Assembly: GCA_944387575.1 (NCBI GenBank)
Contig: CALXFK010000066.1
Span: 1-41,618, forward strand
DNA from: an uncultured Clostridia bacterium
Lineage (GTDB): Bacteria > Bacillota > Clostridia > Oscillospirales > JAAYOS01
DNA length: 41,618 nt
Direction of reading: 5' to 3'
Below the pieces are notes generated by a model, which did not search any database, was not told the DNA's origin, and was given only the letters and a program-made list of their open reading frames with translations. A program made the translations under genes and the position numbers. This document shows, piece by piece, positions 1-41,618 of this stretch (position 1 is its first letter; each line of letters begins with the position of its first letter).

Positions 1-353
1 CTCCTCGATGTTGCCGGGAACGCCGGCGCATAGTACTCGGAATAGCTAACGTATGCCGCAGAGTCGTTGTAATAGTTGTACGAGAGCACCTTCCCGTCCT
101 CATCCGCCACCACATCGACACTCTCCATTCCGTCGTACCAGCTGAGGCGCCAACGGCGCACCGGTCCGTCGTCCTCATAGCTTCCGCTGAAATTCTCGTA
201 GCTGTCCCCGATGCCAACAGCCTGCTTTACTGCAAGCGTAATTCGGGTGAGCTCATCGCTCGCCTCGAGCTTGTTGGTGCCCTCAGCCGCGGCAGATATT
301 GACGACAACGCGATCACGACCGCGGCACACACCGATAACAATCGTTTAAACAC
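1..353 (-). CDS. Secreted protein, N-terminal part (YcdB/YcdC-like repeat?), cut by window edge
   Basis: The leftward reading frame runs off the left edge, so only about 118 N-terminal residues are visible. They begin with a basic stretch and a hydrophobic segment ending in an Ala-rich cleavage-like site (ISAAAEG), which is a plausible signal peptide. The following part (ITLAVKQAVGIGDSY...RRWRLSWYDGMESVDVVADEDGKVLSYNYY) resembles the repeats of secreted YcdB/YcdC-type proteins of Firmicutes, in which a PepSY-like unit has a W-x-L-x-W strand and a turn with D-x-G. A GTG at 353 is preferred because AAAGGAG lies nine bases upstream; the ATG at 362 directly abuts that ribosome binding site. The family assignment is tentative because the C-terminal part is missing; the secretion signal is clearer. 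Confidence 0.6.
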   Translation of the reverse strand, partial: MFKRLLSVCAAVVIALSSISAAAEGTNKLEASDELTRITLAVKQAVGIGDSYENFSGSYEDDGPVRRWRLSWYDGMESVDVVADEDGKVLSYNYYNDSAAYVSYSEYYAPAFPATSR

Positions 354-430
354 AGCCTCCATCTCCTTTGCCTTAAATTTATTATCATATATTTAGACAT
401 ACCACGTTGGAAAATGTTCCCGACATTTGT

Positions 431-862
431 TTAAAATTTCATTTTAAATAGCAGTACCCCTCCGGTCATCAACGCAAGTCCGACATATTTGTTCCACCCG
501 AACGCCACTCGCTCCTGCCCGAGCCATCCGAATGCGTCTATCATCGCAGCGACCGCAAGCTGTGCGATCAATATGACCGGCACCGCGACCGACGCCGAAA
601 GGTTTTTGACCGCGACCATCACCGTTATCGTGATGACCAGCCCGAGAGCCCCGCCCATTCGGTATATCCAGTCAGGCTTAACCACGGCGGACAGGTTTCC
701 TCCGCCTACCGCAAGCACCGCCACAAGCGACAGCGCAAACGCCGTCCCCTGGACAAACAGATTCGCCTCAAGCAGCCCTGCCTCATCGCTGAGCCGCGTG
801 TTCATGACGCCCTGAAAACTCATCGCAGCCCCTGCGAGCAGCGCAAACAAAATTCCGACCAT
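431..862 (-). CDS. YdcZ/DUF606-family (DMT superfamily) small membrane transporter
   Basis: A 143-residue protein, nearly all hydrophobic, with about five membrane segments, beginning MVGILFALLAGAAMSFQGVMN and ending GLALMTGGVLLF. The N-terminal GxxMxxQxxxN pattern and the short length are typical of the DUF606/YdcZ family, small relatives of drug/metabolite transporters that often act as pairs. No substrate can be inferred. The ATG at 862 is chosen because GGAGG sits seven bases upstream; a longer upstream frame exists but has no ribosome binding site. It lies 60 bases downstream of the DUF1015 gene on the same strand and may be co-transcribed. No partner YdcZ gene is visible beside it. Confidence 0.8.
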   Translation of the reverse strand: MVGILFALLAGAAMSFQGVMNTRLSDEAGLLEANLFVQGTAFALSLVAVLAVGGGNLSAVVKPDWIYRMGGALGLVITITVMVAVKNLSASVAVPVILIAQLAVAAMIDAFGWLGQERVAFGWNKYVGLALMTGGVLLFKMKF

Positions 863-922
863 GTGCGTACCTCCACAAATATATTCCGCGAATAGTATTT
901 GCCGGTACGCAGTGCGCAATTC

Positions 923-2176
923 TCACTTGCGTATAATACGTGCCTCCATGTAGAATCTCTTGTCCGCCGCATGACCCATCGAGAAGGTTTTGCGCGGCAG
1001 CGAACCGTCCCGCATCACCGCACGGAACAGGTCATTTTTGTCCATGTTGGGAAGCAGGAACGCCGCTGCGTTCTCTCCCCGACCGAGCTCACGCGCTACC
1101 TCGTCGCCGTGGACATAGTCTATCCTGCCGCCGTTCTCCCTTACGAACCTCTCAACAAGTTCCTCCACCGACCCTACGGTCAGACCGGACGTCGGGTTCG
1201 ATATTGCCAGGTTCCGCTCCCCGTCCGCAGTCACAAAACTGAACCGCTGATCTCCCTCGCCAGAGGTCACCCCACCGAGGTATCTATCCAGTGCGGTACG
1301 GTCAATGTCAAACAGAACACGGTGTATCGGTTCAAATTGAAGCGCGGGAGAGTGAAGGTTTACAAGTTCACACAGCGCGTATCGCGCCGGATGGTACATC
1401 CGCTCGGAGGGAAGCAGACCCTTCTTTATCTCCTCCCAACAGGTCTTGGCGGTGGCAAGCGAGTGGTTGCCGTCCCCGACCGCATAGACGAGCGGTGCTT
1501 TTCCAGGCATACCGTATTTTCTCTCGAGCCTAGCCGGGTCGGCAAGCCTGCGCAGCGCAGCCTCTGCCGCAGCGCTCGCGCCGCCGGTTATGAGCTCTCC
1601 GCGGAGTCTCCCGGCACCTTCCATCAGCTCAAAATCATATATCAATTCCCCGCCCGCCTCGTGCAGCGGCTCTATTACCGTGCAGTCCGGGTCGTCAATA
1701 AGCAACATAATGTGGGGCAGCTCGAGTAGCGCGCCTCTGCGCACCTCGACGCGAGGAGGTATGCGGGACACGACCGTCCCCTCGGTGGCGCGCACCGCGC
1801 TGGTGCTCCCCTCCGAAAAATCATACTCCTCAAGGTCGACCGCTCCAACCATCCCGAGCCGCACTCCGCCGTCCGGCAGCGTACGCCTCGTGAGCATATA
1901 CCCGCGCGGAAGTATCCTCATATACCCGTCCGCCATATAGCTTTCCATCGCACCGCATATCGCGGATATTCGTGCGCCGGTGTCCTCCCGCCCAAGATAT
2001 ATTTCGGGCAGGACCAGACGTAACGTGCTCGGCGAATCCCCGACATACCCGTCCACTCTCTGCCAGTAATCCGGCTGAGACGTGTACTGATCGCAGGCTA
2101 CAACGCTCCACTTTTTGAGCTCCACGCCCTCTGCGGGCACTATCATTTCTGCAGGAAGAAAAGGAAGATTATTCAT
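923..2176 (-). CDS. DUF1015 family protein
   Basis: A 417-residue soluble protein. Recognisable DUF1015 landmarks are the N-terminal proline-rich start (FLPAEMIVPAEGVELKKWSVVACDQYTSQP), the central AVGDGNHSLATAKTCWEEIK segment, equivalent to the DGxHR-like motif of the family, and a C-terminal FLLPNMDKNDLFRAVMRDGSLPRKTFSMGH block. The length matches full-length Firmicutes members. Its biochemical function is not established; some DUF1015 relatives have been linked to serine kinase-type ParB/Srx folds, but I infer no activity here. An AGAGG ribosome binding site precedes the ATG at 2176, and a leftward promoter is visible upstream. It is divergent from asnS, so the two share the intergenic region. 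Confidence 0.85.
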   Translation of the reverse strand: MNNLPFLPAEMIVPAEGVELKKWSVVACDQYTSQPDYWQRVDGYVGDSPSTLRLVLPEIYLGREDTGARISAICGAMESYMADGYMRILPRGYMLTRRTLPDGGVRLGMVGAVDLEEYDFSEGSTSAVRATEGTVVSRIPPRVEVRRGALLELPHIMLLIDDPDCTVIEPLHEAGGELIYDFELMEGAGRLRGELITGGASAAAEAALRRLADPARLERKYGMPGKAPLVYAVGDGNHSLATAKTCWEEIKKGLLPSERMYHPARYALCELVNLHSPALQFEPIHRVLFDIDRTALDRYLGGVTSGEGDQRFSFVTADGERNLAISNPTSGLTVGSVEELVERFVRENGGRIDYVHGDEVARELGRGENAAAFLLPNMDKNDLFRAVMRDGSLPRKTFSMGHAADKRFYMEARIIRK

Positions 2177-2236
2177 TTATACCTCTTTGTAAAGTCCTGC
2201 CCCGGCAACGGCACCGCACCGGAGCATGTAATGGAT

Positions 2237-2266
2237 ATAATATAACCATATGCTGCACGTTTTCAA
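2237..2266 (-). promoter_or_regulatory. Putative promoter for the DUF1015 gene
   Basis: On the minus strand, TTGAAA (2261-2266) is followed after 16 bases by TATATT (2239-2244), or after 18 bases by TATTAT (2237-2242). The position, about 60 bases ahead of the start codon, fits a sigma-A promoter for the leftward gene. Confidence 0.45.
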
Positions 2267-2409
2267 CGTATGCGCAGTATCTGACTTAACAGACTACGTC
2301 GCTCACACAAACATAAAAACCGCATGCCATTGCGGATAATTTTACCGTACTATATAATAAATGTCAAGTTCGGCGCTTTTATTCGCTGAAATTGCGCCAT
2401 TTTGACCAC

Positions 2410-2438
2410 TTTACATCGGGGCAAAAAACGTTTATACT
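2410..2438 (+). promoter_or_regulatory. Putative sigma-A promoter for asnS
   Basis: TTTACA (2410-2415) and TATACT (2433-2438) are separated by exactly 17 bases and lie about 65 bases upstream of the asnS start. This predicts a short leader transcribed from around 2445. Confidence 0.6.
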
Positions 2439-2501
2439 CTAATTAAGGACGGTATATATCTGCCATTTGATACGGCGGTATGCACCTGCATGGAGGCAAT
2501 T

Positions 2502-3893
2502 ATGGAGTTAACCAGAGTTAAGGACATATTTCTCAGTCCAGAAGAGTATTCGGGCAAATCTGTAAGCATAGGCGGATGGATCCGTACCGTTAGGGACAGC
2601 AAGGCATTCGCTTTTATAGAGCTCAATGACGGTTCGACGGTGAAGAGCATTCAGCTCGTCGCCGACACTCAGACCAAAAATTTCGACGAGGCTCGCCGGT
2701 ACAATGTCGGCTCGGCTGTCATCGCGACCGGAACTATAGTTCTCACGCCGCAGGCAAAGCAGCCCCTTGAAATGAAAACCGCATCCATTCAGCTCGAGGG
2801 AGCGTCCGATCCTTCCTACCCGCTTCAGAAAAAGCGGCACACAATGGAATATCTCCGCACTATTGCGCATCTTCGTCCCCGTTCGAACACTTTTAACGCC
2901 GTTTTCCGCGTTCGCAGCGAGGCGGCATTTGCGATACACGACTTTTTCCACAGCCAGGGCTTTGTATATGCGCACACCCCGATAATAACCGGGTCGGATG
3001 CGGAAGGCGCAGGCGAAATGTTCCGGATAACCACCCTCGACGCGGAGAATCCCCCTCGTGGTGCGGACGGCAAGATTGACTGGTCTCAGGACTTCTTCGG
3101 CAAGGAGACCAACCTCACCGTGTCCGGTCAGCTCGAGGCTGAGACTTTCGCGCTCGCTTTCGGCAGGACCTACACTTTCGGACCGACCTTCCGCGCCGAG
3201 CGTTCGAACACCCCGCGTCACGCGGCAGAGTTCTGGATGATCGAGCCTGAGATAGCATTTGCCGACCTCAATGACGACATGGATCTCGCGGAAGCGATGG
3301 TCAAGCACATAATCCGCCATGTTATGAAGAGCTGCACCTACGAGCTCGAGTTCTTCAACAGCTTTGTCGACAAGGGGCTGCTCGAGCGGCTTGAGGCAGT
3401 CGCATCCGCCGACTTCGGGCGTATGTCCTACACCGAGGCGATAGCTGAGCTTGAGAAGGTGAAGGACCGTTTTGAGTACCCGGTATACTGGGGTTGCGAC
3501 CTTCAGACCGAGCACGAGCGCTACCTCACCGAACAGGTTATGAAGCGCCCGGTATTCGTCACCGACTACCCCAAGGAGATAAAGGCGTTCTATATGCGTC
3601 TCAACGACGACGGAAAGACGGTTGCGGCAGCCGATCTGCTCGTCCCCGGTGTGGGTGAGCTCATAGGCGGGAGCCAGCGTGAGGAGCGACTCGACCTCCT
3701 TCTCTCCCGCATACACGAGCTCGGTCTTCGAGAAGAGGACTACTCATGGTATCTCGACCTCCGCCGCTACGGCGGTGCAAAGCACGCCGGTTTCGGTCTT
3801 GGTTTTGAGCGTATGATAATGTACCTCACCGGCATTCCGAACATACGTGACGTCATACCCTACCCGCGTACAACAGGAACGGCTGAGTTTTAA
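2502..3893 (+). CDS. asnS: Asparaginyl-tRNA synthetase
   Basis: A 463-residue class IIb aminoacyl-tRNA synthetase that charges tRNA-Asn with asparagine. The N-terminal OB-fold anticodon-binding domain (about residues 1-115; [25 protein letters not shown]) is followed by the catalytic domain with motif 2 ([21 protein letters not shown]) and motif 3 ([15 protein letters not shown]). The [14 protein letters not shown] form indicates the Asn rather than the Asp enzyme. The start is set at 2502 because GGAGG (2492-2496) is five bases upstream; the ATG at 2490 overlaps this site. The ECF gene follows after 21 bases, so the two probably form an operon. No T-box is seen in the leader. Confidence 0.97.
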
Positions 3894-3914
3894 TGAGCTT
3901 TAGGAGGTAATTCT

Positions 3915-4511
3915 ATGCAGAACACTAACAACAAGCTGCGCTATTTCGTCGAACTTGCCATGCTGGTCGCAGTGATACTCCTCATGAATTTCACCCCTCT
4001 TGGATTCCTGAAGGTCGGAGCGGTCGAGATTACGTTCATCGTCATCCCGATAGCGGTCGGCGCGATAGTGCTCGGACCTGCCGCCGGCGCGATACTCGGC
4101 GGAGTGTTCGGAGTGCTCAGCTTTATACAGTGTTTTGGCGCCAGCAGCTTTGGCGTTGCACTGTTCAGCATCAGCCCGGTCTACACCTTTATAACCTGCA
4201 TCATCCCCCGCATACTCATGGGTCTGCTCGCCGGTCTTATATTCAAGGCTCTACGCAACGACCGCACGAAGATCGTAAGCTACGTAGTCGCATCGCTCGG
4301 CTGTGCACTGCTCAACACGCTGTTCTTTGTCGGATGCATTCTGCTCTTCTTCGGAAACAGCGAGTATATACAGACTCTTCGCGGCGGTGCTAACATCCTC
4401 GCATTCTTCGTAGCTTTCGTCGGAGCCAACGGTCTTATCGAGGCAGTGAGCTGCGGCATCCTTGGCGCAGCAATAGCAAAGGCGCTCAACGTCGCATTCA
4501 AGCGTGGCTGA
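3915..4511 (+). CDS. ECF-type transporter S component (substrate-binding membrane subunit)
   Basis: A 198-residue integral membrane protein with about six hydrophobic segments. The pattern GFLKVGAVEITFIVIPIAVGAIVLGPAAGAILGGVFGVLSFI is typical of S components of energy-coupling factor transporters, which bind a vitamin-like substrate and share an energising module (EcfA/A'/T) encoded elsewhere. The substrate cannot be read from the sequence: there is no riboswitch ahead of it and no vitamin-metabolism gene beside it. AGGAGG lies just ahead of the ATG. It follows asnS by 21 bases on the same strand and ends at a strong hairpin, suggesting an asnS-ECF transcription unit. Confidence 0.85.
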   Translation: MQNTNNKLRYFVELAMLVAVILLMNFTPLGFLKVGAVEITFIVIPIAVGAIVLGPAAGAILGGVFGVLSFIQCFGASSFGVALFSISPVYTFITCIIPRILMGLLAGLIFKALRNDRTKIVSYVVASLGCALLNTLFFVGCILLFFGNSEYIQTLRGGANILAFFVAFVGANGLIEAVSCGILGAAIAKALNVAFKRG

Positions 4512-4520
4512 ATAACAATT

Positions 4521-4560
4521 CAAGACCGGCACGGGCATCGACCGCGCCGGTCTTGTTTTA
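4521..4560 (+). terminator. Rho-independent terminator after the asnS-ECF unit
   Basis: A perfect 10-base-pair stem (CAAGACCGGC at 4521-4530 with GCCGGTCTTG at 4546-4555) and a 15-base loop, followed by a short T-rich tail. It lies 10 bases beyond the ECF stop codon. Confidence 0.75.
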
Positions 4561-4578
4561 TGCATCCCCAAAATCTGA

Positions 4579-4607
4579 TTGACATTTTGCGGACGCCCTG
4601 ATATAAT
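4579..4607 (+). promoter_or_regulatory. Consensus sigma-A promoter of tRNA-Arg
   Basis: TTGACA (4579-4584), a 17-base spacer and TATAAT (4602-4607) match the sigma-A consensus perfectly. It lies about 37 bases upstream of the mature tRNA 5' end, as expected for a highly expressed stable RNA. Confidence 0.85.
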
Positions 4608-4643
4608 GAATAGAGTGTTGGCGGGTTCTTCTTCACAACATAT

Positions 4644-4718
4644 GCGCCTGTAGCTCAGTGGATAGAGCACCGGCCTCCGGAGCCGGGTGCGATGGTTCGA
4701 TTCCATTCAGGCGTGCCA
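4644..4718 (+). tRNA. tRNA-Arg (anticodon CCG)
   Basis: A complete cloverleaf: acceptor GCGCCTG pairs with CAGGCGT, the D stem is GCTC/GAGC, the anticodon stem CCGGC/GCCGG encloses loop CTCCGGA with anticodon CCG, and the T arm is GATGG-TTCGATT-CCATT. The 3' CCA is encoded (4716-4718). It reads the CGG arginine codon. A consensus promoter lies ahead and a strong terminator directly behind. Confidence 0.95.
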
Positions 4719-4721
4719 AGA

Positions 4722-4762
4722 AAAAATACCGTAGCAAAGTTTCGCTTTGCTACGGTATTTTT
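4722..4762. terminator. Bidirectional terminator between tRNA-Arg and ybaK
   Basis: A perfect 18-base-pair inverted repeat (4722-4739 with 4745-4762) around a 5-base loop, with an A-tract at one end and a T-tract at the other. It can terminate the rightward tRNA transcript and the leftward ybaK transcript alike. Confidence 0.9.
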
Positions 4763-4774
4763 CGTTTATATAGT

Positions 4775-5245
4775 TTACGCGGTGATGTCAGCGGTCTCTG
4801 CGCCTATGTACCTCACCAGGTCATCTGGGCTCAGCATCACCTGCACACCGCGCTGCCCCGCACTCACCGAGATCCTGTCGAACAGCACACAAGTCTCGTC
4901 AATATACGTCGGGAACTTCTTTTTCATTCCAATCGGCGAACATCCTCCGCGAAGGTAACCGGTCGTCGGCAGGAGTTCCTTGAGGTGCAGCAGTTCCACC
5001 CGCTTATTGTGCGACGCAGAAGCAGCTTTTTTCAAATCGAGCTCTTCCGCGACCGGGATACAGAACACGACGTGCCCGGTCTTATCACCCGCCGCAACAA
5101 GTGTTTTAAATACCTGCTCAACCGGAAGTCCGAGCATCTCTGCGGCATGAACTCCCGAAAGGTCGTCCTCGCTCCACTCGTACGTCTTTGACGAATACTC
5201 TATTCCCGCCGCTTCAAGCAGACGCATGACATTTGTCTTTACCAT
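4775..5245 (-). CDS. ybaK: YbaK-family Cys-tRNA(Pro)/Cys-tRNA(Cys) deacylase
   Basis: A 156-residue stand-alone editing-domain protein of the YbaK/EbsC family. These hydrolyse Cys-tRNA(Pro) formed by mischarging of ProRS. Family landmarks are the N-terminal KTNVMRLLEAAGIEY, the FKTLVA strand, the VFCIPVAEELDLKKAA segment with the conserved catalytic lysine region, and the TGYLRGGCSPIGMKK loop. The length matches the family. It lies downstream of clpX, separated by a hairpin, and ends at the bidirectional terminator shared with tRNA-Arg. Confidence 0.93.
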   Translation of the reverse strand: MVKTNVMRLLEAAGIEYSSKTYEWSEDDLSGVHAAEMLGLPVEQVFKTLVAAGDKTGHVVFCIPVAEELDLKKAASASHNKRVELLHLKELLPTTGYLRGGCSPIGMKKKFPTYIDETCVLFDRISVSAGQRGVQVMLSPDDLVRYIGAETADITA

Positions 5246-5264
5246 TTCTTCACCAAAATAACCG

Positions 5265-5297
5265 TCTGCGGCAAAACGTCTCGCGTTTTGCCGCAGA
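5265..5297 (-). terminator. Hairpin between clpX and ybaK
   Basis: A perfect 14-base-pair stem (TCTGCGGCAAAACG at 5265-5278 with 5284-5297) and a 5-base loop. On the leftward strand it follows the clpX stop codon closely and is trailed by a weak T-rich stretch (CGGTTATTTT). It is either a leaky terminator that lowers ybaK expression or an mRNA-stabilising stem; the sequence does not decide. Confidence 0.55.
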
Positions 5298-5307
5298 AAT
5301 TTTCTAT

Positions 5308-6558
5308 TTAGGCACTTCTGTCGTCAGCTTCCCTGAATATCTGGGGAGGAGCCTCACCGCGCACACACGCAGGAGTGATACGCACCCGCTTTATTGTCGG
5401 GTCGGATGGGGTCTCGTACATTATGTCGCTCATTATGCCCTCGACCACTGCACGAAGACCGCGCGCGCCTATTTTACGTTCCGCTGCCTTTTCAGCGATC
5501 TCCATAAGCGCACTCTTCTCCACTTCCAGCTTCACACCATCCATCTCAAGAAGCCGTGAATACTGTTTAATAAGTGCGTTTTTCGGCTCGACAAGTATCC
5601 GTATGAGTTCTTCCTTACCGAGCTCGGCAAGCGGTGCAATCACCGGGAGCCTGCCAACAAGCTCCGGGATTATGCCATATTTGAGCAGGTCATGCGGCTG
5701 TATCTGCTTGAGCAGCTCGGTGCGGTCGAGGTCGTCCTTGCGCCTTACGTCCGCCCCGAATCCTATGCCCTGCTTGCCTACACGGGCGTCTATGACCTTC
5801 TCGATACCGTCAAACGCACCGCCACAAATAAACAGGATGTTTTCAGTATTCACCTGTATGAACTCCTGGTGCGGATGCTTCCGACCACCCTGGGGCGGAA
5901 CATTTGCAACCGTCCCTTCGAGTATTTTAAGCAGCGCCTGCTGTACGCCCTCGCCACTCACGTCACGAGTGATAGAAGTGTTCTCGCTCTTACGCGATAT
6001 TTTATCGATCTCATCAATATAAATTATGCCCCGCTCCGCAAGTTCAACGTCATAATCGGCAGCCTGAATAAGTCGCAGAAGTATATTTTCGACGTCCTCA
6101 CCGACATATCCCGCCTCGGTAAGCGTAGTAGCGTCGGCAATGGCGAACGGCACATTGAGTATCTTTGCGAGTGTCTGCGCGATAAAAGTCTTACCCGAGC
6201 CAGTCGGACCGAGCATGAGTATATTCGACTTCTGGAGCTCAACTTCGCCTTCTGCGGCAGGATGCGTTATGCGCTTATAGTGGTTGTATACAGCCACCGC
6301 CAGCGTCCGCTTTGCAGTATCCTGACCGATTATATACTCGTCGAGCTTCGCATGAATCTCGGCGGGCTTGAGCAGCTCACCGAGTGCCGGTACCTGTGTG
6401 CCCGACGTTTCAAACTGAAACTCCTCGCCAAGGATATTTACGCACTGCATCACACACTCGTCGCATATACGCACGCCCGGACCGGTAATCATGCGCTCTA
6501 CCTGCGACTCGCTTTTCCCGCAAAATGAGCAGCGCACCTGCTTTCCATCGTTTTTCAT
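5308..6558 (-). CDS. clpX: ATP-dependent Clp protease ATP-binding subunit ClpX
   Basis: A 416-residue AAA+ unfoldase that delivers substrates to ClpP. The N-terminal zinc-binding domain has four cysteines in C-x2-C...C-x2-C arrangement (CSFCGK and ICDECV). The AAA+ core follows, with Walker A GPTGSGKT near residue 118, Walker [11 protein letters not shown], the GYVGEDVE pore loop, and the RKHPHQE and [11 protein letters not shown] segments typical of ClpX. The length is normal. An in-frame TTG at 6561 lies nine bases from AAAGGG and is an alternative to the ATG used here. It is downstream of clpP and tig on the same strand with a hairpin in the gap. Confidence 0.98.
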
Positions 6559-6584
6559 CAATGACAGTTTCCCTTTCAGATTGT

Positions 6585-6626
6585 AATGCCAATCTCAAAC
6601 AAGTGCCCCTGTTCAAGATTGGCATT
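6585..6626 (-). other. Inverted repeat between clpP and clpX
   Basis: AATGCCAATCT (6585-6595) pairs perfectly with AGATTGGCATT (6616-6626) around a 20-base loop. It starts just beyond the clpP stop and ends about 10 bases ahead of the clpX ribosome binding site. There is no T-tract on the leftward strand, so an mRNA-processing or stability element is more likely than a terminator. Confidence 0.5.
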
Positions 6627-6632
6627 TGCAGC

Positions 6633-7214
6633 TCAGTGGTGAGTAATTATTTTGTCGACAAGTCCGTAAGCAACGGCTTCCTCAGCAGTCATAAAGTTGT
6701 CACGCTCGGTGTCATGCTCTATGACCTGAAGGGGTTTGCCGGTGTTCGCGGCAAGAATTCTATTGAGCTTATCACGGGTACGCAGAATCCAGTCAGTGTG
6801 GATCTTCATGTCGGTTGCCTGACCCTGCGTTCCACCGAGAGGCTGATGTATCATTATCTCAGCATTCGGAAGCACTATCCGCTTGCCCTTTGCACCGGAC
6901 GAAAGCAGGAACGCTCCCATCGATGCCGCAAGACCTATACAGACTGTGGACACGTCGCACTTGATATACTGCATTGTGTCATAAATCGCCATGCCCGCAG
7001 TAACTGAACCGCCGGGGCTATTTATATAGAACTGTATATCCTTATCCGGATCCTGCGCCTCAAGGAAAAGCATCTGCGCGACAATGAGGCTTGCCGTCAC
7101 GTCGTTAACCTCTTCGGAGAGCATTATTATACGGTCGTTGAGCAGCCTTGAGAAAATATCGTATGACCGCTCTCCCCTGTTTGTCTGCTCGATTACTACC
7201 GGTACAAGACTCAT
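6633..7214 (-). CDS. clpP: ATP-dependent Clp protease proteolytic subunit ClpP
   Basis: A 193-residue serine protease forming the tetradecameric chamber used by ClpX (and ClpC where present). The catalytic triad is visible as Ser98 in [11 protein letters not shown], His123 in IMIHQPLGG and Asp172 in [20 protein letters not shown] forms the oxyanion region. The ATG at 7214 is chosen because GGAG lies eight bases upstream; the GTG at 7223 overlaps that site. It lies 43 bases downstream of tig and upstream of clpX, forming the classical tig-clpP-clpX protein quality-control cluster. Confidence 0.98.
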
Positions 7215-7257
7215 TTTATTCACTCCAATCGCTGTAAATGTAATTTATAGTTTAAAA

Positions 7258-8580
7258 TCAGTCCTCGGTCTTCTCCTGCTCAGCCTTCTCTTCCGGCTTT
7301 GCGGGCTCGGTGGCGACCGCTGCGGCGCAAACGAGGTCGTTTGCCTTGCTACGGAGAATGTCCTCACGCATGAGCTTCTCGCTCATGCTCATTTTAACCT
7401 TCTCCACATCCATATTATACTGCTCAGCTATCTTTTTATATTCGGCGTCGAGCTCCTCATCGGTCACTTCGAGCTTCTCTATCTCGGCTATCTTGTCAAG
7501 ACCGAGCTGTATGCGCACGCGCATCTCAGCCTGCGGACGCTGCTCAACCATAAGCTGCTCCGCGGTCATGCCAGTTATTTTGGTGTAGGTATCGAAAGAC
7601 ATGCCCTGCTGGGACATACGGAAAGCAAGATTCTCGACCATACTCTCGGCTTCCGCATCTATCATCGCATCCGGAATATCAGCCTTTACCTTCTCGGCAA
7701 GCTTCTCGAGCACCGAATTCTCAAACATTGCCTTGGAATCCGCCTCGCGGCTCTCGGTCATCTTCTTGAGCATATCCGCGCGGAACTCCGCAAGAGTATC
7801 GAACTCGCTTACATCCTTGGCAAATTCATCGTCCAGCTCGGGCAGAATCGACTCTTTGACCTCGTGTATCTTTACCTTAAACACTGCATCCTTACCCGCG
7901 AGATCCTCTGCATGGTACTCGGTCGGGAAAGTAACGTTGACATCGATCTCCTCGCCTGCCGAGTGACCAACTATCTGATCCTCAAATCCGGGAATGAAGC
8001 TGCCCGAACCGAGCTCGAGGCTATACTGCTCGCCCTTACCGCCGGCAAAAGCAACGCCGTCAACAAATCCCTCAAAGTCTATGACCGCGGTATCACCGTT
8101 CTGCGCGGCGCGGTCGACACTCTCGATGCGCGCATTACGGCGACGCATGTTCTCGATAGTGCTGTCGATCTCGCTCTCCTCGACATTTACCGGTATCTTG
8201 ACCGCTTCTATGCCCTTGTAGTCCTCAACGCTGACCTCAGGCATGACCGGCACCTTCGCCACGAAGGTGTATCCATCCGCATTTATCTCGCTGACTTCCA
8301 TGGTCGCATTGCCAACAGGCTCAAGACCAGCTTCCTTTACCGCAGCGTCGTACGCAGCGGGATAGGATATGTTCACAGCATCCTCCCAGAAAAAGCTCTC
8401 TCCGTAGAGATGCTCGATAATATTGCGCGGCGCCTTGCCCTTGCGGAAGCCGGGGATAGTCACCTTCCCGCGCTGCTTGTAATAAGCATCACTAACCGCT
8501 TTCTTGAACTCATCACCCGAAACTTCAATAGTAAGCTCGACTATGCTCTTCTCTTTCTTTTCGCTGTTCTTCAGATTCAT
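7258..8580 (-). CDS. tig: Trigger factor, ribosome-associated chaperone
   Basis: A 440-residue chaperone and peptidyl-prolyl isomerase that binds nascent chains at the ribosome exit tunnel. The N-terminal domain contains the ribosome-binding signature GFRKGKAPR near residue 45. The FKBP-type PPIase domain (about 155-245) contains GDTAVIDFEGFVDG and IPGFEDQIVGHSAGEE, and the long helical C-terminal domain ends in an acidic, Glu-rich tail (EEKAEQEKTED). GGAGG precedes the ATG and a good promoter lies at 8671-8700. It is first in the tig-clpP-clpX operon. Confidence 0.97.
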   Translation of the reverse strand: MNLKNSEKKEKSIVELTIEVSGDEFKKAVSDAYYKQRGKVTIPGFRKGKAPRNIIEHLYGESFFWEDAVNISYPAAYDAAVKEAGLEPVGNATMEVSEINADGYTFVAKVPVMPEVSVEDYKGIEAVKIPVNVEESEIDSTIENMRRRNARIESVDRAAQNGDTAVIDFEGFVDGVAFAGGKGEQYSLELGSGSFIPGFEDQIVGHSAGEEIDVNVTFPTEYHAEDLAGKDAVFKVKIHEVKESILPELDDEFAKDVSEFDTLAEFRADMLKKMTESREADSKAMFENSVLEKLAEKVKADIPDAMIDAEAESMVENLAFRMSQQGMSFDTYTKITGMTAEQLMVEQRPQAEMRVRIQLGLDKIAEIEKLEVTDEELDAEYKKIAEQYNMDVEKVKMSMSEKLMREDILRSKANDLVCAAAVATEPAKPEEKAEQEKTED

Positions 8581-8670
8581 TGGTGTACTTCCTCCCGATA
8601 TAGCGGTAGATCAAATGCAGACCGCCATTCCGGCTCCGCAAAGGACTGCCGCTTTATTCACACAGATTCG

Positions 8671-8700
8671 ATTATAGATTATACCATATGTTCCTTGCAA
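8671..8700 (-). promoter_or_regulatory. Promoter of the tig-clpP-clpX operon
   Basis: On the minus strand TTGCAA (8695-8700) is followed after 18 bases by TATAAT (8671-8676). A second TATAAT at 8678-8683 has a poorer -35 (TGGAAA, 17-base spacing). No CIRCE element or paired CtsR heptamer was found near it. Confidence 0.65.
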
Positions 8701-8713
8701 TTTCCATACCTTT

Positions 8714-9421
8714 TTAAATAATTTTTACCGGTTCAAAGTCTACGCTGTCAGCGGACACGAGCTGGAAATCTATCCCGTGCCTGTATCCGTTTACCGCAAG
8801 GCGCACCGACGGACCATGAAGATGTCCATAATAGCACTTTTCCACGTGATATTTTTCAAGGAGCTCTATTATTTCGGCACACTCGTAACCGTTACCGTAT
8901 AGCGGTGGATAATGCAAAAACGCAAACAATCTGTCCGCCCCAAGTTTGCTGCCGCATATCAGCGACGACTCCATGCGCGCAAGCTCACGCCTGTATATTT
9001 TCTCATTGTGCGCTGAAGCCTGCTCTTCAAAAAACCATCCTCGCGTACCACAAAGTGCAACGCGCTCCCCACCGCTTTCGTAAATTGCCGCATTATTGTG
9101 CAGCAGTGCGATATTCGACCATCCGTTTTCTGAAAACCATGCGTTCAGCTTTGACGCCGTCTGCCACCAGTAATCGTGATTGCCCTTAAGAATGTACTTC
9201 TTTCCCGGCAGATCTGCAATGAAATTGAAGTCCAATACCGCATCATCGAGCCCCATCGCCCAGCTCAAATCGCCGCATAGAACGACGGTATCATTGCAAC
9301 CTACAGCCTCAAATCCCCTGCGCAGCTTTTCGACATGTCCTGTCCATCTGTCTCCGAAAATGTCCATCGGCTTTGACCCGCCGAGCGAAAGATGAAGGTC
9401 ACCTATTGCGTAAAGGGACAT
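8714..9421 (-). CDS. Calcineurin-like metallophosphoesterase
   Basis: A 235-residue cytosolic phosphoesterase with the full set of dimetal-site motifs in order: GDLHL near the N-terminus, GDLSWAM, GNHDYWW, FLHYPP and the C-terminal GHLHG. These match the D-x-H, G-D, G-N-H-D/E and G-H-x-H blocks of the superfamily. The substrate is unknown; related Firmicutes proteins are annotated only as phosphohydrolases. AGGAGG lies upstream of the ATG. It is upstream of tig on the same strand but is separated from it by the tig promoter. It is divergent from the DUF1540 gene. Confidence 0.85.
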   Translation of the reverse strand: MSLYAIGDLHLSLGGSKPMDIFGDRWTGHVEKLRRGFEAVGCNDTVVLCGDLSWAMGLDDAVLDFNFIADLPGKKYILKGNHDYWWQTASKLNAWFSENGWSNIALLHNNAAIYESGGERVALCGTRGWFFEEQASAHNEKIYRRELARMESSLICGSKLGADRLFAFLHYPPLYGNGYECAEIIELLEKYHVEKCYYGHLHGPSVRLAVNGYRHGIDFQLVSADSVDFEPVKII

Positions 9422-9553
9422 TGCTCAACCTCCTAAACAGGAATAATAACGCCGCCTCCGGTCAAATATAATCCTGCTAACCATGTGGAGTTCTGTACCT
9501 AACACATACAGAGCCACCGGAATGCACAAATTTTCTTATCGGAGATGGAATAA

Positions 9554-9736
9554 ATGGAAAACAAGCATGACACCATCCTCGGCGTAAAGTGCGAGGTAAC
9601 CGACTGCGTATACCACTGCTGCGACAACGCCTGCGCAGCGCCCTCTATCAAGGTCGGCTGCGGAAGCGGCTGCTCTGCACACGACAAGAGCGACACCGTC
9701 TGCAACACCTTCCGTTGCAACAGTGCAAGCATGTAA
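9554..9736 (+). CDS. DUF1540 small cysteine-rich protein
   Basis: A 60-residue protein with nine cysteines in a spaced pattern (VKCEVTDCVYHCCDNACAAPSIKVGCGSGC...CNTFRC), matching one DUF1540 unit, a Firmicutes family presumed to bind metal through its cysteines. Many family members carry two units; this has one. No function is known. A weak GGAG-type ribosome binding site precedes the ATG, and a strong hairpin terminator follows within about 30 bases, so it is probably a monocistronic gene between two leftward genes. Confidence 0.85.
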   Translation: MENKHDTILGVKCEVTDCVYHCCDNACAAPSIKVGCGSGCSAHDKSDTVCNTFRCNSASM

Positions 9737-9766
9737 ATCGGCATACCTTCACAAGCATACCTTTAC

Positions 9767-9798
9767 AAAAGCGGACGGGTATTTGCCCGTCCGCTTTT
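9767..9798. terminator. Terminator between the DUF1540 gene and thrC
   Basis: AAAAGCGGACGGG (9767-9779) pairs perfectly with CCCGTCCGCTTTT (9786-9798) around a 6-base loop, ending in a T-run on the plus strand. It lies between convergent genes and may also stop leftward transcription from thrC. Confidence 0.88.
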
Positions 9799-9831
9799 TA
9801 GCGCAACCGAAGTTGTCAGGTGGACGGCAAA

Positions 9832-11313
9832 CTATTTTTTCGCCGCGAATTCGAGCACCTCATCTGCCATCTTCTCGGCTCCGATCACATCGGTGAATCG
9901 CTCCTTTGCATCCCTCAAACGCACAAGCGGCAGCGGCGCAGGTACACCAGTGACCTCTTCGAGTCGCGCTATCAGGTCATCCGACTCGCTGTACCCAACG
10001 CCAAGCGCCTCAAGTACCGACCCGCAGAATTTGTAAGGGCTCGCAGTAGACACCACGACCGCCGGGGTCCTGTCCCCGGTCAACGTAAAGTATTTCTGCA
10101 TTACATTCTCAGCCACCGCAGTGTGCGGATCTATCAAATAGCCGTGTTCATTATAACACTGTGCGATCGTCTTTAGCGTCTCCTCATCGCTGCACCAGTC
10201 CGCCCAGAACAATTCGTCGAAGTATTTTTTCACGTCATCACCGACAGTGTATTCGCCTTTACTCTTCAACTCGTTCATCAAGGTTTTGACCTTTATATCA
10301 CTGCCCGCAAAAACCCGCAGCAACCGCTCCAGGTTGGAGGATATGAGTATATCCATCGACGGCGAAGAGGTGGTAAAGAACTCTCGACGACGGTCATATA
10401 CTCCGGTGCGAATGAAGTCGGTTAGCACGTTATTTGAATTCGACGCGCATATTAGTTTGCGTATCGGCACACCCATCTCACGCGCATACCACGCAGCCAG
10501 AATATTTCCGAAATTGCCGGTTGGCACACAGAAGTTTACAGCGCCATCCGCTCCGGTCTTACCCTCACGTGCAAGGTCACACCACGCAGAGACATAGTAT
10601 GCGATCTGCGGGAGAAGCCTGCCCCAGTTTATAGAGTTTGCCGACGAGAACCTGCATCCCCGCACAGCAACCTCGCGCTGCATATTTTCGTCCGAGAAAA
10701 TATTTTTTACGCCTGTCTGCGTATCGTCAAAATTTCCGCACACAGCCTTTACACAGACATTCTGCCCGGTCTGTGTGGTCATTTGGAGCTGCTGTATGCG
10801 ACTTACTCCCTCCGCAGGGTAGAACACCATTATCTTTGTTCCGGGAACATCCGCAAAACCTTCGAGCGCAGCCTTCCCGGTATCCCCCGAAGTTGCAGTG
10901 AGTATGAGGGCGGTTTCACTCTGTCCAGTCTTGCGTAGCGACGCACCTAACAGGCGCGGAAGCATCTGAAGCGCCATATCCTTGAACGCACAAGTCGGAC
11001 CGTGCCACAATTCGAGCATCCAGTGCTCTCCCACCGCGTGAAGCGGTGCAGGGCCACCCGGGAAACGGTCTTCACTGTACGTCTCCCTTGCAAACCGATC
11101 AAGCTCCTCAGCAGTGAACTCGTCGAGGTACATTCCCATAATGTATGCCGCCCGTTCCGGGTAACTCATTTTCATGAGCCGGTCAAGCGCACCGGCATCC
11201 AGTTTCGGTATTTCGACCGGCAAAAACAGTCCACCATCCGGAGCGAGACCTGCCGCGATCGCCTCCGATGCGGAGACCGACACCAAATCATTTCTCGTAC
11301 TTGTATATCTCAT
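9832..11313 (-). CDS. thrC: Threonine synthase
   Basis: A 493-residue PLP enzyme converting O-phosphohomoserine to threonine. The N-terminal YTSTRNDLVSVSASEAIAAGLAPDGGLFLP is characteristic of the longer, yeast/E. coli-like class. The PLP lysine is Lys111 in ELWHGPTCAFKDMALQ, and the phosphate-binding loop ATSGDTGKAALEGF follows. The length is normal. GGAGG is just ahead of the ATG. It lies 24 bases downstream of the rnhB-yraN fusion, so it appears to be the last gene of the lepB-rbgA-rnhB cluster, an amino-acid gene behind housekeeping genes; no threonine leader or riboswitch is seen. Confidence 0.96.
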   Translation of the reverse strand: MRYTSTRNDLVSVSASEAIAAGLAPDGGLFLPVEIPKLDAGALDRLMKMSYPERAAYIMGMYLDEFTAEELDRFARETYSEDRFPGGPAPLHAVGEHWMLELWHGPTCAFKDMALQMLPRLLGASLRKTGQSETALILTATSGDTGKAALEGFADVPGTKIMVFYPAEGVSRIQQLQMTTQTGQNVCVKAVCGNFDDTQTGVKNIFSDENMQREVAVRGCRFSSANSINWGRLLPQIAYYVSAWCDLAREGKTGADGAVNFCVPTGNFGNILAAWYAREMGVPIRKLICASNSNNVLTDFIRTGVYDRRREFFTTSSPSMDILISSNLERLLRVFAGSDIKVKTLMNELKSKGEYTVGDDVKKYFDELFWADWCSDEETLKTIAQCYNEHGYLIDPHTAVAENVMQKYFTLTGDRTPAVVVSTASPYKFCGSVLEALGVGYSESDDLIARLEEVTGVPAPLPLVRLRDAKERFTDVIGAEKMADEVLEFAAKK

Positions 11314-11337
11314 ACGACCTCCATGTATAACGCTTCG

Positions 11338-12306
11338 CTAAAATGCGTTCTCAATCAGTTCGATTTTGGGATTGTCCTTATCCTCATCCACAATTCCGAT
11401 GACGTCGAACCTCGGCTGTAAATTGCACGGATTTCGCTGAAGCCACTCCTGTGCAGCCATGCGTATTCTCCGCTGCTTATGTATGTCAACAAACTCCACT
11501 GGCTGGGCGAAATCAACACTTCCGCGCAGCTTAACTTCGCAGAAAACAATATACTTATTATTTGCAACGATGAGGTCTATCTCACCGCGGCGTGTACGGA
11601 AGTTCCGTTCCTTGAGCACATACCGTCTCTTCGTATACTCTTTCAGTGCGATCTGCTCGCCCAGCATTCCGCGGCGTTTTGCTTCCATTCTATCCCTTCT
11701 ATAATAGTACTTACGCAGGAACCTGGTGCGGTGCTCAACACTCGGACCAAACCTGTTCAGCCCCTCGTAGTGCTCTTTTGTACCGTAGCCCTTATTCTTT
11801 GCAAATCCGTACCCCGGGAAAAATTCGTCCATATCGGTGAGCACCCGGTCTCGAACCACCTTTGCAACGATCGATGCCGCCGCGACCGACGCACACTTCT
11901 CGTCTCCTCCAACAACGCTCACTACCGGCAGTGTAAACTCTCGAGCTACGTTTCCGTCTACGATAACACCGTCGATAGGCACGAGCGACGCCACATCGTC
12001 AACCGCATCCCGCATCGCCTTCTGTGACGCGGACAGGATATCGGTGCGGTTTATTTCACGCACCGTCACAAAGCGCACCGACCACACAGTTTTCGCGCAG
12101 ATCTCATCAAATAACTCCCTGCGTCGCCGAGCGGTGAGCTTTTTTGAATCGTCCAACCCCTCTATGTGTGCGTCGCCAAGATAAACCGCCGCCGCATACA
12201 CCGGTCCTGCAAGCGAGCCGCGACCTACTTCGTCGGTTCCGCACCAGCAGGAAAACCCATTTGCCTGAGCTATTGTACGTTCAAATGCAACCTTGTCTGT
12301 TTCCAT
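11338..12306 (-). CDS. rnhB: Ribonuclease HII fused to a YraN (UPF0102) nuclease-like domain
   Basis: One uninterrupted 322-codon frame encodes two domains. Residues 1-200 are RNase HII, which removes ribonucleotides from DNA: Asp25-Glu26 in GTDEVGRGSLAGP, Asp117 in VDGN and Asp135 in GGDEKCASVAAASIVAKVVRD form the expected acidic site. Residues 213-322 are YraN/UPF0102, a restriction-endonuclease-like fold, with RRGMLGEQIALKEY, Asp243 in RRGEIDLI and Glu257/Lys259 in FCEVKLR. The linker is about 12 basic residues (YYRRDRMEAKRR). In most Firmicutes rnhB and yraN are adjacent separate genes. GGAGAG precedes the ATG, which overlaps the end of rbgA by 26 bases. Confidence 0.93.
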   Translation of the reverse strand: METDKVAFERTIAQANGFSCWCGTDEVGRGSLAGPVYAAAVYLGDAHIEGLDDSKKLTARRRRELFDEICAKTVWSVRFVTVREINRTDILSASQKAMRDAVDDVASLVPIDGVIVDGNVAREFTLPVVSVVGGDEKCASVAAASIVAKVVRDRVLTDMDEFFPGYGFAKNKGYGTKEHYEGLNRFGPSVEHRTRFLRKYYYRRDRMEAKRRGMLGEQIALKEYTKRRYVLKERNFRTRRGEIDLIVANNKYIVFCEVKLRGSVDFAQPVEFVDIHKQRRIRMAAQEWLQRNPCNLQPRFDVIGIVDEDKDNPKIELIENAF

Positions 12307-13198
12307 CGTATCTCTCCAGCGTTATACAGCCGATCTTGCCCGCTCTGTACTCGTCAAGCAGCATCGTTGCCGCCCGCCTCAGATCCACCTCGCCGCCTCG
12401 CTCAATACATCCACGTCTGCGACCTATCGCGCTCAGAAGCTCCACACCAAACGTGCTCACCAGTGGCTCACCTGGCATCCCCGGCAGCTCATATGACTCC
12501 GCACGCGCCGCCTCAATATCTATTCCGTATCTTCCTGCGAGCTTATCCGGAGCTATCTCACCTAGTAACGACGCGAGCCTGCAGGCGAGCTCCTCCACAT
12601 CGAGCACCTCGTCCCTTACTGCGCCGGTAAACGCTAGATGCAGACCGGTATTTGGGTTTTCAAACTTAGGCCACAGCATTCCGGGCGTGTCGAGCAGCTC
12701 AAGCCCGTCCCCGAGGTAGAACCATTGCCGCTTTCGCGTTACCCCCGGTCGGTCCTCTGCCTTCGCCTTCCTACCGCCTGCTATCCTGTTTATAAGTGAG
12801 GACTTGCCGACATTCGGCACCCCAACTATCATCACTCTTATCGTCGCCTTGCGCCCCTGAGCAGCCCGCCGCTCTATTAGTTCCTGCGCCGCACGACGAA
12901 CCGCCTGAGTGAACTTGTCCACTCCGCGACCGCTCTTCGCATCGGTCTCCACTGTTATATAACCGTTATTGCGAAAACCTTCCGCCCACCGTGCCGTCTC
13001 CTCCGGCTCTGCCTGATCCACGCGGTTTATTATTATAACGCGAGGTTTGCCCTGGGTCAAATCGGCTATATCGGGGTTACGGCTCGATGCAATTATCCGT
13101 GCATCCACAAGCTCGCAGACCACGTCCACATCCCTTAGCGACTCGCTGAGAAGCCGCTTTGTTTTCGCCATATGTCCGGGATACCACTGTATATCCAT
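12281..13198 (-). CDS. rbgA: Ribosome biogenesis GTPase RbgA/YlqF
   Basis: A 305-residue circularly permuted GTPase needed for late 50S subunit assembly. The N-terminus MDIQWYPGHMAKTKR is characteristic. The motif order is permuted: G4 (IINRVDQ, with NRVD for the usual NKxD) comes before G1 (VGVPNVGKSSLIN), then G2 (GVTRKRQW) and G3 (DTPGMLWP). The C-terminal region forms the RNA-binding domain. It lies between lepB and rnhB-yraN in the usual Firmicutes order, with 29 bases to lepB and an overlap of 26 bases with rnhB-yraN. Confidence 0.96.
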   Translation of the reverse strand: MDIQWYPGHMAKTKRLLSESLRDVDVVCELVDARIIASSRNPDIADLTQGKPRVIIINRVDQAEPEETARWAEGFRNNGYITVETDAKSGRGVDKFTQAVRRAAQELIERRAAQGRKATIRVMIVGVPNVGKSSLINRIAGGRKAKAEDRPGVTRKRQWFYLGDGLELLDTPGMLWPKFENPNTGLHLAFTGAVRDEVLDVEELACRLASLLGEIAPDKLAGRYGIDIEAARAESYELPGMPGEPLVSTFGVELLSAIGRRRGCIERGGEVDLRRAATMLLDEYRAGKIGCITLERYDGNRQGCI

Positions 13199-13227
13199 AA
13201 CCTATAAATCTGAACCCATTTTTAAGT

Positions 13228-13908
13228 TCAGTCTACCTTTCCAAGCTTATCAAACGGGTATATTCTTAACAACACCCTGCCAAGGATGTACCGTTCGTCA
13301 ACCATTCCTATCTCGCTGTGACGGCTGTCCGAACTGCTATTTCTATTGTCTCCCATCACAAACACACAGTTCTCCGGCACAGTGTACTCAACACCGCTCT
13401 CGAGATGCTCTGCATTCAGTGTACGGTCAGCAATGTAGTCCTCTTCCAGCAGCTCGCCGTCCACCCAGACGCATCCAACCGAAAAATCAAACCTGATCGT
13501 CTGCCCCTCGGTTGCAATGACCCTCTTTATTATCGGTTCCGGGAACATCTGTGAACGCTTGCTGATAACCACAATATCCCCCGCCTCCGGTGTGTAAAAC
13601 AACCCGGATATAACAACGCGGTCTGTCGAGTGAAGCGTCGGGAGCATGGAATCACCTACAACGCCTATTATGCGAACAAAGAACGAAAACAGCAGCACCA
13701 CCGCAATGACCGAAAATGCCACCGCCTGCGCCCAGTCCACAATTGCGTTTCCCGCAGGCTTCTCCGCTGCGCCCTTTTCTTCCCCGACCGGGACCTTATT
13801 CTCTTCAGTAAAATCAATATCCGTATCTATATCGTGGTCACTCTCCGTGCCGTCAAACAGCTCTACCTCGTCCGGCTCTTCCGAGTTCATTTTACTATTA
13901 TTATCCAT
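13228..13908 (-). CDS. lepB: Type I signal peptidase
   Basis: A 226-residue membrane protease that cleaves Sec/Tat signal peptides. An acidic cytoplasmic tail of about 55 residues precedes one membrane anchor (about 60-80). The Ser-Lys dyad is Ser87 in VGDSMLPTL and Lys128 in PIIKRVIA; the C-terminal box FVMGDNRNSSSDSR completes the signature. The acidic tail (DEVELFDGTESDHDIDTDIDFTEE) is longer than in many Gram-positive enzymes. GGAGG is placed seven bases ahead of the ATG. It heads the lepB-rbgA-rnhB/yraN-thrC group. Confidence 0.95.
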   Translation of the reverse strand: MDNNSKMNSEEPDEVELFDGTESDHDIDTDIDFTEENKVPVGEEKGAAEKPAGNAIVDWAQAVAFSVIAVVLLFSFFVRIIGVVGDSMLPTLHSTDRVVISGLFYTPEAGDIVVISKRSQMFPEPIIKRVIATEGQTIRFDFSVGCVWVDGELLEEDYIADRTLNAEHLESGVEYTVPENCVFVMGDNRNSSSDSRHSEIGMVDERYILGRVLLRIYPFDKLGKVD

Positions 13909-13942
13909 TTAATGACCTCCGAAATCCTACTGATACCTGTTT

Positions 13943-13971
13943 ATTATACACGCACAGACGTTATAAATAAA
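13943..13971 (-). promoter_or_regulatory. Putative promoter of the lepB operon
   Basis: TATAAT on the minus strand (13943-13948) with a weak -35, TTTATT (13966-13971), at 17-base spacing, about 35 bases upstream of the lepB start. Confidence 0.45.
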
Positions 13972-14062
13972 GAGTTATTTTTGAAATTTGACTTTCATGT
14001 CCACATTTTGTGTATTTACATACATTTATATTGCAGCACATCCCGTCGTCGCAATTATATGC

Positions 14063-14091
14063 TTTACTATTTCTGCGTGTTGTGATAATAT
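14063..14091 (+). promoter_or_regulatory. Putative promoter of the ATP-grasp gene
   Basis: TTTACT (14063-14068) and TAATAT (14086-14091) at 17-base spacing in an AT-rich stretch, about 48 bases ahead of the start codon. Confidence 0.45.
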
Positions 14092-14138
14092 TTGCTTTGT
14101 ATTACTGACTTTTGACTTTTGAGGGGACGTGTAAAAAA

Positions 14139-15107
14139 ATGAGCGAACTTTCAACCGGGCTTCACAACCTCTGGCAGAAGAGCGGAGAGCTGTTTTCCGG
14201 CGTTTCTCGCCTGTCTTGCGCTATCGACTTTATTTTTTGTTATATTCGACTTGGGGCTACACCCAGCGAATATTTCATGTATAAGTTTTACAGCAAGAGC
14301 CACCGCGAGCGCAAAAAGTTTCTTACCCGCCGCGACTATGATTCCACGTACAAGCGTATAAACAGTGCGGACACCTCCGTTGTGGTCGACAAGGTAAAAT
14401 TCAACTCGCGCATGACCGACTTTATCGGGCGTGACTGGCTGTATACCGGCGGCGACTGTTCGTCAGCCGACTTTGTCAAATTTGCAAAGTCGCACCCGTC
14501 GATGATAATAAAGCCGTACAATGCTCTTCAGGGGCGCGGAGTATGGCGTCTTGACGTCACCGGCGAAGAGGATCTTGAGTCGCTATTCGAGGAGAAAATA
14601 CGTGGCAGTCTGGTAGAGGAGCGGATAATTCAGCACCCGGAAATGGAAAAGCTCGCTCCCGGGTCGGTAAATTGCATTCGTGTAATAACCCTCAACCACT
14701 CCGGCGACGTTGACATAATTGCATGCACTCTTAAAACTGGCGGCGGAACGCTCCCGGTGGATAACCTTCACAGGGGCGGCGGAGTCGGTGCGGCGGTCGA
14801 CGTCGAGTCCGGAATAGTATTTACGCCTGCTCTGCCCTGGGAGGGCGGTCCTACCCTCTTCCACCCGGTCACAGGACAGCAGATAATCGGATTCCGCGTT
14901 CCGAACTGGGAAATATTTAAGACCCGTATCCGTGATGCAGCCCGCGCAATTCCCGAGCTCCCGATAATCGGTTGGGACTGCGCAATTACGCCGGACGGTA
15001 TAGCGATCGTTGAGGGTAACCATGATCCAAGTCCGATCCTCTCTCAGAAGTTCGACCTCGTCGGAAAACGCCAGGTTTTCCGGGACTATATTAAAAAGTA
15101 TCTGTAA
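14139..15107 (+). CDS. Sugar-transfer-associated ATP-grasp family protein
   Basis: A 322-residue protein resembling the ATP-grasp domain found near polysaccharide biosynthesis genes (ATPgrasp_ST type). Supporting blocks are MIIKPYNALQGRGVWRLD (nucleotide-binding strand and glycine-rich loop), LVEERIIQHPEMEKLAPGSVNCIRVITL, and the C-terminal IIGWDCAITPDGIAIVEGNHDPSP carrying acidic and Asn metal ligands. The reaction is presumably ATP-dependent carboxylate-amine ligation; the substrate is unknown. An ATG at 14139 is preceded by GAGGGG, rather distant at 12 bases; a TTG at 14112 is an alternative. No glycosyltransferase cluster is adjacent; it appears to be a single gene ending at a hairpin. 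Confidence 0.72.
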   Translation: MSELSTGLHNLWQKSGELFSGVSRLSCAIDFIFCYIRLGATPSEYFMYKFYSKSHRERKKFLTRRDYDSTYKRINSADTSVVVDKVKFNSRMTDFIGRDWLYTGGDCSSADFVKFAKSHPSMIIKPYNALQGRGVWRLDVTGEEDLESLFEEKIRGSLVEERIIQHPEMEKLAPGSVNCIRVITLNHSGDVDIIACTLKTGGGTLPVDNLHRGGGVGAAVDVESGIVFTPALPWEGGPTLFHPVTGQQIIGFRVPNWEIFKTRIRDAARAIPELPIIGWDCAITPDGIAIVEGNHDPSPILSQKFDLVGKRQVFRDYIKKYL

Positions 15108-15123
15108 ACCTAAAAACTGAAGC

Positions 15124-15152
15124 GGCGTGCTGCAAATAATTTGCAGCACGCC
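15124..15152. terminator. Terminator between ATP-grasp and HAD genes
   Basis: GGCGTGCTGCAAA (15124-15136) pairs perfectly with TTTGCAGCACGCC (15140-15152) around a 3-base loop, followed by AATTTTATT. It separates convergent genes and probably serves both. Confidence 0.85.
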
Positions 15153-15176
15153 AATTTTATTATGTTTCAATATATT

Positions 15177-15833
15177 TTACAGCACATACTGCAAAATCTC
15201 GTCGGGGCAAGAAACAATGTAATTTGCGCCCGCCTCCTCAAGTTCGGTACGTGAACCATATCCATAGAGTACGCCAAGCGAATCTATACCGTTTTCCCGA
15301 GCGCCGCGAATGTCGTGCAGCCGGTCTCCCACCATCAGCGCATTCCGGTACCCGCCATCCCTGGCGCCGAGCTCAAGAGCAAACTTTATAACCTCACCTT
15401 TCGAACTCCGCGTACCATCCAGTTCAGAACCGACAACAAAGTCGAAATATTCCGATAACCCGAAGTGCTCAAGTATCTGACCGGCAAATACCGCCGGTTT
15501 TGACGTCGCGAGAGCCACTCCTATCCCCGCAACCTTCAGCTTCTCAAGCAACTCACGAACTCCCGGATAGGCAACGTTCTCGAAAATACCCCGATCCGCA
15601 AAATACACCCTGTAAAGTCGGATAGCTTCCTCCGCCTGACCTTGAGACATCTCGAAAAACCGCATGAATGACTCAAGCAGCGGCGGACCAATAAATTTGT
15701 AAAGCTCTTCCCTTTTCGGCGGCTGTATGCCCATCTCGCTCAGAGCATACGCAACCGAGTTTGTAATTCCCTCTCCCGGATCGGTCAGGGTACCGTCGAG
15801 ATCAAACAGGACGAGGTCGTAATTTTTACTCAT
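15177..15833 (-). CDS. HAD-superfamily phosphatase (Gph/PpaX-like)
   Basis: A 218-residue HAD hydrolase. Motif I is FDLDGTLTDPGEGI near the N-terminus, motif II is ALATSKP, the motif III lysine is in RSSKGEV, and motif IV is MVGDRLHDIRGARENGI. An alpha-helical cap lies between motifs I and II. It resembles phosphoglycolate phosphatases and PpaX-type or 5'-nucleotidase-like enzymes; the natural substrate is not determinable. The ATG at 15833 overlaps the stop codon of the upstream esterase as ATGA, implying translational coupling. It ends at the shared terminator. Confidence 0.88.
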   Translation of the reverse strand: MSKNYDLVLFDLDGTLTDPGEGITNSVAYALSEMGIQPPKREELYKFIGPPLLESFMRFFEMSQGQAEEAIRLYRVYFADRGIFENVAYPGVRELLEKLKVAGIGVALATSKPAVFAGQILEHFGLSEYFDFVVGSELDGTRSSKGEVIKFALELGARDGGYRNALMVGDRLHDIRGARENGIDSLGVLYGYGSRTELEEAGANYIVSCPDEILQYVL

Positions 15834-16642
15834 TCGGGATAAATCGCACTGTGGCGGATAGGAAGCCACTCCTTGAGCGCCTTACGCAGGGTGAGGTCCC
15901 AGAAATCCCACTCGTGACCATAGCCCGGAACTTCCTCATAAACTATATCGTAACCAAGCTCAGTTAGATAGTCGCGACACTTTCTCACACCTTCGAGCAC
16001 AAAGTCCTTGTCACCCGAAGTGAGGAACATCTTCGGAAGCTCCACTCCGTTTTCAACGTTGCGCTTTGCAGCCGCCCAGGCATCGTCTTTGCTGCCCGGC
16101 TCTACCATGTGACGGCGAATATTCAGTCCGCCGCCGCGCTCGGCAAAGCGCTTTGCAGCCTCGACCGGGTCGCTTCCGGCACCACTCATGCAGAGCGCCG
16201 CCGCATACTTATCAGGATTGAGCATTGCGCATTTAAAGGTACCCGCACCACCCATTGAGAGTCCGGCAATGAAGTTGTCCTCCCTCTTCGTTGAGAACGG
16301 GAAATACGCAGCGAACATTTTAGGCAGCTCTTCCACTACAAACGTGTAATATTTGGCGCCGCCTTCCGGGTCATCGGTGTACATGGCGTTGTAGTCTGCC
16401 GGCATAACAACGGCGATTTTATTGTCGTCGGCATAGCGGACTATGTTTGAGAAATTTACATAGTCGCTGTCGTCACCCGAACCGCCATGAAGCAGCCAGA
16501 GTACCTGATACTTCATTCCGGGAACATAGACGTCCTCACGCCCGCCAATGACATCTGCAAAACTATACGACGGAAGGCATATAGTCACATTTGTCTGCAT
16601 CCCGAGTGCCTTGGATAGAAAATTCATTTTGATAACGCTCAT
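15830..16642 (-). CDS. Esterase-D/EstA-like alpha/beta hydrolase
   Basis: A 270-residue putative carboxylesterase. The nucleophile is Ser129 in AGLSMGGAGT; the oxyanion strand is VLWLLHGGSGDDSD, and His243 in PGYGHEWDFW follows with Asp211 or Asp213 in SGDKDF. The MNFLSKALGMQTNVTICLPS N-terminus is typical of the EstA/tributyrin esterase and feruloyl/acetyl-xylan esterase-like family. There is no signal peptide, so a cytoplasmic role on short acyl esters is likely. AAAGGGG precedes the ATG, and the gene is coupled to the HAD phosphatase. Confidence 0.88.
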   Translation of the reverse strand: MSVIKMNFLSKALGMQTNVTICLPSYSFADVIGGREDVYVPGMKYQVLWLLHGGSGDDSDYVNFSNIVRYADDNKIAVVMPADYNAMYTDDPEGGAKYYTFVVEELPKMFAAYFPFSTKREDNFIAGLSMGGAGTFKCAMLNPDKYAAALCMSGAGSDPVEAAKRFAERGGGLNIRRHMVEPGSKDDAWAAAKRNVENGVELPKMFLTSGDKDFVLEGVRKCRDYLTELGYDIVYEEVPGYGHEWDFWDLTLRKALKEWLPIRHSAIYPE

Positions 16643-16676
16643 AGTGATTCCCCTTTTCTTTAATTTATACTATATA

Positions 16677-16705
16677 TATTAACACATGTTTACCTGATTT
16701 GTAAA
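16677..16705 (-). promoter_or_regulatory. Promoter of the esterase-HAD operon
   Basis: TTTACA (minus strand, 16700-16705), a 17-base spacer, and TTAATA (16677-16682), about 35 bases upstream of the esterase start. Confidence 0.5.
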
Positions 16706-16748
16706 GAAATTTTTTACGGAATGCATAACGGTATACAGAAAATAGGTG

Positions 16749-16777
16749 TTGAAATTTTTATCTTTATAGTATAGGAT
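16749..16777 (+). promoter_or_regulatory. Possible promoter of the GDPD gene
   Basis: TTGAAA (16749-16754) and TAGGAT (16772-16777) at 17-base spacing; an overlapping TATAGT could shift the site. It would leave a leader of about 140 bases before the GDPD start, in which I saw no clear structure. Confidence 0.4.
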
Positions 16778-16925
16778 AATTTCGGTACACTACTTCCCTG
16801 CAGTACCGCCCTTTTCAAACTGAACTGTCGATTAAATATATGCTGCACTACCTGTCTAAATCACGTTTCAATATGCAATCTCAGTTCGACCACGCAGGCA
16901 ATTTGGATTTATTGGAGTATTAAGC

Positions 16926-17735
16926 ATGCTTTTTTTGATTCTGCCTCTAACACTGATTGCCATATTTCTGTTCTTGATCTCTCCCGGTGCACATTGCCGC
17001 AGCTTGTCCCGGTTAGGCGAGACCTGTTTTGCGCACCGCGGTCTGCACGGCAACTCACACCCTGAAAACTCACTTTCTGCATTCAGCTGTGCAGTGGAAA
17101 ATGGATATGGTATCGAGCTGGATGTTCAGCTCTCGAAAGACGGCGTCGCAATGGTGTTTCATGACCGCACGCTCAAGCGCGCCTGCGGAGTTTCACGCAG
17201 ACTCGAGTCACTCACATTTGATGAACTCTCCGAGCTTCGTCTCTTCGGTACTGGCGAACGGATACCCACACTTTCCGAGGTACTTGAGCTTGTCGGCGGA
17301 AAGGTCCCACTTGTCGTTGAGCTTAAAAACACTCTCCGGTGCAGCAAACTCTCAAGAACAGTCGCAGAGCTGCTTGACCGATATGAAGGGGTATATTGCA
17401 TAGAATCGTTTGACCCGCTCATACTCCGCTGGTTCCGCATACACCGCCCGGACGTTCTGCGCGGGCAACTGGCAAGCACATTCAGAAGCAAGGCGAATAA
17501 GAACCTCTGTCCGTTCGTCCTGCATCATCTGCTTTTCAACTTTCTGTCCCGTCCGGATTTCATAGCTTACGATGAGCGTTTCTGCCACACCCCGGTCCTC
17601 AAGTTATGCACCAGTGGTTTTCTGAGTTTCACCGCCGTTCCGGTTCTGTGGACGGTCAATTCCCAGGAACGTATGAACTCGCTGCGCGGCGCTTTCAAGT
17701 ACTTTATATTCGAAGGTTTTCACGCTAAGAGATAG
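16926..17735 (+). CDS. Membrane-anchored glycerophosphodiester phosphodiesterase family protein
   Basis: A 269-residue GDPD-family protein hydrolysing glycerophosphodiesters to glycerol-3-phosphate and an alcohol. An N-terminal hydrophobic helix (about residues 2-22) may anchor it. The catalytic core is visible: CFAHRGLHGNSHPENSLSAF, IELDVQLSKDGVAMVFHDRTLKRACG and VVELKNT, containing the catalytic histidines and acidic metal ligands. The length fits the small UgpQ/GlpQ class with an added anchor. A GGAG site lies ahead of the ATG. It stands alone between a long leader and a strong terminator. Confidence 0.9.
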   Translation: MLFLILPLTLIAIFLFLISPGAHCRSLSRLGETCFAHRGLHGNSHPENSLSAFSCAVENGYGIELDVQLSKDGVAMVFHDRTLKRACGVSRRLESLTFDELSELRLFGTGERIPTLSEVLELVGGKVPLVVELKNTLRCSKLSRTVAELLDRYEGVYCIESFDPLILRWFRIHRPDVLRGQLASTFRSKANKNLCPFVLHHLLFNFLSRPDFIAYDERFCHTPVLKLCTSGFLSFTAVPVLWTVNSQERMNSLRGAFKYFIFEGFHAKR

Positions 17736-17747
17736 CCGACAAGCGAC

Positions 17748-17781
17748 AAAATGCGACCACCTCGAAAGGTGGTCGCATTTT
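17748..17781. terminator. Bidirectional terminator between GDPD and ctp genes
   Basis: A perfect 15-base-pair stem (AAAATGCGACCACCT at 17748-17762 with 17767-17781) and tetraloop CGAA, with a T-run on the plus strand. It directly abuts the stop codon of the leftward ctp gene. Confidence 0.9.
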
Positions 17782-19011
17782 TTAGTTTTCGTCCGTATCT
17801 GTCTGCTGAGGCATTTTAAGCTTTAGCTGTTCAATCGCTGTCTGAAGCTGTGTATCGTCCTCGTGACTCAGCAGCAGCAGATTGACCGACGAGTTGCCAG
17901 CAACCGGATAATCCGGCTTTATACCTTCCCCGATAAGGCTCTTGCCGGACGGGGTAAAATACTCATTTGTGGAAATATTCATGGCACTTCCGTCGCCAAG
18001 TTCAATGGTAACCTGGGAATATCCTTTCCCGCTAGTTCCAGTTCCGACCACGAATGCCTTACCGTACTCTTGGAGCGCCGCTGCAAAGAACTCCGCAGCA
18101 CTGTATGAGTCCTCGTTTACAAGCACCGCCATTGGGAGATTGACTTCTTGTGCATCTGAATAGTCAACCTGCTCATTTCCGCTCTTATCCCGCATGGTAA
18201 ACAGGACGCCCTCAGGGCAGAGCACATCGAGCATCTCGACCATTACATCCTTGTAACCGCCGCCGTTCGATCGGACATCAAAAATCAATCCCTCTACACC
18301 CGCTTCGATAAGCGAGTTAAGTGCGCTTATGAAGTTTACATCGGCACGGCTGTCGAAATTCTCGATCCTTATATACCCGATATTTCCCTCCAGGATCTCA
18401 GAGGAGATCGGATTGTTGACATACGCCCCACGAGTGACCACGTGGCTCACTACCTCGCCGTTATCACCCGACACACCGAGAACAACGGTAGTACCGCTCT
18501 CCCCGCGAATCTGATTTACTGCCTCCTCGTAACCCAGGTCCTCTATCATCGTGAGTATGCTCTGTCCGTCAACCGTTACTATAAGGTCGCGGAATTTGAG
18601 ACCAGCCTCATCCGCCGGCGACCCAGCATGAACCTTTGCAACCCTCAGACCGCCAGCGTCCTCATCGAACACCACCGTTATGCCTATGCCAACATAGTCA
18701 TTCGAGGTACTGGCTTTGTACTGCTGATACTCTTCCTCGTCCATGTAAAACGACCATCGGTCTCCGGTAGCGGCGATTATTCCCTCGGCAGCGCCATTAA
18801 GCAGCTCCTCAAACTCATAATCGCCGACAAACTCACTCTCTATGACATCGACCATATTCACAATCTTTGAAAGCCGCTTAGATGTCGCGCGCTCTATGCT
18901 GAGCTGTTCGCTGAATGCCGCGGTGACCGCTGAATATGTCAGCGTAAAAGTAAGTGCTGCCACGAGCACAATCAATCCGACGACTGTGGCAGCGTTAAAT
19001 CTCTTTTTCAT
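17782..19011 (-). CDS. Carboxy-terminal processing protease (S41, PDZ-containing)
   Basis: A 409-residue envelope serine protease of the CtpA/CtpB type. An N-terminal membrane anchor (about 10-30) is followed by a PDZ domain (NDYVGIGITVVFDEDAGGLRVAKVHAGSPADEAGL) and the S41 protease domain. The catalytic Ser is in VNEDSYSAAEFFAAAL and the Lys is in GTSGKGYSQ. Ctp proteases often process cell-wall hydrolases or sporulation regulators. It is last in the leftward cluster with ftsE, ftsX and the PcsB-like hydrolase, 24 bases behind the latter, which suggests a role in controlling that hydrolase; this is inference. Confidence 0.92.
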   Translation of the reverse strand: MKKRFNAATVVGLIVLVAALTFTLTYSAVTAAFSEQLSIERATSKRLSKIVNMVDVIESEFVGDYEFEELLNGAAEGIIAATGDRWSFYMDEEEYQQYKASTSNDYVGIGITVVFDEDAGGLRVAKVHAGSPADEAGLKFRDLIVTVDGQSILTMIEDLGYEEAVNQIRGESGTTVVLGVSGDNGEVVSHVVTRGAYVNNPISSEILEGNIGYIRIENFDSRADVNFISALNSLIEAGVEGLIFDVRSNGGGYKDVMVEMLDVLCPEGVLFTMRDKSGNEQVDYSDAQEVNLPMAVLVNEDSYSAAEFFAAALQEYGKAFVVGTGTSGKGYSQVTIELGDGSAMNISTNEYFTPSGKSLIGEGIKPDYPVAGNSSVNLLLLSHEDDTQLQTAIEQLKLKMPQQTDTDEN

Positions 19012-19035
19012 ACTATTCCTTTTTGCCAGACACTT

Positions 19036-20229
19036 TTATTTGAATTTGGTCAGCGGGTCGACGTAAGTTCCGTTCTCACGTATCTCAAAGTGCAGATGCG
19101 GTCCTGAAGAGTACCCGGTAGAACCCACTTTACCTATCACCTGTCCCCTTGTGACCTTGTCTCCCTTGCTCACGAGCCTCTGCGACATATGCGCATAGAG
19201 AGTATATACATTTCCGCCATGGTCTATCATGACATAGTTTCCATAAGAACCGATATATGTCGAGGTGACGACAGTACCGTCGTTTGCGGCGTAAATGTTA
19301 GTACCCTTAGGGCAACCAATATCTATGGCGCCGTGCAGGCCGTATTTACCGGTGAACTGGTGGACGCGGTATTTGAATCCCTGGGTCAGGTAATTCGTAT
19401 AATACGGGCTAGGAAGCGGCCACAAGAAGTCGCCGCCGACATACTTCGACTGCTGCGCTGCCTTACGCTGCTCCTCCTCTATCTTAGCTATCTCTTTCTG
19501 CACTGCGGAAATATCGCTCTCAAGCGCCGCAATTTCGCTGGATGTGAGCTGGTAGCTCTCATCGATCTCAGCTAACAGCGCATCAACCTGCGCGCTCTTA
19601 TCGCTTGCTTCCTTACGCTGCGAAACGAGCTCTGCCTGTATTGACTCGTTCTCGGCAAGGCTAGCCTCGAGCTCTGCCTTTGCCTCCTCCTTGCGCTCTC
19701 GTGTGGCCTTGAGCTCTGCCATGAGTTCGCGGTCATATGTCATAATATCGGTTATGACCTCCACACGCGCAAGCATATCGGAGAAGCTCTCCGCGCCGAG
19801 TATAACACCCAAATACGATGTAGTGCCACTCTCTTCCATTGCACGCACGCGCTTCTTGAAGAGTTCGAACTCCTCCGCTTCAGCGACCTCTGCCTCAGCA
19901 ATCTCCGCCTCGCACGACACTATCTGCTCACCAAGCGCTGCAATAAGCTGTTCGGAAGTGGATATCTGCTCGTTTAATACCTCGATCTGAGCGTCCAAAT
20001 TCGACTTCTCGCTGAGCTTATTGTTCTTGTCGGCCTGTATCGCAGTAAGCTCGTTTGCAAGCTCGTCCTTCTGACTCTGCAACGAAGTCTTTTTAGATTT
20101 GAGCGAGTTCAGGCTGCTCGCCGCACTCACCCTGACCGGCGGTAACGCCATTGCGACAAATGAAATTATCAGCAACAGCGCCAAAAATCCAGACATGACT
20201 GCGATTATTGTTTTCCTGTACTTGAACAT
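19036..20229 (-). CDS. PcsB/EnvC-like cell-wall hydrolase or hydrolase activator (coiled coil + M23/LytM)
   Basis: A 397-residue secreted protein. The N-terminal hydrophobic signal is followed by a long coiled coil (about 35-260) and a C-terminal LytM/M23 peptidase domain. That domain retains HGAIDIG and HLHFEIRENG, but also the HxGxD-type zinc region, so it may be catalytic. EnvC in Proteobacteria and PcsB in streptococci are the extracellular partners of FtsEX; this gene directly follows ftsX with a 41-base gap, so it is probably the FtsEX-activated septal hydrolase or activator here. Confidence 0.9.
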   Translation of the reverse strand: MFKYRKTIIAVMSGFLALLLIISFVAMALPPVRVSAASSLNSLKSKKTSLQSQKDELANELTAIQADKNNKLSEKSNLDAQIEVLNEQISTSEQLIAALGEQIVSCEAEIAEAEVAEAEEFELFKKRVRAMEESGTTSYLGVILGAESFSDMLARVEVITDIMTYDRELMAELKATRERKEEAKAELEASLAENESIQAELVSQRKEASDKSAQVDALLAEIDESYQLTSSEIAALESDISAVQKEIAKIEEEQRKAAQQSKYVGGDFLWPLPSPYYTNYLTQGFKYRVHQFTGKYGLHGAIDIGCPKGTNIYAANDGTVVTSTYIGSYGNYVMIDHGGNVYTLYAHMSQRLVSKGDKVTRGQVIGKVGSTGYSSGPHLHFEIRENGTYVDPLTKFK

Positions 20230-20270
20230 TTCCGTGAATCACCTTTCCCTGAAAACCTTCGCGGACAATA

Positions 20271-21155
20271 TCAGACCCGCATGAACCGTCTTATAGTAGT
20301 CACACCGCCTAGCACTCCGACAATGAAACCAACTACCAGGAACGCAACAAGCATAGTGATAGCAATGCTTCCGAACGGGATCAACTCAAAAACTGGCGCG
20401 TATTGTAAAATAATCTTACCTGCATATGTATATATCCCCCACTGCGCAAAGAAAGCAACGAGTCCTCCCATCATTCCGAGCAGGAACCCCTGAACGATAA
20501 ACGGCCAGCGTATAAACATGTTTGTAGCGCCGACCATTTTCATGATCGCAATCTCTTCACGACGATCAAACGTCGCGAGCTTGACAGTATTGGATATCAT
20601 GAATACTGATACCACAAGCAACAACGCGCCTATCAGCCACGTTATCACGTTTACGATATTGCGCATTGTTACTATGCCGTCGGCAAGCTCGTAGCTGTAC
20701 CGCACCTTCGCAATCCCTTGTATCTGCTCGAGCTCTTCTGCAGTCTGCTCGGTCTGCTCAAGGTCGTTTACCAATATGCGATAGCGATGTCTGAGAGCAT
20801 CCCCATCCAAACCTTCGAGCAAGTCGGCATCGTCCCCAAGTTCTTCACTATAATCAACAAACGCCTGGTCAGCAGATACAAACTCCGCACTTTTGACGTT
20901 ACTCACTGCATATATAGACCCCGCAAGACCAAGCGCCTCTGTGTCGCTGAGAGTTTCATCGACAAAAGCGAGTAACTCATTCTGCTGTTCCGCCTCAGCA
21001 ATAAGTTCATTGACGTTATATGCAACAAGGGCGAAACTCCCGGATATAAGCAGACAGGCGATTATTACTGTCACCGCCGCAAAACTCATAAAGCCTCTCT
21101 GGAATATGCTTTTTACGCCCTCTTTAAGAAAATATACTGTGTTATAACCCTTCAT
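20271..21155 (-). CDS. ftsX: Cell-division ABC transporter-like permease FtsX
   Basis: A 294-residue membrane protein with four predicted membrane segments: one near the N-terminus, then a large extracellular domain of about 100 residues, then three toward the C-terminus (VITWLIGALLLVVSVFMISNTVK, GMMGGLVAFFAQWGIY and ITMLVAFLVVGFIVGVLGG). FTsX uses the ATPase cycle of FtsE to gate an extracellular cell-wall hydrolase. It overlaps ftsE by four bases. Confidence 0.96.
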   Translation of the reverse strand: MKGYNTVYFLKEGVKSIFQRGFMSFAAVTVIIACLLISGSFALVAYNVNELIAEAEQQNELLAFVDETLSDTEALGLAGSIYAVSNVKSAEFVSADQAFVDYSEELGDDADLLEGLDGDALRHRYRILVNDLEQTEQTAEELEQIQGIAKVRYSYELADGIVTMRNIVNVITWLIGALLLVVSVFMISNTVKLATFDRREEIAIMKMVGATNMFIRWPFIVQGFLLGMMGGLVAFFAQWGIYTYAGKIILQYAPVFELIPFGSIAITMLVAFLVVGFIVGVLGGVTTIRRFMRV

Positions 21156-21832
21156 ACCTGATAATACCCACCTGTGGCATCACTCACCACTTTACCTCCG
21201 TCCAAAGCCACAACCCGTTTCGAGAAACTGTTGACTATATCTCTCTCATGAGTGACGACTATGACTGTCGTCCCCAGCTCGTTGATTTTTTCGAGCAGCA
21301 TCATTATCTCTTTTGAACGCACTGGGTCGAGGTTTCCTGTCGGCTCGTCCGCAAGTATTACCTGCGGGTTATTTATAAGCGCCCGTGCAATCGAAACTCG
21401 TTGCATTTCACCGCCAGAGAGCTCATGTGGGAATCGCTTTGCCTTGTGTGCAAGACCGACAAGCTCAAGAATAACCGGTACTCGCTGCTTTATCCGCCTC
21501 GATGACGCACCTATGACACGCATCGCAAACGCCACATTTTCGTACACCGTCTTATTCTCAATCAGTCGGAAATCCTGAAAAACGACGCCAAGAGTCCTGC
21601 GCAGTTTCGGGATCTGTGAACTGCGCAGGGACGTGACGTTATATCCGTTTACGAGAATTTTCCCGTTTGTAGCCTTCTCCTCCGCCGTTATCAACTTAAT
21701 GACCGTGCTCTTTCCGGAACCAGACGGACCAACGAGGAACACAAACTCCCCATCGTCTATGCGTATATCCACTCCCTTAAGAGCTCGGGTGCCGTTTGGA
21801 TAGTTCTTGTATACGTTGCCAAAACGAACCAT
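21152..21832 (-). CDS. ftsE: Cell-division ATP-binding protein FtsE
   Basis: A 226-residue ABC ATPase. Walker A is GPSGSGKST, the signature is LSGGEMQRVSIARA, Walker B is VILADEPTGNLD, and the switch histidine is in VVTHERD. The N-terminus MVRFGNVYKNYPNGTRALKGVDI is typical of FtsE. It partners FtsX in septal or lateral wall hydrolysis. The ATG shares its A with the TAA stop of the upstream regulator, indicating coupled translation, and its own 3' end overlaps ftsX by four bases. Confidence 0.97.
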   Translation of the reverse strand: MVRFGNVYKNYPNGTRALKGVDIRIDDGEFVFLVGPSGSGKSTVIKLITAEEKATNGKILVNGYNVTSLRSSQIPKLRRTLGVVFQDFRLIENKTVYENVAFAMRVIGASSRRIKQRVPVILELVGLAHKAKRFPHELSGGEMQRVSIARALINNPQVILADEPTGNLDPVRSKEIMMLLEKINELGTTVIVVTHERDIVNSFSKRVVALDGGKVVSDATGGYYQV

Positions 21833-22923
21833 TAGTACTTGTTCTCCCTGCTCGCAAGGTACTTACGTACCATGAGTGCAACCTTGAAAATTATAGCATG
21901 ATCAAACTCACGTAAATCAAGTCCGGTTAGCTTCTTGATTTTCTCAAGCCGGTACACAAGGGTATTGCGGTGTACAAAGAGCTTTCTCGATGTCTCAGAA
22001 ACATTGAGATTATTCTCGAAAAACTTATTTATCGTGTAAATTGTCTCGCTGTCCAGGCTGTCGATGGTGTTCTTACGGAAAACTTCAGATAGGAACATCT
22101 CACACAGTGTCGTCGGAAGCTGATATATCAGACGCCCAATCCCCAGATTTTCATACGCAACAATAGTCTTTTCGTCATCAAATACCTTACCGACCTCTAT
22201 TGCGACCTGTGCCGCCTTAAACGAACCAGCAAGATCGCGCAGATGCCCTGAGACAGTACCTATACCAATCACTGTCTTGATAAACAGCTCTGTGGAGATA
22301 GTCTCCTCAATAGTCTTTGCTATCGCCACAAGCTCCTTGGTATCTATACCGCGCTTGACCTCTTTGACAAGCGCAACATCGCTCTCGCTCACGCTGATTA
22401 TAAAATCATGCTGCCTGTCCGGGAAGAGGTTCTGCATAAGGTCGATGACCGCAAGGTCGTTGCGATCCTCCTGTCGGATAAGGAAAGTGGCAAATGGAAT
22501 ATCTGTCTGGAAATGGAGCTCCCTCGAGCGTACATAGATATCGCCTGGAAGTATGTTGTCAAGAATTATATTCTTAATAAATGTAGCCTTGTCGTGTTTT
22601 TCGTCATGCGACTGCTTCGCACCGTTGAGTGCAATTGCCGCCATTACGCTGAGCGTTGCCGCAGTCTCGTCCTCGCCCTGTACAAAAACGGCATAGTCAA
22701 AATGGCTGCCAAATGTAGATAGCACCCTGTAAGTATAACCGTCCAGACGTACGATCGCATCGGGCTGAACATTGATTTCGGAGGCCGCTACCTCGCGCTT
22801 TTTTCCGATCAGGCTGAGCTCGTTGCAGGACACTATGGTACCCACGCTGTCGAGAACCCCAATCATCCGGTCTGTTGCCTCTTTCATTTGTAAAATAATA
22901 CTCTGAAATACTCTACTCGACAT
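21832..22923 (-). CDS. PucR/CdaR-family transcriptional regulator
   Basis: A 363-residue regulator. The C-terminal helix-turn-helix matches the PucR C-terminal HTH domain: NKFFENNLNVSETSRKLFVHRNTLVYRLEKIKKLTGLDLREF. The N-terminal part is sensor-like (MKEATDRMIGVLDSVGTIVSCNELSLIGKK), resembling the diacid-recognition region of CdaR, followed by a GGDEF-derived central region that lacks obvious catalytic motifs. The ligand is unknown. The ATG at 22923 has GGAAG upstream. Its stop overlaps the ftsE start, so it is translated with the cell-wall operon. A strong promoter at 22979-23007 precedes it. Confidence 0.85.
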   Translation of the reverse strand: MSSRVFQSIILQMKEATDRMIGVLDSVGTIVSCNELSLIGKKREVAASEINVQPDAIVRLDGYTYRVLSTFGSHFDYAVFVQGEDETAATLSVMAAIALNGAKQSHDEKHDKATFIKNIILDNILPGDIYVRSRELHFQTDIPFATFLIRQEDRNDLAVIDLMQNLFPDRQHDFIISVSESDVALVKEVKRGIDTKELVAIAKTIEETISTELFIKTVIGIGTVSGHLRDLAGSFKAAQVAIEVGKVFDDEKTIVAYENLGIGRLIYQLPTTLCEMFLSEVFRKNTIDSLDSETIYTINKFFENNLNVSETSRKLFVHRNTLVYRLEKIKKLTGLDLREFDHAIIFKVALMVRKYLASRENKY

Positions 22924-22978
22924 ATTCTTCCTGCCTCTCTGCAATTTTCGGATTTCGGGCAAAACCAACCTACTTTAT

Positions 22979-23007
22979 ATAATACCGCTTTTCGCGGCTT
23001 TTTGCAA
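22979..23007 (-). promoter_or_regulatory. Promoter of the regulator-ftsEX operon
   Basis: Minus strand TTGCAA (23002-23007), a 17-base spacer and TATTAT (22979-22984). The spacer contains a short inverted repeat, CCGC-N5-GCGG (22985-22997), which could be a regulator-binding site, although four-base arms alone are weak. Confidence 0.65.
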
Positions 23008-23179
23008 GCGCTATTCGATAAAATGCACAAATATGCTCCTTTGTTCTGCTATAGCATGCGGTCACATCTTTAATGCGCAGGGAATAATTTAAGATATTAG
23101 AACATATTCAACCTCAAAAATCCTGCAATACAATATCGTTAGCACTTGGATTGTTTAATCGCTTTCTCGGCAAAATTTG

Positions 23180-23599
23180 TCAAACCAATTTAATAAGAAA
23201 CATTTCCATGGGTTGCTCATATCCCGGGATACTGATTACAAGGCTACCGCAATCTTTGTAACCCATTTTTCGGTAAAAGTGCTGCGCCGTCTCATCTACT
23301 CGTGTAGATGTCAGTAGCATTTGGTATCCTCTTGTCTTCATATCATTTTCCCAATACTCAATGAGCCGCTTTCCAAAGCCTCTCCCCCTATAGTTCCCAT
23401 CCACATAAAGCATTGTACAAAATGGAGTGTTATCCCAAAATAAATTATATCTTAATATCCCGACTGGCTTATCACTAAAGGACAAAATATATCCCATGTT
23501 TGCATGAACTTTGTTTTCAAATTCAGATAGCGGCAAATGCTTGTCAAGGCTATACCAGAACTGCCTGTCCCTCTGCTCCATATATCTAACCGTTATCAT
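23180..23599 (-). CDS. GNAT-family N-acetyltransferase
   Basis: A 139-residue acetyltransferase. The acetyl-CoA loop RGRGFGKRLI (motif A) lies near residue 72, and the C-terminal HFYRKMGYKDCG matches the GNAT motif B region. The acceptor is unknown. GGAGAAGGAAC precedes the ATG. The gene is noticeably more AT-rich than its neighbours and lies in an AT-rich pocket between the ftsEX promoter and the terminator of the ATPase gene upstream, so acquisition by transfer is possible. Confidence 0.85.
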   Translation of the reverse strand: MITVRYMEQRDRQFWYSLDKHLPLSEFENKVHANMGYILSFSDKPVGILRYNLFWDNTPFCTMLYVDGNYRGRGFGKRLIEYWENDMKTRGYQMLLTSTRVDETAQHFYRKMGYKDCGSLVISIPGYEQPMEMFLIKLV

Positions 23600-23641
23600 A
23601 GTTCCTTCTCCAATTACTTTACTTTTTTACCGAAACAACAA

Positions 23642-23670
23642 CAGGGGATTTGCTCTAAGCAAATCCCCTG
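23642..23670 (-). terminator. Terminator of the MsmX-like ATPase gene
   Basis: CAGGGGATTTGCT (23642-23654) pairs perfectly with AGCAAATCCCCTG (23658-23670) around a 3-base loop, followed on the minus strand by TTGTTGTTT. It lies about 20 bases beyond the stop codon. Confidence 0.85.
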
Positions 23671-23690
23671 AAACTATTACTTCTTTGCAG

Positions 23691-24809
23691 TTACAGTCTG
23701 TTGGCAATAGTCTTCTCAGTCTCCTTGTCAAACAGGTGCAGAGCAGTCGGATCAAAGACAACCTTGATTTTGTCGCCGTGTTTGGCGGTCGAACGGTTGG
23801 AAACACGCGCGGTGAACTGACGTCCAGCGCAGACCAGGTACAGGAAGTTCTCGTTGCCCATCGGCTCAACGACCTCGACATCGGCGTCGACAAGGTCATT
23901 CGGATACTTGTCAAGGAACGCCTGCTCGTCGTGGATGTTCTCCGGACGGACGCCAAGGATTATCTCCTTGCCTGCATATGCAAGAACCTCAGGCTTACGA
24001 CCAATCTCGTTGGGCAGCGCCACACGGGAGTTGCCGAACTCTATGTAGGTCGTGCCGCCCTCGTCGCGGACAGTTCCCTCGATGGTGTTCATCTGCGGAG
24101 AGCCAATGAAGGTCGCAACAAAGAGGTTATTGGGATGCTCGTACAGGTTCTGCGGAGCAGATATCTGCTGAATGAAACCGTCCTTCATAACCACTATGCG
24201 GGTACCCATCGTCATAGCCTCGGTCTGGTCGTGGGTAACGTAAATGAAGGTGGTGTTGAGCTTGTGATGGAGCTTGGTCAGCTCGGTACGCATCTGTGCA
24301 CGGAGCTTAGCGTCGAGGTTGGAGAGCGGCTCGTCGAGAAGGAAGACCTTCGGGCTACGAACTATCGCACGACCCAGCGCAACACGCTGACGCTGACCAC
24401 CGGAAAGAGCTGCCGGCTTACGATCCAGGAGGTGCTCTATCTCAAGGATACGAGCAGCTTCATTAACACGGCGCTTGATCTCGTCCTTGGGCATATGACG
24501 GAGCTTAAGTCCGAACGCCATATTGTCGAAAACGGTCATGTGCGGATACAGAGCGTAGTTCTGGAAAACCATCGCGATATCGCGCTCTTTGGGGGGGATG
24601 TCGTTGCAGCGCTTTCCATCGATGTAGAGGTCGCCCTCCGAAATGTCCTCAAGTCCGGCTATCATACGAAGAGTAGTGGACTTGCCGCATCCGGAAGGTC
24701 CAACAAGAATGATAAACTCCTTGTCTTCGATTTCCAGGCTGAAATCAGAAACGGCTGTTACACCGCCAGCATACTTCTTGTAAATATTTTTGAGCGTTAC
24801 ACTTGACAT
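23691..24809 (-). CDS. Sugar ABC transporter ATPase (UgpC/MsmX/MalK type)
   Basis: A 372-residue ATPase of carbohydrate ABC importers. Walker A GPSGCGKST, signature LSGGQRQRVALGRAIVR, Walker B KVFLLDEPLSNLDAKLR and the H-loop YVTHDQTEAM are followed by a C-terminal TOBE/OB regulatory domain (about 235-372). The MalK/MsmX-type extended domain indicates sugar import. No permease or binding-protein genes lie next to it, so it is an orphan ATPase that may energise several transporters, as MsmX does in Bacillus; that multitasking role is inference. GGAGG precedes the ATG. It is monocistronic. Confidence 0.93.
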   Translation of the reverse strand: MSSVTLKNIYKKYAGGVTAVSDFSLEIEDKEFIILVGPSGCGKSTTLRMIAGLEDISEGDLYIDGKRCNDIPPKERDIAMVFQNYALYPHMTVFDNMAFGLKLRHMPKDEIKRRVNEAARILEIEHLLDRKPAALSGGQRQRVALGRAIVRSPKVFLLDEPLSNLDAKLRAQMRTELTKLHHKLNTTFIYVTHDQTEAMTMGTRIVVMKDGFIQQISAPQNLYEHPNNLFVATFIGSPQMNTIEGTVRDEGGTTYIEFGNSRVALPNEIGRKPEVLAYAGKEIILGVRPENIHDEQAFLDKYPNDLVDADVEVVEPMGNENFLYLVCAGRQFTARVSNRSTAKHGDKIKVVFDPTALHLFDKETEKTIANRL

Positions 24810-25364
24810 TTATGTTACCTCCAAAATCATCTGCCCAAAGTTATGGTGATAATATATCATAACACTGGCCAACTTGCTATACTCAATGTCCTACAAATGT
24901 TCTTAGCGTATTTTGTACAAACTGCATATTCATTTTAAATCTATATTAAGTTATTAAATTCCATTCTTGTTTTGCCTAGAAATATCAAAACTTTTTTCGC
25001 TATTTCGACAGCACATTCCCATTTTCACTGTTATCGCAAAACTAAATATGCCGTTTTTCACAAAATATCTCGTTAATATTTGGTCATAATGTCTCAGAAG
25101 CATGTTGATTTTAGCGAATTCGTAAAAAGTATTAGGTATTTTCGGCAATATCTTGACCGTATATTTCCATAAGCAAGCTGAAACTTCTGCATATTTTTAC
25201 AAAAGTAACTGTGTTAATGTTTCGTATATTTTCCGAATATTATGACTAAACAGCACGTTTTATCCGTGTTTGTCCGAGTCTTCAAAACCAGCTTACATTT
25301 GACTAATATCCGGAAGAACACGCGGAGGCGGAACGCGTTGTTCCGCCTCCGAACGACTATATGA
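24810..25364. other. AT-rich intergenic region without a credible gene
   Basis: About 555 bases separating two leftward genes. The stretch is markedly AT-rich and contains only a 64-codon frame with no ribosome binding site or family resemblance. It should hold the promoter of the MsmX-like gene, but I could not assign a convincing -35/-10 pair; TATATT/TATTAT elements near 24850-24865 are candidates. A TGATA-ATA-TATCA palindrome lies there. The hairpin for the upstream EF-G-like gene is at 25324-25350. Confidence 0.55.
25324..25350 (-). terminator. Hairpin after the EF-G-like gene
   Basis: GGAGGCGGAAC (25324-25334) pairs perfectly with GTTCCGCCTCC (25340-25350). It directly follows the stop codon region, but the minus strand has only a thin T-rich tail (GTGTTCTTCC), so termination may be partial. 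Confidence 0.55.
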
Positions 25365-27398
25365 TTATTCCTCGCCCTCGTCAAGGAGCTTAGCTTCCTC
25401 GATGACCTTCTGCTGGACGTTTGCCGGTGCCTCCTCGTAGCGCTCAAAATCGAGCACGAAGCTGCCGCGACCCTGCGTCATCGAGCGCAGATCGATGGCA
25501 TAGGTAGTCATTTCGGCCATCGGGACCTCTGCCTCGACTATCTGTTCACCGTGACCAGCCGGGTTCATGCCCATAACGCGACCACGTCGCTTGTTGAGGT
25601 CGCTGAGTATATCGCCCATGTTGGCATCCGGTATATAGACTTTCAGTGCACCTATCGGCTCCATGAGCACCGGATTTGCCTGCGGCAAACCGTTCTTGTA
25701 AGCAAGCGAAGCTGCGGTCTTGAACGCCATTTCGGACGAGTCGACGTCGTGGTATGAACCGTCGACCAGCGTTGCCTTGAGCCCGACCACCGGGTATCCG
25801 GCAAGGACACCGTGCTTTATGCACTCGCGCAGACCCTTCTCGACTGCGGGATGGAAGTTTTTCGGAACGCTGCCACCAAAGATATTGACTTCGAAAATGA
25901 GGTCGTCCTGTTCCATCTGGGGCTCGAACTCAACCCAGACGTCGCCGTACTGACCGTGACCACCGGACTGCTTCTTATGCTTGCCCTGAACCTTGACCTT
26001 TTTGCGGATCTTCTCACGGTAAGCGACACGCGGAGCCTCTATGGTAGTATCTGCGCCGAACTTGCTCTTGAGCTTGGAACGTAGAACATCTATATGGATA
26101 TCTCCCATTCCGCTAAGGACCATCTGCTTCGTCTCTGCATCCTGGGTGACGACAAAGGTCGGATCCTCCTCCGAAAGGCGGGTAAGACCAGACGCTATCT
26201 TTTCCTCGCCACCTTTTACGACCGGCAGTATTGCCATAGAATAGCACGGTCTCGGGAAGTCAATACCCTTGTACACAACGTCCATTCCGGCTTCACGCAG
26301 CGTGTCACCGGTCTTGGTGAAACCGAGCTTGGATACGGCACCGATATCGCCGCACACCACGCTGTCGACCTCGGTGTTCTTTTTACCCTTGACGGTATAG
26401 AGGTGACCGAGTTTCTCACTCTTTTCAGCGCGGGGATTTTCGAGAGTGAGATCTGCGGTGACAGTACCGCTCATGACCTTGAAGAACGAGAACTTTCCGT
26501 ACTGGTCGCTCACCGTCTTGAAAACAAGCAGCGCAGCCTTTCCGGAAGGATCAAGCTCGTCGGCGCCCTCAAGCGGCGACGGGGCAAATTCGGCAATACC
26601 GCGTATAAGGGTCTCGGTGCCAAGGCCGCTGACCGCAGAACCACAGAACACCGGAGCGAGAGAACCGCTCTTAACGCCGGCGCGAATACCGGACACAAAC
26701 TCCTGCTCGGTGAACTCCTCGCCGCCGAAGTACTTGTCCATGAGCTCCTCGTCGGTCTCTGCGACGTTCTCGGCAAGAGTGTTGTACATCTCCTCCACCT
26801 GAGCCTCACACTCGGCAGGAATAGGCATCTCAACAGTCTTGTTGCCGTCCATTTTATACGCCTTACGGCGAACGATATCTATTACGCCGACGATCTTCTC
26901 GTCCACTACCGCCGGAATGACCAGCGGAGCGGCAGACACGCCGAACACATCACGAATCTGGGCGTATGTGCGGAAGAAATCCGCATGTTCCTCGTCGAGC
27001 TTTCCGACGTAGAAGAACCTGGGCAGACCGCGGTCATTGAGTCTGCGGACCGCTTTTTCGGTTCCAACATCCACGCCGCCCTTCGCGCTCATGACAACGA
27101 GTCCGCAATCCGCGACGCGCATACCCTGAAGAACTTCGCCCTCAAAGTCGAAGTAACCGGGAGTGTCAATCACGTTGAGCTTGTACTCGCCGAACTCGAC
27201 CGGAACGGGGGTCGCCGAAATACTTATCTGGCGACGCACTTCCTCCGGGTCAAAGTCGCACACCGTAGTGCCATCGGCGACTCTGCCGAGACGGTCGGTG
27301 CCCTTAGTGAGATAAAGCATGCTCTCGACAAGACTTGTCTTGCCGTCTCCGCCATGTCCCATGACGCAGATATTCCTTATGTTTTCGCTCTTGGCCAT
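25365..27398 (-). CDS. EF-G-like translation GTPase paralogue (FusA2/EF-G2 type)
   Basis: A 677-residue protein with elongation-factor-G architecture. G1 is GHGGDGKT (residues 14-21), G3 is DTPGY (78-82) and G4 is VGKLDEEHAD. Domain II and the C-terminal domains IV/V (for example GLKATLVDGSYHDVDSSEMAFKTAAS, GHGEQIVEAEVPMAEMTTYAIDLRSMTQGRGSF) are intact. The G3 Tyr replaces the catalytic His of EF-G (DTPGH), a feature of the EF-G-like subfamily whose mycobacterial member lacked ribosome-stimulated GTPase activity. It is not the main fusA gene, being far from rpsL/rpsG-type neighbours. The promoter is at 27467-27495. Confidence 0.9.
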   Translation of the reverse strand: MAKSENIRNICVMGHGGDGKTSLVESMLYLTKGTDRLGRVADGTTVCDFDPEEVRRQISISATPVPVEFGEYKLNVIDTPGYFDFEGEVLQGMRVADCGLVVMSAKGGVDVGTEKAVRRLNDRGLPRFFYVGKLDEEHADFFRTYAQIRDVFGVSAAPLVIPAVVDEKIVGVIDIVRRKAYKMDGNKTVEMPIPAECEAQVEEMYNTLAENVAETDEELMDKYFGGEEFTEQEFVSGIRAGVKSGSLAPVFCGSAVSGLGTETLIRGIAEFAPSPLEGADELDPSGKAALLVFKTVSDQYGKFSFFKVMSGTVTADLTLENPRAEKSEKLGHLYTVKGKKNTEVDSVVCGDIGAVSKLGFTKTGDTLREAGMDVVYKGIDFPRPCYSMAILPVVKGGEEKIASGLTRLSEEDPTFVVTQDAETKQMVLSGMGDIHIDVLRSKLKSKFGADTTIEAPRVAYREKIRKKVKVQGKHKKQSGGHGQYGDVWVEFEPQMEQDDLIFEVNIFGGSVPKNFHPAVEKGLRECIKHGVLAGYPVVGLKATLVDGSYHDVDSSEMAFKTAASLAYKNGLPQANPVLMEPIGALKVYIPDANMGDILSDLNKRRGRVMGMNPAGHGEQIVEAEVPMAEMTTYAIDLRSMTQGRGSFVLDFERYEEAPANVQQKVIEEAKLLDEGEE

Positions 27399-27466
27399 TA
27401 TGTTTCCTCCCTGCTGAATATGTAAACCGGGCGGCTAAAACACACCCAAATTACAGCCTGAAAAGT

Positions 27467-27495
27467 ATTATACAACAAAACGCAAATACACACAA
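27467..27495 (-). promoter_or_regulatory. Promoter of the EF-G-like gene
   Basis: TTGTGT (minus strand, 27490-27495), a 17-base spacer and TATAAT (27467-27472), about 70 bases ahead of the start codon. This indicates independent transcription. Confidence 0.65.
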
Positions 27496-27532
27496 TAGGC
27501 TTTGTGCAAATTTTTATATAAACAGTAAAATT

Positions 27533-27559
27533 CCGCCTCCGGCGCAAAACCGGAGGCGG
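27533..27559 (-). terminator. Terminator of the UroD-like gene
   Basis: CCGCCTCCGG (27533-27542) pairs perfectly with CCGGAGGCGG (27550-27559); on the minus strand it is followed by AATTTTACTG. It lies about 20 bases after the stop codon. Confidence 0.75.
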
Positions 27560-27579
27560 TCACAGTTGTTGCTATTACA

Positions 27580-28668
27580 TTATTTGGCAAGCTTGTCGCG
27601 ACTAAGAGAGTAGATGTAGTCGCGCAGCAGCGCAGAATTCTTCGGGTTAGTGCGCCCGTATATGTTCACAAGCACGTTCTTGTCGCCATAGGTGTCCATA
27701 AACTCCTTGGCAGCCGCATAAACCGCGTCCTCGTCTCCCTCGGGTACGTCCACCTGGACACCGAATATGAACTTGTCACCGTACATATCGACGAGCTTCT
27801 TCTTGTCGTTCATCGGCTGACCGCGCCAGCAGTCGACACCAATCTCTATGAAGGCAGGGACATGAGGTTCTATAAATCCGCAGGAATGCAGCTCGAACAC
27901 TATGTCGTTCTCATGCGCGCAGTCCACAATTCGCTTAAGGTAAGGCAGGACCATCTCCTTGAGCGTGTCGGTGGAGAAGAAGGGTGCACGCTGGCTTCCC
28001 CAGTCGTCGTGGAACACCACCATATCCGGGTCGAAATACTTCTTAAAGCGGCGGATAAGCTCGCAGTAGAAGTCAGCAAGCTTGTCAAACAGGCGGTGGA
28101 CCGCCTCCTGCTCGTCCTCATCGATTAACGCGGTCGCAGCATTCTCAAAGTCCATAAACGAGATGAGACGCTCGAAAAGACCGGTGAACATCGTCATGGT
28201 CATCCAGCGATCCCTATTTTGAAGGATCTCCTTGTTCCTGTCGGCACAACCCTGCCAATCCAGCTTATCGAGATCCGGGAAGGTTATGTACTTCTCCCAC
28301 TCGCAGATGTCCGGCACCTTCGGCGAGCCCGGCTTGACCATCGAGCCGCCGGCCATCGGGATGTACTCCCACATGACTCCGAACCAGTCGGGACCACCGG
28401 CTTCGCTCACCGGAACATAATCGACCTCGCTTACAAACGCACGGGATATATTGTCCGGCACTATATTCGGATCAAACTTAAATGAATCGGTCGAAAGCGG
28501 AAACCACATGGGCTTCTCACCACGGAAAAATCTCCTGTAATTCTCACGGGGAGTTATCGGAGTGTTGTACTTGGGAGAAGCGGGCATCGCGTCTATCTGC
28601 GGGTATGTGCCAATATGCTTCAACTCATCGGCGTACTTTAATTCCATATTCAAATCCATACCTTTCAT
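27580..28668 (-). CDS. Uroporphyrinogen decarboxylase-family, methyltransferase-like protein
   Basis: A roughly 362-residue TIM-barrel protein of the UroD/MtaA-MtbA superfamily. The H-x-C metal pair is His261/Cys263 (FELHSCGFIEPHVP), as in corrinoid-dependent methyltransferases of the MtaA/MtbA type, while the N-terminal ENYRRFFRGEKPMWFP block is typical of clostridial UroD-like proteins. The usual third Cys near the C-terminus is absent (NIYGRTNP at the expected place). No haem-pathway gene or corrinoid protein is adjacent, so the substrate is unknown. The start is uncertain: ATGs at 28680, 28668, 28659 and 28647 are in frame; only starts downstream of the promoter at 28722-28750 are possible. 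Confidence 0.75.
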   Translation of the reverse strand: MKGMDLNMELKYADELKHIGTYPQIDAMPASPKYNTPITPRENYRRFFRGEKPMWFPLSTDSFKFDPNIVPDNISRAFVSEVDYVPVSEAGGPDWFGVMWEYIPMAGGSMVKPGSPKVPDICEWEKYITFPDLDKLDWQGCADRNKEILQNRDRWMTMTMFTGLFERLISFMDFENAATALIDEDEQEAVHRLFDKLADFYCELIRRFKKYFDPDMVVFHDDWGSQRAPFFSTDTLKEMVLPYLKRIVDCAHENDIVFELHSCGFIEPHVPAFIEIGVDCWRGQPMNDKKKLVDMYGDKFIFGVQVDVPEGDEDAVYAAAKEFMDTYGDKNVLVNIYGRTNPKNSALLRDYIYSLSRDKLAK

Positions 28669-28721
28669 TTTTTCGTGCATTTGCAGTTCATCTGACAATT
28701 TATGCAAACTGTACGTCAATC

Positions 28722-28750
28722 ATTATACATCATTGTCTCAAAATACGCAA
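28722..28750 (-). promoter_or_regulatory. Promoter of the UroD-like gene
   Basis: TTGCGT (minus strand, 28745-28750), a 17-base spacer and TATAAT (28722-28727). The predicted start point near 28714 rules out the upstream-most possible start codon and shows that the gene is not simply read from the NSS gene before it. Confidence 0.65.
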
Positions 28751-28791
28751 GTACAAAAGACCCATTTTTATAAAACATGCACATTGAACGT

Positions 28792-30156
28792 TCATCTGCC
28801 AATCATTGACAAGACGAGCACCGCCATTATAATGACCGGCAAGACAAATGTCATGTACCCTCTCATCCACCCTGCGAGTTTTGGACCGCCTCCGCTGTTG
28901 ACCTCGGCGAAATATTTCTTCCAGCCCCATCCGTATCTGGTAGTACAGAATAACACGTATATTATGCTTCCTACCGGAAGCAGCAGCTTTGCCACCAGGA
29001 AATCCTCGAAGTCCATAATACTCATCCCGAACAGTGACACATTTTCAAGGAGATTGTTTGAAAAGACGCTGGGCAGTGACAGTACGCAGAGGAGGACCGT
29101 ATTGATCGCCGCGACCGCGGGACGCTTCAGGCGGGTAGTGTCCAACCAGAAGCTCATAATATTTTCGAAAACCGCTATCACAGTGGACACCGCCGCAAAG
29201 ACGAGCAACAAGAAGAATACACAACCCACTAGTCTGCCTCCCGGCATATTGTTGAATATTCCAGCGAGATTGGTAAATAGGAAGGACGCCCCGACGTCTG
29301 TGTCCGCATCCACCCCGCCCGCAAACGTAAAACTCGCAGGGAAAATTATAAAACCGCTCATCAGAGCAACAAACGTGTCAAGCCCCACTATCGTCAACGA
29401 CTCGCCGAGCAGTCCGCGTTCCTTTCCAATATAGCTACCGAATACCGCAATCGATCCCATCCCCAGACTCAGTGTAAAGAACGCCTGCCCCATTGCCGCC
29501 GAGATGACCGGAAGTATGCCATCCACGCTATCCCCATCCGGCAGGAGGTAAAACTTCAATCCCTCCCTCGCCCCATCGAGCGTACAGCAGTAAATCGCAA
29601 GAGCGAGCATAATTGCGAACAGCAGCAACATCATTACCTTTGTCACCTTTTCGACGCCCTGCTGCAGTCCCACCGCGCACACGGCAAAACACGCCGCTAT
29701 TATCCCCACCACGGTCACCGCCTGGATCCCTGCGGCGGAAACCATATCGGAAAACACCCTCTCAAGGTCGACCGGCGTTTGCAGTTCAACTATTCCGCCG
29801 CCGAGGTACTTGAAAAAATAAATGACCATCCATGCCGTGATGGTCGTGTAGCACATTATAAGTATATAGTTTCCTGCAATTCCAAAGTACTTCCAAATGT
29901 GCCATCTCTGTCCCTTGCACTCGAGCCGGTCAAACGATGCAGCGATGCTCCTTCTGCTTGCACGTCCCACCGCAAGCTCCGCAGTCATCACCGGTATGCC
30001 CAGTACCAGCAGAAACAGGATATACACCATTACAAATACCGCGCCACCTGACAGTCCCGCTATTATCGGGAATCGGTACACGTTCCCTATCCCGATAGCG
30101 CAGCCCGCCGATATCAGCAGGAACCCGAGCCGCGATTTAAACTTTTCTCTCTCCAT
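28792..30156 (-). CDS. Sodium-dependent neurotransmitter/amino-acid symporter family (NSS/SNF) transporter
   Basis: A 454-residue LeuT-fold protein with about 11-12 membrane segments. It starts MEREKFKSRLGFLLISAGCAIGIGNVYRFPIIAG; this segment holds the unwound TM1 motif that binds Na+ and substrate. The usual GNVWRFP has Tyr for Trp here. A GxGSxxxFGSYIG-like segment (GMGSIAVFGSYIG) matches TM6. The likely substrate is a neutral or aromatic amino acid or a similar small solute, but it is not determined. A start at 30156 has GGAG eight bases upstream; an ATG at 30183 overlaps the stop of the Cys-rich peptide gene as ATGA, allowing coupling. It is downstream of feoA-feoB-Cys-rich peptide. Confidence 0.9.
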   Translation of the reverse strand: MEREKFKSRLGFLLISAGCAIGIGNVYRFPIIAGLSGGAVFVMVYILFLLVLGIPVMTAELAVGRASRRSIAASFDRLECKGQRWHIWKYFGIAGNYILIMCYTTITAWMVIYFFKYLGGGIVELQTPVDLERVFSDMVSAAGIQAVTVVGIIAACFAVCAVGLQQGVEKVTKVMMLLLFAIMLALAIYCCTLDGAREGLKFYLLPDGDSVDGILPVISAAMGQAFFTLSLGMGSIAVFGSYIGKERGLLGESLTIVGLDTFVALMSGFIIFPASFTFAGGVDADTDVGASFLFTNLAGIFNNMPGGRLVGCVFFLLLVFAAVSTVIAVFENIMSFWLDTTRLKRPAVAAINTVLLCVLSLPSVFSNNLLENVSLFGMSIMDFEDFLVAKLLLPVGSIIYVLFCTTRYGWGWKKYFAEVNSGGGPKLAGWMRGYMTFVLPVIIMAVLVLSMIGR

Positions 30157-30179
30157 CTCACTGTCTCCGTCCGAAAACC

Positions 30180-30335
30180 TCATTTTCGCTTTCGTCGCCC
30201 CCTGCGACATCCTGCGCACTTCCCACAGCTTCCGCAGTCCCCGCCGCATGTTCCGCCACCGCGCCATATCCAGATAGCCGCCGCAATAGCTGCGGCGGCT
30301 ATCAGTGCTATTATTGCCCAGTCTGCCGTATGCAT
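30180..30335 (-). CDS. FeoB-associated cysteine-rich membrane peptide
   Basis: A 51-residue peptide, too short for many gene finders. The N-terminus has one membrane segment (ADWAIIALIAAAAIAAAIWIW), followed by a short Cys-rich tail with five cysteines (TCGGDCGSCGKCAGCRRGRRKRK). This architecture matches the small FeoB-associated Cys-rich membrane proteins of Firmicutes (virus-attachment p12-like family). It starts five bases after the feoB stop, with GGTGAGAG as ribosome binding site, and its TGA overlaps an ATG of the NSS frame. It may bind Fe(II) or help FeoB, but no function is proven. Confidence 0.88.
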   Translation of the reverse strand: MHTADWAIIALIAAAAIAAAIWIWRGGGTCGGDCGSCGKCAGCRRGRRKRK

Positions 30336-30339
30336 ACTC

Positions 30340-32352
30340 TCACCCGACCAGCAGTACCGCTATTGAGTGTACCGCCAGCGCCACGACCCATGCGACCGCG
30401 CACTGGAGCAGGACGACACCGACCGTAGCAGCCCTGCTGCGGAGTTCCTGCCGGATCGTCGCGACCGCGGCGATGCAGGGTGTGTACAACAGCGAAAATA
30501 CAAGGTAACTCGCCGCCGAGACGGTGGTGAACACGCCACCGAGCGCCGTGGCAAGCTCCGCAGTGTTCGTGCCGAGCAGAACCGTAAGAGTGCTTACCAC
30601 CGCCTCCTTTGCGGTAAAACCGGATATCAGCGCAGTCGTGGCGCGCCAGTCTCCAAACCCGAGCGGCGCAAAAATCGGCGCGATCGCACGTCCCACCGAC
30701 GCAAGGAGACTATTCGACGAGTCTGTGACCACGTTGAAGCGCGCGTCAAACGTCTGCATAAACCAGATTATTATTGCACCAATAAATATAATGGTAAACG
30801 CGCGCTGGATGAAGTCCTTTGCCTTGTCCCACAGCAGATGAAAGACCGTCCTTGCCGACGGCATACGGTAGTTCGGGAGCTCCATGACAAACGGCACCGG
30901 TTGACCTCTGAACAGCGTCCGCTTCATTATCATCGCCATCAGTATTCCGACCACGATGCCAAGAACGTATAGGGCTATCATCACAAGCGCCGCATACTTC
31001 GGAAAAAACGCCGCGCTGAACACCGCGTATATCGGTATCTTCGCCGAGCAGCTCATATACGGGGTGAGCAGTATGGTCATACGCCTGTCACGGTCACTTG
31101 CCAGGGTGCGCGTCGCCATTATTGCAGGCACAGAACAGCCGAATCCCACCAGCATTGGTACAAAACTGCGCCCTGAGAGTCCCAACTTTCGGAGCGGTCT
31201 ATCCATAACGAACGCGATACGCGCCATATAGCCCGTGTCCTCAAGGATCGAAAGGAAGAAGAATAGCGTGACGATGATGGGAAGGAAGGACAGCACGCTT
31301 CCGACACCCGCAAATATTCCGTCTATCACAAGGCTGTGCACAACCGGGTTTATTCCGTACTCTGTCAGCGCAGACGACACGACACCGCTGAGCGCATCTA
31401 TACCCGTCGCAAGCATGTTGCTGAGTGTCTCGCCTATCACGTTGAACGTCAAATAGAACACGAGCAGCAGCACCACAAAGAACATCGGCAGCGCAGTATA
31501 TTTCCCGGTAAGCACGCGGTCTATCTTCACGCTTCGCATGTGTTCGTGAGACTCATGACCTTTCACCACCGAGTCGGCTGCGACCTTTTCAATAAAGGTA
31601 TAGCGCATATCTGCAAGAGCCGCGTTCCGATCGAGCCCGCTCTCCTGCTCCATCTCAACGACACAGTGCTCTATAAGCTCGAGCTCGTTCTGGTCGAGTC
31701 CCAGCTTCTCTACTATGTCCGAGTCCCCCTCTATCATCTTCACGACACAGAAGCGCGGCGGTAGACCCAGCTTCTCCGCATGGTCTTCTATAACGTGCGA
31801 GACCGCATGTATGCAGCGGTGTACCGGCGTGCTGCTACTGCAAAAGTCATACACCGTTGGGAGGGTCCGGCTCTTGGCGATCTCCACCGCCTTAGCAGCA
31901 AGCTCGCTTACGCCCTCCCCCTTTGCGGCGGATATCGGAATGACCGGGATACCGAGTTCCTTACTCATCCTATGTACATCGACCGTGCCGCCGTTTGCAC
32001 GCACCTCGTCCATCATGTTCAACGCAAGCACCATTGGTATGCGCAGTTCAAGAAGCTGAAGGGTGAGGTAGAGGTTTCGCTCTATGTTTGTGGCATCCAC
32101 TATATTGATTATTCCGTTGGGGTGTCCGTCAAGAATAAAGTCGCGGGTAACTATCTCTTCCTGCGTATACGGGCGAATCGAATATATTCCTGGCAGGTCC
32201 ACGACTTCACAGTCCTTAAAACCGCGCATCGTGCCCGCCTTCTGGTCCACCGTGACCCCCGGGAAATTCCCCACATGCTGATTCGACCCTGTCAGGGCGT
32301 TGAAAAGAGTAGTTTTTCCGCAGTTCTGATTTCCAGCAAGCGCAAAAATCAT
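30340..32352 (-). CDS. feoB: Ferrous iron transporter FeoB
   Basis: A 670-residue GTPase-linked Fe(II) uptake channel. The cytosolic G domain has G1 GNQNCGKTTLFN, a switch region with GNFPGVTVDQK, G3 DLPGIYSI and G4 NMMD. The transmembrane part carries the Gate/core repeats, including YMARIAFVMDRPLRKLGLSGRSFVPMLVGFGCSVPAI and the C-terminal TGFTAKEAVVSTL-type segment. The length is typical. It overlaps feoA by four bases and is followed by the Cys-rich peptide. Confidence 0.97.
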   Translation of the reverse strand: MIFALAGNQNCGKTTLFNALTGSNQHVGNFPGVTVDQKAGTMRGFKDCEVVDLPGIYSIRPYTQEEIVTRDFILDGHPNGIINIVDATNIERNLYLTLQLLELRIPMVLALNMMDEVRANGGTVDVHRMSKELGIPVIPISAAKGEGVSELAAKAVEIAKSRTLPTVYDFCSSSTPVHRCIHAVSHVIEDHAEKLGLPPRFCVVKMIEGDSDIVEKLGLDQNELELIEHCVVEMEQESGLDRNAALADMRYTFIEKVAADSVVKGHESHEHMRSVKIDRVLTGKYTALPMFFVVLLLVFYLTFNVIGETLSNMLATGIDALSGVVSSALTEYGINPVVHSLVIDGIFAGVGSVLSFLPIIVTLFFFLSILEDTGYMARIAFVMDRPLRKLGLSGRSFVPMLVGFGCSVPAIMATRTLASDRDRRMTILLTPYMSCSAKIPIYAVFSAAFFPKYAALVMIALYVLGIVVGILMAMIMKRTLFRGQPVPFVMELPNYRMPSARTVFHLLWDKAKDFIQRAFTIIFIGAIIIWFMQTFDARFNVVTDSSNSLLASVGRAIAPIFAPLGFGDWRATTALISGFTAKEAVVSTLTVLLGTNTAELATALGGVFTTVSAASYLVFSLLYTPCIAAVATIRQELRSRAATVGVVLLQCAVAWVVALAVHSIAVLLVG

Positions 32353-32585
32353 GCCTTTTCACCGTCCCACTCTATTTCAATATTTGCGGCATCCTCCATA
32401 CGTAAGGTGAGCTCATATCCACGCACATGTATCTCCATCGGGTCTCCCATCGGCGCGATCTTTCTCACGGTGACCTGGGTTCGCGGGATCAGACCCATAT
32501 CAAGCAGCCGAAGCCGCAGAGCGCCTTCACCACCCACTGCACTTATCGTCCCAGTCTGACCTACCGGCAATTTATCAAGCGTCAT
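32349..32585 (-). CDS. feoA: Ferrous iron transport protein FeoA
   Basis: A 78-residue SH3-like accessory protein of FeoB. The family pattern is clear: MTLDKLPVGQTGTISAVGGEGALRLRLLDMGLIPRTQVTVRKIAPMGDPMEIHVRGYELTLR. The start at 32585 has GGAGGG eight bases upstream; a longer upstream frame lacks such a site. It overlaps feoB as ATGA, so translation is coupled. The promoter and a DtxR-like operator lie just upstream. Confidence 0.95.
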   Translation of the reverse strand: MTLDKLPVGQTGTISAVGGEGALRLRLLDMGLIPRTQVTVRKIAPMGDPMEIHVRGYELTLRMEDAANIEIEWDGEKA

Positions 32586-32630
32586 TTTAACACCCTCCAA
32601 CCTTCTCCTGCATCCGCCTGAAGTACAGTT

Positions 32631-32649
32631 CATAGTTAGCTTTACCTAA
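32631..32649 (-). promoter_or_regulatory. Putative DtxR/IdeR-type iron-responsive operator of the feo operon
   Basis: On the minus strand the 19-base site reads TTAGGTAAAGCTAACTATG, close to the DtxR/IdeR consensus TTAGGTTAGCCTAACCTAA (12-13 of 19 positions by eye, with an intact TTAGGT half). It lies just downstream of the predicted transcription start, a suitable position for repression by an iron-loaded DtxR-family regulator. Confidence 0.6.
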
Positions 32650-32661
32650 TTGTCGACTATA

Positions 32662-32690
32662 AGTGTATTATCTGAACCAGGCTTTGTCAA
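32662..32690 (-). promoter_or_regulatory. Promoter of the feoAB operon
   Basis: Minus strand TTGACA (32685-32690), a 17-base spacer and TACACT (32662-32667), about 80 bases ahead of feoA, with the operator at roughly +6 to +24. Confidence 0.7.
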
Positions 32691-33064
32691 TAGCTCCGGC
32701 GCAGCTTTTATATGAATATCGTAAAGTATTTTTGAAGTATTTTTGAGCTGATGCTCGCGGAACATTTCACTTGAAAACTCAAAGCCATTTTCACAGACAA
32801 GGTGCGGGACCCTCCCGGTTTCCCAGCCCGCGCTCCCGCCGCGCAGCCGCGTGAGTTTCCATTTCTCAACAGCCACATTATATCACGTTTTTGTTGTTTT
32901 TCGTACACGCATATGTTAATCTATCCGTGTCACCCGGTGTCATCCGCGCTCTGCGCATTTTAAGGTATCATATCACTGTTTACTGCCCGCCAGTATTTCT
33001 CAGCGCTTATCTATATTCTTATCTATATTAATAATAAAAATATAATGGAATAGCGAGGTGTACT
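32691..33064. other. Intergenic region between feo promoter and ZIP gene
   Basis: About 375 bases without a convincing gene. Two overlapping leftward frames (32646-32876 and 32708-32908) contain protein-like segments but have no ribosome binding site, and one runs across the feo promoter; they may be a decayed remnant or chance. Toward the ZIP gene lies a tandem repeat at 33006-33029 and a TATAAT at 33041-33046. Confidence 0.4.
33006..33029 (+). repeat. Tandem 12-base direct repeat upstream of the ZIP gene
   Basis: Two exact, abutting copies of CTTATCTATATT. The repeat is immediately upstream of a TATAAT (33041-33046) that could be the -10 of the ZIP promoter, so it may be a regulator-binding site or simply slippage in AT-rich DNA. 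Confidence 0.7.
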
Positions 33065-33853
33065 ATGCCTGTCTCGACAAAAACCGCTCTCATACTCCTG
33101 CTTCCGCTGCTTGGAACAACGCTCGGCGCGGCTATGGTGTTTTTCCTCCGGCGCGAAATGAGTTCAAAGCTCCAGAAGGCACTGCTCGGCTTTGCCGCCG
33201 GAGTGATGATCGCCGCATCGGTGTGGTCACTTTTAATACCCTCCATCGATATGGCTTCCGAACAGGGCGGCGCGGCATGGGTGCCCGCTCTGGTGGGATT
33301 TCTGCTCGGAATAGGCTTTCTGCTTTTGCTGGACACGGTCGTGCCGCATCTTCATCTCGACAGCAACAAGCCGGAGGGTCACAACAAAGGGTTCGGGAAA
33401 TCGACCATGCTCGTCTTCGCGGTCGCCCTTCACAACCTGCCCGAGGGCATGGCGGTCGGCGTCGTGCTGTCCGGTATGCTCTCAGGAAGCGAAACCATAA
33501 CCTTCGCCGCCGCGCTTTCGCTTGCCGCCGGTATTGCGATACAGAATTTCCCCGAGGGCGCCGTGATATCAATGCCGCTCGCCGGCTGCGGTATAACCAA
33601 ACGTCGCTCGTTTGTCTACGGATTCCTCTCCGGAGTAATAGAACCGCTGGGGGCGCTTATCACCGTCCTTCTCTCCTCGCTCATCTCACAGGCGCTTCCG
33701 TATATCCTCGCATTTGCGGCGGGCGCAATGATATACGTTGTAATTGAGGAACTCATACCCGAGTCGCAGGCGGGAGAACACACAAATGTCGGCACCATCG
33801 GCGCGGCGCTCGGCTTCGCACTGATGATGGTGCTCGATGTGGCGCTCGGCTGA
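33065..33853 (+). CDS. ZIP-family divalent metal transporter
   Basis: A 262-residue membrane protein with about eight segments. The metal-site motifs of ZIP transporters are present: HNLPEGMAVG in TM4 and IQNFPEGAVIS in TM5, plus EEL in a later segment. A short His-containing loop (PHLHLDSNKPEGHNKG) lies between TM3 and TM4. The likely cargo is Zn2+ or another divalent cation (ZupT/GufA-like). A GAGG site lies close upstream (33055-33058). It lies between the Feo operon and the ABC pair and is the only gene in its unit. Confidence 0.9.
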   Translation: MPVSTKTALILLLPLLGTTLGAAMVFFLRREMSSKLQKALLGFAAGVMIAASVWSLLIPSIDMASEQGGAAWVPALVGFLLGIGFLLLLDTVVPHLHLDSNKPEGHNKGFGKSTMLVFAVALHNLPEGMAVGVVLSGMLSGSETITFAAALSLAAGIAIQNFPEGAVISMPLAGCGITKRRSFVYGFLSGVIEPLGALITVLLSSLISQALPYILAFAAGAMIYVVIEELIPESQAGEHTNVGTIGAALGFALMMVLDVALG

Positions 33854-33954
33854 ACGTCCCTGTTGACCGCCGCTCCCCGCGCCCCGCGTTCCCGATTTCC
33901 CGGCGCATATGCGCTCAACAAAATACAAATACGCCCCGAAGCACAGGAGGAATT

Positions 33955-34869
33955 ATGAGCGATATAATACGTATCGACCATCTCAGCAAGAGGTTCGGCG
34001 ATATCCAGGCGGTGCGCGACCTCAGTTTCCGCGTAAAGGAGGGCGAGCTTTTCGCCTTTCTCGGCATCAACGGAGCCGGAAAGTCCACAACAATAAATAT
34101 AATGTGCGGTCAGCTCGCAAAGGACGACGGGAGCATAACCATTGACGGTCGCGACCTCGACCACGACGCCGGCTCAATAAAGCGCGAACTCGGCGTGGTG
34201 TTTCAGTCCTCGGTTCTCGACTCCGCCCTGTCTGTCCGCGACAACCTCGAAAGCCGCTCCGCGTTGTACGGCATTTCGGGCGCGGGATTTGAGCGCAGGC
34301 TCTCCGAGCTCGCATCACTCCTCGGATTTACCGACCTGCTGAAGCGTTCGGTAGGAAAGCTATCGGGCGGTCAGCGCAGGCGCATAGACATCGCAAGGGC
34401 GCTCTTCCACCGTCCGAAAATCCTTATCCTCGACGAACCGACCACCGGTCTCGACCCGCAAACCCGCAAAACCCTGTGGAATGTCATATCCAATCTCCGC
34501 AAAAGCGAAAATATGACCGTATTCCTCACCACGCACTACATGGAGGAGGCTGCGGAAGCCGACTACGTCGTTATCATCGACTCGGGCAGCATTTCCGCCG
34601 AAGGTACGCCACTCGAGCTGAAAAACGCCTATACCGGAGACTATATCACCCTCTACGGCGCGGACGAAAACACAATCCGGAGCCTCGCTCTGCCGTATGA
34701 GCGCATCCGCGACGCATTCCGCCTGTCCGTCCCAAACACCCGCGCAGCTACCGAACTCATAATGTCACACCCGGAACTTTTCAACGATTATGAGATAACA
34801 AAGGGTAAGATGGACGACGTATTCCTCGCCGTCACCGGCAAAACACTTTCGGAGGTTGCGGAAAAATGA
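33955..34869 (+). CDS. ABC-2 type transporter ATP-binding protein
   Basis: A 304-residue ATPase of the DrrA/NatA-like class. Walker A is GINGAGKSTTINI, the signature is LSGGQRRRIDIARALFH, Walker B is ILILDEPTTGLDPQTR and the switch His is in TTHYMEEA; the C-terminal third is the regulatory extension typical of this class. AGGAGG sits just ahead of the ATG. The stop codon overlaps the permease start by four bases, so the pair is an exporter of drugs, lipids or peptides; the cargo is unknown. Confidence 0.92.
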   Translation: MSDIIRIDHLSKRFGDIQAVRDLSFRVKEGELFAFLGINGAGKSTTINIMCGQLAKDDGSITIDGRDLDHDAGSIKRELGVVFQSSVLDSALSVRDNLESRSALYGISGAGFERRLSELASLLGFTDLLKRSVGKLSGGQRRRIDIARALFHRPKILILDEPTTGLDPQTRKTLWNVISNLRKSENMTVFLTTHYMEEAAEADYVVIIDSGSISAEGTPLELKNAYTGDYITLYGADENTIRSLALPYERIRDAFRLSVPNTRAATELIMSHPELFNDYEITKGKMDDVFLAVTGKTLSEVAEK

Positions 34870-35762
34870 GTGTAACGCGCACGCTGATCAAACGAAATGT
34901 CAAGCTCTTTTTCAAGGACAAAGGCATGTTCTTCACCTCTCTGATTACTCCGGTTATCCTGCTTGTGTTATACGCCACATTTCTCGGCAATGTGTACCGC
35001 ACGAACTTCGCTGCCTCCCTCCCCGAAAACGTGACCGTTCCGGAAAGCCTGATAAACGGTCTTGCCGGAGGTCAGCTCATCTCCTCAATCCTTTCGGTTT
35101 CATGCATCACCGTCGCGTTCTGCTCAAACTTTCTGATGGTTCAGGACAGGGCGGGCGGCACGATACGGGATTTCAAAATTTCGCCGGTCAAGCCCTCGGT
35201 TCTCTCGATGAGCTACTATGCCGCGACCCTGCTCTGCACGCTCATAATCTGCTTTGCCGCCGCAGGAATCTGCCTTGCGTATGTGGCTTTTACCGGCTGG
35301 TACATGTCGGCTGCCGATGTTTTTCTGCTGCTGCTGGATATCCTGCTGCTTGTCCTGTTCGGAACGGCTCTCTCCTCAATCATCAACTTCTTCCTGTCGA
35401 CACAGGGGCAGATATCGGCGGTTGGCACGATAATCAGCGCAGGATATGGGTTCATCTGCGGCGCATACATGCCGATTTCGTCGTTCGGAAGCGGTCTGCA
35501 GAAGTTCATATCCTTCCTGCCTGGCACATACGGCACCGCTCTCGTCCGAACGCACTCCCTTCAGGGCGTCCTCGCCGAAATGCAGGCGCACGGAATCCCG
35601 GCGGACACCGTTGAATCTTTTAAAGTCTCCCTCGACTGTAATCTCCGCTTCTTCGACACTCTGGTCGGTCCTCCTGCAATGTACGCGATTGTCGGGGGCT
35701 CCACCGCCGTCTGTATCGGCGTCTACATCCTTCTGAACACGCTCTGCCGCCCAAAAAAGTAA
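34866..35762 (+). CDS. ABC-2 type transporter permease
   Basis: A 298-residue membrane protein with about six segments: a first near residues 18-38 (FFTSLITPVILLVLYATFLG), a periplasmic-facing loop, then four or five further segments including CTLIICFAAAGICLAYVAFTGW and the C-terminal MYAIVGGSTAVCIGVYILLN. It pairs with the upstream ATPase through an ATGA overlap. A strong terminator follows. Confidence 0.9.
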   Translation: MSVTRTLIKRNVKLFFKDKGMFFTSLITPVILLVLYATFLGNVYRTNFAASLPENVTVPESLINGLAGGQLISSILSVSCITVAFCSNFLMVQDRAGGTIRDFKISPVKPSVLSMSYYAATLLCTLIICFAAAGICLAYVAFTGWYMSAADVFLLLLDILLLVLFGTALSSIINFFLSTQGQISAVGTIISAGYGFICGAYMPISSFGSGLQKFISFLPGTYGTALVRTHSLQGVLAEMQAHGIPADTVESFKVSLDCNLRFFDTLVGPPAMYAIVGGSTAVCIGVYILLNTLCRPKK

Positions 35763-35769
35763 ACCGCGC

Positions 35770-35801
35770 AAAACCGCCGGAGCAAATGCTCCGGCGGTTT
35801 T
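35770..35801. terminator. Terminator between the ABC pair and the P-type ATPase
   Basis: AAAACCGCCGGAGC (35770-35783) pairs perfectly with GCTCCGGCGGTTTT (35788-35801) around AAAT, followed by TATT. It separates two convergent transcription units. Confidence 0.9.
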
Positions 35802-35830
35802 TATTCCGGGTGCTTACCACCCTGCCTTCA

Positions 35831-37939
35831 TCACTTCTTTATGTGCAGCGTGCGCAGCGAATTCAGCACCGCAAGAAGCGCGACTCCGACATCCGCAAAC
35901 ACCGCAAACCACATAGTCGCAAGTCCAAGCACGCTGAGCAGCATCACCGCCGCCTTCACCGCCAGTGCAAAAACTATGTTCTCGCGCGCTATCATTATCG
36001 TCCTTCGTGCTATGCGCACCGCAAGAGCTATGCGCGACGGCTCATCGTTCATTATGACAACGTCTGCTGCCTCTATTGCAGCGTCTGAGCCAAGCCCGCC
36101 CATCGCGATACCCACATCCGCCCGCGCGAGTACCGGTGCGTCGTTTATTCCGTCACCTACGAATAATAGCGTCCGCTTCGGCGGCTTTGAGGTGAGCAAC
36201 TCCTCGAGCCGTTCCACCTTCTGTCCCGGCAGTAGCTCACAGAACACCCTGTCGACCCCGAGTTCACGCCCGACCTGTTGTCCGGTCGTCTCCGCATCTC
36301 CGGTGAGTATGACAGTTTCGTGCACTCCAAGTGCCTTGAGCCGCCTCACCGCCTCCGCGGAGTCCGGCTTTATCTCGTCGGCTATCAATATATACCCGAG
36401 ATATTCCCTCTCAAGCGCAACGTGCACCGTCGTTCCGGTCTGCTCGGCAGTCGGGCAATCTATGCCGAGGCTCCTCATTAGTTTATCGTTTCCAACGGCG
36501 ACCTGCTTACCGTCCACTGTGGCGGTCACGCCATGTCCCGCCACCTCAGTGACATCAGATACCCTTGAGACATCGGGTTCCCTGCCGTACGCCTCTATAA
36601 GCGACCGTGAGATCGGGTGGTGTGAATAGCTCTCGGCAAGTGCAGCAAGCTCGAGCATTTCCTCGCTACTCCCGCGCTCCACATGCACACCACGCACGCC
36701 GAAGCTGCCCTTTGTGAGCGTTCCTGTCTTGTCAAACACTACAACGCCAGCTTTCGCGAGCGCCTCGAGATAGGACGCGCCTTTGACCAGAATACCGTTG
36801 CGAGAGGCTCCGCCAACTCCTCCGAAAAAGCTCAGCGGTATCGATACCACAAGTGCGCACGGGCAGGACACCACAAGGAATATTAGCGCATTGTACAGCC
36901 ACTCAGAAAAACTGCCCATCCCAACGACCGGCGGCAGAACCGCCACCAGTACCGCAAGCACCACCACCGCCGGTGTATACCAGCGAGCAAACCGAGTTAT
37001 AAAGTTCTCGGAGCGCGATTTCTTTTCGCTCGCATTCTCTACAAGCTCAAGCAGCTTTGCCACGGTGGACTCCGAGTACCGGCTCAGCACCTTCCCGTGC
37101 ACCGCTCCGGTCAGATTCACGCTGCCACTGAGCAGCATGTCGCCGCACGCGATCTCTCGCGGCATCGACTCTCCGGTAAGCACCGAAGTGTCAGCAGTCG
37201 TGTTTCCTTCCACTATCTCCACATCAAGTGGCACCTTTTCTCCGGGGCGAAGCAGTATCGTCTCCCCAACTTCAACCTCTTCCGGGGACACAGAAAGCTC
37301 TTCCCCACCGCGCAGAACGGTAGCGCTGTCCGGTCTGACGTTCATGAGCGCCGTGATCGACCGGCGTGATCTACTCACCGCGAGATCCTGGAACATCTCA
37401 CCCACTTGGTAGAATAACATGACAGCCACGCCTTCCGCGTACTCGCCTATCGCAAACGCTCCAACCGTGGCAATACCCATCAAAAAGTTCTCGTCAAGCA
37501 CGCTTCCACCACTCCAGAGCCCACGCACCGCAGATAAAAGTATGTCGCCGCCTGCGACAAGATACGCCACCGCAAACAGACCTATGCGGATCCAATCCGC
37601 ATACCTCCACTCAAACCCCAGCCTCGGATAAATGAGCGCCAACACAAGAAACAACCCGCCGATACCTATGCGCAACAGCCGCGTGCGCGGATCTCCGCCA
37701 TGGTCGTGACTGTGTCCACAGCCACAGCCACAACCGCCGTGGTCGTGTGAATGAGAATGCGTGTGTCCGTGGTCATGCCCACACGCGCAATGCTCGTGTT
37801 CGTGATGCTCCCCGTGCTCGTGATGGTGCTCATGCTCGTGCCTGTGCTCGTGATGATGCTCATGCTCATGCGCATGATGCTTATGCGAATCGGTCGGGCA
37901 CGCCGTCGCACAGCTATTTTTATCCTTTTCTACACGCAT
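35831..37939 (-). CDS. Heavy-metal P1B-type ATPase with His-rich N-terminus (Zn2+/Cd2+/Pb2+ type)
   Basis: A roughly 702-residue metal-exporting ATPase. The CPC metal motif (VVSCPCALV), phosphorylation site DKTGTLTKG, HP motif (SHHPISRSL) and GDGINDAPVL are all present. The last helices carry N-x7-K...DVG...N-SLR, the Zn2+/Cd2+/Pb2+ (P1B-2, ZntA/CadA) signature. Instead of the usual Cys-containing HMA domain, the N-terminus has about 29 histidines in roughly 60 residues plus a CGCGCG cluster. The start is 37939 (nine bases after AGGAG) or 37945. An ArsR-like double operator and a promoter lie upstream. Confidence 0.92.
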   Translation of the reverse strand: MRVEKDKNSCATACPTDSHKHHAHEHEHHHEHRHEHEHHHEHGEHHEHEHCACGHDHGHTHSHSHDHGGCGCGCGHSHDHGGDPRTRLLRIGIGGLFLVLALIYPRLGFEWRYADWIRIGLFAVAYLVAGGDILLSAVRGLWSGGSVLDENFLMGIATVGAFAIGEYAEGVAVMLFYQVGEMFQDLAVSRSRRSITALMNVRPDSATVLRGGEELSVSPEEVEVGETILLRPGEKVPLDVEIVEGNTTADTSVLTGESMPREIACGDMLLSGSVNLTGAVHGKVLSRYSESTVAKLLELVENASEKKSRSENFITRFARWYTPAVVVLAVLVAVLPPVVGMGSFSEWLYNALIFLVVSCPCALVVSIPLSFFGGVGGASRNGILVKGASYLEALAKAGVVVFDKTGTLTKGSFGVRGVHVERGSSEEMLELAALAESYSHHPISRSLIEAYGREPDVSRVSDVTEVAGHGVTATVDGKQVAVGNDKLMRSLGIDCPTAEQTGTTVHVALEREYLGYILIADEIKPDSAEAVRRLKALGVHETVILTGDAETTGQQVGRELGVDRVFCELLPGQKVERLEELLTSKPPKRTLLFVGDGINDAPVLARADVGIAMGGLGSDAAIEAADVVIMNDEPSRIALAVRIARRTIMIARENIVFALAVKAAVMLLSVLGLATMWFAVFADVGVALLAVLNSLRTLHIKK

Positions 37940-37993
37940 ACCCATATTCTCCTCGCCGCCTCCCTGTGTCATACAAAGTAGCAGATAAAAAAT

Positions 37994-38051
37994 AATTGAG
38001 CGTACATTCAACTCTTTACAACAAGTAGTATAGTTGAATGTACGCTCAATT
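37994..38051 (-). promoter_or_regulatory. Paired ArsR/SmtB-like operators (inverted) at the P-type ATPase promoter
   Basis: Two perfectly inverted 20-base arms (37994-38013 and 38032-38051) with an 18-base spacer. Each arm contains a 16-base imperfect palindrome, TTGA-N8-TCAA (TTGAATGTACGCTCAA and its complement), resembling operators of the ArsR/SmtB family (CadC, CzrA, SmtB). One lies in the promoter spacer and the other just after the start point. Confidence 0.75.
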
Positions 38052-38056
38052 GTCAA
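38027..38056 (-). promoter_or_regulatory. Promoter of the P-type ATPase gene
   Basis: Minus strand TTGACA (38051-38056), an 18-base spacer and TATACT (38027-38032). The start point is predicted near 38020, about 80 bases before the coding region; one operator occupies the spacer. Confidence 0.75.
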
Positions 38057-38082
38057 TCGTCGTTATACACAATCACACAACT

Positions 38083-38790
38083 CTATGAGCGGTCTCCCTC
38101 GGTCATTCTGTACCCCACACCTGCCTCGGTAAAAATATACTCGGGTGCGCCGGGGTTTTTTTCGATTTTACGGCGTATGTTTGCCATGTGTACCCGGAGG
38201 ATTCTATTGTCTCCCTTGACGTTTGGACCCCAAATGTTGGTTATCATATAGTCGTAGGTCAGCACCCGTCCCGCGTAGCGAGCGAGCAGCGAGACTATAC
38301 GGAACTCGTTCTGTGTAAGACCCACGTCGGTATCCCCGATGTACGCGCGGCGTTTTGCGAAATCGACGGTCAGTTCACCGGTACGGAACATGCTGATATC
38401 GCCGCCACTCGAGGTGTTCCGAAGCGCAGAGTGGCGAAACGCGGTGCGCACGCGCGCGAGCAGTTCGGAGCTTCCGAACGGCTTTGTGACATAGTCATCC
38501 GCGCCGAGGTCAAGTGCCTCCACCTTGTCCCGCTCATGGGTACGCGCAGACACCACTATTATCGGAGTCTGCGACCACGTGCGTATTGAGCGTATAATAT
38601 CGAGCCCATCCATATCCGGCAACCCGAGGTCAAGAATGATGAGATCAGGGCAATAGGACGTCGCATACATCAGCGCCTCGGCGCCGTTCTTTGCAAGGAG
38701 CGTCTTATATTCGTTTGCCTTCAGAATAGCGGTCATGAATCCTGCGATCCCCTGTTCATCCTCAACTACAAGCACGGTGTATCCGTTCAT
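38083..38790 (-). CDS. KdpE-like response regulator (OmpR family)
   Basis: A 235-residue two-component regulator. The receiver domain has Asp54 as phosphorylation site (LILDLGLPDMDG) with the acidic pair E10/D11 and the TKPF lysine. The C-terminal winged helix contains RRAYIGDTDVGLTQNEFRIVSLLARYAGRVLTYDYMI and VHMANIRRKIEKNP. Its closest look is KdpE. GGAGG lies upstream, and its ATG overlaps the kinase stop as ATGA. No kdpFABC genes are seen. Confidence 0.93.
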   Translation of the reverse strand: MNGYTVLVVEDEQGIAGFMTAILKANEYKTLLAKNGAEALMYATSYCPDLIILDLGLPDMDGLDIIRSIRTWSQTPIIVVSARTHERDKVEALDLGADDYVTKPFGSSELLARVRTAFRHSALRNTSSGGDISMFRTGELTVDFAKRRAYIGDTDVGLTQNEFRIVSLLARYAGRVLTYDYMITNIWGPNVKGDNRILRVHMANIRRKIEKNPGAPEYIFTEAGVGYRMTEGDRS

Positions 38791-39887
38791 TCGCCGTCCT
38801 CCTTCCATAGCGGTATCGTAAAGCTCACCATTGCGCCACCCTCAGCACAGTTTTCCGCCTGCATCGTCCCTCCGTGCGCACGCACGATAGTGTGGCATAC
38901 CGAAAGACCTATTCCCATGTTTCGGTGCGAATCGCCGGAGCTCGTGTATCCGCCGCCGAACGTGGTCCGGCTTCCGTCAAAAATATGGAGCAGCAGGTCG
39001 CGGGATATCCCGCAACCGTTATCCCTCACCTCGAACACCGCAAAATCTTCCTCAGTGCGCACGCTGAGTGAAATTCGTGTTGCGCCCTTGGCATGCAGCT
39101 CGGCATTTTCAAGCAGATTTATTATGACCTGCTCAACGAGCAGCGCATCCGCCGCAACGAGAACGAGGTTATCAGGGACGCTGACCTCGACCTCCCTGCC
39201 CGGAAACCGTTTGCGGAACTTCGAAACCGACTCGCTCACAAGTTCCTCAGCTGCCTCCGGCTCACGGTTGAGCTGCGGGTCATCTCCCGGATCTATTCTC
39301 GTAACGCTGAGCAGGTTTTCCACCATTCTTATCAGCCACTCCGCGTCGTCCCTGGCTCCCTGTAGCAGCGCGCACCTCTCTTCGCTTGTGAGCGCCGCGT
39401 CATTTTCGATCACAGCGGTCGTCGCACCGAGAATCGATGTGAGCGGGGTGCGGAGGTCGTGTGAAACCGCCCGCAGCAAGTTTGCACGCATCCTCTCCGC
39501 AACCGCCTCGGCGTGAATATTGTCCGTCCGCACTATCCGTGTGGTGAGTGTGCTCGTTGCAATGGACACCGCAAGTGAACAGGCAATTGCAGCCGGGTAC
39601 CCATCCAGAGTAAAATTGAATCTGAAATATGGGTATGTAAAAATATAATTTACCAACAATACTCCAAGAATTGCAGCCGCAATTCCGCAGGTATATCCGT
39701 TTGTAAAACGCGCTGTAAGCATCACTCCCAGTATAAACACCATCGACGCATCCGACGCGTCAATGCCACTCTGCCCCACAAATTTCAACAGAGCGACCGC
39801 CGCCACCGACAATGCCATAAATCCGACCGTCACCAACGCATCGCGTAGACTGACGACAAAAAGCTGCCTTAAACGAATGTATACCAC
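38787..39887 (-). CDS. KdpD-like sensor histidine kinase without the N-terminal KdpD domain
   Basis: A 366-residue kinase with a four-helix DUF4118 membrane domain (about 15-120), HisKA with His143 (AVSHDLRTPLTSIL) and HATPase (NLLENAELHAKG, VRDNGCGIS, MGIGLSVCHTIV). It lacks the KdpD/USP N-terminal region, which in full-length KdpD binds c-di-AMP, so it represents the membrane-kinase half only. It overlaps the regulator gene by four bases, forming a two-gene unit. The GTG at 39887 directly abuts AAGAGG, so the exact start is uncertain. Confidence 0.9.
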   Translation of the reverse strand: MVYIRLRQLFVVSLRDALVTVGFMALSVAAVALLKFVGQSGIDASDASMVFILGVMLTARFTNGYTCGIAAAILGVLLVNYIFTYPYFRFNFTLDGYPAAIACSLAVSIATSTLTTRIVRTDNIHAEAVAERMRANLLRAVSHDLRTPLTSILGATTAVIENDAALTSEERCALLQGARDDAEWLIRMVENLLSVTRIDPGDDPQLNREPEAAEELVSESVSKFRKRFPGREVEVSVPDNLVLVAADALLVEQVIINLLENAELHAKGATRISLSVRTEEDFAVFEVRDNGCGISRDLLLHIFDGSRTTFGGGYTSSGDSHRNMGIGLSVCHTIVRAHGGTMQAENCAEGGAMVSFTIPLWKEDGE

Positions 39888-40032
39888 CCTCTTGAGCGCA
39901 ATGTTTCTTGTATTTTATCATACCTCAGTTTGCATTGCCATATCCCGCACGCCATTTATTGTCTGCGGCTGCTAAGAAGATGCTAAGTTTTCCTGTTATG
40001 TAAAAACCATGTAAAAAATTCTTTTGGACAGC

Positions 40033-40061
40033 TTGTGTTAAACAGCAAAAAACGGTATTAT
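40033..40061 (+). promoter_or_regulatory. Promoter of the oadB-oadG unit
   Basis: TTGTGT (40033-40038), a 17-base spacer and TATTAT (40056-40061), about 48 bases upstream of the oadB start. Confidence 0.55.
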
Positions 40062-40109
40062 ATTTTTAATGCGCTATCCTTATACCATTTATTTACTGTG
40101 GAGGGTAAA

Positions 40110-41255
40110 ATGGAAGTTCTTTACGAAAACATCCTTGAGCTCGACTGGCGGCAGGTCGCCATGTGGGCAATCGGCGGTCTACTTATTTTTCTAGCGATTA
40201 AGAAGGATATGGAGCCCTCGCTTCTTCTGCCGATAGGCTTCGGGGCGATCCTAGTAAACCTGCCTAACAGCGGCGCCATAACCCAAATCACCGAGCATGT
40301 TGTTGACGGAGTAAACCAAGTAGTTGAAGAGGTCGGCGTACTCGACCTTCTCTTTAATTCAGGAATAGCAAATGAGCTCTTCCCGCTGCTTCTATTTATA
40401 GGTATAGGCGCAATGATCGATTTCGGTCCGCTTCTGTCAAACCCAAAGCTGATGCTCTTCGGTGCTGCGGCACAGTTCGGAATATTCATGACACTCAGCC
40501 TTGCGGCTCTGTTCGGGTTTGACCTGCGCGACGCGGCATCCATTGCAATAATCGGCGCGGCAGATGGTCCGACATCGATATTTGTCGCAAATTACTTCAA
40601 TTCCAACTATATCGGCGCAATAATCGTTGCGGCATACTCCTACATGGCGCTTGTCCCGATAGTGCAGCCTCCGATAATCCGTCTGCTCACTACAAAGCAT
40701 GAGCGCCGCATACGTATGCCGTATGCCTCCGGGCAGGTTTCGAAACTCACCCGCATTTTGTTCCCGATAATCGTTACACTCGTTGCGGGTGTGGTTGCTC
40801 CGCGTTCTGCTCCGCTCGTAGGATTTCTTATGTTTGGAAACCTCATCCGCGAGTGCGGAGTGCTCGGTTCGCTCTCCGAGACCGCTCAGAAGGTCCTTGC
40901 AAACCTCATCACACTGCTGCTCGGTCTTACCGTTGCTGCCAAGATGCAAGCGGACGCATTCCTTAATCCTGAGACCCTGCTCGTCCTCGCGCTCGGACTT
41001 GCCGCATTCATTTTTGATACTGCCGGCGGTGTGCTCCTCGCCAAGTTCATAAACCTGTTTACCAAGAACAAGATAAACCCGATGATAGGCGCAGCCGGCA
41101 TCTCCGCATTCCCGATGTCCTCGCGCGTTGTCCACAAAATGGGGCTTGCCGAGGACAACCAGAACTTCCTGCTCATGCATGCGGCAGGTGCCAATGTAGC
41201 TGGACAGGTCGCTTCTGTCGTTGCTGGCGGTCTCATAATCGGTCTGATAGTCTGA
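40110..41255 (+). CDS. Sodium-translocating decarboxylase beta subunit (OadB/GcdB/MmdB family)
   Basis: A 381-residue integral membrane subunit of Na+-pumping biotin decarboxylases. The conserved functional segment GAADGPTSIFVANYF (the Asp of the carboxybiotin/Na+ site lies in GAADGPTSI) and the later IFDTAGGVLLAKFINLF and MHAAGANVAGQVASVV are characteristic. The start at 40110 has GGAGGG five bases upstream. The substrate (oxaloacetate, glutaconyl-CoA, malonate or methylmalonyl-CoA) cannot be decided without the alpha subunit, which is not in the window. A gamma-like gene follows. Confidence 0.9.
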   Translation: MEVLYENILELDWRQVAMWAIGGLLIFLAIKKDMEPSLLLPIGFGAILVNLPNSGAITQITEHVVDGVNQVVEEVGVLDLLFNSGIANELFPLLLFIGIGAMIDFGPLLSNPKLMLFGAAAQFGIFMTLSLAALFGFDLRDAASIAIIGAADGPTSIFVANYFNSNYIGAIIVAAYSYMALVPIVQPPIIRLLTTKHERRIRMPYASGQVSKLTRILFPIIVTLVAGVVAPRSAPLVGFLMFGNLIRECGVLGSLSETAQKVLANLITLLLGLTVAAKMQADAFLNPETLLVLALGLAAFIFDTAGGVLLAKFINLFTKNKINPMIGAAGISAFPMSSRVVHKMGLAEDNQNFLLMHAAGANVAGQVASVVAGGLIIGLIV

Positions 41256-41299
41256 TTTGGTCAACAGAGACGTTTCTTATATTTTGAAAGGCGGATACC

Positions 41300-41443
41300 A
41301 TGAACATACAACTTTTTCTGGATACTCTTCCGATAATGCTCAAAGGCATGGTAGGTATATTTGCAGTCACCGGCGTTCTTGTATGTGCCATTCTTGTGCT
41401 GCGCTCTATCTCAAAGAAGCGCGACGAGGGCAATAACGCTTAA
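41300..41443 (+). CDS. Small OadG-like gamma subunit of the decarboxylase
   Basis: A 47-residue single-pass membrane peptide: MNIQLFLDTLPIMLKGMVGIFAVTGVLVCAILVLRSISKKRDEGNNA, a hydrophobic segment of about 20 residues followed by a basic tail. The length and layout match the gamma subunit (OAD_gamma), which helps assemble the membrane complex. GAAAGGCGG precedes the ATG. It lies 44 bases after oadB; the gene order beta then gamma is atypical for the classic gamma-alpha-beta operon. It is too short for simple length cut-offs. Confidence 0.8.
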   Translation: MNIQLFLDTLPIMLKGMVGIFAVTGVLVCAILVLRSISKKRDEGNNA

Positions 41444-41455
41444 TCTTTCAGCGAT

Positions 41456-41489
41456 ACAAAATCCCTCTCTAAAAAAAGTGGGATTTTGT
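41456..41489 (+). other. Hairpin after the oadG-like gene
   Basis: ACAAAATCCC (41456-41465) pairs perfectly with GGGATTTTGT (41480-41489) around a 14-base A-rich loop. The T-run is inside the right arm rather than behind it, so termination is uncertain. Confidence 0.45.
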
Positions 41490-41500
41490 GAAAAAACCTC

Positions 41501-41529
41501 TTGCATTTCCTGTCACGTTGTGGTACACT
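41501..41529 (+). promoter_or_regulatory. Promoter of tRNA-Pro
   Basis: TTGCAT (41501-41506), a 17-base spacer and TACACT (41524-41529), ending about 15 bases ahead of the tRNA. Confidence 0.65.
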
Positions 41530-41543
41530 ACCACTCGTGACAT

Positions 41544-41618
41544 CGAGGCGTGGCTCAGTTTGGTAGAGCGCTGCGTTCGGGACGCAGAGGCCGCAGGTTC
41601 AAGTCCTGTCGCCTCGAC
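41544..41618 (+). tRNA. tRNA-Pro (anticodon CGG), 3' end cut by window edge
   Basis: Acceptor CGAGGCG pairs with CGCCTCG, the D stem is GCTC/GAGC, the anticodon stem CTGCG/CGCAG encloses TTCGGGA (anticodon CGG), and the T arm is GCAGG-TTCAAGT-CCTGT. Only the last bases of the CCA end lie beyond the window. It reads the CCG proline codon. Confidence 0.92.

Follow-up and report, generated by a model that had tools for sequence, protein, structure and literature searches.

RNase HII (RnhB) is known from solved structures such as those of T. maritima (3o3f) and E. coli (7uwe). YraN, the UPF0102 family, was earlier predicted to be a PD-(D/E)XK nuclease (PMC1189080), and in one case the activity of a recombinant UPF0102 protein was not detected (PMC10140301). 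As cited in PMC12455585, a preprint (Hardy et al., 2024; 10.1101/2024.02.06.579203) has since described YraN as a nuclease working in partnership with the helicase ComM. ComM itself has been termed "notably absent" in Firmicutes (PMC11612176).

We analyzed a 41,618-nt contig of an uncultured Clostridia bacterium (CALXFK010000066.1, here called the window), in which rnhB and yraN form one gene. Its product shares with T. maritima and E. coli RNase HII the common fold, the catalytic residues, the GRG motif and the full domain. Unlike these two enzymes, it bears a second nuclease domain at the C-terminus. That second domain has the fold and the ID...EVK-type nuclease motif (PMC1189080) of YraN/UPF0102 (3fov). 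Here, however, YraN is tethered to RNase HII and is not a free protein.

The fused gene and its two domains

The features of the locus that are discussed below are as follows.

11338-12306, minus strand: rnhB-yraN fused coding sequence, 322 aa (open reading frame and Pfam)
11719-12243, minus strand: RNase HII domain, residues 22-196, with D25, E26, GRG 28-30, D117 and D135 (Pfam and alignment)
11662-11718, minus strand: basic join, residues 197-215, within a predicted helix of residues 194-226 (11629-11727) that is absent in relative L080
11392-11661, minus strand: YraN/UPF0102 PD-(D/E)XK domain, residues 216-305, with E242, D244, E257 and K259 (Pfam, Foldseek and alignment)
12281-13198, minus strand: YlqF (RbgA), ribosome biogenesis GTPase, upstream neighbor, overlapping the fused gene by 26 nt
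9832-11313, minus strand: threonine synthase (thrC), downstream neighbor, 24 nt past the fused gene

The 322-aa frame called at 11338-12306 starts with ATG and has no internal stops. Pfam RNase_HII (PF01351) scored 129.4 bits against a cut-off of 25.8 and covered profile positions 1-196 of 199 (residues 22-196), and UPF0102 (PF02021) scored 83.4 bits against a cut-off of 23.6 over the whole profile (1-80 of 80, residues 216-305). NCBIfam models agreed with Pfam on both domains. The initial annotation of RNase HII and YraN in a single reading frame is thus borne out by one stop-free frame holding two near full-length domains. The host genome (1.85 Mb in 109 contigs, 88% complete) has a single rnhB match and a single yraN match in a profile search of its contigs, and both lie inside the fused frame. 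The ylqF (rbgA) gene adjoins the fused gene in 24 of 24 cases, and thrC is close to most of them. A small cysteine-rich ORF of 60 aa is present on the strand opposite to the neighboring genes (window 9554-9736, plus strand).

An alignment of 24 fused proteins indicated that D25, E26, D117 and D135 are invariant, together with G28-R29-G30, in agreement with the four catalytic residues first read by eye. E242, D244, E257, K259 and D301 of YraN are also invariant and the PD-(D/E)XK motif is present, so that the YraN active site appears as intact as was claimed. Of the three YraN residues named initially, Glu257 and Lys259 stand; the assignment of Asp243 was off by one, as residue 243 is Ile and the Asp is D244. 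In Foldseek searches, the N-terminal domain matched the solved RNase HII structures 3o3f and 7uwe, and the YraN domain matched the UPF0102 structure 3fov (E = 7.7e-7, TM 0.80 by target length). Judged by family and intact residues, the N-terminal domain probably has RNase HII activity at ribonucleotides in DNA.

The join had been described as basic, and we counted 8 K/R within residues 196-216. The AlphaFold2 model of the fused protein has a mean pLDDT of 96.9 for both domains and a pTM of 0.84; in it, a continuous predicted helix (residues 194-226) spans the join. Such a helix could fix a domain geometry in the window's protein. A second model, that of relative L080, has the helix broken between the domains and does not support a conserved helical join. 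The join is 12-20 residues long in most fused proteins and about 35 in L081, and many joins contain prolines. Because the interdomain helix is broken in the L080 model and join length and helicity vary, there is no rigid arrangement shared by the fused proteins.

Distribution and origin of the fusion

A search of related Clostridia, as proposed in the initial annotation, found the same RnhB-YraN architecture in the window's family and in other families. Eight of 10 sampled genomes of the window's GTDB family, in five genera, carry the fusion as one open frame. The two remaining genomes are G002, where a contig end truncates the locus, and G008, which has no RnhB match and a sub-threshold YraN match. 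G008 (genus g4, 94% complete) also has no real ComM match, and it seems to lack the three genes jointly; its genus-mate G007 carries both the fusion and ComM. Outside the family, open reading frames confirmed fusions in eight further family-level groups (f2, f5, f15, f17, f24, f26, f86, and f94), as well as in L002 and L003, both metagenome-assembled genomes of Oscillospiraceae. The Desulfovibrio locus L066 was fusion-like by match length and proved to be two overlapping frames. Genomes G214, G243, G186, G034, and G146 have long open frames, and the genes are separate. Our literature search found no paper naming both RNase HII and YraN/UPF0102. The RNase HII-YraN architecture is presumably listed already in public protein databases.

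It had been feared that the fusion might be missing from close relatives and hence be an artifact. The window does come from a fragmented genome, as would suit a sequencing or assembly error that merged two genes. However, the same fusion is present in separately assembled genomes from other families and from four further genera of the window's own. Since relatives keep it, the fusion is not an assembly artifact, and we regard the chance of such an error as negligible.

The gene arrangement in relatives was examined in 30 loci of the order, picked by YraN score irrespective of fusion. By stop-to-stop open-frame extents (coding overlaps may differ), the rnhB and yraN frames overlap in 26 loci, are adjacent in one, are separated by a single in-frame stop in one and are fused in one; one locus has no nearby rnhB. 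Five further loci fetched by coordinates (L182, L183, L187, L195, and L201) also have one in-frame stop between the two genes. In a class sample of 28 loci, rnhB and yraN are adjacent in about half. The statement that rnhB and yraN are usually adjacent separate genes therefore holds for the order, with 28 of 30 loci touching or overlapping, and for about half of the class loci. Because the unfused frames overlap or adjoin by one stop, a fusion takes just a stop loss or a small indel.

In a tree built from concatenated RnhB and YraN sequences, the fusions of the window's family form one clade (SH-aLRT 89). By parsimony the fused/unfused state changes at least eight times on this tree, which does not give the direction of change. 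An AU test on a 60-row subset rejected all fused rows as one clade (p-AU 0.005), and with it a single ancestral fusion for all fused genes. The fusion arose several times independently, among related gut bacteria. The exact count is uncertain because the starred branches alone force only two to three changes.

Both domains of the fused gene are under constraint. Pairwise dN/dS between closely related fused genes was ≤0.15 in both domains, and therefore both halves are maintained by purifying selection. For the join, the pairs with a computable value (f1, f24 and Oscillospiraceae) gave a dN/dS of approximately 0.5-0.7, and the f26 pair had no amino-acid change in the join.

We also looked for a start codon from which YraN could be made separately. 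One candidate was found within the join.

11686-11698, minus strand: candidate internal start, ATG of Met207 (11686-11688) with AAGG (11695-11698) 6 nt upstream (sequence)

A comparable start was not conserved across the other fused frames examined, and several of them have zero start codons in the join. No conserved internal start yielding free YraN was thus found among the fused frames. Most organisms with the fused gene must therefore make YraN within the fusion, barring cleavage of the protein.

YraN and ComM

An intact YifB/ComM-type frame is present in the window's genome, on another contig (C35). Its product scored 560 bits with TIGR00368 (cut-off 362) and fell below the cut-off of the narrower model NF007365 (406 vs. 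530). As in the YraN-ComM pair of the Hardy et al. preprint (cited in PMC12455585), a YraN domain and a ComM-type helicase occur together in this genome and are co-lost across the class. ComM here sits on a different contig from the YraN domain, and in this lineage a physical interaction of the two and a role in transformation are putative.

Co-occurrence was examined in 245 genomes of the class, with ComM called absent at E > 1e-20. YraN was lacking in 26 genomes, a real ComM match in 21, and both in 18. In a quality subset of 196 class genomes (≥90% complete, ≤5% contaminated), all 10 YraN-less genomes also lacked ComM, and YraN without ComM was found in one of 186 genomes (G345). Fisher's test gave p = 6e-16 for the 196 genomes, a value that ignores kinship, with the losses falling in about five families. 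RNase HII was kept in eight of nine tested among the ten YraN-less class genomes. Within family f80, G360 lacks both YraN and ComM, and G383, G405, G425, and G445 have both. By listed coordinates, at least 29 class genomes have yraN no more than 3 kb from comM, and in many class genomes yraN is located away from rnhB. YraN presence thus tracks ComM, not RNase HII.

Within the order the YraN/ComM contrast is uninformative, as ComM is near-universal there. Ten of the 14 YraN-less order genomes also lack RnhB, which indicates a missing contig. ComM is present in most genomes with the fusion; G140 (fused, 88% complete) has no real match. TIGR00368 (YifB/ComM-type) scored above cut-off in 211 of the 245 class genomes, against the absence statement of PMC11612176, which may apply to Bacilli rather than to this class. 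Three phylum-level genomes without YraN (G617, G646, and G515) gave two PF01351 matches each. These pairs are probably RNase HII and RNase HIII.

Discussion

We consider it probable, at roughly 0.7, that the gene is a genuine two-domain fusion of a co-translated pair, in which RNase HII serves ribonucleotide excision and YraN acts with ComM, on substrates that need not be shared. A touching or overlapping, co-translated rnhB-yraN pair would have fused into one two-domain protein. The N-terminal domain would incise at ribonucleotides in DNA, and the C-terminal PD-(D/E)XK nuclease would work with a ComM-type (YifB) branch-migration helicase whose gene is located elsewhere in the genome. The fusion would lock 1:1 co-expression of two mostly independent activities, with a shared substrate unnecessary. 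The co-loss across the class, together with the preprint cited in PMC12455585, points to a YraN-ComM partnership in the window's organism as well. The initial suggestion that the fusion implies a common substrate is not supported, as YraN tracks ComM, the partner proposed in that preprint, and not RNase HII; the two domains probably do not share one.

The recurrence of the fusion and the purifying selection acting on each half could nevertheless mean real cooperation between the domains, and direct cooperation is possible. The two domains might act in sequence: YraN would trim or cut the branched or nicked intermediate left once RNase HII had nicked a ribonucleotide or RNA-DNA junction. Several independent fusions within the order, the adjacency of rnhB and yraN in nearly all unfused order relatives, conserved active sites in both domains and a short join, modeled as one helix in the window's protein, are consistent with such a relay. 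However, YraN is lost along with ComM while RNase HII stays, and yraN is far from rnhB in many class genomes. The variable length and helicity of the join, with the broken helix of L080, also argue against a conserved fixed geometry, and we think sequential action on one substrate rather unlikely. More doubtful still is a scheme, selected several times independently, in which YraN is recruited by ComM and carries RNase HII along in cis, so that ribonucleotides or RNA would be removed from recombining strands. Recurrent fusion of an overlapping gene pair can also stem from proximity alone, and the fusion might be a functionless accident, with YraN perhaps also made alone from Met207 in the window's organism. 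The ATG with its upstream AAGG and the ease of fusion by stop loss or small indel would fit that explanation. A lack of conservation of this start, joins in several other fused frames that hold no start codon and retention of the fused state across five genera speak against it, and we judge a functionless accident to be the least probable of these three alternatives.

If ComM did bring RNase HII to recombining strands through YraN, ribonucleotide excision would be coupled to ComM-driven branch migration. The comparison across the class, whose members commonly have the ComM-type helicase, adds genome-scale support for the dependence of YraN on ComM. The RNase HII-YraN protein is stable in evolution and has evolved repeatedly, and it could be purified as one molecule for assaying YraN. 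The function of YraN thereby becomes a directly testable question on branched and RNA-containing DNA.
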